Assembly (NCBI RefSeq): GCF_022627325.1
Contig: NZ_JAETZZ010000004.1
Span: forward strand, 62,001-126,000
Length of the DNA: 64,000 bases
Direction: 5' to 3'
From: Pseudomonas putida
GTDB taxonomy: Bacteria > Pseudomonadota > Gammaproteobacteria > Pseudomonadales > Pseudomonadaceae
Shown here in pieces: positions 1 to 64,000 of the stretch; the first letter of the stretch is position 1, and every line of letters starts with the position of its first letter. Both the position numbers and the translations under genes were made by a program. The notes under the pieces are model-generated. The model worked only from the letters and a program-made list of their open reading frames with translations, was not told where the DNA came from and made no database searches.

Positions 1-1
1 T

Positions 2-349
2 ACCCTGACCTTGCCAGGCATCGCCGGTATCGTGCTGACCATGGGTATGGCCGTCGACGCCAACGTACTGATCTTCTCGCGTATCCGTGAAGAGCTCGCT
101 GCCGGCATGTCGGTGCAGCGCGCGATTCATGAAGGCTTCAACCGCGCGTATTCGGCGATCGTCGATGCCAACCTGACCACCTTGCTGGTCGGCGGCATCC
201 TCTTTGCCATGGGTACCGGCCCGGTCAAGGGCTTTGCGGTCACCATGTCCCTCGGGATTTTCACCTCGATGTTCACCGCCATCATGATGACCCGTGCGCT
301 GGTCAACCTGACCTGTGGCGGGCGTGACATCAAGAAGCTGTGGGTTTGA
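2..349 (+). CDS. secD: Protein translocase subunit SecD, C-terminal part (truncated by window edge)
   Basis: Only the last 115 codons are present; the gene begins before the window. SecD and SecF form an inner-membrane RND-like complex that uses the proton motive force to help SecYEG export proteins. The visible part holds the conserved membrane motif [17 protein letters not shown], which contains the Asp-Asn pair of the fourth transmembrane helix, followed by two more hydrophobic segments and a short basic tail ending KKLWV. The stop lies 10 bp before the secF start, so the two are an operon. Confidence 0.95.
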
Positions 350-359
350 GGGGGCGACG

Positions 360-1268
360 ATGAAAACCATCAATTTCATGGGTGTGCGCAAGGTCGCGTT
401 CGCCATAACCGTGCTCCTTACCGTGCTGGCACTGTTCAGCTGGTGGCAGAAGGGCCTGAACTTCGGCCTGGACTTCACCGGCGGTACGCTGATCGAGCTG
501 ACCTACGAGCGCCCGGCCGACCTCAAGGCGGTGCGTGCCGAGCTGGTCGAATCCGGTTTCCACGAGGCTGTGGTGCAGAGCTTCGGCGCTACCACCGACC
601 TGCTGGTGCGTATGCCTGGCGATGATCCGATGCTGGGTAACAAGGTGGCCGAAGCCCTGCAGAAGGTTGGCGGTGACAACCCGGCGACGGTCAAGCGCGT
701 CGAGTTCGTTGGCCCGCAAGTGGGTGAAGAGCTGCGCGACCAGGGTGGCCTCGGCATGCTCCTGGCGCTGGGCGGCATCCTCATCTACCTGGCTTTCCGC
801 TTCCAGTGGAAGTTCGCCGTGGGCGCGATCATTTCGCTGATCCACGACGTGGTGGTGACGCTGGGTATCCTGTCGTTCTTCCAGATCACCTTCGACCTGA
901 CGGTACTGGCGGCGGTGCTGGCGATCATTGGTTACTCGCTCAACGACACCATCGTGGTGTTCGACCGGGTGCGTGAGAACTTCCGCGTGATGCGCAAGGC
1001 CTCGCTGATCGAGAACATCAATATCTCGACCACGCAAACCTTGCTGCGCACGGTGGCCACTTCCGTTTCGACCCTGCTGGCAATCGCTGCGCTGCTGTTC
1101 TTCGGCGGTGACAACCTGTTCGGCTTCTCCCTGGCCCTGTTCATCGGTGTTATGGCGGGTACCTACTCCTCGATCTACATCGCCAACGTGGTGCTGATCT
1201 GGCTGAACCTGAACAGCGAAGACCTCATTCCGCCGGCCAAGACCGACGGTGTGGATGACCGCCCCTAA
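360..1268 (+). CDS. secF: Protein translocase subunit SecF
   Basis: A 302-residue inner-membrane protein, usual length for SecF, the partner of SecD in proton-driven protein export. A first transmembrane helix spans about residues 11-29 and is followed by the family signature GLDFTGGT (36-43). After the periplasmic domain come several helices carrying YSLNDTIVVFDRVREN, the SecF equivalent of the SecD fourth-helix motif. I chose the ATG at 360 because the protein then begins MKTINFMGVRK, as in other SecF proteins; an earlier in-frame TTG at 315 would overlap secD. Confidence 0.97.
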   Translation: MKTINFMGVRKVAFAITVLLTVLALFSWWQKGLNFGLDFTGGTLIELTYERPADLKAVRAELVESGFHEAVVQSFGATTDLLVRMPGDDPMLGNKVAEALQKVGGDNPATVKRVEFVGPQVGEELRDQGGLGMLLALGGILIYLAFRFQWKFAVGAIISLIHDVVVTLGILSFFQITFDLTVLAAVLAIIGYSLNDTIVVFDRVRENFRVMRKASLIENINISTTQTLLRTVATSVSTLLAIAALLFFGGDNLFGFSLALFIGVMAGTYSSIYIANVVLIWLNLNSEDLIPPAKTDGVDDRP

Positions 1269-1298
1269 GGCTTAGCCCTACGCCGTTCGGCGATCGAA

Positions 1299-1332
1299 AA
1301 GGCGCGAGTGTTGAACTCGCGCCTTTTTTTTT
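1299..1332 (+). terminator. Rho-independent terminator after secDF
   Basis: A GC-rich hairpin with arms AAGGCGCGAGT and ACTCGCGCCTT around a five-base loop is followed directly by a run of nine T. It lies 30 bp after the secF stop and has the textbook form of an intrinsic terminator. Confidence 0.9.
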
Positions 1333-1389
1333 GCTCCAAGGCTGGGAGCAGGCGGGTTTACCCCGCGGGTATGAATCAGGAGGTTCAAT

Positions 1390-1935
1390 GTGAACAAATC
1401 AATGCTGGTGGGTGCGGTACTGGGTGCTGTCGGTGTGACTGCCGGAGGTGCTGTGGCGACCTACAGCTTGGTGAACAAAGGCCCCGAATACGCCCAGGTC
1501 ACCGACGTGCAGCCGATCAAGCAGCAGGTGAAAACCCCTCGCGAAGTGTGCAAGGACGTGGCCGTGACGCGTCAGGCGCCAGTCAAGGATCAGCATCAGA
1601 TCGCCGGTACCGTGGTAGGCGCCCTGGCGGGCGGCTTGCTGGGCAATCAGATCGGTGGCGGCACCGGCAAGAAGATCGCCACCGTGGCCGGTGCTGTCGG
1701 TGGTGGCTATGCCGGTAACAAGGTGCAGGAGGGCATGCAGCAGCGTGACACCTATACCACCACGCAAACCCGTTGCAACACGGTCAATGATGTCAGTGAG
1801 AAGGTCGTTGGGTACACCGTGACCTATTCAATCGATGGCCAGGTGGGCAGGGTGAAGATGGATCGCGAGCCGGGCTCGACCATCCCGCTGGACAAGAACG
1901 GCAAGCTGATCCTGAGTGACGCCGGGCAGCAATAA
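1390..1935 (+). CDS. Glycine-zipper 2TM-domain envelope protein
   Basis: A 181-residue protein starting at GTG, with a very good ribosome site AGGAGG at 1379-1384. The N-terminal segment (about 5-27) is hydrophobic and could be an anchor or uncleaved signal. Residues about 71-115 are a glycine zipper (GTVVGALAGGLLGNQIGGGTG, then GAVGGGYAGN), the pattern of the Rick_17kDa/YMGG glycine-zipper family of envelope proteins. The C-terminal third reads as a small beta domain with a YTVTYSIDGQ segment. It is bounded by terminators on both sides, so it is a single-gene unit. The exact function is not known; a role in envelope stability is only a family-level guess. Confidence 0.85.
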   Translation: MNKSMLVGAVLGAVGVTAGGAVATYSLVNKGPEYAQVTDVQPIKQQVKTPREVCKDVAVTRQAPVKDQHQIAGTVVGALAGGLLGNQIGGGTGKKIATVAGAVGGGYAGNKVQEGMQQRDTYTTTQTRCNTVNDVSEKVVGYTVTYSIDGQVGRVKMDREPGSTIPLDKNGKLILSDAGQQ

Positions 1936-1988
1936 GATTGCAGGCACAAAAAAAGCACCTCGCGGTGCTTTTTTTGTGCCTGCAATCT
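1935..1988. terminator. Bidirectional terminator between the glycine-zipper gene and suhB
   Basis: A 54-bp near-perfect palindrome: arms of about 25 bp around a TCGC loop. A core GCACC/GGTGC stem is flanked by A7 on one side and T7 on the other, so it reads as an intrinsic terminator on either strand. It sits exactly between two convergent genes. Confidence 0.92.
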
Positions 1989-1992
1989 GCGC

Positions 1993-2811
1993 TTAGCGCT
2001 TCATGTGCTCTGGCAGGTGCGGCTGGATAGCGGTCAGCACGGCCTTGAAGCACTTGATGTTGCCGGCAACGATGTGGCCTTTGTCGAGGAAGTCGTGGCC
2101 ACCGTTGAAGTCGCTCACCAGGCCGCCCGCTTCCTGGATCAGCAGCACGCCTGCTGCCATGTCCCACTCGGACAGGCCCGACTCCCAGAAGGCGTCGAAG
2201 CGGCCAGCCGCCACGTAGGCCAGGTCCAGGCTGGCGGAGCCGGCGCGGCGGATGCCGGCGGTCTGGCCAGTCAGGGCGCGGAACATGCCCAGGTAGTTGT
2301 CCATGTCAGCCATCTGGTTGTCACGGAACGGGAAGCCGGTGCCCAGCAGGGCGCCGTCCAGGCTGGTGCGCGAGCTGACGCGCAGGCGGCGGCCATTGAG
2401 CTGGGCGCCACGGCCACGGCTGGCGGTGAATTCTTCCTGGCGTACCGGGTCGACGATCACGGCGTGCTCGAGGCGGCCACGGTATTTGCAGGCGATGCTG
2501 ACGGCGAAGTGCGGGATGCCACGCAGGAAGTTGGTGGTGCCGTCCAGTGGGTCGATGACCCAAAGGTAGTCTTTGCCTTCTTCGCCGGAGCCCGCGTGCA
2601 GGCCGGTTTCCTCACCCTGGATGGAGTGGTTCGGATAAGCCTTGCGCAGGGCGTTGACGATGCTCTGCTCGGCGGCGCGATCAACCTCGGAAACGTAGTC
2701 CTTAGCCTCTTTCTCGTCCACCTTGATGCTATCCAGGCGTTCGATGGAGCGGAAAATCAGTTCACTGGCGCTGCGAGCGGCGCGCAGGGCGATATTCAGC
2801 ATAGGCTGCAT
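1993..2811 (-). CDS. suhB: Inositol-1-monophosphatase SuhB
   Basis: A 272-residue Mg-dependent, Li-sensitive phosphatase of the inositol monophosphatase family; in bacteria SuhB also joins the rRNA antitermination complex. The metal-binding motifs are visible: GEE at 66-68, DPLDGTTN at 87-94 and WDMAAG at 216-221. Length is normal. The start gives the typical N-terminus MQPMLNIALRAAR. It is transcribed away from trmJ, with a 150-bp divergent spacer between them. Confidence 0.96.
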   Translation of the reverse strand: MQPMLNIALRAARSASELIFRSIERLDSIKVDEKEAKDYVSEVDRAAEQSIVNALRKAYPNHSIQGEETGLHAGSGEEGKDYLWVIDPLDGTTNFLRGIPHFAVSIACKYRGRLEHAVIVDPVRQEEFTASRGRGAQLNGRRLRVSSRTSLDGALLGTGFPFRDNQMADMDNYLGMFRALTGQTAGIRRAGSASLDLAYVAAGRFDAFWESGLSEWDMAAGVLLIQEAGGLVSDFNGGHDFLDKGHIVAGNIKCFKAVLTAIQPHLPEHMKR

Positions 2812-2962
2812 GGGCGGGTCACCTGGAGATGTTAAAGAAGAAAGCCGAACATTCTAGCAGAAAAGTTTGGCGGCAGAAGTGTCACATTTGCTTTCATAGC
2901 GTTACGCTGGTCGGTTCTGTAAGATCGGATCCCCCAAAACCCGCATCTGTGAGCACAACACC

Positions 2963-3718
2963 TTGCTGCAAAATATTCGTGTTGTTCTGGTCAATACCAG
3001 CCACCCCGGCAACATCGGCGGCGCTGCGCGAGCCATGAAAAACATGGGCTTGTCGCGTCTGGTGCTGGTGCAGCCAAAAGAATTCCCCGCCGCGGACGCC
3101 AGTGCGCGGGCCTCCGGTGCCGACGATGTGCTGGCCGGTGCCCAGGTGGTCGACAGCCTCGAGCAGGCACTGGTCGGCTGCAGCCTGGTCATGGGCACCA
3201 GCGCCCGTGAGCGCAGTATTCCCTGGCCGTTGATCGACCCCCGTGAATGCGGGGCCAGGGCCGTGGAGCATGCCGTCGGGGGAGAGGAGATCGCCTTGGT
3301 GTTCGGGCGTGAGCACGCCGGCCTGACCAACGAAGAACTGCAGCGATGTCACTTCCACGTGCACATTCCCTCGAACCCCGACTTCAGCTCGCTGAATCTG
3401 GCCGCAGCGGTCCAGGTGCTCTCTTATGAGGTGCGCATGGCCTGGCTGGCGGTTGAAGGCACGGCGCAGAAAGTCGAAAAGGTCGACGCCAGCGAGCTGG
3501 CGACCATGGACGAAATGGAGCTGTTCTATGAACACCTGGAGAAAACCCTGGTGGACATCGGCTTCCTTGACCCCGCAAAGCCCAAGCACCTGATGGCGCG
3601 CCTGCGCCGGCTGTATGGGCGCAGCTCGGTGGAGCGTCCGGAGATGAGCATTTTGCGCGGTATCCTCACCGAGACCCAGAAGGTCGCGCGGGGCGAGCCG
3701 CATAAAAGGAAGGACTGA
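2963..3718 (+). CDS. trmJ: tRNA (cytidine/uridine-2'-O-)-methyltransferase TrmJ
   Basis: A 251-residue SPOUT-family enzyme that 2'-O-methylates position 32 of several tRNAs. The knot motifs are clear: NTSHPGNIGGAARA from residue 11, FGREHAGLTNEEL at 114-126, and IPSNPDFSSLNLAAAVQV at 135-152. The C-terminal part is the TrmJ helical extension. The start is TTG with no strong Shine-Dalgarno; no better start exists because the conserved N-terminal strand begins immediately. A -10-like TAAGAT lies about 40 bp upstream. It is followed after 3 bp by cysE. Confidence 0.94.
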   Translation: MLQNIRVVLVNTSHPGNIGGAARAMKNMGLSRLVLVQPKEFPAADASARASGADDVLAGAQVVDSLEQALVGCSLVMGTSARERSIPWPLIDPRECGARAVEHAVGGEEIALVFGREHAGLTNEELQRCHFHVHIPSNPDFSSLNLAAAVQVLSYEVRMAWLAVEGTAQKVEKVDASELATMDEMELFYEHLEKTLVDIGFLDPAKPKHLMARLRRLYGRSSVERPEMSILRGILTETQKVARGEPHKRKD

Positions 3719-3721
3719 CAG

Positions 3722-4507
3722 ATGTTCGAACGTCTGCGTGAAGATATTCAAAGCGTTTTCCATCGGGACCCGGCGGCGCGCAATGCCTTCGAGGTGCTGA
3801 CCTGCTACCCGGGCATGCATGCCATCTGGCTGCATCGCCTGGGCAATGCCTTGTGGAGGCGCGATTTCAAGTGGCTGGCTCGCCTGGTGTCGAATTTCGG
3901 CCGCTGGATGACCGGTATCGAGATCCATCCCGGCGCCACCATCGGCAGGCGCTTCTTCATCGATCACGGCATGGGTATCGTGATCGGCGAAACCGCCGAG
4001 ATCGGTGACGACGTCACGCTTTACCAGGGCGTGACCCTGGGTGGCACCAGCTGGAACAAAGGCAAGCGCCATCCGACCTTGGAAAACGGCGTGGTGGTGG
4101 GTGCAGGGGCCAAGGTGCTCGGCCCGTTCACCGTCGGTGCCGGGGCCAAGATCGGCTCCAACGCGGTGGTGACCAAGGCGGTGCCGGCAGGTGCCACGGC
4201 GGTCGGCATCCCGGGGCGGATCATCGTCAAGCGCGAAGACAGCGAAGTCGAGGCCAAACGCAAGGCCATGGCTGAAAAGATCGGCTTCGATGCCTACGGC
4301 GTCAGTGGCGACATGCCTGACCCGGTGGCGCGCGCCATCGGCCAGATGCTCGACCACCTGCAGGCTGTCGACGAGCGCCTGGAAGGGATGTGCGGCGCGC
4401 TGACCAAGATGGGCAGTGACTACTGCGCCAAGGAGCTGCCGGCCCTTCCTGAAGACGACTTCAGCGAGACTGCGGCAGCGGCCCCACGCGACGCTCGGTC
4501 GCATTGA
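3722..4507 (+). CDS. cysE: Serine O-acetyltransferase CysE
   Basis: A 261-residue enzyme that makes O-acetylserine from serine and acetyl-CoA, the first step of cysteine synthesis. A helical N-terminal part (about 1-65) precedes a left-handed beta helix made of hexapeptide repeats (about 66-165). EIHPGATIG and the DHG motif at 81-83 form the active-site region, and [13 protein letters not shown] is the characteristic loop. It lies 3 bp after trmJ and directly before the isc operon, so cysteine supply stands next to the desulfurase that uses cysteine. Confidence 0.95.
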
Positions 4508-4535
4508 TCGCGCCACAGTGACGGCAGGTTGGCAT

Positions 4536-4560
4536 AAGGGGGCGTGTGCTCACGCCCCTT
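4536..4560 (+). terminator. Probable terminator hairpin after cysE
   Basis: Arms AAGGGGGCGTG and CACGCCCCTT close over a short loop 29 bp after the cysE stop and before the isc promoter. No long T run follows, so termination may be partial. Confidence 0.55.
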
Positions 4561-4617
4561 TGCTGCTACAATCGCGCCCGCCTCCCAGATGCAAACCCGA
4601 CTAAAGCAGTAGGTCTA

Positions 4618-4650
4618 ATAGTTGACTTAAATGCTCGGGAATCGCATACT
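4618..4650 (+). promoter_or_regulatory. isc operon promoter with overlapping IscR type 1 site
   Basis: A sigma-70-like promoter reads TTGACT (4622-4627), 17 bp, CATACT (4645-4650). Positions 4618-4642 match the E. coli type 1 IscR operator consensus (ATASYYGACTRWWWYAGTCRRSTAT) at 21 of 25 positions, covering the -35 box. This predicts that [2Fe-2S]-IscR represses its own operon, as in enterobacteria. Confidence 0.8.
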
Positions 4651-4688
4651 CGCTCACATCCTGTAACTCTCGTGGTATCCATTTAGCC

Positions 4689-5180
4689 ATGCGACTGACT
4701 ACCAAAGGCCGATACGCCGTGACAGCCATGCTTGACCTGGCGTTGCACGCGCAGCATGGGCCTGTGTCTTTGGCCGACATTTCCGAGCGCCAGGGCATTT
4801 CCCTCTCTTATCTGGAGCAGCTGTTCGCCAAGCTGCGCCGCAGCAGCCTGGTATCCAGCGTGCGCGGCCCGGGCGGTGGTTACCAGCTGTCTCGTGGCAT
4901 GGAAACCATCCAGGTGGCCCAGGTCATCGACGCGGTCAACGAATCGGTCGATGCCACCCGTTGCCAGGGGCTTGGGGATTGTCATGCCGGTGACACCTGC
5001 CTGACCCACCACTTGTGGTGCGACCTCAGCCAGCAGATCCACGAATTCCTCAGCGGCATCAGCCTGGCTGACCTCGTCATGCGCCGTGAGGTGCAGGAAG
5101 TCGCCCAGCGCCAGGACCTGCGTCGTGTCGCAGGCCGTTCTGCCCAGCTGGACAAGATTGAGACGTCCGCCGTCGACTGA
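4689..5180 (+). CDS. iscR: Fe-S cluster regulator IscR
   Basis: A 163-residue Rrf2-family DNA-binding protein that senses [2Fe-2S] cluster supply and controls the isc genes. The winged-helix N-terminus ([18 protein letters not shown]) is typical. The cluster ligands are in the same places as in E. coli IscR: Cys92, Cys98, Cys104 and His107. First gene of the iscRSUA-hscBA-fdx-iscX operon; its own promoter carries a type 1 operator. Confidence 0.97.
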
Positions 5181-5226
5181 CCTTTAACAGTGACGAGCGA
5201 CGCCACCGCCTGATAGGAGATACTCA

Positions 5227-6441
5227 ATGAAGTTGCCGATCTACCTCGATTACTCCGCGACCACCCCGGTCGATCCCCGTGTCGCCCAGAAGATGGCCGA
5301 CTGCCTGCTGGTCGACGGTAACTTCGGTAACCCGGCTTCGCGCTCCCACGTGTTCGGCTGGAAAGCCGAGGAAGCGGTCGAAAACGGCCGTCGCCAGGTT
5401 GCTGAGCTGATCAACGCCGACCCCCGCGAGATCGTCTGGACCAGCGGTGCAACCGAGTCCGACAACCTCGCCCTCAAAGGCGTGGCGCACTTCTATCAGA
5501 CCAAGGGCAAGCACATCATCACCTCCAAGATCGAGCACAAGGCGGTCCTGGACACCGCTCGCCAGCTCGAGCGTGAAGGTTTCGAAGTCACTTACCTGGA
5601 GCCCGGTGAAGACGGCATCGTCACCCCGGCCCAGGTCGAAGCGGTGCTGCGCGACGACACCATTCTGGTCTCGCTGATGCACGTCAACAACGAAGTCGGC
5701 TCGATCAACGACATCGCCGCCATCGGTGAACTGACCCGCTCGCGCGGCGTGCTGTTCCACGTTGACGCCGCCCAGTCGGCCGGCAAGGTCGAAATCGACC
5801 TGCAGAAGCTGAAAGTCGACCTGATGTCGTTCTCCGCGCACAAGGTCTACGGCCCGAAGGGCATTGGCGCGCTGTATGTCAGCCGCAAGCCTCGCGTGCG
5901 TCTGGAAGCGATCATTCACGGCGGTGGCCATGAGCGCGGCATGCGTTCGGGCACCCTGCCGACCCACCAGATCGTCGGCATGGGCGAAGCATTCGCCATC
6001 GCCAAGCAGGAAATGGCCGCGGAAAACCAGCGCATCAAGGCCCTGAGCGACCGCTTCTTCAAGCAGGTCTCGGACCTCGAAGAGCTGTATGTCAACGGCA
6101 GCCAGACTGCCCGCGTACCGCACAACCTGAACCTGAGCTTCAACTATGTCGAAGGCGAGTCGCTGCTGATGTCGCTCAAGGACATCGCGGTATCGTCCGG
6201 TTCGGCTTGCACCTCCGCTTCGCTCGAGCCGTCGTATGTACTGCGCGCTCTGGGCCGCAACGACGAGCTGGCGCACAGCTCGATCCGCTTCTCCTTCGGC
6301 CGCTTCACCACCGAGGAAGAAGTCGACTACGCCGCGCAGAAAGTCTGCGAGGCTGTAAACAAACTGCGTGAGCTGTCGCCGCTGTGGGACATGTACAAAG
6401 ACGGCGTTGACATCTCCAAGATCGAGTGGGCCGCCCACTAA
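5227..6441 (+). CDS. iscS: Cysteine desulfurase IscS
   Basis: A 404-residue PLP enzyme that takes sulfur from cysteine and passes it to IscU and other acceptors such as tRNA thiolation proteins. The PLP lysine is Lys206 in [12 protein letters not shown] and the persulfide cysteine is Cys328 in [10 protein letters not shown], both at the E. coli positions. The ribosome site TAGGAGATACTCA precedes the ATG. Second gene of the isc operon. Confidence 0.98.
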
Positions 6442-6487
6442 GCAGTCGCCAGTAAGAGCGGCTCCCTGATGAGGAAGGAATTGCACC

Positions 6488-6874
6488 ATGGCATACAGTG
6501 AAAAGGTCATCGACCACTACGAAAACCCACGTAACGTCGGCAAGATGAATGCCGAGGACCCGGATGTCGGTACCGGCATGGTCGGCGCCCCGGCGTGCGG
6601 TGACGTGATGCGTCTGCAGATCAAGGTCAACGAGCAAGGCATCATCGAAGATGCCAAGTTCAAGACGTACGGCTGCGGTTCGGCCATCGCTTCCAGCTCC
6701 CTCGCCACCGAGTGGATGAAGGGCAAGACCCTGGACGAAGCCGAAACCATCAAGAACACCCAGCTGGCGGAAGAACTGGCGTTGCCGCCGGTCAAGATCC
6801 ACTGCTCGGTACTCGCCGAAGATGCCATCAAGGCAGCCGTTCGCGATTACAAGCAGAAGAAAGGCTTGATCTAA
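6488..6874 (+). CDS. iscU: Fe-S cluster scaffold IscU
   Basis: A 128-residue scaffold on which [2Fe-2S] clusters are built. The assembly ligands are Cys37, Cys63, His105 and Cys106, and the HscA recognition motif LPPVK is at 99-103. Length and positions match the family exactly. It lies 46 bp after iscS in the operon. Confidence 0.98.
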   Translation: MAYSEKVIDHYENPRNVGKMNAEDPDVGTGMVGAPACGDVMRLQIKVNEQGIIEDAKFKTYGCGSAIASSSLATEWMKGKTLDEAETIKNTQLAEELALPPVKIHCSVLAEDAIKAAVRDYKQKKGLI

Positions 6875-6915
6875 GTCGCCTGTTGCGAAGTACCGACGTT
6901 GAGGAATAAGTACCG

Positions 6916-7239
6916 ATGGCTATCAGCATGACAGAAGCCGCCGCCAACCACGTGCGGCGTTCCCTCGAAGGGCGCGGCAAGGGCGAGGGCATCCGCCTGG
7001 GCGTGCGCACCACCGGTTGCTCGGGCCTGGCCTACGTGCTGGAGTTCGTCGATGAACTGGCGGACGAGGACACCGTGTTCGAAAACCATGGCGTCAAGGT
7101 GATCATCGATCCCAAGAGCCTGGTTTACCTTGACGGCACTGAGCTGGACTTCGTCAAGGAAGGGTTGAACGAAGGCTTCAAGTTCAACAACCCCAACGTA
7201 CGCGGTGAGTGTGGCTGCGGCGAAAGCTTCAACGTCTGA
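6916..7239 (+). CDS. iscA: Fe-S assembly A-type carrier IscA
   Basis: A 107-residue A-type carrier that moves iron or [4Fe-4S]/[2Fe-2S] clusters to client enzymes. The three ligand cysteines are Cys35, Cys99 and Cys101 (GECGCGESF at the C-terminus). Fourth gene of the isc operon, 8 bp before hscB. Confidence 0.97.
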
Positions 7240-7247
7240 GGCTGGCT

Positions 7248-7769
7248 GTGGGTACTCCTTGTCATTTCGCTCTGTTCGACCTCCAGCCGTGCTTCCGGTT
7301 GGACCTCGACAAGCTGGCCACTCGCTATCGCGAGCTGGCCCGCGAGGTTCATCCTGACCGCTTCGCCGACGCTTCCGAGCGAGAGCAGCGGGTAGCGCTG
7401 GAAAAATCCGCCGCCCTCAACGACGCCTACCAGACGTTGCGCAGTGCCCCGCGCCGTGCCCGCTATTTGCTGGCCATCGGTGGCCACGAGGTGCCTCAGG
7501 AAGTCACGGTCCACGACCCTGACTTCCTGCTGCAGCAGATGCAGTGGCGCGAGGAACTCGAAGAGCTGCAGGACGAAGCCGACCTCGACGGTGTCGCCGT
7601 GTTCAAGAAGCGCCTGAAGGCTGCCCAGGACACGCTCAACGAGGATTTCGCCGCCTGCTGGGATGTGCCTGCCGAGCGCGACAAGGCCGAGCGCCTGATG
7701 CGCCGCATGCAGTTCCTCGACAAGCTCGCCCAGGAAGTGCGCCAACTAGAAGAGCGCCTCGACGATTAA
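7248..7769 (+). CDS. hscB: Fe-S co-chaperone HscB
   Basis: A 173-residue J-domain protein that delivers IscU to HscA and stimulates its ATPase. HPD is at 35-37 in the J domain; the C-terminal three-helix IscU-binding domain follows. The start chosen is GTG at 7248, which gives the usual start (M)[11 protein letters not shown]; a longer reading frame would overlap iscA by 31 bp. Confidence 0.95.
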
Positions 7770-7811
7770 CCCGGCGTTGCCCGTGATGACGCCTAAGGTA
7801 TTCAGATAAGC

Positions 7812-9674
7812 ATGGCCCTACTGCAGATCGCCGAACCCGGTCAAACCCCCCAGCCGCACCAGCGTCGCCTGGCGGTGGGCATTGACCTGGGTACTACCAA
7901 TTCTCTGGTCGCTGCCGTGCGCAGCGGTCGCAGCGAACCCCTGCCCGATGCGCAGGGCAACGTCATTCTGCCCTCCGCAGTGCGCTATCTGGCTGGCCAC
8001 AATGAGGTTGGCCTGGCAGCGCGAGAAGCTGCCGCCAGCGACCCACTGAACACCGTGCTTTCGGTCAAGCGCCTGATGGGGCGTGGCCTGGCCGACGTCA
8101 AGCAACTCGGTGAGCAGCTGCCGTATCGCTTCATTGGCGGCGAGTCGCACATGCCGTTCATCGAGACTGTCCAGGGGCCCAAGAGCCCGGTGGAAGTATC
8201 CGCCGATATCCTCAAGGTGCTGCGCGAGCGCGCCGAAGCGACCTTGGGTGGCGAGTTGGTGGGCGCGGTGATCACCGTGCCGGCTTATTTCGACGACGCC
8301 CAACGCCAGGCGACCAAGGATGCCGCCAAACTGGCTGGCCTCAACGTGCTGCGCCTGCTCAATGAGCCGACCGCCGCTGCCGTTGCCTATGGCCTGGACC
8401 AGAATGCCGAAGGCCTGGTGGCCATCTATGACTTGGGCGGCGGTACGTTCGATATTTCCATCCTGCGCCTGACCGCAGGTGTGTTCGAAGTGCTTGCCAC
8501 CGGTGGTGACACGGCCCTTGGCGGGGACGACTTCGATCACGCCATTGCCAGCTGGATCATCGAGCAGGCCGGGCTGTCCGCCGACCTCGACCCGGCTACC
8601 CAGCGCCAGCTGCTTCAGGCTGCCTGCGCCGCCAAGGAAGCCCTGACCGACGCCGACCTGGTCAGCGTCAGCCATGGCGCCTGGCAGGGCGAGCTCAGCC
8701 GCGCCGCTTTCGAAGCCATGATCGAACCGCTGATTGCCCGTAGCCTCAAGGCCTGCCGCCGCGCCGTGCGCGACAGTGGCGTCGAACTGGAGGAGGTGGG
8801 TGCGGTGGTCATGGTCGGTGGTTCGACCCGCGTACCGCGTGTCCGTGAAGCGGTAGGCACGCTGTTCGGCCGTACCCCGCTGACCTCGATCGACCCCGAC
8901 CAGGTGGTCGCCATCGGCGCCGCCATTCAGGCTGACACCCTGGCCGGCAACCGCCGCGAAGGCGGTGAGCTGCTGCTGCTCGACGTCATTCCGCTGTCCC
9001 TTGGTCTTGAGACCATGGGCGGGCTGATGGAAAAGGTGATCCCGCGCAATACCACCATCCCAGTGGCCCGCGCGCAGGAATTCACGACGTACAAAGATGG
9101 CCAGTCGGCCATGATGATTCACGTTCTGCAGGGTGAGCGCGAGCTGATTAGCGACTGCCGTTCGCTGGCGCGCTTCGAGCTGCGTGGTATTCCGGCCATG
9201 GTTGCCGGCGCGGCGAAAATCCGCGTGACCTTCCAGGTCGATGCCGATGGTTTGCTCAGCGTCGCGGCGCGTGAGCTGGGCTCTGGCGTAGAGGCAAGCA
9301 TCCAGGTCAAACCATCCTACGGCCTGACCGACGGCGAGATCGCGCGCATGCTCAAGGACTCCTTCGAGCATGCCGGCTCCGACAAACAGGCGCGTCAGCT
9401 TCGTGAACACCAGGTTGACGGCGAGCGCCTGCTTGAAGCTGTGCAGGGCGCCCTGGACGCTGATGGCGAGCGACTGCTCAGCCGTGAAGAGCGCGAAGCC
9501 ATCGAATTCCAGATGCAAGAACTACGTGATTTGCTGAACGGCACCGATGGCCCTGCCATCGAGCAACAGACCAAGCGTCTGTCGCAGGTGACCGATGCAT
9601 TTGCCGCCCGTCGCCTTGATTCGACGGTCAAAGCCGCACTGGCCGGGCGCAACCTGAATGAGATCGAGGAGTAA
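7812..9674 (+). CDS. hscA: Fe-S specialised Hsp70 chaperone HscA
   Basis: A 620-residue Hsp70 homologue dedicated to cluster transfer from IscU. The phosphate-binding loop GIDLGTTNS is at 23-31, GGGTFDIS marks the second ATPase motif, and the substrate-binding domain starts after about residue 380. It lacks the long acidic EEVD-type tail of DnaK and ends in NLNEIEE. It lies between hscB and fdx, 3 bp before fdx. Confidence 0.97.
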
Positions 9675-9677
9675 CCG

Positions 9678-10019
9678 ATGCCGCTGGTGACATTCCTGCC
9701 GCATGAGAAGTTCTGCCCAGAGGGGCTGAGCGTGGAGGTCGAGCCCGGGACCAATATCCTGGAGCTGGCCCACGACCATCACATCGAGATGGAAAGCGCT
9801 TGCGGTGGCGTGAAGGCCTGCACCACCTGCCACTGCATCGTGCGCAAGGGTTTCGATTCGCTTGAAGAAGCCGACGAACTCGAAGAGGACATGCTGGACA
9901 AGGCCTGGGGCCTGGAGGCGCAATCGCGTCTCGGCTGCCAGGTGGTCGTCGGTGATCAGGACCTGACCATCGAGATCCCGAAATATTCGCTCAACCACGC
10001 TGCCGAAGCGCCCCACTGA
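9678..10019 (+). CDS. fdx: [2Fe-2S] ferredoxin, isc type
   Basis: A 113-residue adrenodoxin-type ferredoxin that supplies electrons for cluster assembly. The four cluster cysteines are Cys42, Cys48, Cys51 and Cys87 (ACGGVKACTTC and SRLGCQ). It is tightly linked to hscA (3 bp) and iscX (10 bp). Confidence 0.97.
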   Translation: MPLVTFLPHEKFCPEGLSVEVEPGTNILELAHDHHIEMESACGGVKACTTCHCIVRKGFDSLEEADELEEDMLDKAWGLEAQSRLGCQVVVGDQDLTIEIPKYSLNHAAEAPH

Positions 10020-10029
10020 GGATTTTTCA

Positions 10030-10230
10030 ATGAGTCTGAAATGGGTTGATGTACTTGAGATCGCTATCCAGCTTGCAGAAAGCAAGCCGGACGTCGATCC
10101 TCGTTATGTGAATTTCGTCGATCTGCATCGCTGGGTGCTGGCCTTGCCGGAATTCAGCGACGATCCGTCACGCGGCGGTGAGAAAGTGCTCGAGGCCATC
10201 CAGGCGGCCTGGATAGACGAAGCCGACTAA
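10030..10230 (+). CDS. iscX: Fe-S assembly protein IscX
   Basis: A 66-residue acidic helical protein that binds IscS and iron and tunes cluster assembly. It has the family pattern MSLKWVDVLEIAIQLAE at the start, LADYxxVDP-like DVDPRYVNFVDLH in the middle, and WIDEAD at the end. Last gene of the isc operon. Confidence 0.95.
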   Translation: MSLKWVDVLEIAIQLAESKPDVDPRYVNFVDLHRWVLALPEFSDDPSRGGEKVLEAIQAAWIDEAD

Positions 10231-10245
10231 GCGTGACGCTGCAGG

Positions 10246-10292
10246 TTAGGCAATCCCCTGGAACCCGCGTATAATTCGCGGGTTTAATTTTT
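10246..10292 (+). promoter_or_regulatory. isc terminator hairpin overlapping the ndk promoter
   Basis: Arms AACCCGCG (10262-10269) and CGCGGGTT close over a loop that holds TATAAT (10270-10275), followed by TAATTTTT. The same bases can be read as the terminator of the isc operon and as the -10 box of the ndk promoter; a weak TTAGGC lies 18 bp upstream as a possible -35. Which role dominates cannot be told from sequence. Confidence 0.55.
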
Positions 10293-10319
10293 CGCAACAC
10301 TCATATTCTGGAGTTTTCC

Positions 10320-10745
10320 ATGGCTGTTCAACGTACTTTCTCGATCATCAAGCCTGACGCAGTTGCCAAAAACGTCATCGGCAAGATCACCACTCGCTTT
10401 GAAGAAGCCGGCCTGAAAATCGTTGCTTCGAAAATCAAGCAACTGTCCAAAGCCGAAGCCGAAGGTTTCTACGCTGAGCACCGCGAGCGCGGCTTCTTCG
10501 GTGACCTGGTTGCCTTCATGACTTCCGGCCCGGTTGTCGTTCAGGTTCTGGAAGGCGAAAACGCCATCGCGCTGAACCGTGAGCTGATGGGCGCTACCAA
10601 CCCTAAAGAAGCTGCTGCCGGCACCATCCGTGCTGACTTCGCCGAGTCGATCGACGCCAACGCCGTTCACGGTTCGGACTCCGAAGCTGCTGCTGCTCGC
10701 GAAATCGCTTACTTCTTCGCTGCTACCGAGGTAACCACTCGCTAA
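10320..10745 (+). CDS. ndk: Nucleoside diphosphate kinase
   Basis: A 141-residue enzyme that equilibrates NTP and NDP pools through a phosphohistidine. The catalytic histidine is His117 in NAVHGSDS, and the FSIIKPDAV start is typical. Codon use looks highly expressed. It is followed after 28 bp by rlmN. Confidence 0.97.
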
Positions 10746-10773
10746 GCGAAAGCTTACGGGTGAGGGTGAATCC

Positions 10774-11919
10774 ATGACGACATCTACTGGCAAAATCAAC
10801 CTGTTGGGCCTGACCCAGCCGGAAATGGAACAATTCTTCGACTCTATCGGGGAGAAGCGCTTCCGTGCCGGCCAGGTGATGAAATGGATTCACCATTTTG
10901 GCGTCGATGATTTCGCCGCCATGACGAACGTCGGCAAGGCCTTGCGCGAAAAGCTCGAGGCCGTTGCCGAAATTCGTCCTCCGGAAGTGGTCAGTGAAGA
11001 CATTTCCGCAGACGGCACCCGTAAATGGGTGATCCGCGTTGCTTCCGGCAGCTGCGTCGAGACCGTCTACATCCCAACCGACGATCGCGGCACGCTCTGC
11101 GTGTCGTCGCAAGCCGGCTGTGCCCTGGACTGCAGTTTCTGCTCCACCGGCAAGCAAGGCTTCAACAGCAACCTCACCGCCGCCGAAGTGATCGGCCAGG
11201 TGTGGCTTGCCAACAAATCCTTCGGGACCGTCCCGGCCAAGATCGACCGCGCCATTACCAACGTGGTCATGATGGGCATGGGCGAGCCTCTGCTGAATTT
11301 CGACAATGTCATCGCTGCCATGAAGATCATGATGGATGATCTGGGCTATGGCATTTCCAAGCGTCGCGTCACCTTGTCCACCTCCGGGGTGGTACCGATG
11401 ATCGACGAACTGGCCAAGCACATCGACGTGTCCCTGGCCCTGTCGCTGCATGCGCCAAACGACGCGCTGCGCAACCAGCTGGTGCCGATCAACAAGAAGT
11501 ACCCGCTGAAGATGCTGCTGGAGTCGTGCATGGGCTATATGGCCACCTTGGGTGGCAAGCGCGTGCTGACGGTCGAGTACACCCTGCTCAAGGACGTCAA
11601 CGACCAGCCAGAGCATGCCGCGCAGATGATCGAACTGCTGCGCGATGTACCGTGCAAGATCAACCTGATCCCGTTCAACCCGTTCCCCCATTCCGGTTAC
11701 GAGCGCCCTAGCAACAACGCTATCCGCCGCTTCCAGGACCTGCTGCACCATGGTGGCTTCAACGTCACCACCCGTACCACCCGTGGCGATGACATCGATG
11801 CCGCCTGTGGCCAGCTGGTCGGCCAGGTCAATGACCGTACCCGCCGCAGCGAGCGCTACATCGCCGTACGTCAGCTGTCTGCCGACGCCGAGCTGCAAGA
11901 CAGCGCTGTGCGCCACTGA
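10774..11919 (+). CDS. rlmN: Dual-specificity 23S rRNA/tRNA methyltransferase RlmN
   Basis: A 381-residue radical-SAM enzyme that makes 2-methyladenosine at A2503 of 23S rRNA and A37 of some tRNAs. The [4Fe-4S] motif Cys116-X3-Cys120-X2-Cys123 is in [16 protein letters not shown]. The methyl-carrying cysteine region follows near the C-terminus (DIDAACGQL). Being an Fe-S enzyme, it depends on the isc operon just upstream. pilF follows 13 bp downstream. Confidence 0.96.
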
Positions 11920-11932
11920 GTCCGGGCCCGCC

Positions 11933-12694
11933 ATGAGCCTGCGCGCCGCGCTGTCGATCCTTGCACTTTCGCTGCTGGCCGGCTGCGTGTCGGGTGGTGC
12001 GAGCGACCCACTGGCCACGCACCAGGGGCGAGTGGAGGCGGGGCGCGCTTATGTGCAGCTCGGGCTTGGTTATCTGCAACAAGGTTTGACCGAGCAGGCC
12101 AAGGCGCCGTTGGCCAGGGCACTGGCGCTGGATGCCAAGGATGCCGATGCGCACGCGGCGTTGGCGCTGGTGTTTCAGGCCCAAGGTGAAGCTCCGCTGG
12201 CCGAGCAACACTTCCAGAAAGCGTTGTCGGCACGCCCCGGTGACACGCGAATTCGCAACAATTACGGCAGTTTCCTATATGCTCAGCAGCGTTTCGCCGA
12301 AGCCGAGCAGATGTTTCGCCTCGCCAGCGCCGATACCCTGTATCCTGAACGTTCGCGCGTTTACGAGAACCTCGGCCTGACAGCCCTGAAGCTCGGCGAC
12401 CGTGACCAGGCGCAGGCGTACCTGGGCAAGGCTCTGCAACTCAATCAGCGGCAACCCAGGGCGTTGCTGGAAATGGCTGAGTTGTCCTACGAAAACAGGC
12501 ATTATGTGCCGGCCCGGGGTTTCTACGATCGTTTCAGCCAGTTGAGCGATCACAATGCCCGTAGTCTCCTGCTGGGCAGCCGTCTTGCCCGGGTGTTCGA
12601 CGAGCAGGGCACACAGGCCGAACTGGGCCAGCAACTACAACGACTTTATCCCGGTACGCCGGAATATCAGCAATACCTGTCGGAGCAACGATGA
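11933..12694 (+). CDS. pilF: Type IV pilus biogenesis lipoprotein PilF/PilW
   Basis: A 253-residue outer-membrane lipoprotein that pilots the PilQ secretin. The signal peptide ends in the lipobox LLAGC with Cys18. The rest is a row of tetratricopeptide repeats (for example ERSRVYENLGLTALKLGD and QARAYLGKAL-like helices). The ATG at 11933 is chosen because it places the signal peptide correctly; a longer reading frame would run back into rlmN. The stop overlaps the rodZ start by 4 bp (ATGA). Confidence 0.92.
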   Translation: MSLRAALSILALSLLAGCVSGGASDPLATHQGRVEAGRAYVQLGLGYLQQGLTEQAKAPLARALALDAKDADAHAALALVFQAQGEAPLAEQHFQKALSARPGDTRIRNNYGSFLYAQQRFAEAEQMFRLASADTLYPERSRVYENLGLTALKLGDRDQAQAYLGKALQLNQRQPRALLEMAELSYENRHYVPARGFYDRFSQLSDHNARSLLLGSRLARVFDEQGTQAELGQQLQRLYPGTPEYQQYLSEQR

Positions 12695-13737
12695 AAGCCG
12701 CGCATCCCGAAGTAGCAGCAGCGACTGGCCAGAACCCCGGTGAATTGTTGCGCCAGGCCCGCGAAAGACGGGAGTGGTCGCAAGCCGAGGTGGCCCGCAA
12801 GCTCAACCTCACCGTCAGTTCGCTGAACCACGTGGAAACCGGTGCCTTCGACAAGTTGCCAGGGCATACCTTCGCCCGTGGCTATATCCGTGCCTATGCC
12901 AAGCTGATGGACATGGACCAGGCGCCGCTGGTCGAGGCCTTCGACCAGTACACCGGCACCCATGCCAAGGGCAGCGACGTGCACTCACTGGGCCGCATCG
13001 AAGAGCCGGTGCGCCTTTCGCACAACATTCTGCGCGGCGTCAGCCTGTTGCTGCTGCTTGTGGTGGTCGGTGGCAGCTTCCTGTGGTGGCAGGACCAGGG
13101 CAGCCTGCGCGGCAAGGACCTGGCCAAGATTGCCCTGGAGCACGTCGAGGTCGAAAGCGCCGACGGTACCACCCAGATCCACCCGCTGGACGAGCCTGAA
13201 GACCAGGCCGTTACCTTGGGCCAGCAGGGCGAAAGCGCGCCGCTGCCGCTGGAGCAGGCAGCTGCCGAGCCGGTGGCCGGGGCCGCCCCCGAGGCCGCCA
13301 GTGCCGCCGCCCCTGACGCCGCAGCACCCGCACCGGCCCAGCAGGCACCTGCCCAAGCTGCAGCGCCAGCGCCGACAACGGCAGCCGCACCGGCTGCATC
13401 GGCCTCGCCAACCGCACCCGTAGCCCAGGCCGCCCCCGTTGCGCCCGAGGCCAGCGTGCCGGCCAGTACCGCCGAGCCTGCCGCCGTACCTGCCGGCAGC
13501 GCCAAGGTAGCCATCCAGTTCACCGCCGATTGCTGGACCCAGGTGTCCGATGGCAACGGCAAGGTGCTGTTCAGCGCCATCAAGCGCAAGGGCGACAACC
13601 TCGAGTTGACCGGCAAGCCGCCGTTCGCGGTACGCCTGGGCTTTGCCCGCGGCGCCCAGGTCAGCTACAACGGCCAAGCCGTCGATGTCGCCCCGTTCAC
13701 CAGTGGCGAAACCGCTCGCCTGAAGTTGGGACAGTAA
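12691..13737 (+). CDS. rodZ: Cytoskeleton protein RodZ
   Basis: A 348-residue bitopic membrane protein that links MreB to the cell-wall elongation machinery. It has an N-terminal helix-turn-helix domain (about 17-85) that binds MreB, one transmembrane helix at about 113-133, a long Ala/Pro/Glu-rich periplasmic linker (about 165-268), and a C-terminal beta domain (about 270-348; DUF4115). It overlaps pilF by 4 bp and is followed 3 bp later by ispG. Its partner mreB is about 49 kb away in this same window. Confidence 0.93.
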   Translation: MKAAHPEVAAATGQNPGELLRQARERREWSQAEVARKLNLTVSSLNHVETGAFDKLPGHTFARGYIRAYAKLMDMDQAPLVEAFDQYTGTHAKGSDVHSLGRIEEPVRLSHNILRGVSLLLLLVVVGGSFLWWQDQGSLRGKDLAKIALEHVEVESADGTTQIHPLDEPEDQAVTLGQQGESAPLPLEQAAAEPVAGAAPEAASAAAPDAAAPAPAQQAPAQAAAPAPTTAAAPAASASPTAPVAQAAPVAPEASVPASTAEPAAVPAGSAKVAIQFTADCWTQVSDGNGKVLFSAIKRKGDNLELTGKPPFAVRLGFARGAQVSYNGQAVDVAPFTSGETARLKLGQ

Positions 13738-13740
13738 GTC

Positions 13741-14850
13741 ATGCACGGCGAATCTCCGATCAAACGTCGCGAATCCCGCAAAATCTGGGTCGGCAATGTA
13801 CCGGTGGGTGGTGATGCCCCCATTGCGGTGCAGAGCATGACCAACACCGACACCAATGATGTCGCCGCCACAGTGGGCCAGATCCAGCGCCTGGTCGATG
13901 CCGGTGTCGACATCGTCCGTGTTTCGGTGCCGGACATGGACGCCGCCGAGGCGTTCGGCAAAATCAAGCAACTGGTCAGCGTACCGCTGGTCGCTGACAT
14001 CCACTTCGACTACAAGATCGCGTTGCGCGTGGCCGAACTGGGCGTCGACTGCCTGCGTATCAACCCGGGCAACATCGGCCGTGAGGACCGTGTTCGTGCT
14101 GTGGTCGATGCTGCTCGTGACCGTGGCATTCCGATCCGTATCGGTGTCAACGCAGGCTCCCTGGAAAAGGACCTGCAGAAGAAATACGGCGAGCCGACCC
14201 CGGCGGCGTTGGTCGAATCGGCCCTGCGCCATGTGGAGCACCTCGATCGCCTGGATTTCCAGGACTTCAAGGTCAGCGTCAAGGCCTCCGACGTGTTCAT
14301 GGCCGTCGACGCCTATCGCTTGCTGGCCAAGCAGATCATCCAGCCGCTGCACCTGGGCATCACCGAGGCCGGTGGGCTGCGCTCCGGCACGGTGAAATCC
14401 GCCGTCGGCCTCGGTATGCTGCTGGCCGAAGGCATCGGCGATACCATCCGCATTTCGCTGGCGGCCGACCCGGTCGAGGAAGTGAAGGTCGGCTACGACA
14501 TCCTCAAGTCGCTGCACCTGCGTTCGCGTGGCATCAACTTCATCGCCTGCCCGAGCTGCTCGCGGCAGAACTTCGATGTGGTCAAGACCATGAACGAACT
14601 GGAAGGGCGCCTGGAAGACCTGCTGGTACCGCTGGATGTGGCGGTGATCGGTTGTGTGGTCAACGGCCCTGGCGAAGCGAAGGAAGCCCACGTTGGCCTG
14701 ACCGGCGGCACGCCCAACCTGATTTACATCGATGGCAAGCCGGCGCAGAAACTGACCAATGACAACCTGGTCGATGAGCTGGAAAAGCTCATCCGCCAGA
14801 AAGCGGCCGAAAAGGTCGAGGCCGACGCGGCGCTGATCGCCCGCGGCTGA
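13741..14850 (+). CDS. ispG: 4-hydroxy-3-methylbut-2-en-1-yl diphosphate synthase IspG
   Basis: A 369-residue [4Fe-4S] enzyme of the MEP isoprenoid pathway. Cluster ligands are Cys270 and Cys273 in CPSCSRQ and Cys305 in GCVVNGPGE. The TIM-barrel part begins [15 protein letters not shown]. It uses ferredoxin or flavodoxin electrons. It lies between rodZ and hisS, the usual pseudomonad order. Confidence 0.97.
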
Positions 14851-14874
14851 CACACAGATTCGTAAGGACTTTTC

Positions 14875-16164
14875 GTGAGCAAATCGCTGCAAGCCATCCG
14901 TGGCATGAACGACATCCTGCCAGAGCAGTCGCCGCTGTGGCGCTACTTCGAAGGCACCGTCGCCGGGCTGCTGGACACCTATGGGTACAGCCAGATCCGC
15001 ACGCCGATCGTCGAGTTCACCGAGCTGTTCAAGCGCTCCATCGGTGAAGTCACCGACATCGTCGAAAAAGAGATGTACACCTTCGAGGACCGCAACGGCG
15101 ATTCGCTGACCCTGCGCCCCGAAGGCACGGCTGCCTGCGTACGTGCCGTGCTCGAGCACGGCATCACCGGCAACGGCCAGGTGCAGAAACTGTGGTACAT
15201 CGGCCAGATGTTCCGCCACGAGCGCCCGCAGAAGGGCCGCTACCGCCAGTTCCACCAGATTGGCGTCGAGGTGTTCAACCTGGACGGCCCGGACATCGAT
15301 GCCGAGCTGATCATGCTGACCTGGCGTTTGTGGGGCCTGCTGGGCATCCAGGATGCGGTCAAGCTCGAGCTGAACAGCCTGGGCACCAGCGAGGCCCGCG
15401 CCCGCTACCGTGACGCGCTGGTCGAGTTCCTCTCGGCGCGCCTGGAGCAACTCGACGAAGACAGCCAGCGCCGCCTCAAGAGCAATCCGCTGCGCATCCT
15501 CGACAGCAAAAACCCTGATACTCAGGCGGTGCTGGTCGGCGCGCCGAAGCTGGAAGACTACCTCGACGAAGACTCCCGGGTGCACTTCGAGGGCCTCAAG
15601 GCCCGTCTGGATGCTGCCGGTATTCCGTTCGTGATCAACACCAAGCTGGTGCGTGGCCTGGACTACTACAGCAAGACCGTGTTCGAGTGGGTCACCGACA
15701 AGCTTGGCGCCCAGGGCACTGTCTGCGCAGGCGGCCGCTACGATGGCCTGGTAGAGCAGATGGGTGGAAAGCCGACCACCGGCGTTGGTTTCGCCATGGG
15801 TATCGAGCGCCTGATCCTGCTGCTGGAGACCCTGGGCAAGGTCCCGGAATCCATCAACCGCCAGATCGATGTGTACCTGTGCGCCTTTGGCGAACAGGCG
15901 GAGCTGGCTGGCCTGCGCTTGTCCGAAAGCCTGCGCGACCGTCTGCCGGGCCTGCGCCTGGCGGTCAACGCCGGTGGCGGCAGCTTCAAGAGCCAGTTCA
16001 AGAAAGCTGACAAGAGCGGCGCGTTGTTTGCCCTGATCCTGGGTGACGACGAGCTGGCCAAGCAAGAGATTGGCCTCAAGCCCCTGCGTGGTCAGGGCGA
16101 ACAACAGAACATTGCCTGGGATGCTCTGGCTGAGCACCTGGAAACCGCGATCGCTCAGGCGTAA
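14875..16164 (+). CDS. hisS: Histidyl-tRNA synthetase
   Basis: A 429-residue class II aminoacyl-tRNA synthetase. Motif 2 ([16 protein letters not shown]), the histidine-specific [11 protein letters not shown] loop and motif 3 ([11 protein letters not shown]) are all present, with a C-terminal anticodon-binding domain. It starts at GTG after TAAGGACTTTTC. It is first of three consecutive genes with GTG starts (hisS, yfgM-like, bamB). Confidence 0.97.
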
Positions 16165-16203
16165 CGCGGTTCAACAAGCGAATAGGCGAAAAGGAGTATT
16201 GGG

Positions 16204-16845
16204 GTGTCGAGTACCGATGATGATGACCTGGCAGGGTTCAAGGACTGGTGGAGCCGCAACGGCAAGCCACTGCTGACCGGTGCACTGCTGGCGGGCGTGG
16301 TGGTTTTGGGTTGGAACGCGTGGCACAAGTACCAGGACAACCAGTCGCAAGGCGCATCGCAGCTGTATCAGGCCCTGCTTGAAACCAGCCTGACGCCGAG
16401 CGGGCAGCCGGACGCGGCCAAGGTCGCTGAGTTGGCCGGCAAGCTCAAGAGCGAGTTTGGTGGTACCGCCTACGCCCAGTACGGCAGCCTGTTCGTGGCC
16501 AAGGTCGCGGTCGAGAGCGGCAAGCTCGACGACGCCGCTGCCGAGCTGAAGAATGTGCTCGACAAGCCTGCTGACGACACCCTGGGCGAAATTTCGCGCC
16601 AGCGCCTGGCACGCGTGCTCGCGGCTCAGAACAAGGCCGAAGATGCGCTCAAGCTGCTCGACGGTGACGCTGACAAGGCGTTTCTGGCCAGCCGTGAAGA
16701 ATTGAAGGGCGACCTGCTGGTGCAGTTGGGTCGTGCCGACGATGCTCACAGCGCTTATGAAAAAGCCAAGGCCGCGCTGTCCGATGAGGCGGCGGTCGGT
16801 GGCTTGCAACTGAAGCTGGATGACTTGGCCAAAGGGGACGCGTGA
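16204..16845 (+). CDS. yfgM: YfgM-like SecYEG ancillary membrane protein
   Basis: A 213-residue protein with a short acidic cytoplasmic N-terminus (SSTDDDDLAGFKDWW), one transmembrane helix at about 21-38 and a periplasmic TPR-like domain. This is the YfgM architecture: in E. coli YfgM works with PpiD at the SecYEG exit and helps envelope protein folding. It starts at GTG with AAGGAG upstream. It is followed by bamB with 1 bp between stop and start. Confidence 0.9.
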   Translation: MSSTDDDDLAGFKDWWSRNGKPLLTGALLAGVVVLGWNAWHKYQDNQSQGASQLYQALLETSLTPSGQPDAAKVAELAGKLKSEFGGTAYAQYGSLFVAKVAVESGKLDDAAAELKNVLDKPADDTLGEISRQRLARVLAAQNKAEDALKLLDGDADKAFLASREELKGDLLVQLGRADDAHSAYEKAKAALSDEAAVGGLQLKLDDLAKGDA

Positions 16846-16846
16846 C

Positions 16847-17989
16847 GTGATCGGTTGGAAACAAGCAGCAGTGCTGACCCTGGCCGTACTGGCCGCAGGG
16901 TGCAGCAGCAACAGCAAGAAGGAACTGCCTCCGGCCGAGCTGACCAAGTTCACCGAAGAAGTGGTACTGAAAAAACAGTGGAGCCGTTCGATCGGTGACG
17001 GCCAGGGCGAGACTTACAATACCCTGGTACCCGCCATCGAGAACGACCGCATCTACGCCAGCGACGTCAATGGCGAAGTCTTCGCCCTCGACCGCATCAC
17101 GGGCGACGTCGTGTGGAAGAAGGACCTGGAGCTGCCGGTTTCCGGCGCCGTCGGCGTTGGCTATGGCCTGGTCATGCTCGGCACGCTCAAGGGTGAAGTG
17201 ATTGCCCTGGACTCCAGCACCGGTGAAGAGCGCTGGCGCTCCCGCGTCACCAGTGAAGTGCTGGCGCCGCCTGCCAACAACGGTGACGTTGTGGTGGTGC
17301 AGACCCAGGACGACCGCCTGATCGGGCTCGATGCCGCTACCGGCGACCGCCGCTGGATCTACGAGAGCACTCCGGCTGTCCTGACCCTGCGGGGCACCGG
17401 TGCGCCGATCGTCACCAACCGTCTGGCCGTCGCCGGCCTTTCCACCGGTAAAGTGGTGGCGGTCGACATCAACAACGGCGTGCCAGTGTGGGAGAGCCGT
17501 GTGGCCATCCCGCAGGGCCGTTCCGAGCTGGACCGTGTGGTCGACATCGACGGCGGCCTGCTGCTGTCCGGTGGCACGCTGTACGTCAGCACCTACCAGG
17601 GCCGCGTAGCGGGCCTGGACCTGGAGAGCGGCCGTGTGCTGTGGCAGCGTGATGCGTCGAGCTACGTGGGTGTCGCCCAAGGTTTCGGCAACGTCTATGT
17701 CAGCGAGGCCTCAGGCAGTGTCGAAGGTGTCGACGAGCGCTCTTCCAGCGCCCTGTGGACCAACGACTCGATGGCCCGCCGTCAATTGTCGGCGCCGGAA
17801 GTGTTCTCCAGTTACGTGGCTGTAGGTGACTTCGAAGGTTACCTGCACCTGCTCAGCCAGGTCGACGGCCGTTTCGTCGGCCGTGAGCGTATCGACAGCG
17901 ATGGCCTGCGCGCCCGGCCCCTGGTGGTCGGCGACACCATCTATGTCTTTGGCAACAGCGGCAAGCTCGAGGCACTGACCATCCGCTGA
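16847..17989 (+). CDS. bamB: Outer membrane assembly factor BamB
   Basis: A 380-residue lipoprotein of the BAM complex that inserts beta-barrel proteins into the outer membrane. The signal peptide ends in LAAGC with Cys19. The mature part is an eight-bladed PQQ-like propeller, seen as repeated (A/G)LDxxTG(E/D)xxW motifs. The start chosen is GTG at 16847; a longer frame would overlap the previous gene and hide the signal peptide. Confidence 0.95.
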   Translation: MIGWKQAAVLTLAVLAAGCSSNSKKELPPAELTKFTEEVVLKKQWSRSIGDGQGETYNTLVPAIENDRIYASDVNGEVFALDRITGDVVWKKDLELPVSGAVGVGYGLVMLGTLKGEVIALDSSTGEERWRSRVTSEVLAPPANNGDVVVVQTQDDRLIGLDAATGDRRWIYESTPAVLTLRGTGAPIVTNRLAVAGLSTGKVVAVDINNGVPVWESRVAIPQGRSELDRVVDIDGGLLLSGGTLYVSTYQGRVAGLDLESGRVLWQRDASSYVGVAQGFGNVYVSEASGSVEGVDERSSSALWTNDSMARRQLSAPEVFSSYVAVGDFEGYLHLLSQVDGRFVGRERIDSDGLRARPLVVGDTIYVFGNSGKLEALTIR

Positions 17990-18050
17990 AGCTATGCTCA
18001 AGACCACGACAGGTCTTGAGTTGCGGCGTAGGACACGCCGCCCGAACTCC

Positions 18051-18071
18051 GGCCGCTGCCTTGCAGCGGCC
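18051..18071 (+). terminator. Weak hairpin between bamB and der
   Basis: GGCCGCTGC and GCAGCGGCC close a compact stem in the 117-bp spacer before der. Only CTTT follows, so this may be an attenuator or processing site, not a strong terminator. Confidence 0.4.
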
Positions 18072-18106
18072 TTTGCATTTTCAAGAATTCAAGAGTGGAG
18101 AGCCGC

Positions 18107-19570
18107 ATGGTTCCCGTAATCGCCCTGGTGGGACGGCCGAACGTCGGCAAATCCACCATGTTCAACCGCCTGACCAAAACCCGCGATGCCATCGTGGGTG
18201 ACCTGTCGGGTCTGACCCGTGACCGCCAGTATGGTGATGCCAGCTGGCAGGGTCGCTCCTTCATCCTGATCGACACCGGTGGTATCACCGGTGACGAAGT
18301 GGGCATGGACGAGAAGATGGCCGAGCAGTCGTTGATGGCTATCGAAGAAGCCGACTACGTGCTGTTCCTGGTCGACGCCCGCGCCGGTATGACTGCCGCC
18401 GACCAGATGATCGCCGAGCACCTGCGCAAGCGGAACAAGTCGGCCATCCTGGTGGCCAACAAGATCGACAACATCGACGCCGACGTCGCCCGCGCCGAGT
18501 TTTCGCCGCTGGGTATGGGCAATGCCATTCCGGTGGCGGGCTCCCAGGGCCGTGGCATCAATCAGCTGATGGAGTCGGTGCTGGGCCACATTCCTCGCGA
18601 TGCGGAGGAAGAAGCCCTCGACCAGGAGGTTGCCGAAGGCGAGGAAGCGGTACGCATCCCCGGCCCGAGCGAAAAGGATGGCATCAAGATCGCCATCATC
18701 GGCCGCCCCAACGTGGGCAAGTCGACCCTGGTCAACCGCATGCTCGGCGAAGAGCGCGTGGTGGTCTACGACCAGCCGGGTACCACCCGTGACAGTATCT
18801 ATATCCCGTTCGAGCGCGATAACGAGAAGTACACCTTCATCGACACCGCGGGTGTACGCAAGCGCGGCAAGATCCACGAGGAAGTCGAAAAGTTCTCGGT
18901 GGTGAAGACGCTGCAGGCGATCAAGGACGCCAACGTGGTGATCTTCGTCATGGATGCCCGCGAGGGGGTGGTCGACCACGACCTCAACCTGCTGGGCTTC
19001 GCCCTGGAGGCGGGCCGCGCCATCGTCATCGCCCTGAACAAGTGGGACGGCATGGAGCCGGGTGAGCGCGACTACGTCAAGACCGAGCTGGAGCGCCGGC
19101 TGTTCTTCGTCGACTTTGCCGACATCCACTTCATCTCGGCGCTGCACGGCACCGGCGTGGGTCACCTGTACAAGTCGGTGCAGGCCGCGTTCAAATCGGC
19201 GGTCACCCGCTGGCCAACCAGCCGTCTGACGCAGATCCTCGAAGACGCCGTCAGTGAGCACCAGCCTCCGCTGGTCAATGGCCGCCGCATCAAGCTGCGC
19301 TATGCCCACCTCGGGGGTGCCAACCCGCCGCTGATCGTGATCCACGGCAACCAGACCGAGAAGATCCCCAAGTCGTACTCGCGTTACCTGGAAAACACCT
19401 ACCGCCGCGTGCTGAAACTGGTCGGTACGCCGATCCGCATCGAGTACAAGGGCGGTGAGAACCCGTACGAGGGCAAGAAGAACACCCTCACCGACCGCCA
19501 GGTCAACAAGAAGCGCCGCTTGATGTCGCACCACAAGAAGGCCGAGAAGAAGCGCCGCGACAAGCGCTGA
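18107..19570 (+). CDS. der: Ribosome biogenesis GTPase Der (EngA)
   Basis: A 487-residue essential GTPase needed for 50S subunit maturation. It has two tandem G domains, with P-loops GRPNVGKST at 9-17 and again at 199-207, and a C-terminal KH-like domain. The tail is strongly basic ([20 protein letters not shown]). ATG at 18107 gives the standard start [12 protein letters not shown]. Confidence 0.96.
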
Positions 19571-19592
19571 CAAGCGGCAGACTTCAAGTCGC

Positions 19593-19643
19593 AAGCCACA
19601 AGAATGAGCGGACGCTGATACATGTCGCTTTTTCTTGTGGCTT
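19593..19643. terminator. Hairpin repeat after der (degenerate heptad type)
   Basis: Perfect 12-bp arms AAGCCACAAGAA (19593-19604) and TTCTTGTGGCTT (19632-19643) enclose a 27-base loop. Flanks continue with CTTCAAG/GCTTGTAGCTT-like heptads. It is the same kind of element as the one at 35748-35842 and is placed where a der terminator is expected. Confidence 0.6.
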
Positions 19644-19689
19644 GGAGCTTGTAGCTTATAGCTCTCCGTCCCGCAGGAAAGAGGGCTCC

Positions 19690-20838
19690 ATGATCCGCAG
19701 CAAACTGCCGAACGTCGGCACGACCATCTTCACCACCATGTCCCAGCTCGCTGTGCAGACGGGCGCGCTCAACCTGTCCCAGGGCTTCCCTGACTTCAAT
19801 GGCCCGCAGGCCCTGCTCGATGCAGTGGGCCGGCACGTGGCTGCCGGGCACAACCAGTATTCGCCAATGACCGGCCTGCCGGCCTTGCGCCAGCAGGTGG
19901 CTGCCAAGGTGGCGCGGCTGTACGGCGCACAGGTGGATGCCGACCAGGAAGTGACCATCACCCCCGGTGCCACCGAGGCGATTTTCTGTGCCATCCAGGC
20001 AGTGGTGCATGCGGGTGACGAGGTGATTGTCTTCGACCCGTGTTACGACAGCTATGAGCCTTCGGTGGCGCTGGCCGGTGGTCGCTGCGTGCATGTGCAA
20101 CTGAGCGACGGCGACTTCCGTATCGACTGGCAGAAGTTCAGCGATGCCCTGAGCCCGCGCACCCGCATGGTCATCCTCAATTCGCCGCACAACCCCAGTG
20201 GCGCGCTGATCACCCGCGAAGACCTTGAGCAGTTGGCAACGCTGGTTGCCGAGCGCGATATCTACCTGATCAGCGACGAAGTCTACGAGCACCTGGTTTA
20301 CGACGGCGTCCGCCACGCCAGCGTGCTGGCCCACGAACAGCTGTATCAACGTGCCTTTGTGGTCAGCTCGTTCGGCAAGACTTACCACGTCACTGGCTGG
20401 AAGACCGGCTACGTGATCGCGCCTGCGGCGTTGAGTGCAGAGCTGCGCAAGGTGCACCAGTACGTCAACTTCTGTGGCGTGACGCCGCTGCAGTGCGCCC
20501 TGGCCGACTTCATGGCCGAGCACCCCGAGCATATCGACGAGTTGCCGGCCTTCTACCAGGGCAAACGTGACGTGTTCTGCGGTTTGCTGGAGGGTTCGCG
20601 TTTCAACTTTACCCGCACGGCGGGCACTTATTTCCAGCTGGTGGACTATTCGCAGATCCGGCCAGACCTGAACGACGTCGACATGGCCCTTTGGCTCACC
20701 CGTGAACACGGCGTTGCGACCATTCCGGTGTCGGTGTTCTACCAGCGACCCATCCCCGAGCAACGCCTGATACGCCTGTGCTTTGCCAAACGTGAGGAGA
20801 CGCTGCGTCAGGCAGCGGAAAAACTATGCGCGATCTGA
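19690..20838 (+). CDS. PLP-dependent aminotransferase, class I/II (YbdL-like)
   Basis: A 382-residue fold-type I aminotransferase. NSPHNPSGALI and the PLP lysine Lys230 in SSFGKTYHVTGWKTGYV are visible. The TYHVTGWKTGY pattern and the N-terminal LPNVGTTIFTTMSQLA are typical of the methionine/kynurenine aminotransferase group (YbdL, KAT). It overlaps the following omega-amidase-like gene by 13 bp. The pair suggests a glutamine- or methionine-keto acid transaminase with an omega-amidase that removes the alpha-keto-amide product; this is inference from context. Confidence 0.88.
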   Translation: MIRSKLPNVGTTIFTTMSQLAVQTGALNLSQGFPDFNGPQALLDAVGRHVAAGHNQYSPMTGLPALRQQVAAKVARLYGAQVDADQEVTITPGATEAIFCAIQAVVHAGDEVIVFDPCYDSYEPSVALAGGRCVHVQLSDGDFRIDWQKFSDALSPRTRMVILNSPHNPSGALITREDLEQLATLVAERDIYLISDEVYEHLVYDGVRHASVLAHEQLYQRAFVVSSFGKTYHVTGWKTGYVIAPAALSAELRKVHQYVNFCGVTPLQCALADFMAEHPEHIDELPAFYQGKRDVFCGLLEGSRFNFTRTAGTYFQLVDYSQIRPDLNDVDMALWLTREHGVATIPVSVFYQRPIPEQRLIRLCFAKREETLRQAAEKLCAI

Positions 20839-21617
20839 GTGCACTGCCCAACCTGAAAATCGCCTTGGTGCAAACGGCCCTGGCCTGGCACGACCGCGAG
20901 GCCAATTACGCTCATTTCGCGGTTTTGCTCGATCAGGCTGGAGATGCCGACCTGGTGATCCTCCCCGAGATGTTCACCACGGGTTTTTCCATGGAATCGG
21001 AAAGCCTGGCCGAGCCTGAGAACGGCCCGACCTACAAATGGCTCAAGGCGCAGGCCAAGCGCATCAACGCCGTGGTTACCGGCAGCGTGATCATCCAGGC
21101 CGCCGATGGCAGCCACCGCAACCGCTTGCTGTGGGCGCGGCCGGACGGCGAGATCCTGTTCTACGACAAGCGCCACCTGTTCCGCATGGCCGGTGAACAC
21201 AAGCATTACACCCCGGGTGAGCGTCAGGTGCAGTTCGAGATCAAGGGCTGGCGGGTACGCCCGCTGATCTGCTACGACCTGCGGTTCCCCGTGTGGAGCC
21301 GCGATGCCCAGGATACCGACCTGCTGTTGTACACCGCGAACTGGCCGGCCGCGCGCCGCCAGCACTGGAACCGGCTGCTGCCGGCGCGGGGTATCGAAAA
21401 CCTGTGCTTTGTGGCCGCGGTGAACCGGGTGGGCACCGATGGCAAGGGTTTCGCGTATTCAGGCGACAGCCAGGTGCTGGATTTTCAGGGTGAAAGCCTG
21501 CTCAGCGCGGGTGAGGCTGATGGCGTGTTCACGGTGGTGCTGCGGGCAGCGGAGCTCGCCAACTACCGCACCCGCTTCCCGGCCAACCTGGATGCCGATA
21601 CCTTCGAGCTGCACTGA
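20826..21617 (+). CDS. Nitrilase-family amidase, omega-amidase/YafV-like
   Basis: A 263-residue carbon-nitrogen hydrolase. The catalytic triad is Glu48 (ILPEMFTTGF), Lys115 (YDKRHLF) and Cys149 (LICYDLRFPVW). The sequence fits the YafV/NIT2-like omega-amidases that hydrolyse 2-oxoglutaramate or 2-oxosuccinamate. Its start lies inside the end of the aminotransferase gene, which implies coupled translation and a shared pathway. Confidence 0.87.
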   Translation: MRDLSALPNLKIALVQTALAWHDREANYAHFAVLLDQAGDADLVILPEMFTTGFSMESESLAEPENGPTYKWLKAQAKRINAVVTGSVIIQAADGSHRNRLLWARPDGEILFYDKRHLFRMAGEHKHYTPGERQVQFEIKGWRVRPLICYDLRFPVWSRDAQDTDLLLYTANWPAARRQHWNRLLPARGIENLCFVAAVNRVGTDGKGFAYSGDSQVLDFQGESLLSAGEADGVFTVVLRAAELANYRTRFPANLDADTFELH

Positions 21618-21626
21618 GTCTGCACG

Positions 21627-21765
21627 GCCAATCGCCGGCAAGCCGGCTCCCACCGGTGCGGCGCAGGCTTCAAGATAGTGGACTGCCCCAAGACATTGGA
21701 TTGCTGTCCAACTTCTTGGAGGCAGTCCACATTAGAGTGGGAGCCGGCTTGCCGGCGATGGGGCC
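21627..21765. repeat. Composite element: REP - 53-bp hairpin - inverted REP (copy A)
   Basis: REP at 21627-21655 (GGCCAATCGCCGGCAAGCC...) and an inverted REP at 21737-21765 flank a 53-bp hairpin at 21678-21730. The hairpin has outer arms GTGGACTGCC/GGCAGTCCAC, then CCAAGA/TCTTGG, then TTGGA/TCCAA. A second copy with the same layout is at 54657-54793. It lies between the convergent amidase and piuB-like genes. Confidence 0.9.
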
Positions 21766-21789
21766 GGTGCTGGCGGCATCAACCCCTGA

Positions 21790-24345
21790 TCAGTAAACAT
21801 CCCGCCGATAACGCCCATCTTCGATCAACTGCTCGACAACCGCTTCGCCGAGCATGCCTTTGAGCACCGCATCGACACCGGCCGCCATCCCTTGCAGGCT
21901 GCCGCAGACATACACATAAGCCCCATCGGCAACCCAGCGCTTGAACGCTTCGGCCTGCTGCAGCAATACATCCTGTACATACACCTTCTCGGCCTGATCG
22001 CGCGAGAACGCCAGGTCCAGCCGCGCCAGGTCGCCGTTAGCCAGCCAGCCTTGCAGCTCATCGCCACAGAGCAGGTCATGCGCGCGGTTACGCTCGCCGA
22101 ACAACAGCCAGTTGCGCTGCTCGCCGGCATTGACCCGCGCCCGCAGCAGGCTGCGCAGGCCCGCAATGCCAGTGCCGTTGCCGATCAGGATCATCGGCGC
22201 GGCGCCTTCGGGCAAATGGAAACCACTGTTGCGGCGCAGGCGCAGGCCAAGGGTGCCAGCGACTGGCAGGTATTCGGTCAGCCAGCCAGAGCCCAGGCCA
22301 AGGGTGCCATCGGGGTGACGCTCTTGGCGTACGATCAGTTCCAGCACACCATCGCTGGCGATCGAGGCGATGGAATATTCGCGGCTGCCGATCGGTACCA
22401 GCGCATCGATCAGGGCTTGTGGCTGCAAGCCGATCAGGTGCTCCCGCTGGGTGGGTAGCTGGCGGCCTGCCAGGGCCTGTGCGAGGGTTTCGTTCAGGCC
22501 GTGAAGCTGCACGGTAGCGTTGGCGTCGACGGCCAGGCCGCTGAGGAATGCCTCCACGCGTGGCTGGCCATTGAGCGGCAGAATTTCAACCAGGTCACCG
22601 GCCTCCCAGCTGGCGGGCGCTTCGCAGCGCAGGCCGATCAGGTAGACCGGTTGCCCTTGGCTGCCAGGGTTGAGCCGTTCGCGGCTGACCAAGGTCCAGT
22701 TGCCGAAACTTGGCGGTTGCCAGGCAGCGACGGGCTGGGCGCCAGTCAGCTGCGCCAGCTCCTGTTGCCATTGTTGCAGGGCCGCCTGGTCGGCGTTGTC
22801 CACCTCCACCGGGCTGAACGCCGTGCTGGCACCGCGCTCGCCGAGCCATGCCTGCAGGCGCCGGGCAAAGCCGCAGAAGTGCGGGTACTGGCGATCACCG
22901 AGCGCCAGCACGGCATAGCTGAGGCCGTTCAGTGCCCAAGGCTGGCCCAGCACCTTGCGCTCGAAGGCTCGGGCGCTGTCAGGCGCCTCGCCGTCACCGA
23001 ACGTACTGACGACGAACAGCGCGCGGCGCGTCTGGCGCAGGTCCTCTTCGCCCAGATCGGCAAGCGCACGTACTTGCACCGGCAAGCCTGCCGCCTGCAG
23101 CTGGCCGGCGCTCTGCCAGGCCAATTGCTCGGCGAAACCGCTCTGGCTGGCAAAGCCGATCAACCAGCTGTCGCCGCTGCTGGCAGTGCTGTCGACACTG
23201 CCACGGGCGGCGCGGACCTGGCGTTTTTTGCGGCGGCGATCGAGGTACAGCAGCCAACCGGTGACGAAGAACAGCGGCATGGTCAGGCTGGCGAGGGTGA
23301 CGATGATCCGCCCCGGCAGGCCGAAGTATTCACCCACGTGCAAGGCATAGACACTTTGCAACAGCTGGGCCTTGAAGGACTTTTCGCTGTAGCGGTCGTG
23401 GCTTTTCACCTGGCCGGTGGCCGGGTCCAGGGTCAGGGTATCGAAGGCGCGTGGGTGCGCAGCGCTGTCGAGCAGGTAGAACAGGCTGGCGGGCTGGCCC
23501 CCAGCAGGCGGCAGACGCAGGTTATACATGGCAAGGCGTGGGCCGGCAGCGTTTTTCAGGCTGGCCCAGATGGCGTCGTAGTCGACCACCAGCGGCGGCG
23601 CGTTCTTGTCCACCTTCTGCGGCCCATGGCGGCCACGGCCTTCGCCGCGCTTGTGCTGCTGCCCTGCGGCAGGGGCGTCGGCCAGCAGCCTGTTCAGGCC
23701 TTCGCGGTACCATTCGTAGGACCAAAACAGCCCGGTCAGCGCGAACAGAAGGTAGAACAGCAGGCACCAGGTGCCTGCAACGGCGTGCAGGTCCCAATTG
23801 AAGGCGCGGCCTTTTTTGGCCCATTCCAAGGTCAGCCAGGTGCGCCAGTTCAGGGCTTTGCGCGGCCAGCGCAGGTACAGGCCGGAGAGGCAGAAAAACA
23901 CCAGCATCAGGGTGCAGGCGCCCGTGATTTGCCGGCCCGTGTCACCCATGGCGAGGAACCGGTGCAGGGTGAGCATCAGTTTGAAGAAGTCTTGCCCTGC
24001 GGCCTGGCCCTTGAGCTCACCGGTATAGGGGTCGGCATAGCGCAGCTCACCGCGGCGCTCGCCCGGTGGTGGTGTGAAGAACACCCGTGCGGCGTTGCCT
24101 TCGCGTACATCTACCCACAGCATCGACACTTTGTCGCCTTGAGCGGCCTCGACCCGGCGCACCAGCTCAGCCGGAGGCAGCACACCCTCGGCGCGGACCT
24201 CGACGTTCAAGACCTCGGCGTTGAAGGCACGCAGGAGTTCTTCCTGGAACGAATAGAGGGCCCCGGTAATGCCCATCAAGGCCAGCACCAGGCCGGCGGT
24301 GATGCCAAAGAACCAGTGCAATTGAAACAGTGTCTTCTTCACCAC
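21790..24345 (-). CDS. piuB: PepSY-flavodoxin-ferredoxin reductase fusion, PiuB-like membrane flavoreductase
   Basis: About 851 residues with three parts. A PepSY-associated membrane region (about 1-375) has four transmembrane helices near 12-34, 140-162, 190-213 and 348-371, with histidines near helix ends (His13, His131, His190, His339 in the longest reading). A flavodoxin-like domain (about 395-540) follows. Last is a diflavin reductase-type FAD/NADPH domain (about 545-854) with REYSIAS for [16 protein letters not shown] for NADPH, and the C-terminal DGRYRRDVY typical of sulfite reductase flavoproteins. It likely moves electrons from NADPH across the inner membrane to reduce siderophore-bound iron. 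I prefer the GTG at 24345, which has AAGGTG upstream; the GTG at 24354 is an alternative. It lies directly after piuA, the order seen in P. aeruginosa piuA-piuB. Confidence 0.85.
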
Positions 24346-24447
24346 ATCGATCACCTTGTATTGCTGCCGCGCCTGGCGCGGCGTGCATTATGCCTTGATA
24401 CGCAAAAGCCCCGCTCACAGGAATGAACGGGGCTCCGGGCTGTTGCT

Positions 24448-26730
24448 TCAGAAGTGGACGCTGGTGGTCAGCAATGCGGTCCGGCCCGCCGCCTGGTTGG
24501 CGAAGTGGGTGGAAAACGCCTTGTCGTAGTACACCTCATTGGTGAGGTTCTGCACGTTCAGTTGCAGGTCGATGTGCTTGGTCAGCTTGTAGGCGGCCAT
24601 GGCGTCGTAACGTACATAGCTGTCGACCATGGTGGTGTTGGCCACGTTGCCGTAGACGTCATCCACATAGAACGCGCCGCCGCCGACCGTCAGTTTCGGG
24701 GTGATCGAGTATGTGGTCCACAGGCTGGCGCTGTTGTTCGGCGTGTTGGGCAACTGGTTGCCGTCGTTGGCCTTGCCCAGCGGGCCGCCGTCGACCTGGC
24801 GGGCCTGCAGGTAGGTGTAGCCGGCGAACACTTGCCACTTGTCGGTAAGCTTGCCGCTGGCCGACAGTTCGATGCCTTGCACACGGGTTTCGCCGACGTT
24901 TTCGTAGGTGGTGGTGTCCACCTGCACACGGGCGTTTTCCTTTTCGGTGCGGAACAACGCGGCGGCCAGGGACAGGCGCTCGTCGAGCAGATCCCACTTG
25001 GTGCCGATTTCGTAGTTGGTGGTTTCTTCCGGCTCCATGTCGCTGGCCAGGATGTTGCCACCACGGTCGGTGGTGCCCGACAGCGGGTTGCCTTCGGTTC
25101 CCTCGCCGAGCATCGCCCCGGGCGGGGTGGCGGAAGTGGCATAGGAAACGTAGATGCTGCCGTTCTCAGCCGGTTTCCAGACCAGGCCCAGCTGGCCGGT
25201 GAAGAACTCGCTGGTGTCGCGGCCTTTGGTCTGAACGCCGTTCTTGTTCACCACTGTCGCGCCCGAGGCATCGTACGTGCGGAACTTGGTATCAAAGTGG
25301 TCGTAACGCAGGCCCATGTTCAACAGCCACTCAGGCGTCAGTTCCAGCGTGTCGAAGGCGTAGATTGCACGGGTCTTGCTGCTGGTTTTGGTGCCGGCGT
25401 AGTTGCGCGAGATAGTGCCATCCCAGACATCGTCGGGGTTCGGGTCGCTCAGCGATGTACAGCTGCCACCATTGCTCGGGCCGGTGCAGGTGAGCTTGCT
25501 GTTTGGCGACACCGCGTAGCTCTGGCGGTCCGAGTCCTCCTTGCTGAACTCGACCCCTGTGGAGAAGCTGTTCTTGAAACCGCCCACGAAGAACTCACCG
25601 AACAGGTCGGTCTGGTTGGTGGTGGTGGCCGTGTTGCCCACACGGGTGTTGGCACGCCGCCATACGCCGTTGTTGTTGACGTTGCCAATGCTGTCGTCTG
25701 GCTGGGTCAGGATGTAGTCCTGCATGCTGTTGCCATGACGCAGGGTGTTCTTGATGGTCAACGATTCGCTCAGGTCGTGTTCCACGGCGATAGTGGCGAT
25801 GTCCACACGGGTCTTGCGGAAGTCGCGACCGGTCAGGCCATAGAAGTTGCCGCTGTCGCCGCCGTCGATCGGCTTGCTCGGGTGCGCCGAGGTACGTGCG
25901 CCGCTGCCTCCGGTCGGGATGCTGTACGGGATGCCCGAATCCGGCAGGTCGTCGCTTTCCAGGTGGTAGTAGTCGAGGTTGACGCGGGTTGGCGTGCCCA
26001 GGCCGAAGGCCAGGGAGGGGGCGATACCCCAGCGGTCATAGTTGACCTTGTCACGGCCGGCGACGTTGCTCTCGTGGGTCATCAGGTTGAGCCGGCCGGC
26101 AGCGGTGTCGCTGAACTGGTAGTTGCCGTCGAAGGTGTAGCGTTGGGTCTGGTCGCTGCCCCAGGTCCAGGCACCGTCCAGGGAGTTGCCCAGGTGTGCA
26201 CGCTTGCTCACCAGGTTGATGGTGCCGCCTGCCGCGCCGCGGCCACCGATGGCCGAGTTGGGGCCTTTGGCCACTTCCACCGATTCGATGGCGAAGATTT
26301 CACGGGTTTGCGCGCCGGTGTCGCGGACACCGTCCAGGTAGGTGTCACCCTGGGCGTCGAAACCACGAATGAACGGGCGGTCGCCTTGCGGGTTGCCGCC
26401 TTCGCCTGCACCAAAGGTGATGCCCGGTACAGTGCGCAGGGCATCCTGCAGGCTCAAGGCGTTGGTGTCCTTGATGACTTGCTGGGGGATGACGGTAACC
26501 GAGCGCGGGGTGTCCACCAACGGTGCGGTGTACTTCTGCGAGGAGGCCTTCTCGACCTTGTAATCGGTGCTGGCCTGTTCGGCCTTGCCGTTGACGCTGG
26601 TGGCATCGAGGGTAATGGCGCTGCTGGTAGCGGGATCGGCGGCGTAGGCGGACGAAGCGCTCAGGGCGACGCCGATGGCGGACACGATCAGGCGTGGCGA
26701 ACTCACTGCAGATGGCACGTATTGACGCAT
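24448..26730 (-). CDS. piuA: TonB-dependent catecholate-type siderophore receptor, PiuA/Fiu-like
   Basis: A 760-residue outer-membrane receptor. A signal peptide of about 30 residues ends in SSAYA. The plug domain follows, with DTPRSVTVIPQQVI and the VAKGPNSAIGGRGAAGGTINLVSK region. A 22-strand barrel ends in the outer-membrane sorting Phe (TTSVHF). Sequence style is that of Fiu/PiuA receptors for mono- and catecholate siderophores; in P. aeruginosa PiuA also takes up siderophore-antibiotic conjugates. Fur-box-like sites lie just upstream. The gene shares its promoter region with divergent piuC. Confidence 0.88.
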   Translation of the reverse strand: MRQYVPSAVSSPRLIVSAIGVALSASSAYAADPATSSAITLDATSVNGKAEQASTDYKVEKASSQKYTAPLVDTPRSVTVIPQQVIKDTNALSLQDALRTVPGITFGAGEGGNPQGDRPFIRGFDAQGDTYLDGVRDTGAQTREIFAIESVEVAKGPNSAIGGRGAAGGTINLVSKRAHLGNSLDGAWTWGSDQTQRYTFDGNYQFSDTAAGRLNLMTHESNVAGRDKVNYDRWGIAPSLAFGLGTPTRVNLDYYHLESDDLPDSGIPYSIPTGGSGARTSAHPSKPIDGGDSGNFYGLTGRDFRKTRVDIATIAVEHDLSESLTIKNTLRHGNSMQDYILTQPDDSIGNVNNNGVWRRANTRVGNTATTTNQTDLFGEFFVGGFKNSFSTGVEFSKEDSDRQSYAVSPNSKLTCTGPSNGGSCTSLSDPNPDDVWDGTISRNYAGTKTSSKTRAIYAFDTLELTPEWLLNMGLRYDHFDTKFRTYDASGATVVNKNGVQTKGRDTSEFFTGQLGLVWKPAENGSIYVSYATSATPPGAMLGEGTEGNPLSGTTDRGGNILASDMEPEETTNYEIGTKWDLLDERLSLAAALFRTEKENARVQVDTTTYENVGETRVQGIELSASGKLTDKWQVFAGYTYLQARQVDGGPLGKANDGNQLPNTPNNSASLWTTYSITPKLTVGGGAFYVDDVYGNVANTTMVDSYVRYDAMAAYKLTKHIDLQLNVQNLTNEVYYDKAFSTHFANQAAGRTALLTTSVHF

Positions 26731-26767
26731 TGTTATGGACCTTCCCCAAGGTGTGAAGGCCGCGGAT

Positions 26768-26809
26768 CATAATGCAAGTGATTGTAGGTCACAATTGAGA
26801 GTCGTTACC
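26768..26809 (-). promoter_or_regulatory. Two Fur-box-like sites upstream of piuA
   Basis: Compared with the 19-bp consensus GATAATGATAATCATTATC, positions 26768-26786 match 12 of 19 and positions 26791-26809 (read on the minus strand) about 10 of 19. Both are 38-79 bp upstream of the piuA start, where a Fur operator would cover the promoter. Confidence 0.5.
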
Positions 26810-26902
26810 ATTCACTGCGAATTTACAATCTTTACAAATTTTCTTTACGGTTCAAGGAAGCTGAAACGTCTCGGGTGAAGAAAGGGCTTGTGTGGCGTAA
26901 AA

Positions 26903-26921
26903 GGGAATCAATATCATTGAC
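26903..26921 (+). promoter_or_regulatory. Fur-box-like site upstream of piuC
   Basis: GGGAATCAATATCATTGAC matches 13 of 19 positions of the Fur consensus and lies 30 bp before the piuC start. With the sites on the piuA side, it suggests iron-dependent control of both directions. Confidence 0.5.
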
Positions 26922-26951
26922 TTCTTTACAATTCGTTACGGTGCTGCCGCC

Positions 26952-27632
26952 ATGCTGCTTCATATTCCCGGCCTGTTCGACGCCGACGAGCTTGCCCGCA
27001 TTCGCGCGGCACTGGAGCAGGCTGATTGGGCCGATGGCAAGGTCACGGCCGGCTATCAGTCGGCCAAGGCCAAGCACAACTTGCAACTGCCAGAAGGCCA
27101 CGCGCTGGCGAAGGAAATCGGTAGCGCGCTGATCGACCGCCTGTGGAAAACGCCGCGGTTCATGTCGGCGGCGCTGCCGCATAAAGTCTTCCCGCCGCTG
27201 ATCAACTGCTACCGTGAGGGTGGCAACTTCGGCTTCCACATCGACAATGCCCTGCGCCAGCCCAAAGGCAGCCCGGAGCGGGTGCGCACTGACCTGTCCT
27301 CTACGCTTTTTCTCAGCGATCCGGACAGCTATGACGGTGGCGAGTTGGTGATTCAACACACCTATGGCGAGCAACAGGTCAAGCTGGCGGCCGGTGACCT
27401 GGTGCTGTACCCGGGCACGAGCCTGCACAAGGTCAACCCGGTGACGCGCGGCGTGCGTTATGCGGCGTTCTTCTGGACCCAGAGCCTGGTGCGGGAGGAC
27501 AGCCAGCGTGCGTTGCTGTTCGAGATGGACAATGCCATCCAGCAACTGACTGCCGATGTGCCGGAGCACCCCTCGTTGCTGCAATTGACTGGCACCTACC
27601 ATAACCTGCTGCGCCGCTGGGCAGAGGTCTGA
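26952..27632 (+). CDS. piuC: Fe(II)/2-oxoglutarate-dependent dioxygenase PiuC (PKHD type)
   Basis: A 226-residue PKHD-type hydroxylase. The iron facial triad is His96, Asp98 and His159, and the 2-oxoglutarate arginine is Arg169 (FGFHIDN and [10 protein letters not shown]). The C-terminal tail is the YbiX/PiuC-specific helical domain. It is iron-regulated next to TonB receptors in many proteobacteria, but its substrate is unsettled. It is transcribed away from piuA; a Sel1 gene begins 3 bp after it. Confidence 0.93.
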
Positions 27633-27635
27633 GCC

Positions 27636-28385
27636 GTGTCCTATCCGTTGCGCCGTGAAGAAGTGGTGGATGTCGCCGGCCTGAAGGCCATGCTTGAAGA
27701 TAGCCCGGGCAAAGCCGCCCAGGCCATTCTCGCGGCGGCAGGGCAGGGCGTGATCGAGGCGCAGTTGCTGCTCGGGCAGATCCTGCTCGACGGCCGCGGC
27801 ATCGAAGCGGATGCCGGAGTGGCCCGGCGCTGGTTCGGTATTGCCGCCCAGGGTGGCAGCGCCATGGCGCACAATATGCTCGGGCGGTGCCTGGAGCATG
27901 GTTGGGGTGGCGAGGTAAATGTGGCGCAGGCTGCGGTTCACTATGCCCGCGCGGCCGATGCCGGGCTGGATTGGGGCCTGTATAACCTGGGCAACCTGCT
28001 GGCTACCGGGCGTGGGGTGCCGGCCAATCAGGCGCAGGCATTGATGTGCTACGAGAAGGCTGCGCAGCTGGGGCATGCCAAGTCGATGAACCTGTATGGG
28101 CGTTACCTGGAGCAGGGTATCGCTACGGCGCCAAGTCCGGTGCGGGCGGTGCGCTGGTATCGGCGATCGGCCGAGGCGGGGGATTTTCGTGGGATGTTCA
28201 GTTTGGCGATGGTGCTGGCCGAGCGTGGCCAGATGGCCGAAGTGGGGCCATGGCTGGAGCGGGCGCGGGTTGAGGGCAACCTGAATTTTTTGCGCAGTGC
28301 GTTGGTGACCTTGCAGGCGGCTGGGCCAGGGTTGATGGCCTTTGCGGCGCGGTATGCCGCTGAGATAGAACAGCGCCAGGTGTGA
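27636..28385 (+). CDS. Sel1-repeat protein linked to piuC
   Basis: A 249-residue protein made of about five Sel1-type (TPR-like) repeats, seen as A..WF..AA..G...A...LG..L..G (for example ARRWFGIAAQGGSAMAHNMLGRCLEHG and RWYRRSAEAGDFRGMFSLAMVL). There is no signal peptide, so it is probably cytoplasmic and acts in protein-protein contacts. It starts at GTG 3 bp after the piuC stop, so the two are translated from one mRNA and it should be iron-responsive too. Confidence 0.88.
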   Translation: MSYPLRREEVVDVAGLKAMLEDSPGKAAQAILAAAGQGVIEAQLLLGQILLDGRGIEADAGVARRWFGIAAQGGSAMAHNMLGRCLEHGWGGEVNVAQAAVHYARAADAGLDWGLYNLGNLLATGRGVPANQAQALMCYEKAAQLGHAKSMNLYGRYLEQGIATAPSPVRAVRWYRRSAEAGDFRGMFSLAMVLAERGQMAEVGPWLERARVEGNLNFLRSALVTLQAAGPGLMAFAARYAAEIEQRQV

Positions 28386-28422
28386 TGGTGTCGGCGATGG
28401 GGCGAAGCCAGGCACCAATGAA

Positions 28423-28444
28423 AACGGGGCCTTTCGGCCCCGTT
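28423..28444. terminator. Bidirectional terminator between Sel1 gene and speC
   Basis: AACGGGGCC and GGCCCCGTT close over TTTC between two convergent genes, with A4 before and a short T-containing stretch after. It suits both directions. Confidence 0.75.
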
Positions 28445-28449
28445 CTGCA

Positions 28450-29613
28450 TTACAGGTAGTAGGCCTTCAGCGGCGGGAAGCCGTTGAATTCCACTGCGCT
28501 GTAGCTGGTGGTGTAGGCACCGGTCGATAGCCAGTAGAGGCGGTCACCGATCGCCAGGTTCAGCGGCAGGCCGTACTTGTAGTGCTCGTACATGATGTCG
28601 GCGCTGTCGCAGGTCGGGCCGGCGATGACCACTTCTTCCATCTCGCCTTTCTTTTCGGTCCAGATCGGGAACTTGATGGACTCGTCCATGGTTTCGATCA
28701 GGCCGGAGAATTTGCCCACATCGGTGTACACCCAGCGCTCGACAGCGGTACGCGATTTGCGCGCAACCAGCACGACTTCGCTGACCAGGATACCGGCGTT
28801 GGCGATCAGCGAGCGGCCTGGCTCAAGGATGATTTCCGGCAGGTCGTCACCGAAGTCTTCCTTCAGGAAGCGGATGATCTCTTCAGCGTAGGTTTCCAGG
28901 CTGTTGGTGCGGGTGATGTAGTTGGCCGGGAAGCCGCCACCCATGTTGATCAGCTTCAGCTCGATGCCGTCTTCTTCCTTCAGGCGCTCGAAGATCACTT
29001 TGACCTTGGCGATCGCGGCGTCCCACACACTGATGTCGCGCTGTTGCGAACCCACGTGGAAGGAAATGCCGTATGGCACCAGGCCCAGGTCGCGGGCCAG
29101 GATCAGCAGGTCCATGGCCATGTCGGTCTGGCAGCCGAACTTGCGCGACAGCGGCCAGTCGGCGGTGGTGGAACCTTCAGTCAGGATGCGTACGTAGACC
29201 TTGGAGCCCGGGGCGGCCTTGGCGATGTTGCGCAGGTCGGCTTCTGAATCGGTGGCGTACAGGCGCACACCTTTTTCAAAGAAGTAACGGATGTCCTTGG
29301 ACTTCTTGATGGTGTTGCCGTAGCTGATGCGGTCGGCGCTGACGCCACGGCCCATGACCTTGTCCAGCTCATAGATCGAGGCGATGTCGAAGCTCGAGCC
29401 TTTCTCTTTGAGCAGGTCGATGATCTCGACCGCCGGGTTGGCCTTGACCGCGTAGTAGACCTTGGCGAACTCGAAACCGGCGCGCAGGTCGTCGTAGGCC
29501 TGGCTGATCATCTGGGTATCGATGAGTACGAACGGGGTTTCCTGCTTGTCGGCGAACGCCTTCATTTTCTGGAAGGTGTCACGCGCGAAATAGTCTTCGA
29601 CCTGGATCGACAT
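28450..29613 (-). CDS. speC: Ornithine decarboxylase SpeC
   Basis: A 387-residue group IV (eukaryotic-like, alanine-racemase-fold) PLP decarboxylase that makes putrescine from ornithine. PLP lysine is Lys57 in YYAVKANP; the catalytic cysteine is Cys335 in GPTCDSAD; EPGRS is the phosphate-binding motif. The start is set at 29613 (MSIQVEDYFARD), with GGAG nine bases upstream; two more upstream starts exist but add only seven residues. The gene follows the piu module on the opposite strand. Confidence 0.95.
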   Translation of the reverse strand: MSIQVEDYFARDTFQKMKAFADKQETPFVLIDTQMISQAYDDLRAGFEFAKVYYAVKANPAVEIIDLLKEKGSSFDIASIYELDKVMGRGVSADRISYGNTIKKSKDIRYFFEKGVRLYATDSEADLRNIAKAAPGSKVYVRILTEGSTTADWPLSRKFGCQTDMAMDLLILARDLGLVPYGISFHVGSQQRDISVWDAAIAKVKVIFERLKEEDGIELKLINMGGGFPANYITRTNSLETYAEEIIRFLKEDFGDDLPEIILEPGRSLIANAGILVSEVVLVARKSRTAVERWVYTDVGKFSGLIETMDESIKFPIWTEKKGEMEEVVIAGPTCDSADIMYEHYKYGLPLNLAIGDRLYWLSTGAYTTSYSAVEFNGFPPLKAYYL

Positions 29614-30246
29614 GCTCAGGGACTCCATGGGCAAACTGAAAAGATAAGTGGCTGCAAACTGAACGTCCTCCGTATCCCCACTTTGGTTCGCCTACTCAGT
29701 ACTTGAGCCGGATGGATCGTTTCCAGCATGGACGTTCGGCGCGCACTTTAGGGCGTGAAGAACCCAAGATCAACAGGCAATCGGGGCGTGTCGACCCACG
29801 ATCGACGCGCTGCCACTTGAATAACCGACTCGTGTGACCAGCAGATGTTCCCTGAACCCTGGCAGGCGTAAAAAATTGTGGAATAGACCGTCTTTGGCCC
29901 ATTTCGGGCAAGCCCGTTTCCATAGGCTTGGCGGGCTTTCTGCAAAGTGGCCTGGCCTGCAAAAAAAAGCGGAGGTGTTCATATTAATGGCCACGGTCAT
30001 GGCTATTGCAGTGCCTGAAATTCCCCATAAATTTTTTGTTACCGACTGGCGGATTTCCTGCGTTTTATGAGGTGCACTACTAATTTTCGCCATTGGCTAC
30101 GGACCGAAGATGGTCAACCTGAGATTGGCGGCGGGGGTGAAGCACTTCTTTGACAAGCCTTTGGGCAGGGCGGTTTAGGTTTCCGATGTCACTATTCCCC
30201 CAATCGCCGGCAAGCCGGCGATTGGGGCACGAAGCGCCCCCTTCGA
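29614..30246. other. 633-bp intergenic region with no convincing gene
   Basis: Open frames here are short and overlap each other on both strands without family features or ribosome sites. Base composition is more AT-rich than the genes around it, especially 29940-30080. A GCCCG..CGGGC hairpin lies near 29910-29935. The last 50 bp hold a perfect REP palindrome. The speC promoter should lie in the first 100 bp, but I cannot pick out boxes. Confidence 0.6.
30197..30227. repeat. REP-type palindrome downstream of the OpuC operon
   Basis: CCCCAATCGCCGGC and GCCGGCGATTGGGG form a perfect 14-bp-arm palindrome around a three-base centre. It lies 20 bp past the end of the ABC ATPase gene and could serve as its terminator or mRNA stabiliser. 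Confidence 0.8.
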
Positions 30247-31404
30247 TCAGGAAACCGCCGCCTCGGCCGGTGACACGATGCTGGTCTTGGCCCCGCGCGA
30301 TCTCCCCGAGCTCAGGTAAGCCGCGATCGACTCCTGCGTCACCTCGCCCAGGAACACCTGCTCGGCATCCAGCACCGGCAACCACGCGCGGTTGAACTCG
30401 TACATCCGCGACAGCAGGATGCGCAGGTGCTCATCGTGCGAAGCCGTTGCATTGAACTGGCGCAGGAAGTCTGCACAGGTACCTTGCTGGCGGTGCATGT
30501 CGCGCCGGCGTACATACCCCAGTGCCTTGTTCTGCGCATCGGTGACCACCACATAGCGGCGATCGTGCTCGTCCAGCAGCTCCAGCGCATCGCCCACCGG
30601 CGTTTGTGGGCTCACCGAAGGGGCGTTGTCCGCCGCATCTTCGGCGCGCACCAGCAACAGGCGTTTCAAGGTGCTGTCCTGGCCGACGAAGTTGCTGACG
30701 AAGTCATCGACCGGGTGGGCCAGCAAGGTGTCCGGGTGGTCCAGCTGCAGCAACTTGCCGGCGCGGAAGATGGCAATCTTGTCGGCCAGCTTGATCGCTT
30801 CGTCGATGTCGTGGCTGACCATGATCACGGTCTTGTTCAGCGCCCGCTGCATCTCGAAGAACTCGTTCTGGATCATTTCGCGGTTGATCGGGTCGACGGC
30901 GCCGAACGGCTCGTCCATCAACAGCACCGGCGCGTCTGCGGCCAGCGCACGGATCACCCCGATGCGCTGTTGCTGGCCACCGGACAGTTCACGCGGGTAG
31001 CGTTGCAGATACTGCTTGGGCTCGAGCTTGATCATGTGCATCAGCTCGCGGGCGCGGTCGTGGCACTTTTGCTTGTCCCAGCCGAGCAGGCGCGGGACCA
31101 CAGTGATGTTTTCCTCGATGGTCATGTTGGGGAACAGGCCGATCTGCTGGATCACATAGCCGATGTGGCGGCGCAAGGTCACTTCGTCCAGGCCGTTGGT
31201 GTCTTCGCCATTGATGAACACCTGCCCGGAGGTTGGCGTGATCAGGCGGTTGATCATCTTCAGCGTGGTGCTCTTGCCACAGCCCGAGGGGCCGAGGAAC
31301 ACGCAGATTTCGCCTTCGTTGACGGTCAGGCTGACCGCCTCGACGGCTTTGACGTCCTTGCCGTTGACGTTGAAGGTTTTGCTGAGGTTCTTGAGTTCGA
31401 TCAT
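30247..31404 (-). CDS. opuCA: Compatible-solute ABC transporter, ATP-binding protein (OpuCA/OsmV type)
   Basis: A 385-residue ABC ATPase that energises uptake of betaine, choline or carnitine. Walker A GPSGCGKST is at 38-46, the signature LSGGQQQR follows near 143, and Walker B is LLMDEPFGAVDP. Two C-terminal CBS domains (about 255-365) are the ionic-strength or nucleotide sensor found in osmoregulated importers. It overlaps the upstream permease gene by 4 bp and is last in a four-gene operon. Confidence 0.9.
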   Translation of the reverse strand: MIELKNLSKTFNVNGKDVKAVEAVSLTVNEGEICVFLGPSGCGKSTTLKMINRLITPTSGQVFINGEDTNGLDEVTLRRHIGYVIQQIGLFPNMTIEENITVVPRLLGWDKQKCHDRARELMHMIKLEPKQYLQRYPRELSGGQQQRIGVIRALAADAPVLLMDEPFGAVDPINREMIQNEFFEMQRALNKTVIMVSHDIDEAIKLADKIAIFRAGKLLQLDHPDTLLAHPVDDFVSNFVGQDSTLKRLLLVRAEDAADNAPSVSPQTPVGDALELLDEHDRRYVVVTDAQNKALGYVRRRDMHRQQGTCADFLRQFNATASHDEHLRILLSRMYEFNRAWLPVLDAEQVFLGEVTQESIAAYLSSGRSRGAKTSIVSPAEAAVS

Positions 31405-32054
31405 GAGCGCAGTCCTTCTGGAGTCAGGGCACGTTGCAGGGTTTGCAGGAGCAGGTCGGCGATGATTGCCAGCAGGCTGACCAGTACGGCGCCAACCAGC
31501 AGCATCGACATGTCGCTGCGGCTGATGGAGGTGAGGATGAGCACGCCCAGGCCACCGGCACCGATGGTCGCGGCGATGGTCATCACGCCGATGTTCATCA
31601 CCACGGCAGTGCGCACGCCGGCGAGGATGACGGGTACGGCAATCGGTAGCTCGACCATGCGCAGGCGCTGGCCGAAGGTCATGCCGATACCGCGCGCGGC
31701 CTCACGGATGCCGGGCTCGACGTTGGTCAGGGCCAGGTAGGTGTTGCGCAGGATGGGCAGCAGTGAATAAAGGAACACCGCGGTGATCGCAGGCAATGGC
31801 CCCAGGCCCTGGCCGAACTTGGAGTAGAACGGCAGCAGCAGGCCGAACAGGGCAATCGACGGGATGGTCAGCAGCACTGTGGCACTGGCCTGCAGTGGGC
31901 CGGCCACCACCGGGAAGCGGGTCATCAGGATGCCCAGCGGCACGCCGACCAGGATTGCCAGGCCAACGGCAATGCCGACCAGCATGATGTGCTGCCAGGT
32001 CAGTTGCAGCACCAGGGCCCAGTCGAGGTGGGCGAACGTATCGAGCAGGCTCAT
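31401..32054 (-). CDS. opuCB: Compatible-solute ABC transporter permease (OpuCB/OsmW type)
   Basis: A 217-residue inner-membrane permease with about six transmembrane helices. The ATPase-contact loop is present as EAARGIGMTFGQRLRMVELP. It is translationally coupled on both sides, overlapping the binding-protein gene upstream and the ATPase gene downstream by 4 bp each. Confidence 0.9.
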   Translation of the reverse strand: MSLLDTFAHLDWALVLQLTWQHIMLVGIAVGLAILVGVPLGILMTRFPVVAGPLQASATVLLTIPSIALFGLLLPFYSKFGQGLGPLPAITAVFLYSLLPILRNTYLALTNVEPGIREAARGIGMTFGQRLRMVELPIAVPVILAGVRTAVVMNIGVMTIAATIGAGGLGVLILTSISRSDMSMLLVGAVLVSLLAIIADLLLQTLQRALTPEGLRS

Positions 32055-32962
32055 GGCTGCACCTCCTTGAGTGGGTGCTCACGCAGGAATGCTGCCGCCA
32101 CGGCCGTCGGGCTCTGGTGTTCGACGTCGACCTTGGCATTGAGCTGGCGCATGGTCTGGTCATCGAGCTGCTCGGCCAGTGGCTTGAGCAGGGCGACCAG
32201 TTGCGGGTTGGCGTCGAGCACGGCCTTGCGCACCACCGGGGCAGCGGTGTAGTCGGGGAAGTAGTGCTTGTCGTCTTCCAGCAGCTTGAGGTTGAACGCA
32301 CTCAGGCGGCCGTCCGTGGTGTAGACCAGGCCTGCGAACACCTGGTTGTTGTGCATGGCGGTATAGACCAGGCCGGCATCCATCTGCCTGATGTTGGCAC
32401 GGCCGACTTGCAGGTCGTACATCTCCTTCAGGCCGACCAGGCCGTCGGGGCGGTTGGCGAACTCGGTGTCCAGGGCGATCAGGTGGTTGCGCTCGCGTTC
32501 GTCGCGCAGCACCTGATTGAGGTCACTGATCGTGTTGATCTGTGGGTAGGCCTCGGCGACCTGTTCAGGCAGGCCCAGGGCGTAGGTGTTGCTGAACTTG
32601 GTCGGGGTCAGCCAGATCAGGTCTTTCTTGGCGTCCAGCGCCTTGACCTTGGCGTAGGTGGCTTCGGCACTGGGCATGCGCTCCTCGATGTGGTTGTAGG
32701 ACACCAGCGACACGCCGGTGTACTCCCACATCAAGTCCAGCTGGCCAGTCTCCTGGGCCTGGCGCGCGAGGCTGCTGCCAAGGCCGCCGGTGACGCGCAC
32801 ATCGAAGCCATTGGCGCGCAGGTATTGGGCGGTGATTTCGGCGAGTACGGTCTGTTCGGTGAACACCCGTGCGCCGATGCGCACCACGGGTTTTTCCGCC
32901 GCCTGGGCAAAGCCTGCGAACAGCAGGGCCGCGCCCAGCAGCAAGGCGATTCTCTTCTTCAT
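32051..32962 (-). CDS. opuCC: Compatible-solute ABC transporter substrate-binding protein (OpuCC/OsmF type)
   Basis: A 303-residue periplasmic binding protein of the OpuAC family for quaternary amines. The signal peptide MKKRIALLLGAALLFAGFAQA is cleaved before AEKP. The start at 32962 places the signal peptide at the N-terminus, with GGGAACGT upstream. No lipobox is seen, so it is free in the periplasm. It lies second in the operon between two permease genes. Confidence 0.88.
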   Translation of the reverse strand: MKKRIALLLGAALLFAGFAQAAEKPVVRIGARVFTEQTVLAEITAQYLRANGFDVRVTGGLGSSLARQAQETGQLDLMWEYTGVSLVSYNHIEERMPSAEATYAKVKALDAKKDLIWLTPTKFSNTYALGLPEQVAEAYPQINTISDLNQVLRDERERNHLIALDTEFANRPDGLVGLKEMYDLQVGRANIRQMDAGLVYTAMHNNQVFAGLVYTTDGRLSAFNLKLLEDDKHYFPDYTAAPVVRKAVLDANPQLVALLKPLAEQLDDQTMRQLNAKVDVEHQSPTAVAAAFLREHPLKEVQP

Positions 32963-32975
32963 ACGTTCCCTCTTT

Positions 32976-33689
32976 TTATTGGGCCAGGCCACGTTCCAGC
33001 CAGCGCTTGCTGGAGAAACTCACCGCGGCATCCAGCGCCAGGGCCAGCAACGCCGTGCAGGCCGCGCCCAGCAGCAGCTGTGGCTGGTTGTTCAGGGCAA
33101 TGCCGGGGAAGATCAGGCTGCCGAGGCTGTTGGCACCGATCAGGAACGCCAGGGGCGCTGTGCCCACGTTCAGCGCCAGAGCCACACGCACTCCACCGAC
33201 GATGATCGGTACCGCATTGGGCAGTTCCACTTGCCAGAGTCGCTGGCGCGGGGTCATGCCGATGCCGGTGGCGGCTTCCTTGAGCGAGGCGGGGACGTTT
33301 TTCAGGCCTTCGTAGGTGTTGCGTACGATTGGCAGGAGGGAGGCGAGGAACAGCGCGAAGATCGCGGGCCCGGCGCCGATGCCCAGGACACTGAGCGCGA
33401 TGGCCAGAACGGCCAGAGGGGGAATGGTGTTGCCAACGTTGAAGAACTGCATGAAGCGCTCGGCTTTGTCGACCCGGTGCGGTCGACTCAAGGCAATGCC
33501 GGCGGGGATGCCCACGGCCAACGCCGCCGCCATCGAAGCCAGCACCAATACCAGGTGCGCTTGCAGGTAGAACCCAAGATCGTCGCGATAACGCGCGATC
33601 GTGTCGATGCCGATCCAGTGGATCAGCAGGGCCAGGATGACGAGCACGGCGGCCCATCCCAACAGCCCTTTTCCGTAGCGTGTAGCCAC
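32976..33689 (-). CDS. opuCD: Compatible-solute ABC transporter permease (OpuCD/OsmY type)
   Basis: A 237-residue permease with six predicted helices and the loop EAATGIGMTPRQRLWQVELP. GTG at 33689 is preferred because AAGGAGTCCACCT precedes it with proper spacing; an in-frame start 17 codons earlier has no such site. First gene of the four-gene importer operon (permease, binding protein, permease, ATPase). Confidence 0.87.
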   Translation of the reverse strand: MATRYGKGLLGWAAVLVILALLIHWIGIDTIARYRDDLGFYLQAHLVLVLASMAAALAVGIPAGIALSRPHRVDKAERFMQFFNVGNTIPPLAVLAIALSVLGIGAGPAIFALFLASLLPIVRNTYEGLKNVPASLKEAATGIGMTPRQRLWQVELPNAVPIIVGGVRVALALNVGTAPLAFLIGANSLGSLIFPGIALNNQPQLLLGAACTALLALALDAAVSFSSKRWLERGLAQ

Positions 33690-34162
33690 AGGTGGACTCC
33701 TTGTGTTGTCGGCGAGCACACTCTTTTTATGGCCGGCCATGGCTGGCGGCGAGTGGTGTGTTCGCGATTAGCAGCGTGACGCTTGCGCAAGGCAGCAATC
33801 AGACCATGAGCCGAACCCCGTCGGGCCCGAAAATGCTGATCAAACCAGTCCCCAAGCGAAGCGGGTTGCAGGGGAGTGGACGTCTCCGAGGGCGTAAAGG
33901 TTCCCATCTGGGGCGGCATTTGGCCAGTGTTAATCACTGGGGCGAGTGTTTTTTCGTACTAAAAAACAACGTGAATCCTGCCTAAAGGCGTTGGTTTACC
34001 TGCTATCTGCCCCACCTGTGACGCTGGACAACTTTTCTGACCAGCAGGCGAATCGCGCCCGATCGAGCATCGTTGACCAACGGCGGGGATCAGATTTTGG
34101 TCCCTGCCCAACATCAGGTATGATATCGCCCCTTTTTGAATCCCCCAGTCAGGCGATTTCCC
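33690..34162. other. 473-bp divergent intergenic region (opuC operon and prfC)
   Basis: It must hold the promoters of both flanking operons. I see no convincing gene in it; the short frames lack ribosome sites and family features. A small inverted repeat CCAGTGTTAATCACTGG lies at about 33924-33940, which could be a protein-binding site for osmotic control, but nothing proves this. Confidence 0.5.
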
Positions 34163-35746
<1,584 letters not shown>

Positions 35747-35747
35747 G

Positions 35748-35842
35748 GGCAGCGGCAAGCTTCAAGCTTCAAGCTGCAAGAGGAAGCGAGCCTGCGTTGG
35801 CCCGCTTTTCTTGCCGCTTGCCGCTTGCCGCTTGCCGCTGCC
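35748..35842. repeat. Large heptad-repeat hairpin, likely bidirectional terminator
   Basis: Two 34-bp arms (35748-35781 and 35809-35842) are complementary at about 29 of 34 positions around a 27-base loop. The left arm repeats CAAGCTT-like heptads and the right arm has TTGCCGC four times in tandem. It fills exactly the gap between the convergent prfC and PotF-like genes (1 bp from each). Confidence 0.88.
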
Positions 35843-35843
35843 G

Positions 35844-36923
35844 TCAGTTCCCGGCCTTGATGCTGGTCCAGATCCGCGTACGAATGCGGTCGATCTTTGC
35901 CGGCATCGCCTCCAGCGCGTACAGCTTGCCCATCATCTCTTCGCTCGGATAAATCATGGTATTGCCCTTGAGGCTCGGGTCCACCAGGGCGTCGGCCTTG
36001 AGGTTGCCGTTGGCGTACTGCACATGGTTACTGATGTTGGCCATCACCTGCGGCTGCAACAGGTAATTCATGTAGGCATAGCCCGCCTTCTCATCCGGTG
36101 CATCGGCTGGCATGGCAACCATGTCGAACCACATCGGCGCGCCCTCCTTGGGGATCGAATAGCCGACTTTCACCCCATTCTTGGCTTCATCGGCGCGGTT
36201 CTTCGCCTGCAGCACATCACCCGAGAACCCTACAACCACGCAGATATCGCCATTGGCCAGGTCACCGGTGTACTTGGAGGAATGGAAGTAGCTGATGTAC
36301 GGGCGCACCGTCATCAGCAGGTCCTTGGCCTTCTGGTAGTCCTTCGGGTCTTTGCTGTGGTGCGGCAGCCCCAGGTAGTGCAGGGCGATGGGTAGCAGTT
36401 CAGGGCCGTTGTCGAGCACGGCAACCCCACAGCTCTTGAGCTTGCTCATGTACTCGGGCTTGAAGATCAGGTCCCACGAATCCACCGGGGCGTTGTCACC
36501 GAGCACGGCTTTGACCTTGTCGATGTTGTAGCCGATCCCGGTACTGCCCCACAGGTACGGAAAACCGTACTGGTTGCCAGGGTCGTTGACCTCCAGCGCC
36601 TTGAGCAGCACCGGGTTGAGGTTTTTCCAGTCGGGGAGCTGCGACTTGTCCAGCTTCTTCAGCGCCTTGCCCTGAATCTGTCGGGCCATGAAGTGGTTGG
36701 AGGGAAACACCACGTCGTAGCCGGAGTTACCGGTCATCAGCTTGCCGTCGAGGGTTTCGTTGCTGTCGTACACGTCGTAGGTCGGGGTGATGCCGGTGGT
36801 TTGCTGGAATTTCTGCAAGGTGTCGGGGGCCACGTAGCTGGACCAGTTGTAGATTTTTACCGAGTCGGCGGCATTGGCCACGCTGGCGGCCAGCATCAGT
36901 GGAGCGAGGAGGAGGGTGCGCAT
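35844..36923 (-). CDS. Polyamine ABC transporter substrate-binding protein (PotF/SpuD family)
   Basis: A 359-residue periplasmic binding protein. The signal peptide is about 18 residues (ends SVANA). YNWSSYVAPDTLQKFQ and VFPSNHFMARQ are typical of PotF/SpuD putrescine- and spermidine-binding proteins. No permease or ATPase genes are beside it, so it must work with a transporter coded elsewhere. It is first-neighbour to a cupin and a PuuB-like oxidase on the same strand, which supports a polyamine-related role. Confidence 0.88.
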   Translation of the reverse strand: MRTLLLAPLMLAASVANAADSVKIYNWSSYVAPDTLQKFQQTTGITPTYDVYDSNETLDGKLMTGNSGYDVVFPSNHFMARQIQGKALKKLDKSQLPDWKNLNPVLLKALEVNDPGNQYGFPYLWGSTGIGYNIDKVKAVLGDNAPVDSWDLIFKPEYMSKLKSCGVAVLDNGPELLPIALHYLGLPHHSKDPKDYQKAKDLLMTVRPYISYFHSSKYTGDLANGDICVVVGFSGDVLQAKNRADEAKNGVKVGYSIPKEGAPMWFDMVAMPADAPDEKAGYAYMNYLLQPQVMANISNHVQYANGNLKADALVDPSLKGNTMIYPSEEMMGKLYALEAMPAKIDRIRTRIWTSIKAGN

Positions 36924-36975
36924 GTCGGGAGTACCTTGCTTTGTCTGTTGTTTTCGAAGGCAGGCGATCAGCGGA

Positions 36976-37317
36976 TCAGAAGATGAGTACGTAGGTCTTG
37001 CGCACGGTTTCCTGGATATCCCAGATGCCCATGCTGTTGGCCGGTAGCATCAGTGCGTCTCCGGCTTCTATCTGAAGGGGTTGGCCGCCGTCGGGGGTGA
37101 ACGTGCAGCGGCCCTTGATGAAGTGGCAGAACTCCTGTTGCGCGATCTGCCGCCGCCAGCGCCCGGGCGTGCATTCCCAGATGCCGGTTTCCACGCCATC
37201 GCTGCGCTCCACGCAGGTGACCGAGGTCACTGCCACGGGTTCGCCAAGCGGCACCGCAACCGGGTTGGAGCTGTCCAGCACGGCGCTTTCGGTGTGTTTG
37301 AACTGGGTGATGCTCAT
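36976..37317 (-). CDS. Small cupin-domain protein (DUF861-like)
   Basis: A 113-residue single-domain cupin. The beta strands are seen as VETGIWECTPGRWRR, EFCHFIKGRCTFTPDGG and GDALMLPANSMGIWDI, with the FxHxxxG-like first motif reduced to CHFIKG. The family is often found beside amine oxidases and polyamine transporters, with unknown role. The ATG at 37317 is used because upstream frame is out of character. It lies between the FAD oxidase and the binding protein in a probable operon. Confidence 0.85.
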   Translation of the reverse strand: MSITQFKHTESAVLDSSNPVAVPLGEPVAVTSVTCVERSDGVETGIWECTPGRWRRQIAQQEFCHFIKGRCTFTPDGGQPLQIEAGDALMLPANSMGIWDIQETVRKTYVLIF

Positions 37318-37349
37318 TACCGTTGGATCCTGTGTGGGTGAAAGGAAAG

Positions 37350-38756
37350 TCAGCGCATGAAGCCTTCCATGAAGTCCGCCAGCGAGCTGGCCAGGCGCCG
37401 CCGCCATGGCACTGTGGCGGGGTTGGCGAGGGTTCGGTCTTCATGCACGAAGCTCTGGATGATTGCGTTGTAGCCCAGCCAGCGGCAGGGTTCGGGCGGC
37501 CAGCTGGCCAGGCTCGACAGCGGACGGTTGTCGAGTACCCAGGGTTGTGCGGTCAGCTCGTTGTGCTGGTTGAGGATCAGCGCGGCCAAGGTGCGCCCAC
37601 CGAGGTTGGTGGCGCCGACACCTTCTCCGCCATAACCGCCGGACAGGGCAATGCCGCGCTGGCGGTCACACAGCATGTGCGGGCGGAAGCGCCGGGCCAT
37701 GCCCAGGTTGCCACCCCACGAATGGGTGATACGCACATGCTTGAGTTGTGGGAACAGCTCGCTGAACAGGTAGCGGCGCAGTTCGACTTCGGCCTCAGTC
37801 AGGGTGAAGTCTTCACGCAGCCTGCCACCGAAGCGGTAGCCACCGCGGGCGCCGAATACCAGGCGGTTGTCGGCGGTACGCTGGCCGTAGGTGACCTGGC
37901 GGCTGCTTTCGCTGAAGGCCTGGCCCTGGGACAGGCCGATCTGCTCCCAGGTCGATTCGGGCAAGGGCTCGGTGGCCACCAGCAGGCTCTGCACCGGCAG
38001 TTGATGCTTGCCCAGCGGTGGTAGGCTGGCAGCGTAGCCCTCCACAGCAGGGACCATCCACTGGCAGCGGATGCGCGCCAGGGGGGCACGGACCTCACCG
38101 GGCTGCCAGTCGACGGCGGGGGTGTTTTCGTAGATCGGCACGCCCAGCGCTTCCACCGCCCGGGCCAGGCCACGCACCAGCTTGGCCGGTTGGATGGTCG
38201 CGGTATGCGGGCTGTAGATCGCGCCGTAGGCGTTGCTCACGCGCAGCTGTAGGTCCAGTTGCTCGGGGCGCAGCCAGCGGTAGTCATCCTCGGTCATGCC
38301 TTGGCGGTAAAGGTCATCGAGGTACGCACGTAGGCTGCGCTCCTGTTCCGGGTAGCGCGCCGCACAGTACAGCACGCCGCCTTTGCGGTAGTCGCAATCG
38401 ATGCCTTCGCGTTGCAGCACGCTGTGGACTTCGTCGGGGATGCCATGCAGCAGGTCGATGCTGGCGCGGCGTTGTTGCGGCGACAGGGTGGCAAGCAGGC
38501 GGTCTTCACCGAGCATGTTGCCCATCAGCCAGCCGCCATTGCGCCCAGAGGCGCCAAAGCCGGCAATGTTGGCCTCGATCACGGCGATGTTCAGCTGTGG
38601 CGCCTGGCGCTTGAGGTAGTAGGCGGTCCACAGCCCGGTGTAGCCCGCGCCGATGATGCACACATCGACGTCGAGGTCTTCGCGCAGGGCGGGGCGGGCG
38701 CACAGCGGCTCTTCGAGCTGGTCCATCCACAGGCTGAGCGTGCGCAAAGGTTGCAT
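37350..38756 (-). CDS. FAD-dependent amine oxidase, gamma-glutamylputrescine oxidase-like
   Basis: A 468-residue DAO-family flavoprotein. The dinucleotide-binding motif is IIGAGYTGLWTAYYL (glycines at 36-41), and the C-terminal GGYGGEGVGATNLGG closes the FAD site. The layout matches PuuB and related oxidases that act on N-acylated or free polyamines. ATG at 38756 has GGAG 12 bases before it; a TTG eight codons earlier is possible. No PuuA-like synthetase is near, so the substrate is not settled. Confidence 0.85.
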   Translation of the reverse strand: MQPLRTLSLWMDQLEEPLCARPALREDLDVDVCIIGAGYTGLWTAYYLKRQAPQLNIAVIEANIAGFGASGRNGGWLMGNMLGEDRLLATLSPQQRRASIDLLHGIPDEVHSVLQREGIDCDYRKGGVLYCAARYPEQERSLRAYLDDLYRQGMTEDDYRWLRPEQLDLQLRVSNAYGAIYSPHTATIQPAKLVRGLARAVEALGVPIYENTPAVDWQPGEVRAPLARIRCQWMVPAVEGYAASLPPLGKHQLPVQSLLVATEPLPESTWEQIGLSQGQAFSESSRQVTYGQRTADNRLVFGARGGYRFGGRLREDFTLTEAEVELRRYLFSELFPQLKHVRITHSWGGNLGMARRFRPHMLCDRQRGIALSGGYGGEGVGATNLGGRTLAALILNQHNELTAQPWVLDNRPLSSLASWPPEPCRWLGYNAIIQSFVHEDRTLANPATVPWRRRLASSLADFMEGFMR

Positions 38757-38820
38757 CGGGTTCGGCTCCACATCCGTCAAGGTCTGTGGGCGATCCTAGT
38801 GGCGTTGGGGGATGGCTGTC

Positions 38821-39630
38821 TTACGTGCGTGCACGCAGGGAAATTTGCTTCAGATAGGCCTTGGGCGTAAGCCCGGTATGTTCGCGGAAGCACTTGTAGA
38901 ACGCCGACAGGGAGTTGAAGCCCGCGCTGAACGCCAGGTCGTCGATCGGCGCCTCGACGCTTGCGTCATCCAGGCTGGCCAACAGGTGCTGGAGCCGGGC
39001 CTGGTTGACGTAGCGGTAGAAGCTTTGCCCCAGCACCTGGTTGAGCAGGTAGGAGATCTGGTTGCGGCTGTAGCCGCTGGCGTCGGCGACCTGTTGCAGG
39101 TCCAGGTCCGGGTCAAGGTAGGGGCGCTGGCGCTGGAAGTAGTGCTCCAAGTCCTGGGCCATGGTCGACAGCTGTCGCGGTGACAGGCCCAGGCGGCTGG
39201 TCGCCGGGCGCGGACCATGGCTGACCGTGGCTGCGTTGCCATGGCGCACCAGGGTGGCGTACTCATTGACCCGCCAGATCAGCCCGTCCTTGACCGTGAT
39301 CGCTTCGCTGGACTGAAAGGCCACCAAGCCTTCACCGCCCTGCACCGTGACCTGGTACTGGATGAATGCCGTGCTGCCGTCTACGCGGATGCGGTCACCA
39401 TGGACGATGTCCTCGCCAGCTTCGTGCGGCAGGCTGGCGCGGACGTAGTCACGCAACGCGTCGTAACCGAGTACGCGGTTCTGGAAAAAGTCGTGGTACT
39501 GCACGTCCGGGTGATACAGCGCAATCACCCCGTCGAGGTCGCGGTGCTTCCAGCACAGGTGGTAGCGCAGGACGGTTTCGGCGGTGATGGGCGTTTGCTC
39601 AGGGCCGTCGGCAAGGAGGATTGGGGTCAT
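38821..39630 (-). CDS. AraC-family regulator with N-terminal SnoaL-like domain
   Basis: A 269-residue protein. Residues about 15-125 look like an NTF2/SnoaL fold (VLRYHLCWKHRDLDGVIALYHPDVQYHD... IRVDGSTAFIQYQV... EAITVKDGLIWRVNEYATLV). Residues about 160-265 are an AraC DNA-binding domain with two helix-turn-helix units (VADASGYSRNQISYLLN and LAFSAGFNSLSAFYKCFREHTGLTPKAY). It may sense a small hydrophobic or amine ligand with the NTF2 pocket. It lies upstream of and on the same strand as the polyamine-like genes, a likely local regulator. Confidence 0.85.
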   Translation of the reverse strand: MTPILLADGPEQTPITAETVLRYHLCWKHRDLDGVIALYHPDVQYHDFFQNRVLGYDALRDYVRASLPHEAGEDIVHGDRIRVDGSTAFIQYQVTVQGGEGLVAFQSSEAITVKDGLIWRVNEYATLVRHGNAATVSHGPRPATSRLGLSPRQLSTMAQDLEHYFQRQRPYLDPDLDLQQVADASGYSRNQISYLLNQVLGQSFYRYVNQARLQHLLASLDDASVEAPIDDLAFSAGFNSLSAFYKCFREHTGLTPKAYLKQISLRART

Positions 39631-39883
39631 GGGTCGATAGTGCCGGGGAGGGGGCAAGCAGGCAAGCCTGTGGGGCCTGGGATGCGTGGGGCCGGTCTTC
39701 GCGAGCGTTGCATAAACCCTGAGTCGCGTGCCTCGATTCGGGTGTTTTGCACGGTCCTAGGACGCGCGCTTGAGCTAAGCCATTGATTTGGCTACATGTC
39801 ATTTTTTGACACAACTGGCACAGCCGCTGCAATGGTTAATGCGCGAATGGAATTTTCGCTAACAACATAAAGGCGCACACATC

Positions 39884-40783
39884 ATGATCACCCCTGCCGA
39901 CTATCCCGTTGTAGATACGCAAAGCCGCTCAGGTGTTTCCTGGGCGGCGATCTTCGCTGGCGCGGCCGCCGCTGCGTCGGTGTCCCTGATACTTGTGGTA
40001 CTGGGCGCCGGCCTTGGCTTTGCGGCCACCTCGCCGTGGGCTGACGAAGGCGCGAGTGCAAAAGCGCTGGGCGTTTCGACCATCGTCTGGCTGCTGGTGA
40101 CCCAGATCATTGCTTCAGGCCTCGGCGGTTACATCGCGGGTCGGCTGCGTGTGAAGTGGGCAAACTTGCACGGCGATGAAGTGTACTTCCGTGATACCGC
40201 CCATGGCTTCCTATCCTGGGCGGTGGCCACTTTGGTAGCAGCGATGCTGATACTGGGTGCTGCCGGTAACCTGGTGGGCGCAGGTGCCAGTGCGGCTTCC
40301 CAGGCGGCCACCGTATCTGCCGCCGCAGGTGCTTCGTCGGCCAACAGTAGCGACAATGACTCGATGGGCTACTTCGTCGATAGCCTGTTCCGTGGCGACG
40401 GCCCGGCGCCGGTCAGCGAGGATGCTGCGAATGGCGTAGCGGCCCGCATTCTGGCTAAGGGTATTGCAGGAGACGGCGCGCTGCCCGCCGAGGACCGCGC
40501 TTACCTGGCGCAGTTGGTCGCACAGCGTACCCGCCTGAGCCAGGCCGAAGCTGAAGCGCGCGTGGACCAGGTGATGGCCCAAGTACAACAACTGAAGACC
40601 GATGCCAAACAAGCAGCCGACACCGCTGCCAAGGTCGCTGCCTGGACAGCGCTGTGGACCTTCGTCGCGCTGCTGTGTGGGGCCTTCTTCGCCAGCTTGG
40701 CTGCCTTGTATGGCGGTCGTCTGCGTGACCGGGTGCAGTGGGTTGAGGGCGACTACGTTCCACACCGCACCGTTCAACGTTAA
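39884..40783 (+). CDS. Four-helix membrane protein of unknown function
   Basis: A 299-residue protein with hydrophobic segments near 18-48, 63-88, 109-134 and 250-280 and a soluble stretch of about 110 residues between the third and fourth. The middle part has helical segments rich in Ala, Gln and Glu (AYLAQLVAQRTRLSQAEAEARVDQVMAQ), a likely coiled coil. Many small residues and glycines in the helices resemble 'PhnA-like' or TIGR-type stress membrane proteins, but I cannot name it. RBS and ATG are clear. The next gene is a 24-residue peptide 15 bp downstream. Confidence 0.75.
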   Translation: MITPADYPVVDTQSRSGVSWAAIFAGAAAAASVSLILVVLGAGLGFAATSPWADEGASAKALGVSTIVWLLVTQIIASGLGGYIAGRLRVKWANLHGDEVYFRDTAHGFLSWAVATLVAAMLILGAAGNLVGAGASAASQAATVSAAAGASSANSSDNDSMGYFVDSLFRGDGPAPVSEDAANGVAARILAKGIAGDGALPAEDRAYLAQLVAQRTRLSQAEAEARVDQVMAQVQQLKTDAKQAADTAAKVAAWTALWTFVALLCGAFFASLAALYGGRLRDRVQWVEGDYVPHRTVQR

Positions 40784-40798
40784 ACAAGGAGAATTACC

Positions 40799-40873
40799 AT
40801 GCGCTCGATACTGCTGTGGATGCTTGGGGTACCGATTCCGGTGATCATTCTGATCGCGATATTCATGCATTGA
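40799..40873 (+). CDS. 24-residue hydrophobic small membrane protein
   Basis: MRSILLWMLGVPIPVIILIA is the first 20 residues and IFMH follows. It has an excellent ribosome site (AAGGAG, 40786-40791) seven bases before the ATG, lies 15 bp after a membrane-protein gene, and is almost wholly one transmembrane helix with a central Gly-Val-Pro-Ile-Pro kink. It is likely a bitopic partner or regulator of the preceding protein. Too short for usual gene finders. Confidence 0.7.
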   Translation: MRSILLWMLGVPIPVIILIAIFMH

Positions 40874-40891
40874 GGCATTAGGGGCCGCAGT

Positions 40892-40979
40892 GCGGCCCAT
40901 CGCCGGCAAGCCAGCTCCAGGTTCAGCGCTGTTGAAGAAGCAGTGCACTATCTGGAGCTGGCTTGCCGGCGATGGAGGC
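40892..40979. repeat. Inverted REP pair downstream of the small-protein gene and dppF
   Basis: REP at 40892-40920 (GCGGCCCATCGCCGGCAAGCC...) and its inverted mate at 40952-40979 flank about 31 bp. The CAGCTCCAG/CTGGAGCTG inner extensions pair as well, so the whole can form one long stem. It sits between two convergent genes and could end transcription of both. Confidence 0.85.
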
Positions 40980-40988
40980 TAAGCCCCT

Positions 40989-41957
40989 TTAAAGAAACTG
41001 CTCGGCGTAGTGACACGCCACCTGCCGGCTCCCCACCTGCCGAAACGCTGGCTCTTCCTTGCCACACCGCTCGGTCGCATACGGGCAGCGTTTGTGAAAT
41101 GCGCACCCATCCGGGGGATTGAGCGGATTGGGCAGCTCACCGGCAATGCGGATCTTCGGCTTCAACGGGTCCGGGTGAATCGCCGGTGTCGCGGAAAGCA
41201 GTGCCTGGGTGTAGGGGTGCAGCGGTTTTTCGTAGATATCTTCCTTCGGCCCCATCTCTGCCGGCCGCCCCAGGTACATCACCAGCACCTGATCCGCCAC
41301 ATGCCGCACCACCGCCAGGTTGTGCGAGATGAAGACGTAGGCGGTGTTGAACTCCTTCTGCAGGTCCATGAACAAGTTCAACACCTGCGCCTGGATCGAT
41401 ACGTCCAGCGCAGAGGTCGGTTCGTCGGCCACCAGCACCTTGGGTTGCAGCATCATCGCCCGGGCCAGGGCGATGCGCTGGCGCTGGCCGCCCGAGAACA
41501 TGTGCGGGTAGCGCTGGTAGTGCTCAGGCCGCAAGCCCACCTGCTCCATCATCTTCTGCACTTTTTCGCGGCGCTCGGCCTTGCTCAACGAGGTGTTGAT
41601 CAGCAGCGGCTCGGCCAACTGATCGCCGATTTTCTGCCGTGGGTTGAGCGAGGCATAGGGGCTCTGGAACACCATCTGGACGTCGCGGCGTAACTGCTTT
41701 CGCTCGCTTTTGCTGGCACCTTTGACCTCGGTGCCGTCGATCTGCAACGAGCCGGAGGAGGGCTCTTCGATCAATGTCAGTGCGCGCGCCAGCGTGGACT
41801 TGCCACAACCGGACTCACCCACCACGGCCAGCGTCTTGCCGGCTTCCAGTTCGAATGACACACCATTGAGTGCGCGTACCAGGGCGTGGCCTTTGAATAG
41901 CCCGCGGGACACTTCGTAATGCCGGGTCAGCTCCCGAGCGGTTAGAACGACGCTCAT
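40989..41957 (-). CDS. dppF: Dipeptide ABC transporter ATP-binding protein DppF
   Basis: A 322-residue oligopeptide/dipeptide ABC ATPase. Walker A GESGCGKST is at 47-55, the signature is FSGGQRQR, and Walker B is VLVADEPTSALD. The C-terminal oligo_HPY region with cysteines (GCAFHKRCPYATERCGK) is typical and may bind an Fe-S cluster. Its ATG overlaps the dppD stop by one base (TGATG). Last gene of dppBCDF. Confidence 0.93.
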   Translation of the reverse strand: MSVVLTARELTRHYEVSRGLFKGHALVRALNGVSFELEAGKTLAVVGESGCGKSTLARALTLIEEPSSGSLQIDGTEVKGASKSERKQLRRDVQMVFQSPYASLNPRQKIGDQLAEPLLINTSLSKAERREKVQKMMEQVGLRPEHYQRYPHMFSGGQRQRIALARAMMLQPKVLVADEPTSALDVSIQAQVLNLFMDLQKEFNTAYVFISHNLAVVRHVADQVLVMYLGRPAEMGPKEDIYEKPLHPYTQALLSATPAIHPDPLKPKIRIAGELPNPLNPPDGCAFHKRCPYATERCGKEEPAFRQVGSRQVACHYAEQFL

Positions 41958-42925
41958 CACGCCACCTCCTGGTTCAGCGGGTAGAAGCAACGCACCAGGC
42001 TATGGGCCTGAGGGTCAAGGGGCGGGCGTTGGCGCCGGCAGTTGTCCTGCACGTATGGGCAGCGTGGCGACAGCAGGCAGCCGGCCGGGCGGTCGTAACG
42101 GCCGGGGACGATGCCGGGCAGCGTGGCCAGGCGTTCGGCGCCGATGCTGTGTTCAGGGATCGCCGCCAGCAGCGCTTCGCTGTACGGGTGCGCGGGCACG
42201 TCGAACAGCTCAGGCACCTGGCCCACTTCCACGGCTTGGCCGGCGTACATGACGCAGACGCGCTTGGCGGTTTCGGCGACCACGGCCAGGTCATGGGTGA
42301 TCAGGATGAGCGCCATGTTGCGCTCTTGCTGCAGGTTGACCAGCAGTTCCATGATCTGCGCCTGGATGGTCACGTCCAGCGCCGTGGTCGGCTCGTCGGC
42401 GATCAGCAGCTTGGGTTCGCCGGCAATGGCCATGGCAATCGCCACCCGCTGGCTCATGCCACCGGACAGTTGGTGCGGGTAAGCGTCCAGGCGGCTTTCG
42501 GCGGCCGGGATCTCGACCTTCTTCAAAAGCTCCAGCGCACGCTGGCGCGCAGCCTTGCCCTTCAGGCCCAGGTGCTGTCGCAGCACTTCCTCGATCTGGA
42601 AGCCTACGGTGTAGCTGGGGTTAAGCGCGGTCATCGGGTCCTGGAAGACCATGGCGATGTCCTTGCCCACCACCTTGCGCCGCTGACGGCCGCTGAGCTT
42701 GAGCATGTCGGTGCCGTCGAATGTCAGGGCGTCGGCGGTGATGCGCCCGGGGGCCTCGATCAGGCCCATCAGGGCCATCATGGTGACCGATTTGCCCGAG
42801 CCGGACTCACCGACGATCGCCAGGATTTCGCCGGCGTCGACCATCAGGTCAAGGCCGTCCACCACGGGCACCGCATTGGCATCGCCGAAGCGCACGTTGA
42901 GGTTGTCGATTTGTAAAAGTGGCAT
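41957..42925 (-). CDS. dppD: Dipeptide ABC transporter ATP-binding protein DppD
   Basis: A 322-residue ABC ATPase. Walker A GESGSGKS is at 39-46, the signature LSGGMSQR and Walker [13 protein letters not shown] are present, and the cysteine-bearing C-terminus is [17 protein letters not shown]. It partners DppF on the DppBC permease. ATG at 42925 has GGAGAACGCC upstream. Confidence 0.93.
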
Positions 42926-42935
42926 GGCGTTCTCC

Positions 42936-43862
42936 TCAGGCGGCGTTCTTGAGTTTTGGGTCCAGCGCATCGCGCAGGCCGTCGCCCATCAGGTTGATTG
43001 CCAGCACACTGAGCAGGATGGTCAGGCCAGGCAGGCTCACGACCCACCAGGCGCGCTCGATGTAGTCCCGGGCCGAAGCCAGCATGGTGCCCCACTCCGG
43101 GGTCGGGGGTTGTACACCCAGGCCCAGGAAGCCCAGCGCAGCGGCGTCGAGGATGGCCGAGGAAAAGCTCAAGGTCGCCTGCACGATCAGCGGCGCCATG
43201 CAGTTGGGCAGCACGGTGACGAACATCAGCCGTGGCAACCCTGCGCCAGCCAGGCGCGCGGCGGTCACGTAGTCGCGGTTCAGTTCGCCCATCACGGCAG
43301 CACGGGTCAGGCGCACGTAGGACGGCAGCGAGACGATGGCGATGGCGATCACGGTGTTGATCAGGCCAGGGCCGAGGATGGCGACGATCGCCACGGCCAG
43401 CAGCAGCGACGGCAGGGCCAGCATCACGTCCATCAGGCGCATGATCGACGGGCCGAGCAAGCGCGGGAAGAAGCCGGCAAACAGGCCCAGCAGGATGCCC
43501 GGGATCAGCGACATCACCACCGACGACAGGCCGATCAGCAACGACAGCCGGGCGCCCTGGATCAGCCGCGAGAGCATGTCACGGCCCAGTTCGTCGGTGC
43601 CGAGGATGAATTGCCAGGTACCACCTTCGAGCCATACCGGCGGGGTCAGCAGGAAGTCACGGTACTGTTCGCTCGGGTCATGCGGCGCTACCCACGGCGC
43701 GAACAGCGCGCAGAACACCACCACACACATGAAGGCCAGTCCCATCACCGCACCTTTGTTGCGCGAGAAGGCATGCCAGAATTCTTTGTAGGGCGAGGGG
43801 TAGAGCAAGCTTTGGTCCACCGGGCTGGCCGGTGTCACGGAATTGGGAATCGGGCTAGTCAT
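42936..43862 (-). CDS. dppC: Dipeptide ABC transporter permease DppC
   Basis: A 308-residue inner-membrane permease with an N-terminal OppC_N segment ([19 protein letters not shown]) and six helices. The ATPase-contact loop is [18 protein letters not shown]. It follows dppB after 10 bp and precedes dppD by 10 bp. Confidence 0.93.
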
Positions 43863-43872
43863 GACGAAGGCC

Positions 43873-44883
43873 TCAGCGCTGATGACGGATGCGTGGGTTG
43901 GCCAGGCCGTAGAGGATGTCCACGACGAAGTTGACCAGGATCACCAGGCAGGCGATCAACAAGATGCCGTTCTGGACCACGGGATAGTCACGGGCGCCGA
44001 TGGCTTCGATCAGCCACTTGCCGATGCCCGGCCAGGAAAAGATGGTTTCGGTCAGCACCGCACCGGCCAGCAGCGTGCCCACCTGCAGGCCGAACACGGT
44101 CAGCACCGGGATCAGCGCATTGCGCAGGCCGTGCACGAACACCACCCGGGCTGGCGACAGGCCTTTGGCGCGCGCGGTGCGGATGTAGTCTTCGCGCAGC
44201 ACTTCGAGCATGGACGAGCGGGTCATGCGGGCGATCACCGCCAAGGGGATGGTGCCGAGGACGATGGCTGGCAGGATCAGGTGCATCACCGCATCCTTGA
44301 ACGCGCCTTCTTCGTCACTGAGCAGGGTGTCGATGAGCATGAAGCCGGTTTTCGGCTCGATGTCGTACAGCAGGTCGATACGCCCGGAGACCGGCGTCCA
44401 GCCCAGGCTCACCGAGAAGAACATGATCAGGATCAGGCCCCACCAGAAAATCGGCATCGAATAGCCGGCCAGGGAGATACCCATGACCCCGTGATCGAAC
44501 AGCGAGCCCCGCTTGAGCGCAGCGATCACGCCGGCCAGCAGGCCAACGATGCCGGCGAACAGCAGCGCGGCGAAGGCCAGCTCCAGGGTGGCGGGGAACA
44601 GGGTGAGGAACTCGCGCCATACGCTTTCACGGGTGCGCAGCGACTCGCCAAGGTCCCCCTGGGCGAGCTTGCCCACGTAATCCAGGTACTGAGCGGGCAG
44701 TGGCTTGTTCAGGCCCAGGCGCTCCATGGCCTGGGCATGCATTTCGGGGTCGACTCTGCGCTCGCCCATCATCACTTCCACCGGGTCGCCGGGGATCAGG
44801 CGTATGAGCGCGAAGGTCAGCAAGGTGATGCCGAAAAACGTCGGTATCAGCAGGCCCAGGCGCCGGGCAATAAAACTCAACAT
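43873..44883 (-). CDS. dppB: Dipeptide ABC transporter permease DppB
   Basis: A 336-residue permease: N-terminal helix MLSFIARRLGLLIPTFFGIT, a long periplasmic loop with IPGDPVEVMMGERRVDPE, then five more helices with the contact motif RTARAKGLSPARVVFVHGL. First of the tightly packed dppBCDF block; a hairpin separates it from the upstream binding-protein gene. Confidence 0.94.
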   Translation of the reverse strand: MLSFIARRLGLLIPTFFGITLLTFALIRLIPGDPVEVMMGERRVDPEMHAQAMERLGLNKPLPAQYLDYVGKLAQGDLGESLRTRESVWREFLTLFPATLELAFAALLFAGIVGLLAGVIAALKRGSLFDHGVMGISLAGYSMPIFWWGLILIMFFSVSLGWTPVSGRIDLLYDIEPKTGFMLIDTLLSDEEGAFKDAVMHLILPAIVLGTIPLAVIARMTRSSMLEVLREDYIRTARAKGLSPARVVFVHGLRNALIPVLTVFGLQVGTLLAGAVLTETIFSWPGIGKWLIEAIGARDYPVVQNGILLIACLVILVNFVVDILYGLANPRIRHQR

Positions 44884-44919
44884 TGTCAGGGTTACCTCAT
44901 CAGCCGTTGTACGGCGGTG

Positions 44920-44948
44920 CCGCCGGTGCCCGTGTGGGTTGCCGGCGG
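44920..44948 (-). other. Intercistronic hairpin between dppA and dppB
   Basis: CCGCCGG (44920-44926) and CCGGCGG (44942-44948) close over a 15-base loop in the 76-bp gap. A stem here would protect or terminate part of the upstream mRNA, so the binding protein is made in excess over the permease. Confidence 0.6.
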
Positions 44949-44959
44949 TCGTTGTTGTT

Positions 44960-46555
44960 CTACTTCACCTTGGTGGTGGCGAAGTTGTTGTTGGTCAGAG
45001 GGTTGATCACATAACCCTCCACGTTGTCACGCATGGCAGTGAACATCTTCGGGTGCGCCATGCTGATCCAGGGCTGATCGTCATCGTACACCTTCAATGC
45101 CTCGGCATAGAGCCTGGCACGCTCGTCGTTGTCGATCACCTCACGGGCACGGGTGATCAGGTTCTGAAACTTCGAGTTGCACCAGCGGGCGTAGTTCTCG
45201 CCACTTTTGGCAGCCTCGCAGCTGAGCAGGGGGCTGAGGAAATTGTCCGGGTCGCCGTTGTCGCCGGCCCAGCCAGTGGAGACCAGGTCGGCCTCGCCGT
45301 TTTTCGCACGGCGCAGCATCTCGGCCCACTCCATCACACGGATGTCCAGCTTCAGGCCGATTTTGGCGAGGTCGGACTGGAGCATTTCCGCCGACAGCCG
45401 CGGGTTGGGGTTGGTCGGGCCGCCGCCGTTGCGGGTGAACAGGGTGATGACCGTGCCTTGCGGCACGCCGGCTTGCTGCAGCAATTCACGGGCCTTGGCC
45501 AGGTCACGGGGTGGGTTCTGGTTGTCATTGTTGTAGCCGATCATGGTCGGCGGGTAAGGGTTTACGCTCACCAGCGCATTGCCCTTGCCGAACAGCTGGT
45601 CGACGTGGGTCTGGCGGTCGAAGGCCATGTTGATGGCTTTGCGCACGCGCACGTCGCTGAGGTATTTGTGTTCGGTGTTCATGGCGATGTAGCCGGTGAC
45701 CAGGGCCTCGATCTCGGCGACCTTCAGCGCGGGGTCCGCCTTGATCGATGGCACGTCGTCCGGCTTCGGGTAAAGGGCCACCTGGCATTCGTTGGCGCGC
45801 AGCTTCTGCAGGCGCACGTTGTTGTCGGTGGCGATGGCGAAGATCAGCGTGTCGGCCGGCGGTTTGCCGCGGAAGTAGTCCGGGTTGGCCTTGAAGCGCA
45901 CCTGGGCGTCCTTGTTGTAGCGCTGGAAGATGAACGCGCCAGTGCCGATCGGCTTGCTGTTGAGGTCGCCGGTCTTGCCGGCCTTGAGCAACTGGTCGCC
46001 GTATTCGGCGGAGTAGATCGAGGTGAAGGCCATGGCCATGTCACGCAGGAACGGTGCTTGCGGGCGGGTCAGGGTGATGACCACGGTGTGGTCGTCGGTC
46101 TTGTCCACCGATTTGAGCAGGTCCTTGAAGGCCATGCTCTCGAAATACGGGTAGCCGACGCTGGTCTTGTCGTGCCACGGGTGGTTGGGGTCGAGCTGAC
46201 GGCGCAGGCTCCACAGCACGTCGTCGGCATTGAAATCGCGGGTAGGTTTGAAGTAGTCGGTGGTGTGGAACTTCACCCCTTGGCGCAGGTGGAAGGTGTA
46301 GGTCAGGCCATCGGCCGAGATGTCCCAGCGTTCGGCCAGGGCTGGCTGGATGTCGGTGGTGCCGGGCTTGAAGTCGACCAGGCGGTTGAACACCGTCTCA
46401 GCCGAGGCATCGGCAGTGACCGCCGTGGTGTATTGAACGATGTCGAAGCCTTCCGGGCTGGCTTCGGTGCACACCACCAGCGGCTTGGCCGCCAGGTTGC
46501 CGGCGGCGCCCAGGATGACTGCTGCCAGGGCAGCGCGGAGCGGTAGCGATGTCAT
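44960..46555 (-). CDS. dppA: Dipeptide-binding periplasmic protein (DppA family, copy 1)
   Basis: A 531-residue family-5 solute-binding protein. The signal peptide (about 24 residues, MTSLPLRAALAAVILGAAG...) is followed by KPLVVCTEASPEGFD. The family signature GLTYTFHLRQGVKFHTTDYFKPTR-like region is present and the C-terminus carries the usual DMHPKM-like ISMAHPKMFTAMRDNVEGYV. ATG at 46555 is set by the signal peptide. It stands directly upstream of dppB, the usual dppA place. Confidence 0.9.
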   Translation of the reverse strand: MTSLPLRAALAAVILGAAGNLAAKPLVVCTEASPEGFDIVQYTTAVTADASAETVFNRLVDFKPGTTDIQPALAERWDISADGLTYTFHLRQGVKFHTTDYFKPTRDFNADDVLWSLRRQLDPNHPWHDKTSVGYPYFESMAFKDLLKSVDKTDDHTVVITLTRPQAPFLRDMAMAFTSIYSAEYGDQLLKAGKTGDLNSKPIGTGAFIFQRYNKDAQVRFKANPDYFRGKPPADTLIFAIATDNNVRLQKLRANECQVALYPKPDDVPSIKADPALKVAEIEALVTGYIAMNTEHKYLSDVRVRKAINMAFDRQTHVDQLFGKGNALVSVNPYPPTMIGYNNDNQNPPRDLAKARELLQQAGVPQGTVITLFTRNGGGPTNPNPRLSAEMLQSDLAKIGLKLDIRVMEWAEMLRRAKNGEADLVSTGWAGDNGDPDNFLSPLLSCEAAKSGENYARWCNSKFQNLITRAREVIDNDERARLYAEALKVYDDDQPWISMAHPKMFTAMRDNVEGYVINPLTNNNFATTKVK

Positions 46556-46590
46556 GTGTCCTCCTTGCTTGCAATGATTCCAGCGTAGCC

Positions 46591-46620
46591 GCCCGGGCCC
46601 GCGCTGACGCGGGCCTGGGC
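46591..46620 (-). other. Intercistronic hairpin between opdP and dppA
   Basis: GCCCGGGCCCGCG and CGCGGGCCTGGGC form a 13-bp stem with one G-T pair and a four-base loop. It starts 9 bp after the porin stop. No T run follows on the transcribed strand, so it may be a stabiliser or attenuator. Confidence 0.7.
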
Positions 46621-46628
46621 GCACGTGG

Positions 46629-48008
46629 TCAGAGAATGTTGAACGGAATGGTGGTCACCACGCGCAACTCGTCCAGGCTGCCATCGGCCTGTGCCTTGCT
46701 GGCGCGATGCGCGGTGTAGGTAGCGCGGATGCTGGTGTCTTTCAGCGGCCCGCTCTGCACCGCGTAGCTGGTGCCGATACCCCACTCATAGTGGGTTTCG
46801 CCATCCAGGCCGTTCACGTCATAGGCCGTGCCGCGGTAGTGGGTGCCATCGATGCCCCAGCCGCGGGCGTTGTACAGGTTGAACTTCAGGCCCGGCACGC
46901 CGTACGGCGCCATGTTCAGCACGTAGGAAATCTGCAGGGATTTCTCGTTCGGGCCGTTGAAGTCCGAGAGCAGGGAGTTGGCCAGGTAGATGCCGTTGGT
47001 TTCGTGCAGGTAGTCGAAGTACTCGTTACCGTTGACCTGCTGCCACGAAGCGCTGAGGGTGTGGGCCTGGTGGGTCAGGCCGAACGACAGGCTGTAGGTG
47101 TCGTTGTCGATATCGCCCATCTTCTGGCTGCCTGCGTCCACGGTCTTGTAGTAGTTCAGGCCGGTGGTCAGGCTCAGCACCGCGCTATCGCCCAGCACGT
47201 GGCTGGCGCCGAAGTAGTACTGGTTCCAGAAGTCGTCGACCTTGGTGGCGTACAGGCTGGTGGTCAGGCTCTTGAGCGGCTGGTAATTGACCCCCGCGGT
47301 ACTGGCACGGTCGGTTTCCACGCCAGCGGCGCCATACTCGCTGCGAAACTTGCTCAGGCTCTGTTCGGTTCGCGGCGAGACGCGGTCGAAGGTGCCCAGG
47401 TCGAATGACAGGTTGTCGAACTCGGCACTGTGCAGGAATGCGCCCTGGAAGCTTGAGGGCAGGGCGCGGTTGCCGATGTAAGCGATCATGGGCGTGTCCA
47501 CCGACTGGCGGCCGACGGTGAGGGTGGTGTTGGACACCCGGGCCTTGACGTTGGCCAGGCCCATCTTGCTCCACTGCCCGATGGGGTCGCCATCGCTATG
47601 GGTCAGGGTACGGTTGTTCGGCCCGGCGACTGCGGCACGGCCTTGCTCCAGGGCGATGGCGTTGTAGCCGGCTGCTTCCACGGCAAAGCCTACGGTGCCT
47701 TGGGTGAAGCCCGAGCTGTAGTTGAGGATGGTGCCCTGCAGCCAGTTGTCGCGGCTGTGGCTGTCATGGCGTGTGCCGTCGCTTTTGTAGTACTTGAACA
47801 ACGGCGCGCGGGTGGCGCGTTCGCGGGCGTACCAGTTGCGGGTACTGCCGGACAGGCTCTGGCCGTCGATGAAACCTTTGGCGTCATCCTGTTCGCTGGT
47901 GTCTTTGAGGCTGAACGGTACGTAGTCCTGGCTTTGGGTGTCGGCCTGGGCCACGGCGCTGAAGGTGGCGATGGATAACGCCAGTGCGGTAAGCGTGAAT
48001 AGTCTCAA
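46629..48008 (-). CDS. opdP: OprD-family outer membrane porin, OpdP-like
   Basis: A 459-residue substrate-specific porin with a 22-residue signal peptide (ends AVAQA) and the OprD-family pattern of 18 strands (GFIDGQSLSGSTRNWYARE near the N-terminus; LRVVTTIPFNIL at the end). Position inside the dipeptide transport cluster matches OpdP, the glycine-glutamate dipeptide porin of P. aeruginosa, and suggests it brings peptides into the periplasm for the adjacent binding proteins. Confidence 0.87.
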   Translation of the reverse strand: MRLFTLTALALSIATFSAVAQADTQSQDYVPFSLKDTSEQDDAKGFIDGQSLSGSTRNWYARERATRAPLFKYYKSDGTRHDSHSRDNWLQGTILNYSSGFTQGTVGFAVEAAGYNAIALEQGRAAVAGPNNRTLTHSDGDPIGQWSKMGLANVKARVSNTTLTVGRQSVDTPMIAYIGNRALPSSFQGAFLHSAEFDNLSFDLGTFDRVSPRTEQSLSKFRSEYGAAGVETDRASTAGVNYQPLKSLTTSLYATKVDDFWNQYYFGASHVLGDSAVLSLTTGLNYYKTVDAGSQKMGDIDNDTYSLSFGLTHQAHTLSASWQQVNGNEYFDYLHETNGIYLANSLLSDFNGPNEKSLQISYVLNMAPYGVPGLKFNLYNARGWGIDGTHYRGTAYDVNGLDGETHYEWGIGTSYAVQSGPLKDTSIRATYTAHRASKAQADGSLDELRVVTTIPFNIL

Positions 48009-48129
48009 GTTGAAAGCTCCCTTTCTGTTCTTTTAGTTATTGCCTGGCCTTGTGGGCCGGGTTGTTACGGTGTTGCCTGGGTTGCCCGGGGTTGCCGGGC
48101 CAATCGGGTGGAGCTGTGTGGCCAGTGCT

Positions 48130-48224
48130 GGCCCGTAAGCCGGCAAGCCGGATCCCACGGGGATCACTACAGATCCCCGGCCTGGTGCAATGTGTGTGGG
48201 GGCCGACTTGCCGGCCAACGGGCC
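48130..48224. repeat. REP - hairpin - REP element between opdP and a binding-protein gene
   Basis: Diverged REPs at 48130-48158 and 48196-48224 (inverted) flank a perfect 7-bp hairpin GGGGATC-ACTACA-GATCCCC (48159-48178). Same layout as the composite elements at 21627 and 54657 but with a different inner hairpin. Confidence 0.8.
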
Positions 48225-48239
48225 GTTACGGGCTAGCGT

Positions 48240-49832
48240 TCAATCGACGCTCACTCCGGAAAAGTCGTTGCGGCCAAAGGGGCTCACCTTGAACCCGGCC
48301 ACCTTGACGCTGAGCGGCTGGTTCACGGTGGAGTGCGCCACCGGGGTGATCGGCACCTGCTGTTTGAGGCGTTGCTGGGCTTGCTGGTACAGCACCGTGC
48401 GCTGCTCGCGGTCGGTTACCTGCTTGGCCTGCCTGACCAGGCTGTCGTACTGCGGGTCGCACCACTGCGAGTAGTTGTTGCTGCCGATGGCATCGCAGCT
48501 GTAGAGGGTGCCCAGCCAGTTATCCGGGTCGCCGTTGTCTCCGGTCCAGCCGATCAGGGCGATGTCGTGCTCGCCGCTTTTCATGCGCTTGATGTACTCG
48601 CCCCATTCATAACTGACGATGCGCACCTTCAAGCCGAGCTTGCTCCAGTCGGCCTGAAGCATCTCGGCCATGAGCTTGGCGTTGGGGTTGTACGGGCGCT
48701 GCACAGGCATCGCCCACAGGGTGACTTCGGTGCCTTCCTTGACCCCGGCCTGCTTGAGCAACTGGCGGGCTTTTTCAGGGTCGTAGGGGGCGTCCTTGAC
48801 GCTGTCGTCGTAAGACCATTGGGTCGGTGGCATGGCATTGACTGCGCGTTGGCCGGACTCCTGATACACCGCTTGCAGGATTTCTTGCTTGTTCACTGCC
48901 ATGTCCAGGGCCTGGCGTACCTCCAGGCGATCGAACGGTGGGTGCTGGGTGTTGTAAGCGATATAGCCGAGGTTGAAACCTGGTTGTTGCAGCACCTGCA
49001 GCTTGCTGTCGTGCTTGAGTGCTGGCAGGTCGGCCGGGCGTGGGTGCAGGGTGACCTGGCATTCGCCTCGGCGCAGCTTCTGGATGCGCACCGAGGGGTC
49101 GGTGTTGATCGAAAACACCAGGTTGTCGAGCTTCACCTCATCCGGGGCCCAGTAGTGCTTGTTGCCTTTGAAACGGATCTGCGAATCCTTCTGGTAGCGC
49201 TGGAACACGAACGGGCCGGTGCCGATGGGCTGCTGGTTGATGTCGCTGGGGCGCCCGCTCGCCAAAAGATACTCGGCATATTCAGCCGAAAGCACCGACG
49301 CGAAGCTCATCGCCAGGTTCTGCACGAAAGCGGCATCGACCTTGTTCAGGGTGAACACCACGGTCATCGGGCCGGTCTTTTCGATGCCGGCGATGTTCTT
49401 GTCCAGGCCCATGCTGACGAAGTAGGGGAACTCGGTGGGGTAGGCCTGGCGGAACGGGTGCTCGCGGTCGAGCATGCGGTTGAAGGTGAACAGCACGTCA
49501 TCGGCGTTGAAGTCGCGGCTGGGTGTGAATGCCTTGTTGGCGTGGAATTTCACCCCTTCGCGCAGGTGGAAGGTGTAGCGCAGGCCGTCATCGGATACTT
49601 CCCACTTGGTTGCCAAGGCGGGGTGCACAGCGGTACCGCCGCGTTCGAATTCCACCAGGCGGTTGTAGATCGGTTCTGCCGCATCGTTGTCGGTGGCAGT
49701 GGTGTATTGAGCGGTGTCGAACCCAGCCGGGCTGCCCTCGGAGCAGAACACCAGGTTAGCGGCCTGAAGGGCCGGCGCCTGGCTTAGCAGGCCCAAGGCG
49801 AGCAGTGTGGAAACCAGTGAGGTATGGCGCAT
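48240..49832 (-). CDS. Dipeptide-binding periplasmic protein (DppA family, copy 2)
   Basis: A 530-residue paralogue of the adjacent binding proteins. The signal peptide MRHTSLVSTLLALGLLSQAP ends at LQAA; the mature part begins NLVFCSEGSPAGFD. Very similar to copy 3 in N-terminal and WSYDDSVKDAPYDPEKARQLL regions; less so to copy 1. Likely differs in peptide preference while sharing DppBCDF. Confidence 0.9.
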   Translation of the reverse strand: MRHTSLVSTLLALGLLSQAPALQAANLVFCSEGSPAGFDTAQYTTATDNDAAEPIYNRLVEFERGGTAVHPALATKWEVSDDGLRYTFHLREGVKFHANKAFTPSRDFNADDVLFTFNRMLDREHPFRQAYPTEFPYFVSMGLDKNIAGIEKTGPMTVVFTLNKVDAAFVQNLAMSFASVLSAEYAEYLLASGRPSDINQQPIGTGPFVFQRYQKDSQIRFKGNKHYWAPDEVKLDNLVFSINTDPSVRIQKLRRGECQVTLHPRPADLPALKHDSKLQVLQQPGFNLGYIAYNTQHPPFDRLEVRQALDMAVNKQEILQAVYQESGQRAVNAMPPTQWSYDDSVKDAPYDPEKARQLLKQAGVKEGTEVTLWAMPVQRPYNPNAKLMAEMLQADWSKLGLKVRIVSYEWGEYIKRMKSGEHDIALIGWTGDNGDPDNWLGTLYSCDAIGSNNYSQWCDPQYDSLVRQAKQVTDREQRTVLYQQAQQRLKQQVPITPVAHSTVNQPLSVKVAGFKVSPFGRNDFSGVSVD

Positions 49833-49896
49833 GGCAAATCCTTTTTTCCGTCTGTTTTTGCCGCTTCGGGATACCAAATGCGGCAACAGGCCCCCA

Positions 49897-49921
49897 ACCC
49901 CGGCGCGGGTAGCGCCGGGGT
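49897..49921 (-). other. Intercistronic hairpin between two binding-protein genes
   Basis: Perfect 10-bp arms ACCCCGGCGC and GCGCCGGGGT around GGGTA, in the gap between copies 2 and 3. Third strong hairpin at a gene boundary in this cluster. Confidence 0.7.
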
Positions 49922-49967
49922 GAGTGTGAACAGTAGAAGTGGGCGAGGGTGCTGCGAGTGCCCGGCG

Positions 49968-51593
49968 CTATTTCTCCACGCTGACGCCGTAGAAGGAGTT
50001 CAGTGCGAACGGGCTGATCTTGAAGTCCTTAACCTTGGCACTCATCGGCTGGTAGACCGTGGAGTGGGCGATCGGCGTGATCGGCACCTGCGCTTTGAGG
50101 ATATGTTGCGCTTTCTGATACAGCTCGGTGCGCTTGGCCTGGTCAGGCGTGGCCTTGGCCTGCTTGATCAGGTCGTCGTAGGGCTTGTAGCACCACTTGG
50201 AGAAGTTGTTGCCGTCGACCGCATCGCAGCCATACAGGGTGCCTAGCCAGTTGTCCGGGTCACCGTTGTCGCCGCTCCAGCCGATCAGCATGGCGCCTTG
50301 TTCGCCGCCTTTGGAGCGCTTGATGTACTCGCCCCATTCGTAACTGACGATTTTCGCCTTGATGCCGACCTTGCTCCAGTCAGCCTGCAGCATCTCGGCC
50401 ATCAGCTTGGCGTTGGGGTTGTACGGGCGCTGCACCGGCATGGCCCACAGGCTGATTTCGGTACCTTCCTTGATCCCGGCTTCCTTGAGCAGTTGCTTGG
50501 CCTTTTCCGGGTCGTACGGTACGTCTTTGATGCTGTCGTCGTAGGACCACTGGGTCGGCGGCATGGCATTGACGGCGAGCTGACCGGCGCCTTGGTACAC
50601 CGACTCGATGATCTTTTGTTTGTCGACGGCCATGTCCAGTGCCTGGCGCACCTTCAGTTGAGCCAGCGGGTTGGGTTGGTCACTGCCCTTGAGCTTGTCC
50701 ATCACGTTGTAGGCGATGTACCCCAGGTTGAACCCGGCCTGGTGCGGCATCTGCAGCTTATCGTTGGCCTTGAGCGGCTCGATATCGGCAGGGCGCGGGA
50801 ACAAGGTCACCTGGCACTCGTTCTTCTTCAGCTTCTGCATGCGCACCGAGGCGTCGGTGGTGATGGCGAAGATCAGGTTGTCGATCTTCACGTCTTCTGG
50901 TTTCCAGTAGTCCTTGTTGCCCTTGAAGCGGATCTGGGCGTCTTTCTGGTACTTGCTGAACACGAAGGGGCCGGTGCCGATCGGTTTCTGGTTGATGTCT
51001 GCAGCCTTGCCTTCTTTGAGCAACTGGTCGGCGTACTCGGCCGACTGCACGGAGGCAAAGCTCATGGCCAGGTTCTGGATGAACGCGGCATCCACCTGGT
51101 TGAGGGTGAACTTGACGGTGTGTTCATCGAGTTTCTCCACCTTGGCGATGTTGTTGTCCATGCCCATGTCGGTGAAGTAGGGGAATTCAGTGGGGTAGGC
51201 CTTACGGAAGGGGTGGTTCTTGTCGAGCATGCGGTTGAAGGTGAACAGCACGTCGTCTGCGTTGAATTCGCGGCTTGGCTTGAAGTAGTCGGTGGTGTGG
51301 AATTTGACCCCTTCGCGCAGGTGGAAGGTGTAGGTCTTGCCGTCGTCGGACACTTCCCATTTGGTTGCCAGGCCCGGGATGACAGCGGTACCGCCACGTT
51401 CGAACTGGGTCAGGCGGTTGAACACGGTCTCGGCCGAGGCGTCGAAGTCGGTTCCGGTGGTGTATTGCCCCGGGTCGAAGCCGGCAGGGCTGCCTTCGGA
51501 GCAGAACACCAGGTTGGACGCGGCGTGGGCGAGCGGAGCGCCGGTCAGCAAGCCTGCGCCGAGCAGGAACGGAATGACTGCGTGTTTGAGCAT
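49968..51593 (-). CDS. Dipeptide-binding periplasmic protein (DppA family, copy 3)
   Basis: A 541-residue family-5 solute-binding protein. The signal peptide of about 25 residues (MLKHAVIPFLLGAGLLTGAP...) precedes SNLVFCSEGSPAGFDPGQ. It is closest to copy 2 and looks like a tandem duplicate. The gene is first in transcription order of the dpp/opdP cluster; its promoter must lie in the 309-bp region upstream. Confidence 0.9.
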   Translation of the reverse strand: MLKHAVIPFLLGAGLLTGAPLAHAASNLVFCSEGSPAGFDPGQYTTGTDFDASAETVFNRLTQFERGGTAVIPGLATKWEVSDDGKTYTFHLREGVKFHTTDYFKPSREFNADDVLFTFNRMLDKNHPFRKAYPTEFPYFTDMGMDNNIAKVEKLDEHTVKFTLNQVDAAFIQNLAMSFASVQSAEYADQLLKEGKAADINQKPIGTGPFVFSKYQKDAQIRFKGNKDYWKPEDVKIDNLIFAITTDASVRMQKLKKNECQVTLFPRPADIEPLKANDKLQMPHQAGFNLGYIAYNVMDKLKGSDQPNPLAQLKVRQALDMAVDKQKIIESVYQGAGQLAVNAMPPTQWSYDDSIKDVPYDPEKAKQLLKEAGIKEGTEISLWAMPVQRPYNPNAKLMAEMLQADWSKVGIKAKIVSYEWGEYIKRSKGGEQGAMLIGWSGDNGDPDNWLGTLYGCDAVDGNNFSKWCYKPYDDLIKQAKATPDQAKRTELYQKAQHILKAQVPITPIAHSTVYQPMSAKVKDFKISPFALNSFYGVSVEK

Positions 51594-51902
51594 GGTGGCC
51601 TCATTGTTGTCATTTTTCTGGTTCGAGGTGGCCTCGTGAGCCGACCTGCGGATACTTATGCAGGGTGTGTTCCCAATGCAACACTGCTAAGGATAGTTGG
51701 CGTCAGAAAAGTAGTACGAGCGTACATGGATGTCGCATATGTATAACTTTCGATGAAGTTGAACGTTTGCGAGGGCAAAATGATGGCTTTTTGCAGGATG
51801 TTTCGCGGGAGGGAATTTGTAGGAGGCACTATTTCAGTGCGTAGGAAATGTCTCTAATGGTGCTGCTGGGGCGCCAAGCGCCCCGTGAATCGCCAGCCTC
51901 GA
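51594..51902. other. 309-bp intergenic region upstream of the dpp cluster
   Basis: It is AT-richer than the genes and should hold the dpp promoter. A GTACGAGCGTAC inverted repeat lies at 51714-51725 and could be an operator. A GGGGCGCCAAGCGCCCC hairpin (51868-51884) lies just after the SIMPL-gene stop and may end that transcript. I see no gene in it. Confidence 0.5.
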
Positions 51903-52619
51903 TCAAGGCATCTGCACTTCGATCAGGCCGTCAGCGTTCATGCTGACTTCGCTGGTACCTGCCTCGATATCCGGCGCCGGTGCTGCTTCGTCGGCACCCA
52001 TGGCTTTCATGGCCATCGGCGCACTGCGCAGATAGGGGCGTGGGTAGCCACTGCTGTTGAGGTTCAGGCTGACCACCTTATAGCCCTTGCCACCCAAGGC
52101 TTCGGTCGCCAGTTGCGCGCGCGCCTTGAAGGCGTTGACCGCATCCTTGAGCAAGGCGTCTTCGCTGGCCTTGCGCGTGGCTGGGGCGATAGAGAAGTCC
52201 ATGCCGCCCATCTTCAGGTCCTGCAGCAGGTCGGCGCTGAGCTGAGAGAGGGCCGGGAAGTCGGCGCTTTCCAGGCGCACTTCGGCACGCTCGCGCCAGC
52301 CGGTGATCTTCTGCCCCTTGCTGTCATAGACCGGGTAGCTGTTACGGCTGCCCTGGCTGATCTTCACGTCCTTGACCTGGCGGGCCTGCTGCACGGCCTT
52401 GTTCATGGTTTCGGTGATCTGTTTGGCAAGCTTGCCCGGGTCGGTGTTTTGCGCTTCGCTATAAAGGGTCACGACCATCAGGTCGCGCGGCACTTCCTTG
52501 CTGACTTCGGCACGCAGCGATACCTGATTGTAGCGCGGCTCATCAGCCGCCAGCGCCGGCAGGCTGGCAAGCAGGCCGCAGGAAAGGATCAGGGCAGCGC
52601 CGCGACGAGGGTTAGGCAT
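51903..52619 (-). CDS. SIMPL-domain (DUF541) periplasmic protein
   Basis: A 238-residue protein with a 24-residue signal peptide (ends LPALAA) and a SIMPL/DUF541 domain: RYNQVSLRAEVSKEVPRDLMVVTLYSE, then YPVYDSKGQKITGWRERAEVRLES and KGYKVVSLNLNSSG. The family forms periplasmic oligomers linked to oxidative or membrane stress (YggE-like), exact function unknown. It lies between the dpp cluster and roxSR, facing away from roxS. Confidence 0.88.
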   Translation of the reverse strand: MPNPRRGAALILSCGLLASLPALAADEPRYNQVSLRAEVSKEVPRDLMVVTLYSEAQNTDPGKLAKQITETMNKAVQQARQVKDVKISQGSRNSYPVYDSKGQKITGWRERAEVRLESADFPALSQLSADLLQDLKMGGMDFSIAPATRKASEDALLKDAVNAFKARAQLATEALGGKGYKVVSLNLNSSGYPRPYLRSAPMAMKAMGADEAAPAPDIEAGTSEVSMNADGLIEVQMP

Positions 52620-52820
52620 GTGATACTCCTTGGCAATGAAAGGCGTGGGTTTGGCCATCCATCCCACGCATGGCCCATGAGACCGGGATCAGTGTAGTGG
52701 GTTCAAAAGTGCCATCATGAACCTGTGACAAACTGTGGCGCTTTGCCGCATCGCTGCAGCTCGGCGCCTGGCTTCGGTATACTCCAGCCGATTGTCCTGG
52801 AGCACTCATCAGGAGAGCTC

Positions 52821-54077
52821 ATGCTCGCCGCCGCACAACCGTTGTCCGCTACCCGCCAGAACCTCTGGCGCCTGACTGTCATTCGCGTTCTGGTCCTGGC
52901 CGCTCAGGCAGGCTCGGTGGGCGTCGCCTACTGGACCGAACTGCTGCCGCTGCCGTGGTTTTCCCTGGCTGCGACCCTGGCCCTGTCGTCCCTGCTGTGC
53001 GCCTTCACCGCCTTGCGCTTGCGCCTGTCGCTGCCGGTCACCGAACTGGAATACGCGCTGCAGCTGGCCTGCGACCTGCTGATCCACAGCGCGTTGCTGT
53101 ATTACTCGGGCGGCTCGACCAACCCTTTCGTTTCCTATTACCTGGTGCCGCTGGCCATCGCCGCCGTGACCTTGCCCTGGCTCTACTCGCTGATTCTTTC
53201 GGGTATCGCCCTGACCGCCTACAGCCTGTTGCTGGTCCAGTTCTACCCGCTCGAGGGGCTGCCGATGGCGCGGGACAAGATGCAGGTCTACGGCATGTGG
53301 TTGAGCATCGCGCTGGCGGCTGCGGTGATCACCTTCTTTGCCGCGCGCATGGCCGAAGAGCTGCGCCGCCAGGAAAAACTGCGGTCTGAACGGCGCGAAG
53401 AAAGCCTGCGCGACGAACAACTGTTGGCCGTGGCCACCCAGGCCGCCGGTGCGGCCCACGAGCTGGGCACGCCGCTTGCGACCATGAGCGTGTTGCTCAA
53501 CGAAATGCGCCAGGACCACGCCGACCCATTGTTGCAGGAGGACCTGCAGATCCTTCAGGACCAGGTCAAGCTGTGCAAGGAAACCCTGCAGCAGCTGGTG
53601 CGTGCCGCCGAAGCCAACCGCCGCCTTGCGGTGGTGGAGCAGGACGTGACCGAATGGCTGGATGAGGCGCTGAACCGTTGGCACCTGATGCGCCCCGAAG
53701 CCAGCTACCGCTTCCAGCGTCTGCGCGATGGCCAGGTACCGCGCCTGACCCCGCCACCGGACCTGACCCAGGCACTGCTGAACTTGTTGAACAATGCCGC
53801 CGATGCGTGCCCTGACGATCTGGAGGTGCGCCTGGACTGGGACGCCCAGGATATCGTCATCAGCATCCGCGACCATGGCCCCGGCGTGCCGCCGGCCATT
53901 GCCGAAGCGATCGGCAAACCCTTCATTACCACCAAAGGCAAAGGCTTCGGCCTGGGCCTGTTCTTGAGCAAAGCCAGCGTGACCCGTGCGGGCGGTTCGG
54001 TGAAACTCTATAGTCATGAGCAGGGTGGCACCCTGACCGAACTGCGCCTGCCCCGTGGCAAGCGAGGAGATGAATGA
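52821..54077 (+). CDS. roxS: Redox sensor histidine kinase RoxS (RegB/PrrB family)
   Basis: A 418-residue membrane kinase with six predicted helices (about 17-175). It carries the quinone-site motif GGSTNPFVSYY at 97-107. The phospho-acceptor His213 is in AAHELGTPLATM. Cys252 in VKLCKETL corresponds by position to the redox cysteine of RegB. The ATP-lid GKGFGLGLFLSKA is near the C-terminus. AGGAGAG precedes the ATG. In P. putida RoxSR controls the terminal oxidases and redox balance. It overlaps roxR. Confidence 0.92.
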   Translation: MLAAAQPLSATRQNLWRLTVIRVLVLAAQAGSVGVAYWTELLPLPWFSLAATLALSSLLCAFTALRLRLSLPVTELEYALQLACDLLIHSALLYYSGGSTNPFVSYYLVPLAIAAVTLPWLYSLILSGIALTAYSLLLVQFYPLEGLPMARDKMQVYGMWLSIALAAAVITFFAARMAEELRRQEKLRSERREESLRDEQLLAVATQAAGAAHELGTPLATMSVLLNEMRQDHADPLLQEDLQILQDQVKLCKETLQQLVRAAEANRRLAVVEQDVTEWLDEALNRWHLMRPEASYRFQRLRDGQVPRLTPPPDLTQALLNLLNNAADACPDDLEVRLDWDAQDIVISIRDHGPGVPPAIAEAIGKPFITTKGKGFGLGLFLSKASVTRAGGSVKLYSHEQGGTLTELRLPRGKRGDE

Positions 54078-54637
54078 TGAGCGAAGAAAACCAGGTCGAA
54101 AGCGAAGAGCTGCCGCACCTGCTGCTGGTGGATGACGATGCCACCTTCACGCGGGTCATGGCCCGTGCCATGAGCCGTCGCGGTTTCCGTGTGAGCACTG
54201 CAGGCTCCGCCGAGGAAGGCCTGGCCCTGGCGCAGAACGACCTGCCGGACTACGCCACGCTGGACTTGAAGATGGAAGGCGACTCCGGCCTGGTACTGCT
54301 GCCAAAGCTGCTGGAACTGGACCCTGAAATGCGCGTGGTGATCCTCACCGGCTATTCGAGCATTGCCACGGCGGTCGAGGCGGTCAAGCGCGGGGCGTGC
54401 AACTACCTGTGCAAACCCGCCGATGCCGATGATGTGTTGGCCGCACTGCTTTCGGAGCATACGGACCTGGACACGTTGGTGCCGGAAAACCCCATGTCGG
54501 TGGACCGCTTGCAGTGGGAGCACATCCAGCGCGTGCTCAGCGAGCACGAGGGCAATATCTCCGCGACCGCGCGGGCGCTGGGCATGCACCGGCGCACATT
54601 GCAGCGCAAACTGCAGAAGCGGCCTGTGCGGCGCTGA
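54074..54637 (+). CDS. roxR: Response regulator RoxR (RegA/PrrA family)
   Basis: A 187-residue regulator with a receiver domain (acidic pocket Asp20-Asp21-Asp22, phospho-acceptor Asp64 in TLDLKMEGDSG, Lys in CNYLCKPAD) and a C-terminal Fis-type helix-turn-helix (EGNISATARALGMHRRTLQRKL). Starts at ATG 54074, overlapping the roxS stop by 4 bp; 54077 is an equal alternative. Confidence 0.94.
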   Translation: MMSEENQVESEELPHLLLVDDDATFTRVMARAMSRRGFRVSTAGSAEEGLALAQNDLPDYATLDLKMEGDSGLVLLPKLLELDPEMRVVILTGYSSIATAVEAVKRGACNYLCKPADADDVLAALLSEHTDLDTLVPENPMSVDRLQWEHIQRVLSEHEGNISATARALGMHRRTLQRKLQKRPVRR

Positions 54638-54656
54638 GCTTATTCCTGGCAGTGCC

Positions 54657-54793
54657 GGCCCTATCGCCGGCAAGCCTGCTCCCACAGGTGCGGGCGTAGG
54701 ATTGGACATAGTGGGCTGCCCCAAGCTAGTGGATTGGTGTTCAACTTCCTGCGGGCAGTCCATGGTGTGGGCCGGCTTGCCGGCGATAGGGCC
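54657..54793. repeat. Composite element: REP - 53-bp hairpin - inverted REP (copy B)
   Basis: REP at 54657-54685 and inverted REP at 54765-54793 flank a 53-bp core at 54711-54763. The core has the same length and about 80 percent identity to the one at 21678-21730. Two changes in the outer arms turn G-C/A-T pairs into G-T pairs, so the outer stem is kept if transcribed. Confidence 0.9.
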
Positions 54794-54892
54794 TTGCAGA
54801 AATTTCTTTATATTGCAGCTGATCCCCGCAACTCCTGGCCTGTTGGCGTATCATTAGCCCCCTAACGGCAACCTCCTCAGGATCGCTAGCGC

Positions 54893-55834
54893 ATGCTCGC
54901 CCTTCTTATCCAGACGCTGAACATCACGGCGCCCGTCTTCGCCATGCTGTTCCTGGGCGTGCTGCTCAAACGCATTCACCTGATCGACGACAATTTCAAC
55001 CGTGTTGCCTCGCAACTGGTGTTCAACGTCTGCATGCCTGCGCTGCTATTCCTCGGCATCTACCATGCCGACCTGGCAGCGGCGGTCAAACCGGGGGTCA
55101 TCCTCTATTTCGTCGCTGCCACCCTGGTCGGTTTCGCCTTGGCCTGGGGCTTGGCCATCTGGCGCAGCCCGCTGGCCGACCGCGGCATCTACACCCAGGG
55201 GGCGTTCCGCGGCAACAATGGCGTGATCGGCCTGGCCCTGGCCGCGAGCCTTTACGGGGACTACGGTATCTCCCTGGGGGCAGTGCTCGCCGGCCTGGTG
55301 ATCCTGCTGTACAACTCACTTTCAGCCATCGTGCTGGCGGTATACAGCCCGGACCTGAAATCCGACCCGTGGAGCATCTGCAAGAGCATTATCAGCAACC
55401 CGCTGATCATCAGCGTGCTGCTGGCCACGCCCATGGCCTACGGCCAGGTACCCCTGCCCAACTGGTTGCTCACCTCGGGTGACTACCTCGCGCAGATGAC
55501 CCTGCCGCTGGCGCTGATCTGTATCGGTGGCACCTTGTCGCTCAATGCCCTGCGCGACAGCGGCAAGCTGGCCATCGACGTCAGCCTGGTGAAGATGCTC
55601 TGGTTGCCGCTGTTCGGCACGCTCGGTGCCTGGCTCTGCGGTTTTCGCGGGGCCGAGCTGGGCATTCTGTTCTTGTACATCGGCAGCCCAACGGCGGCGG
55701 CCAGTTATGTCATGGCACGGGCAGCCAACGGCAACCACGAACTGGCGGCCTCGATCATCGTGATTACTACGCTAATGGCGGCGATCACCACCAATATTGG
55801 TATTTTCATCTTGCAGTGGGGCGGATGGATCTAG
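54893..55834 (+). CDS. AEC-family transporter (auxin efflux carrier/malate permease type)
   Basis: A 313-residue inner-membrane protein with about ten helices in two five-helix repeats. NVCMPALLFLGIYHADL and RGNNGVIGLALAASLYGDYG in the first half and SPTAAASYVMARAANGN in the second are typical of the AEC (Mem_trans) family. Bacterial members export or import malonate, malate or other small acids; substrate here unknown. Single gene after a REP element. Confidence 0.88.
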   Translation: MLALLIQTLNITAPVFAMLFLGVLLKRIHLIDDNFNRVASQLVFNVCMPALLFLGIYHADLAAAVKPGVILYFVAATLVGFALAWGLAIWRSPLADRGIYTQGAFRGNNGVIGLALAASLYGDYGISLGAVLAGLVILLYNSLSAIVLAVYSPDLKSDPWSICKSIISNPLIISVLLATPMAYGQVPLPNWLLTSGDYLAQMTLPLALICIGGTLSLNALRDSGKLAIDVSLVKMLWLPLFGTLGAWLCGFRGAELGILFLYIGSPTAAASYVMARAANGNHELAASIIVITTLMAAITTNIGIFILQWGGWI

Positions 55835-55889
55835 ATCCTTGACTGCATACATCACAAAAACACTGCCTCACTGAGCTTAAGGACACTTC

Positions 55890-57245
55890 ATGCAAGACCA
55901 GAGCACGCCCGAGCGGTTGCAGCGCGGGCTGAAGAATCGCCATATCCAGCTGATCGCGCTGGGGGGTGCCATCGGTACCGGGTTGTTCCTGGGCATCGCC
56001 CAGACCATCCAGCTGGCGGGCCCCTCCGTTTTGCTGGGCTATGCCATCGCTGGCCTGATGGCTTTCTTCATCATGCGCCAGTTGGGCGAAATGGTGGTCG
56101 AAGAGCCGGTCGCCGGCAGCTTCAGCCACTTCGCACACCAGTACTGGAGTGAGTTCGCAGGCTTCGTCTCGGGCTGGAACTACTGGGTGGTCTATGTGCT
56201 CGTGGGCATGGCCGAGCTTACCGCCGTGGGCATCTACGTGCAGTACTGGTGGCCGGAGTTTCCGACCTGGGCCACGGCGGCGATCTTCTTCGTGGTGATC
56301 AACCTCATCAACCTGACCCAGGTGAAGGTCTATGGCGAGATGGAGTTCTGGTTCGCGCTGGTCAAGGTAGTGGCCATCGTCAGCATGATCGGCTTCGGCG
56401 CCTGGCTGCTGAGCAGCGGTCACGGCGGCCCGGACGCCAGTGTGGCCAACCTGTGGCAATACGGTGGGTTCTTCCCCAATGGCGTCACCGGGCTGGTGAT
56501 GGCCCTGGCGGTGATCATGTTCTCCTTTGGTGGCCTGGAGCTGGTGGGTATCACGGCCGCCGAAGCGGACAACCCGCGCCAGAGCATTCCCAAGGCTACC
56601 AACCAGGTGGTTTACCGCATCCTGATTTTCTACATCGGCGCGCTGGCCGTGCTGTTGTCGCTGTACCCGTGGCAGAAGGTCGTTCAGGGTGGCAGCCCGT
56701 TCGTGATGATCTTCCACGAACTGGACAGCGATCTGGTGGCGACCATCCTCAATATCGTGGTGCTCACGGCTGCGCTGTCGGTCTACAACAGTTGCGTGTA
56801 CGCCAACAGCCGCATGTTATTCGGCCTGGCAAGCCAGGGCGATGCACCACGCCAGTTGCTCAAGGTCAGCCGCAGCGGCGTGCCATTGACGGCGTTGGGC
56901 GTGTCGGCATTCGCTACGGGCATGTGCGTGGTGATCAACTACCTGATGCCGGGTGAGGCATTCGGCCTGCTGATGGCGCTGGCGGTGTCGGCCCTGGTGA
57001 TCAACTGGGCGAGCATCAGCATCACCCACCTGAAGTTCCGCAAGGCCAAGCTGGCGGCAGGTATTACCCCGTTCTATCAAAGCTGGGGGCACCCGTTCAC
57101 CAACTACCTGTGCCTGGCATTCATCGTGCTGATTCTGGTGGTGATGTACCTGACCCCGCCGATCCGTATTTCAGTGATGCTGATCCCCGGGTGGATTGCG
57201 CTGCTGTGGGTGGCGTTCCGCTTGAAGAAAGCTCGGCAGGCTTGA
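55890..57245 (+). CDS. Amino acid permease, APC superfamily (AAT family)
   Basis: A 451-residue proton symporter with 12 helices. The unwound first-helix motif is GGAIGTGLFLG (25-35), then GEMVVEEPVAGSFSHFAHQYWSEFAGFVSGWNYW, the typical AAT signature. Closest in style to CycA/ProY/AnsP-like carriers; I cannot fix the substrate. It lies 55 bp after the AEC gene and the two may be co-transcribed. Confidence 0.88.
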   Translation: MQDQSTPERLQRGLKNRHIQLIALGGAIGTGLFLGIAQTIQLAGPSVLLGYAIAGLMAFFIMRQLGEMVVEEPVAGSFSHFAHQYWSEFAGFVSGWNYWVVYVLVGMAELTAVGIYVQYWWPEFPTWATAAIFFVVINLINLTQVKVYGEMEFWFALVKVVAIVSMIGFGAWLLSSGHGGPDASVANLWQYGGFFPNGVTGLVMALAVIMFSFGGLELVGITAAEADNPRQSIPKATNQVVYRILIFYIGALAVLLSLYPWQKVVQGGSPFVMIFHELDSDLVATILNIVVLTAALSVYNSCVYANSRMLFGLASQGDAPRQLLKVSRSGVPLTALGVSAFATGMCVVINYLMPGEAFGLLMALAVSALVINWASISITHLKFRKAKLAAGITPFYQSWGHPFTNYLCLAFIVLILVVMYLTPPIRISVMLIPGWIALLWVAFRLKKARQA

Positions 57246-57320
57246 GTCATGGGGCATGTCGCGGGTGGCCAGGCGCGCTACCCGCAACATGCCCTTCGCC
57301 GCGCCACGACCTTGCCGCCA

Positions 57321-58406
57321 TTAGTGCTGTCGCTGCCATGCCCTCACCGTGGTGTACAGCAGCACCAGGCCAAGCACTGGCAATACATAGAACAGCATCA
57401 GCCGTTCCAGGCGGCCGGCCAGCGGCATGCCGGTGGTGAACGCCACCACGTGCAGCCCGTAGGCAAGGTACAGGCAAAGGAATACCAACCCTTCGGCGCG
57501 GGTAATCCGATACCCGGAGTAGAACACCGGCAGGCTCAGCGCCGCGACGCCGAGCATCACCGGAAGGTCGAAGCCCAGTGCGTTTGGCGATATGGTCAGC
57601 GGCTCGGGTGCGGTCAGTGCGGTCAGGCCGAGCACTGCCAGCAGGTTGAACAGGTTGCTGCCGATCACCGTGCCCACAGCGATCTCCCGTTCTCCTCGCA
57701 GGGCGGCAATCAGCGCCGCAGCCAGCTCGGGCAGGGACGTGCACACCGCGACAACGGTCAGGCCGATGATGCGTTCAGACAAACCGAGGTCCGTCGCGAC
57801 TTCGACCGCCGCTTCCAGCAGCAAGTGGCCGGCCAGGCTGAGCAGGCCGAAGCCGAACGCCACTTGCAGCAGCGTACCGGTCCAGAAGCGCCCGGCGCTG
57901 CTGGCCAGCGCACGTGGTGCCGGGTAGGTGCGGGCATAGTGGCGCGACTGGTGCCAGAGCATGACCAGATAGCCCACCAGGCCCGAGAGCAGCACCAACC
58001 CTTCCACCCGCCCCAGGTGGCCGTTCGCGGCCAGCGCGTAGACCAGTGCGCTGGCGACGATCATCAGGGGGATGTCCAGGCGCACCAGTTGGCGCGAGAC
58101 GCGGAGCGGGATGATCAAAGCCGCCAGGCCAAGAATCACCAGAACATTGAAGATATTACTGCCGATCACGCTGCCGACGGCGACATCGGGCGCGCCCTGA
58201 TAGGCAGCCTGCAGGCTGACGGTCAGCTGTGGCGCGGTACTACCGAATGCCACCAGGCTCAGGCCGATGATCAGCGGGCGTACGTGCACGCGCTGGGCCA
58301 GGCGAAGGGCGGCACGCACCAGGAGTTCGGCGCCGGCCACCAGCAACAGCAAGGCTATGCCCAGTTGCAGGAGGCTGAAGGTGGGGAGGGTGGCCAGGTC
58401 GAAAAT
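57321..58406 (-). CDS. CaCA-family sodium/calcium (cation) exchanger
   Basis: A ten-helix exchanger with two inverted alpha repeats. Repeat 1 reads VAFGSTAPQLTVSL...VGSVIGSNIFNVLVILG and repeat 2 reads AVCTSLPELAAAL...VGTVIGSNLFNLLAVLG. In repeat 1 the usual ion-binding Glu (GTSxPE) is Gln. The first ATG/GTG/TTG (TTG, 58352) would cut the first helix (SLLQLGIALLLLVAGAELLV); the only ribosome-bound candidate is ATT at 58406 with GGAG seven or eight bases before it, giving 361 residues. An in-frame stop lies just above. Start uncertain; family certain. Confidence 0.85.
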   Translation of the reverse strand: MFDLATLPTFSLLQLGIALLLLVAGAELLVRAALRLAQRVHVRPLIIGLSLVAFGSTAPQLTVSLQAAYQGAPDVAVGSVIGSNIFNVLVILGLAALIIPLRVSRQLVRLDIPLMIVASALVYALAANGHLGRVEGLVLLSGLVGYLVMLWHQSRHYARTYPAPRALASSAGRFWTGTLLQVAFGFGLLSLAGHLLLEAAVEVATDLGLSERIIGLTVVAVCTSLPELAAALIAALRGEREIAVGTVIGSNLFNLLAVLGLTALTAPEPLTISPNALGFDLPVMLGVAALSLPVFYSGYRITRAEGLVFLCLYLAYGLHVVAFTTGMPLAGRLERLMLFYVLPVLGLVLLYTTVRAWQRQH

Positions 58407-58424
58407 GGTTGTAACTCCGTTGCG

Positions 58425-58799
58425 TCAGTCGCTTAGACCTTGTACCCGCACGCGCGCCGTTCCGCTACGGATCATGCCGATTTTTTCTGCTGCAGCGCGC
58501 GACAGGTCGATGAGCCGGCCGCGTGTGTGCGGGCCGCGGTCATTGATGCGGACCACCACGCTGCGTTGGTTGGCGAGGTTGGTGACCAGGACCCGGCTGC
58601 CGAAGGGCAGGCTGCGATGCGCGGCGGTCAAGCCGTGCTGGTTGAAGGCTTCGCCGCTGGCGGTGCGTTTGCCGTGGTGGCGGGCGCCGTAATAGGAGGC
58701 GGTGCCGGTCTGGTTGTAGCCTCGGGGATCGATGTCGTGGCTGGCACAGCCGGCCAACAGGGAAAACAGGGCCAGGGTGCCGAGGGATCGTTTTAGCAA
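58425..58799 (-). CDS. Short RlpA-like lipoprotein
   Basis: A 124-residue protein. The lipobox is LLAGC (Cys18), and the rest is one double-psi beta-barrel ([22 protein letters not shown], then [20 protein letters not shown] with the catalytic-type Asp). It lacks the C-terminal SPOR domain of full RlpA. RlpA-type proteins are lytic transglycosylases on naked glycans. TTG at 58799 is chosen because GGAG lies eight bases before it and it starts the signal peptide correctly. It lies 18 bp upstream of the exchanger on the same strand. Confidence 0.88.
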
Positions 58800-58834
58800 A
58801 TCAGGAGCTCCGGTGCTGCGAGTGGGGCCGCTGT

Positions 58835-58930
58835 GCGGCCCGTCGCCGGCAAGCCGGCTTCCACAGGCAAGACGCCGTCCCATGGGGCGGCGTTGAACAG
58901 ATGGGCGCCGGCTTGTCGGCGATCGAGGGC
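58835..58930. repeat. REP - hairpin - REP element between gatB and the RlpA-like gene
   Basis: REP at 58835-58864 and a diverged inverted REP at 58903-58930 flank an ACGCCG...CGGCGT hairpin around 58870-58893. Same layout as at 48130-48224. It lies downstream of gatB and upstream of the RlpA-like gene. Confidence 0.8.
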
Positions 58931-58954
58931 AAAGCCCTCGCCGCTGGTTTCAGC

Positions 58955-60400
58955 TCACCCTTCGAGCTTGGCCTTGAGCAATTGGTTCACTTGCCCCGGG
59001 TTGGCCTTGCCCTTGGAGGCCTTCATCGCCTGGCCGACGAAGAAGCCGAACATCTTGCCGCGCTTGGCTTCGTCGGCAGCGCGGTACTGTTCGACCTGCT
59101 CGGCGTTGGCGGCAAGCACTTCATCGAGCATCTTGTCGATCGCGCCGGTGTCGGTGACCTGTTTCAGCCCTTTGCTCTCGATGATGCTGTCGGCATCGCC
59201 TTCACCGGCGGCCATGGCCTCGAACACGGTCTTGGCGATCTTGCCGCTGATGGTGTTGTCGCGGATACGCAGCAGCATGCCACCGAGTTGCTCGGCGCTG
59301 ACCGGTGCCTGGTCGATCTCGATGCCCAGCTTGTTCAGCAGGCTGCCCAGTTCGACCATGACCCAGTTGGCTGCCAGCTTGGCGTCACCGCCAATCTTCA
59401 CCACCTGCTCGAAGTAGTCTGCCTGTTCACGGCTGGAGGCCAGCACGTTGGCGTCGTAGGCCGACAGGCCATACTGGCTCTGGAAGCGCTCGACCTTCTG
59501 CGGTGGCAGCTCCGGCAAGCCGGCACGGATGGTCTCGAGGAAGCTGTCCTCGATCACCACCGGCAGCAGGTCCGGGTCGGGGAAGTAACGGTAGTCGTTG
59601 GCTTCCTCCTTGCTGCGCATGGAGCGAGTCTCGTCCTTGTTCGGGTCGTACAGGCGGGTTTCCTGAACCACCTTGCCGCCATCTTCGATCAGGTCGATCT
59701 GGCGCTGGATCTCACTGTTGATCGCACGCTCGATGAAGCGGAACGAGTTGACGTTCTTGATCTCGCAGCGTGTGCCGAACTCGGCCTGGCCCTTGGGCCG
59801 GATCGAGACGTTGCAGTCGCAGCGCAGCGAACCTTCGGCCATGTTGCCGTCGCAGATGCCCAGGTAGCGCACCAGCGCGTGGATCGCCTTGACGTACGCT
59901 ACGGCCTCCTTGGCGCTGCGCATGTCCGGTTCGGAGACGATTTCCAGCAGCGGCGTGCCGGCCCGGTTCAGGTCGATGCCGGTAAAGCCGCTGAAATCTT
60001 CGTGCAGGCTCTTGCCAGCGTCTTCTTCCAGGTGCGCGCGGGTTACGCCGATGCGCTTGATGGTGCCGTCTTCCAGGGCGATGTCCAGGTGGCCCTTGCC
60101 GACGATCGGCAGGTCCATCTGGCTGATCTGGTAGCCCTTGGGCAGGTCGGGGTAGAAGTAGTTCTTGCGCGCGAACACGTTGCGCTTGCCGATCTGGGCA
60201 TCGATCGCCAGGCCGAACATGCAGGCCATGCGCACGGCTTCCTGGTTCAGTACCGGCAATACCCCAGGCATGCCAAGGTCAACCAGGCTCGCCTGGGTGT
60301 TCGGCTCGGAGCCGAAGGTGGTGGCGCTGCCGGAAAAGATCTTCGACTGGGTGGCCAGCTGGGTGTGGATTTCCAGCCCGATCACAACTTCCCATTGCAT
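58955..60400 (-). CDS. gatB: Aspartyl/glutamyl-tRNA amidotransferase subunit B
   Basis: A 481-residue subunit of GatCAB, which converts misacylated Glu-tRNA(Gln) and Asp-tRNA(Asn) to the amide forms. The cradle motif starts [13 protein letters not shown], with [14 protein letters not shown] and [16 protein letters not shown] as kinase-site signatures; the C-terminal Yqey tail domain follows. It lies 11 bp after gatA. Confidence 0.97.
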
Positions 60401-60411
60401 GTGTGAATTCC

Positions 60412-61863
60412 TCAGAAGCCGTTGGGGGCGCGGGTGTGCCAGTCGGTGACCTGCTGGTAGCGGTGCGCGACATTGAGCAGGCGGCCTTCCTGGAAGTACG
60501 GAGCCAGCAGCTGCACGCCGACCGGCAGGCCATCGACGAAGCCGGCTGGCATCGACAGGCCCGGCAGGCCCGCCAGGTTGGCGGTGATGGTGTAGACGTC
60601 TTCAAGGTATGCCGCGACCGGGTCGCTGCTCTTGGCGCCGAGCTTCCAGGCCGGGTTCGGCGTGGTCGGGCCAAGGATCAGGTCGACGCCTTCGAAGGCG
60701 GTCATGAAGTCGTTCTTGATCAGGCGACGGATCTGCTGCGCCTTGACGTAGTAGGCGTCGTAGTAGCCTGCCGACAGGGCGTAGGTGCCGACCATGATGC
60801 GGCGCTGGACTTCGGCACCGAAGCCTTCGCCACGGGAACGCTTGTACAGGTCGGTCAGGTCTTTGGGCGCGTCGCAGCGGTAGCCGAAGCGCACGCCGTC
60901 GAAGCGTGACAGGTTGGAAGAGGCTTCGGCCGGCGCGATCACGTAGTACGCAGGGATTGCGTGCTGCATGTTCGGCAGGCTGATTTCCTTGACCACTGCG
61001 CCGAGCTTTTCCAGCTCCTTGACGCTGGCTTGTACCAATTCGGCGATGCGCGGGTCGAGGCCGGCGCCGAAGTATTCTTTTGGCAGGCCGATGCGCAGGC
61101 CTTGCAGCGAGGCATTGAGGTTGGCGCTGTAGTCCGGCACCGGCTCGTCGATGCTGGTGGAGTCCTTGGCGTCGAAACCGGCCATGCCCTGCAGCAGCAG
61201 CGCGCAGTCTTCAGCGGTGCGGGCCAGCGGGCCACCCTGGTCGAGGCTGGAGGCATAGGCGATCATGCCCCAGCGCGAAACACGACCGTACGTCGGTTTG
61301 AGGCCTGTGAGGTTGGTCAGTGCTGCCGGCTGTCGGATCGAACCGCCGGTATCGGTGCCGGTGGTCGCCGGCAGCAGGCGGGCGGCCACGGCCGCAGCGG
61401 AGCCACCGGACGAGCCGCCAGGCACGTGTTCGAGGTTCCAGGGGTTCTTCACCGCGCCGTAGTGGCTGGATTCGTTGGCAGACCCCATGGCGAATTCGTC
61501 CATGTTGGTCTTGCCCAGGGTGACCATGCCGGCCTCGGCCAGCTTGGCGACCACGGTGGCGTCGTACGGCGCTTTGAAGTTGTCGAGCATCTTCGAGCCG
61601 CAGCTGGTACGTACGCCGTGGGTGCAGAACAGGTCCTTGTGGGCGATGGGGGCGCCCAGCAGTGCGCCGGTCTCACCGGCGGCGCGACGGGCGTCGGCGG
61701 CACGGGCCTGGCCCAGGGCCAGCTCCTCGGTGACGCTGATGAAACTGTTGAGTTGCGGGTCGAGTTGCTGAATGCGCGCCAGCAGGGCGCCGGTCAGCTC
61801 TTCGGAAGAAAACGACTTGTCGGCGAGCCCGCGGGCGATCTCGGCCAGGGTCAATTGATGCAT
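60412..61863 (-). CDS. gatA: Aspartyl/glutamyl-tRNA amidotransferase subunit A
   Basis: A 483-residue amidase-signature glutaminase that feeds ammonia to GatB. The Ser-cisSer-Lys triad is Lys76 (IAHKD), Ser151 ([10 protein letters not shown]) and Ser175 ([10 protein letters not shown]). ATG at 61863 is chosen ([13 protein letters not shown]); a longer start three codons up is less likely. It is 15 bp after gatC. Confidence 0.97.
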
Positions 61864-61878
61864 GGCAGGCACTATCCC

Positions 61879-62166
61879 TTACTCGATGACTTTGGGAACC
61901 AGGTACAGACCGCTTTCGGTCTTCGGTGCGATGGCTTGGTAGGCATCGCGCTGGTTGCTTTCGGTGACCTGGTCGGGACGCAGGCGCTGGCTGGCCTCCA
62001 GGGGGTGGGCCAGGGGTTCGATGCCGGTGGTGTCGACCGCTTGCATCTGGTCGACCAGCCCGAGAATGCTGTTCAGTGCATCGGTAGTGCGTGGCAGTTC
62101 GCCTTCATTCAGGCCCAGACGGGCCAGATGGGCGATCTTTTCCACGTCGCAGCGTTCAAGCGCCAT
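61879..62166 (-). CDS. gatC: Aspartyl/glutamyl-tRNA amidotransferase subunit C
   Basis: A 95-residue belt subunit that holds GatA and GatB together. [19 protein letters not shown] at the start and [20 protein letters not shown] near the C-terminus are typical. First gene of gatCAB; it diverges from mreB, with a 204-bp spacer that must contain both promoters. Confidence 0.95.
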
Positions 62167-62211
62167 GGGTATCTCCAGGGGAAACAAAGAACGGAATAAG
62201 GTCCGTGATGA

Positions 62212-63408
<1,197 letters not shown>

Positions 63409-63558
63409 TCGAGCGCCCGGTTTACAGGTGGCGCGCGCAGTGCTACCTGTATGCGTTGGGCTGGCGTCCGTTGCGGCGCCGCTTCTGTCAACCCGCAACC
63501 AGGCTGGTGCGTTGTCCCATGTCCAATGACCTCCTGAGTCGTCCACGAGGAACGGCCC

Positions 63559-64000
63559 ATTAAACCGCTTTTCTCCAAGGGCCCTTCGCTGGGCGTTCGC
63601 CTGCTCGTGTTAGTGGTGCTTTCGGTCGCGCTGATGGTGGTCGATGCACGCTTTGACCTGCTCAAGCCCGTGCGTAGTCAGATGGGCCTGGTTCTGATGG
63701 AATCGTACTGGATCACCGACTTGCCTCAGCGGATGTGGCAAGGTGTGGCGGGCCAGTTCGGCAGCCGTAACGAACTGATCGCGGAAAACGAGAAGCTCAA
63801 GACCGAAGCCCTGCTGTTGCAGGGGCGCTTGCAGAAGCTGGCGGCCCTGACCGAGCAGAACGTGCGCCTGCGCGAGTTGCTCAACTCCTCCGCACTGGTC
63901 AACGAGAAGGTCGAGGTGGCCGAGCTGATCGGTGTCGACCCCAACCCGTTCACCCACCGTATCCTGATCAACAAAGGCGAGCGCGATGGGGTGTTCCTTG
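63559..64000 (+). CDS. mreC: Rod shape-determining protein MreC, N-terminal part (truncated by window edge)
   Basis: The reading frame runs off the window end. It shows a short basic N-terminus (KPLFSKGPSLGVR), one transmembrane helix (about 14-30), a coiled coil around ENEKLKTEALLLQGRLQKLA, and the start of the periplasmic beta domain (VAELIGVDPNPFTHRILINKG). The first codons are ATT AAA CCG with GAGG eight bases before; an in-frame TGA lies 24 bp before the ATT and no ATG, GTG or TTG stands between. Starting at the next GTG (63607) would cut off the basic N-terminus and part of the helix. ATT is therefore the best start. Confidence 0.85.
   Translation, partial: MKPLFSKGPSLGVRLLVLVVLSVALMVVDARFDLLKPVRSQMGLVLMESYWITDLPQRMWQGVAGQFGSRNELIAENEKLKTEALLLQGRLQKLAALTEQNVRLRELLNSSALVNEKVEVAELIGVDPNPFTHRILINKGERDGVFL

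Follow-up and report, generated by a model that had tools for sequence, protein, structure and literature searches.

A probable 51-bp miniature derivative of an IS3-family insertion sequence beside REPs in Pseudomonas putida and other pseudomonads

The window, that is, the whole stretch of 64,000 nucleotides of Pseudomonas putida DNA that was analysed, contains ten REPs arranged as five inverted pairs; a control scan of the reversed sequence gave none. In two of these five pairs, at 21628-21762 (copy A) and 54657-54793 (copy B), a hairpin of about 53 bp lies between the inverted REPs. The common layout of REP, spacer, core and inverted REP, which an earlier note had described from the letters of this DNA, is confirmed at both places. 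The features are as follows:

21628-21653, plus strand: REP, left arm of copy A; 26-nt inverted-repeat arm, 96% complementary to 21737-21762, with REP matches
21654-21678, no strand: spacer between REP and core of copy A, similar to the spacers of C45:257695, C2:153798 and copy B
21679-21729, minus strand (the IS orientation): putative 51-bp IS3-derived mini-element of copy A, from the parent IS ends and model R1
21737-21762, minus strand: REP, right arm of copy A (inverted); 26-nt inverted-repeat arm
54657-54685, plus strand: REP, left arm of copy B; 29-nt inverted-repeat arm, 90% complementary to 54765-54793
54686-54711, no strand: spacer between REP and core of copy B, from spacer comparison
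54712-54762, minus strand: putative 51-bp IS3-derived mini-element of copy B, from model R1
54765-54793, minus strand: REP, right arm of copy B (inverted); 29-nt inverted-repeat arm
40901-40971, no strand: inverted REP pair without core, for comparison, from the REP scan of the window
48138-48216, no strand: inverted REP pair without core, likewise
58844-58921, no strand: inverted REP pair without core, likewise

Delimited from GTGG to CCAC, the cores occupy 21678-21730 and 54711-54763. Both measure 53 nt and they are 83% identical across that length, in agreement with the equal length and the identity of about 80% claimed beforehand; the outer arms and their two differences had also been quoted correctly. 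The gap between the REP arm and the core is 24-25 bp on the left in both copies and, on the right, 6 bp in copy A and 1 bp in copy B. The element proper is 51 bp long (TGG..CCA, 21679-21729 and 54712-54762), the outer G/C of the 53 bp being flank. Both cores indeed read as a long stem-loop and fold better than their shuffles, copy A with -38.0 kcal/mol (z -8.2) and copy B with -26.4 kcal/mol (z -3.0; 2 of 200 shuffles equally good).

A genome search with the whole composite gave 101 matching pieces, mostly REPs, and a gapped pattern of the core ends gave 10 matches at 7 distinct places, with 0 for the reversed control. For a wider search, a core model (R1) was made from 17 sequences, 15 of them from this genome. 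Its training set comprises 15 of the 18 mini-elements (minis) of this genome, copies A and B included, and 2 of the 27 minis of other species (L095, L096). Copy A scores 76.1 bits (E 9.3e-16 in this genome) and copy B 63.6 bits (E 1.3e-12). At E <= 1e-4, R1 recognizes 22 distinct places in this genome: 18 minis, three left ends of an insertion sequence (IS) and one left-end fragment. Further copies of the core, for which a search had been proposed, are thus present in this genome (18) and in other Pseudomonas: the complete genome G236, from the same species, also has 18, and among the 298 genomes searched 18 more have cores. Altogether 34 genomes give R1 hits, with minis in 20 of them, this genome included, and IS left ends alone in 9. 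The hits of G240 and G284 resemble chance matches in coding-like DNA and are not counted as minis; the hits of G066, G081 and G214 and one more hit each in G068, G271 and G146 are left out of the counts. An exact-pattern scan of genome contigs found two places, in P. wayambapalatensis RW3S1, where the mini has the duplication GGGA and an adjoining REP, and in Pseudomonas sp. GD03858. Searches for the mini gave no match in phages and none in plasmids, where four records have partial, IS-end-like matches; two of these cover 84-86% and fit the IS left end. Two places in this genome are of a rare remnant size: a 30-bp end fragment adjoining a REP (L066, G000:C67:52681-52710) and an element of about 100 bp with both ends (L025, G000:C79:144256-144355).

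Judged by sequence comparison, an IS3-family insertion sequence present in this genome very probably gave rise to the 51-bp core. The three IS left ends among the R1 places mentioned above belong to an IS3-family element: they read TGGACTGCCCCCAAGAAGTTGGACACCAATCCAACCCTTGGGGGATCTATGGGTAAGTACACC and lead into a gene, and the OrfA of this element matches HTH_Tnp_1 and, in part, transpos_IS3. The IS copies of this genome are truncated or end with their contig. At the start of the window's contig, C34:1-598 contains a right end with an 80%-identical C-terminus of OrfB upstream. Whole relatives are found in G143 (1440 bp, direct repeat TTG) and in G211 (three identical copies of 1424 bp, direct repeats CCC, GTC and CCC); the OrfB of G143 has an rve domain and matches transpos_IS3 with 341 bits. 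Members of the IS3 family usually make direct repeats of 3-4 bp and are about 1.2-1.5 kb long, and the parent agrees with this description in its lengths and repeats as well as in having an OrfA with HTH and an OrfB with rve/DDE domain. Within the family, it presumably resembles the IS150 subgroup.

In the IS orientation, the core joins the IS left end, made up of its terminal repeat and the hairpin before OrfA, to the tip of the right terminal repeat. In G191, one core (L226) consists letter for letter of the first 44 nt of this genome's IS and the 7-nt right-end tip CAGTCCA; in this genome, the core at C3:72001 shares 98% identity over 45 nt with the IS left end. Folded as DNA, the IS left end reaches -13.6 kcal/mol and the L226 mini -23.8 kcal/mol. 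The minis are short (51-53 bp) and noncoding, have terminal inverted repeats and share their ends with an autonomous element (left and right IS3 ends in this genome, G143 and G211), as is typical of a MITE. Minis of one build carry three kinds of end, TGGACTGCCCCC, TGAACTGCCCCCC and TGAACTGCGCCCC, and the build therefore arose more than once. At L202 (G250), L097 (G121), L205 (G134) and L207 (G239) there is an IS lineage whose ends read TGAAGTGCGCCCC, together with minis that share the build and end in TGAACTGCGCCCC / TGAGCTGCGCCCC; the mini of G134 has a 3-bp duplication and lies between REP-like palindromes.

Target duplications mark the cores as insertions in their own right, at least outside this species. 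An exact duplication of 3 or 4 bp borders 15 of the 27 other-species cores that were tested; shuffled flanks gave a mean of 1.20 and a maximum of 6, none of 5000 trials reaching 15, and no duplication was left when the core boundaries were moved by 1-3 bp. With six more cores added, the count is 18 of 33. In this species, duplications are absent, both from the 18 cores of this genome and from the five that only G236 has (0/23). Among equally decayed cores, the proportions are 0/15 in this species versus 16/27 elsewhere (Fisher P 1.3e-4). The target-site duplication of a MITE is therefore found in the other species (15/27) and lacking in this one.

REP ends were searched as GCTCCCAC / GTGGGAGC, with one mismatch, within 120 nt of the core. 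On at least one side, such an end was found for 16 of 18 cores of this genome, all five G236-only cores and 25 of 27 other-species cores, which bears out the expectation that cores are nearly always flanked by REPs. On both sides it was found for 10/18, 4/5 and 20/27, respectively; the fraction of random positions with REP ends on both sides is 0.0002 and 0.0029 (0.02% or 0.3%). In 15 of the 27 other-species cores the REP end lies exactly 4 nt away, and the REPs that cores adjoin in other species are of differing sequence types. The whole IS behaves alike: all five copies of which both ends were read have a 3-bp duplication (TTG in G143; GAA in G025; CCC, GTC and CCC in G211) and a REP-like end 4 nt away. 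By contrast, a REP tail lies no more than 10 nt away on that side in only 4 of the 14 IS left ends that were read, and two of this genome (C78:250690 and C78:561) are away from any REP.

The best explanation, in which we have good confidence, is a miniature IS3-derived element that lands beside REPs. The mini would form when nearly all of the IS between the ends is lost through a junction in a shared G run. The IS3 transposase would then take the edge of a REP as its target and move the mini in trans, so that the mini would be a MITE, and pairs of REPs (REPINs) would thereby collect it as cargo. Within this explanation, a MITE moved in trans is somewhat favoured over the collapse of a full IS in place, since G236 (18 minis, complete genome), G191 (7) and G210 (5) have many minis and no IS left end among the model hits. 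Other observations weigh against it. Close relatives of the transposase seem to be scarce: in 14 mini-bearing genomes, a search with OrfB detected a close relative (80%, partial) only in this genome, and in the others nothing or proteins of 30-35% identity; the same search missed OrfB in G103 and G250, both of which have IS left ends. Mini and IS left end coexist, among the hits that were read in the 34 genomes, only in this genome, 9 having left ends only and 19 minis only. Against the explanation as a whole count the 0/23 duplications in this species, the IS left ends away from REPs and the absence of the mini from the plasmids and phages searched.

Collapse in place is the most probable of the rivals, even if we consider it unlikely. 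It supposes that a full IS inserts beside a REP and is later deleted between direct repeats, namely the left-end hairpin TCCAACCCTTGGGGG and the right end TCCAACTTTTGGGGG, leaving a solo hairpin of 51 bp that keeps the duplication and never moves. These two sequences are indeed direct repeats in the IS, identical at 13 of 15 positions; repeated origins with three kinds of end (TGGACTGCCCCC, TGAACTGCCCCCC, TGAACTGCGCCCC) and the separation of minis and IS left ends over different genomes (19 versus 9, with both in one) would fit as well. Furthermore, it sidesteps a physical problem. IS3-family transposition is described as proceeding via a circular intermediate (PMC3299598), and a circle of 51 bp looks physically hard for this type of transposition. 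However, collapse would have to outrun all other decay to give the 30 minis that G236, G191 and G210 have between them, with no IS left end among the hits. Other remnants are few in this genome (C5:170555 and C79:144256), and G114 has three minis at separate places, two of which are identical.

It could also be imagined, as a tentative extension, that we are dealing with a parasite of two storeys, in which REPINs, themselves passengers of RAYT, are the platform for a near-minimal MITE of 51 bp made of IS3 ends only. In this two-storey arrangement the MITE would arise repeatedly from different IS lineages because most of the second end is already present in the hairpin that guards the start of the transposase. 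If the mini moves by itself, an IS3-type machine would have to handle DNA not long enough for the usual double-stranded circle, which would point to another intermediate, such as a hairpin, a tandem dimer or the joining of the ends of two copies.

The earlier note had proposed a unit that is moved or copied as a whole by a RAYT-type transposase coded elsewhere. As mobile DNA with many copies, and with units that are present or absent as wholes between two strains, this proposal stands in part; what does not hold is the place of the core in it, which appears to be an IS3 derivative with its own ends and duplications and is missing from orthologous REP pairs. Two inverted REPs around a spacer, as in a REPIN, are present. 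A RAYT gene was found as well, in a single match in the genome (NF047646, 150 bits, over the cut-off; PF01797 matches the same gene), and it has one in-frame TAG, which may be a sequencing error. This RAYT-like gene (L056 / L118, G000:C79:20886-21293) has REPs on both sides, and its C-terminal part with the HFH motif is open over 88 aa; an intact RAYT was not found in this genome by the NF047646 and PF01797 searches. RAYT as the only mover is rejected as a full account on the grounds of the stop codon, the coreless pairs and the cores' own duplications.

Evidence from orthologous loci bears on the same question. For copy A, nine loci were examined and six genomes read with both flanks in one locus; all six lack the core, and a coreless REP pair is present in G009, G007 and G015. 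At the locus of copy B the core is missing from all five genomes, with REP pairs in G009 and G103, other palindromic repeats in G024 and none in G003 and G015. Empty sites, which were to be looked for, thus exist for both copies. REPs differ in sequence between species, so the orthologous pairs may have been replaced; even so, REP pairs can do without the core. Since other-species cores have their own duplications and orthologous REP pairs are coreless, the core seems to enter REP pairs independently.

The comparison of the two P. putida strains is more favourable to joint movement. G236 has 13 of the core loci of this genome in common, A and B included, and a further one (C6:137824) below the threshold. 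As to the remaining three sites of this genome, G236 has a diverged core and an extra spacer (L135), a core fragment with a different spacer (L120) and a coreless REP pair (L137). Conversely, of the five sites where only G236 has a core, this genome lacks the whole unit at two (L209, L220), has a single REP palindrome at two (L223, L225; C34:5751-5882 and C1:230121-230199) and, at the fifth (L221), a REP pair with a short loop and no core. The collapse to one palindrome is as expected from slippage at the palindrome foot or from excision.

These whole-unit differences can be read as signs that REP, spacer, core and REP are one RAYT-moved unit with the core as an original part. The lack of target duplications in this species points in the same direction, as do the common spacer and insertion point of A, B, C2:153798 and C45:257695 (spacer identity 75-83% versus a mean of 57%); C10:159, C10:243 and C7:110337 are another group with common spacers. 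As a general account, such a unit is quite improbable: cores of other species bear their own duplications, they sit beside REPs of different sequence types, REP pairs without core occur at orthologous loci and the only RAYT match has an in-frame TAG. Furthermore, a Mantel test on 23 sites shows no correlation between the similarity of cores and that of spacers (r 0.02, a value reached in 1953 of 5000 permutations), and a genome-wide co-duplication of core and spacer is rejected. Given the 0/23 duplications and the whole-unit differences between the two strains, REP-plus-core units in this species probably also spread or are lost together. Under the preferred reading, a miniature IS3-derived element landing beside REPs, most copies in this species would be old, and some REP-spacer-core-REP units would later have been copied, lost or reshuffled with the REPINs.

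That the core is a structured RNA under selection, as the earlier note had suggested from the changes in the outer arms, is rejected, there being no covariation beyond chance, and we regard it as hardly credible: the cores fold strongly and their both-sided changes (8 cells versus 4.3 in shuffles, reached by 53/500) and covariation score (0.119 versus 0.107; 68/500) lean slightly in its favour, but paired cells equal the shuffled mean (both 78.4%; alignment A1, long hairpin), the RNAalifold consensus retains four pairs, none compensatory, and the palindrome is accounted for by the IS ends. Among the 14 stem pairs that changed in six gapless ortholog pairs from conspecific genomes, nine gain or lose their pairing, four remain paired by a one-sided change and one is compensatory. 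An Rfam search of the window at gathering thresholds gave no match. On the preferred reading, the hairpin arises incidentally from the terminal repeats and has no RNA function, and a parallel change of both ends along with the transposase would imitate covariation.

REP-targeting IS3 elements, MITEs and REPINs are already known; the literature searched shows neither their combination here nor the size. In titles and abstracts (supplements and subscription journals lay outside the search), no 51-bp IS3-derived element in REP pairs was encountered. ISPsy8 of P. syringae DC3000 is described as an IS3-family element located in REPs in 5/5 copies with 3-bp direct repeats (PMC1525189, which also cites IS1397 and ISKpn1 as REP-targeting IS3-family elements). 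Family, REP insertion and 3-bp repeats are common to both. However, by that description, which is the basis of the comparison, ISPsy8 splits the REP between bases 32 and 33, whereas the present element lies beside it, commonly 4 nt off, and is a noncoding derivative of 51 bp. MITEPsy1 of P. syringae pv. phaseolicola is, as described, 100 nt long with 18-nt repeats and tentatively of the IS5 family, and its transposition has been seen (PMC3189936). It is likewise noncoding, shares its terminal repeats with a resident IS, has a target duplication and exists in many copies, while the present element is 51-53 bp long, IS3-related and REP-targeted, its movement being deduced from sequence. REPINs or BIMEs, described together with RAYT as two inverted REPs that are separated by a spacer and form a hairpin (PMC3116915), are the same host structure; in contrast to that description, two of the five pairs of the window have the core in their spacer as a foreign insertion that brings ends and duplications of its own. 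The size range quoted for bacterial MITEs is 70-300 bp (PMC3733652), and an element of 51 bp, below this range, tests the minimum size of a copy-out/paste-in element. The preferred reading explains recurring hairpin spacers in Pseudomonas REP pairs, which can be mistaken for small RNAs or intrinsic parts of REPINs, and it gives a dated nesting of an IS3 remnant within a REPIN. It also calls for caution, as palindromes built of IS ends imitate conserved RNA stems.

Two further observations concern the spacers. At L021 (G000:C10:159-209 and 243-292), two minis lie 33 bp apart with a repeated spacer, and the G236 ortholog (L217) has one. A second recurrent spacer module, approximately GGGATCGCGCCAGCTTTTAGAAGTTGAGCAAGACAGTTGC, occurs in many REP pairs of this species and sometimes adjoins the IS3 mini; its sites in this genome and in G236 include L209, L220, L129, L128, L059, L138 and others, for example C3:72050-72085.
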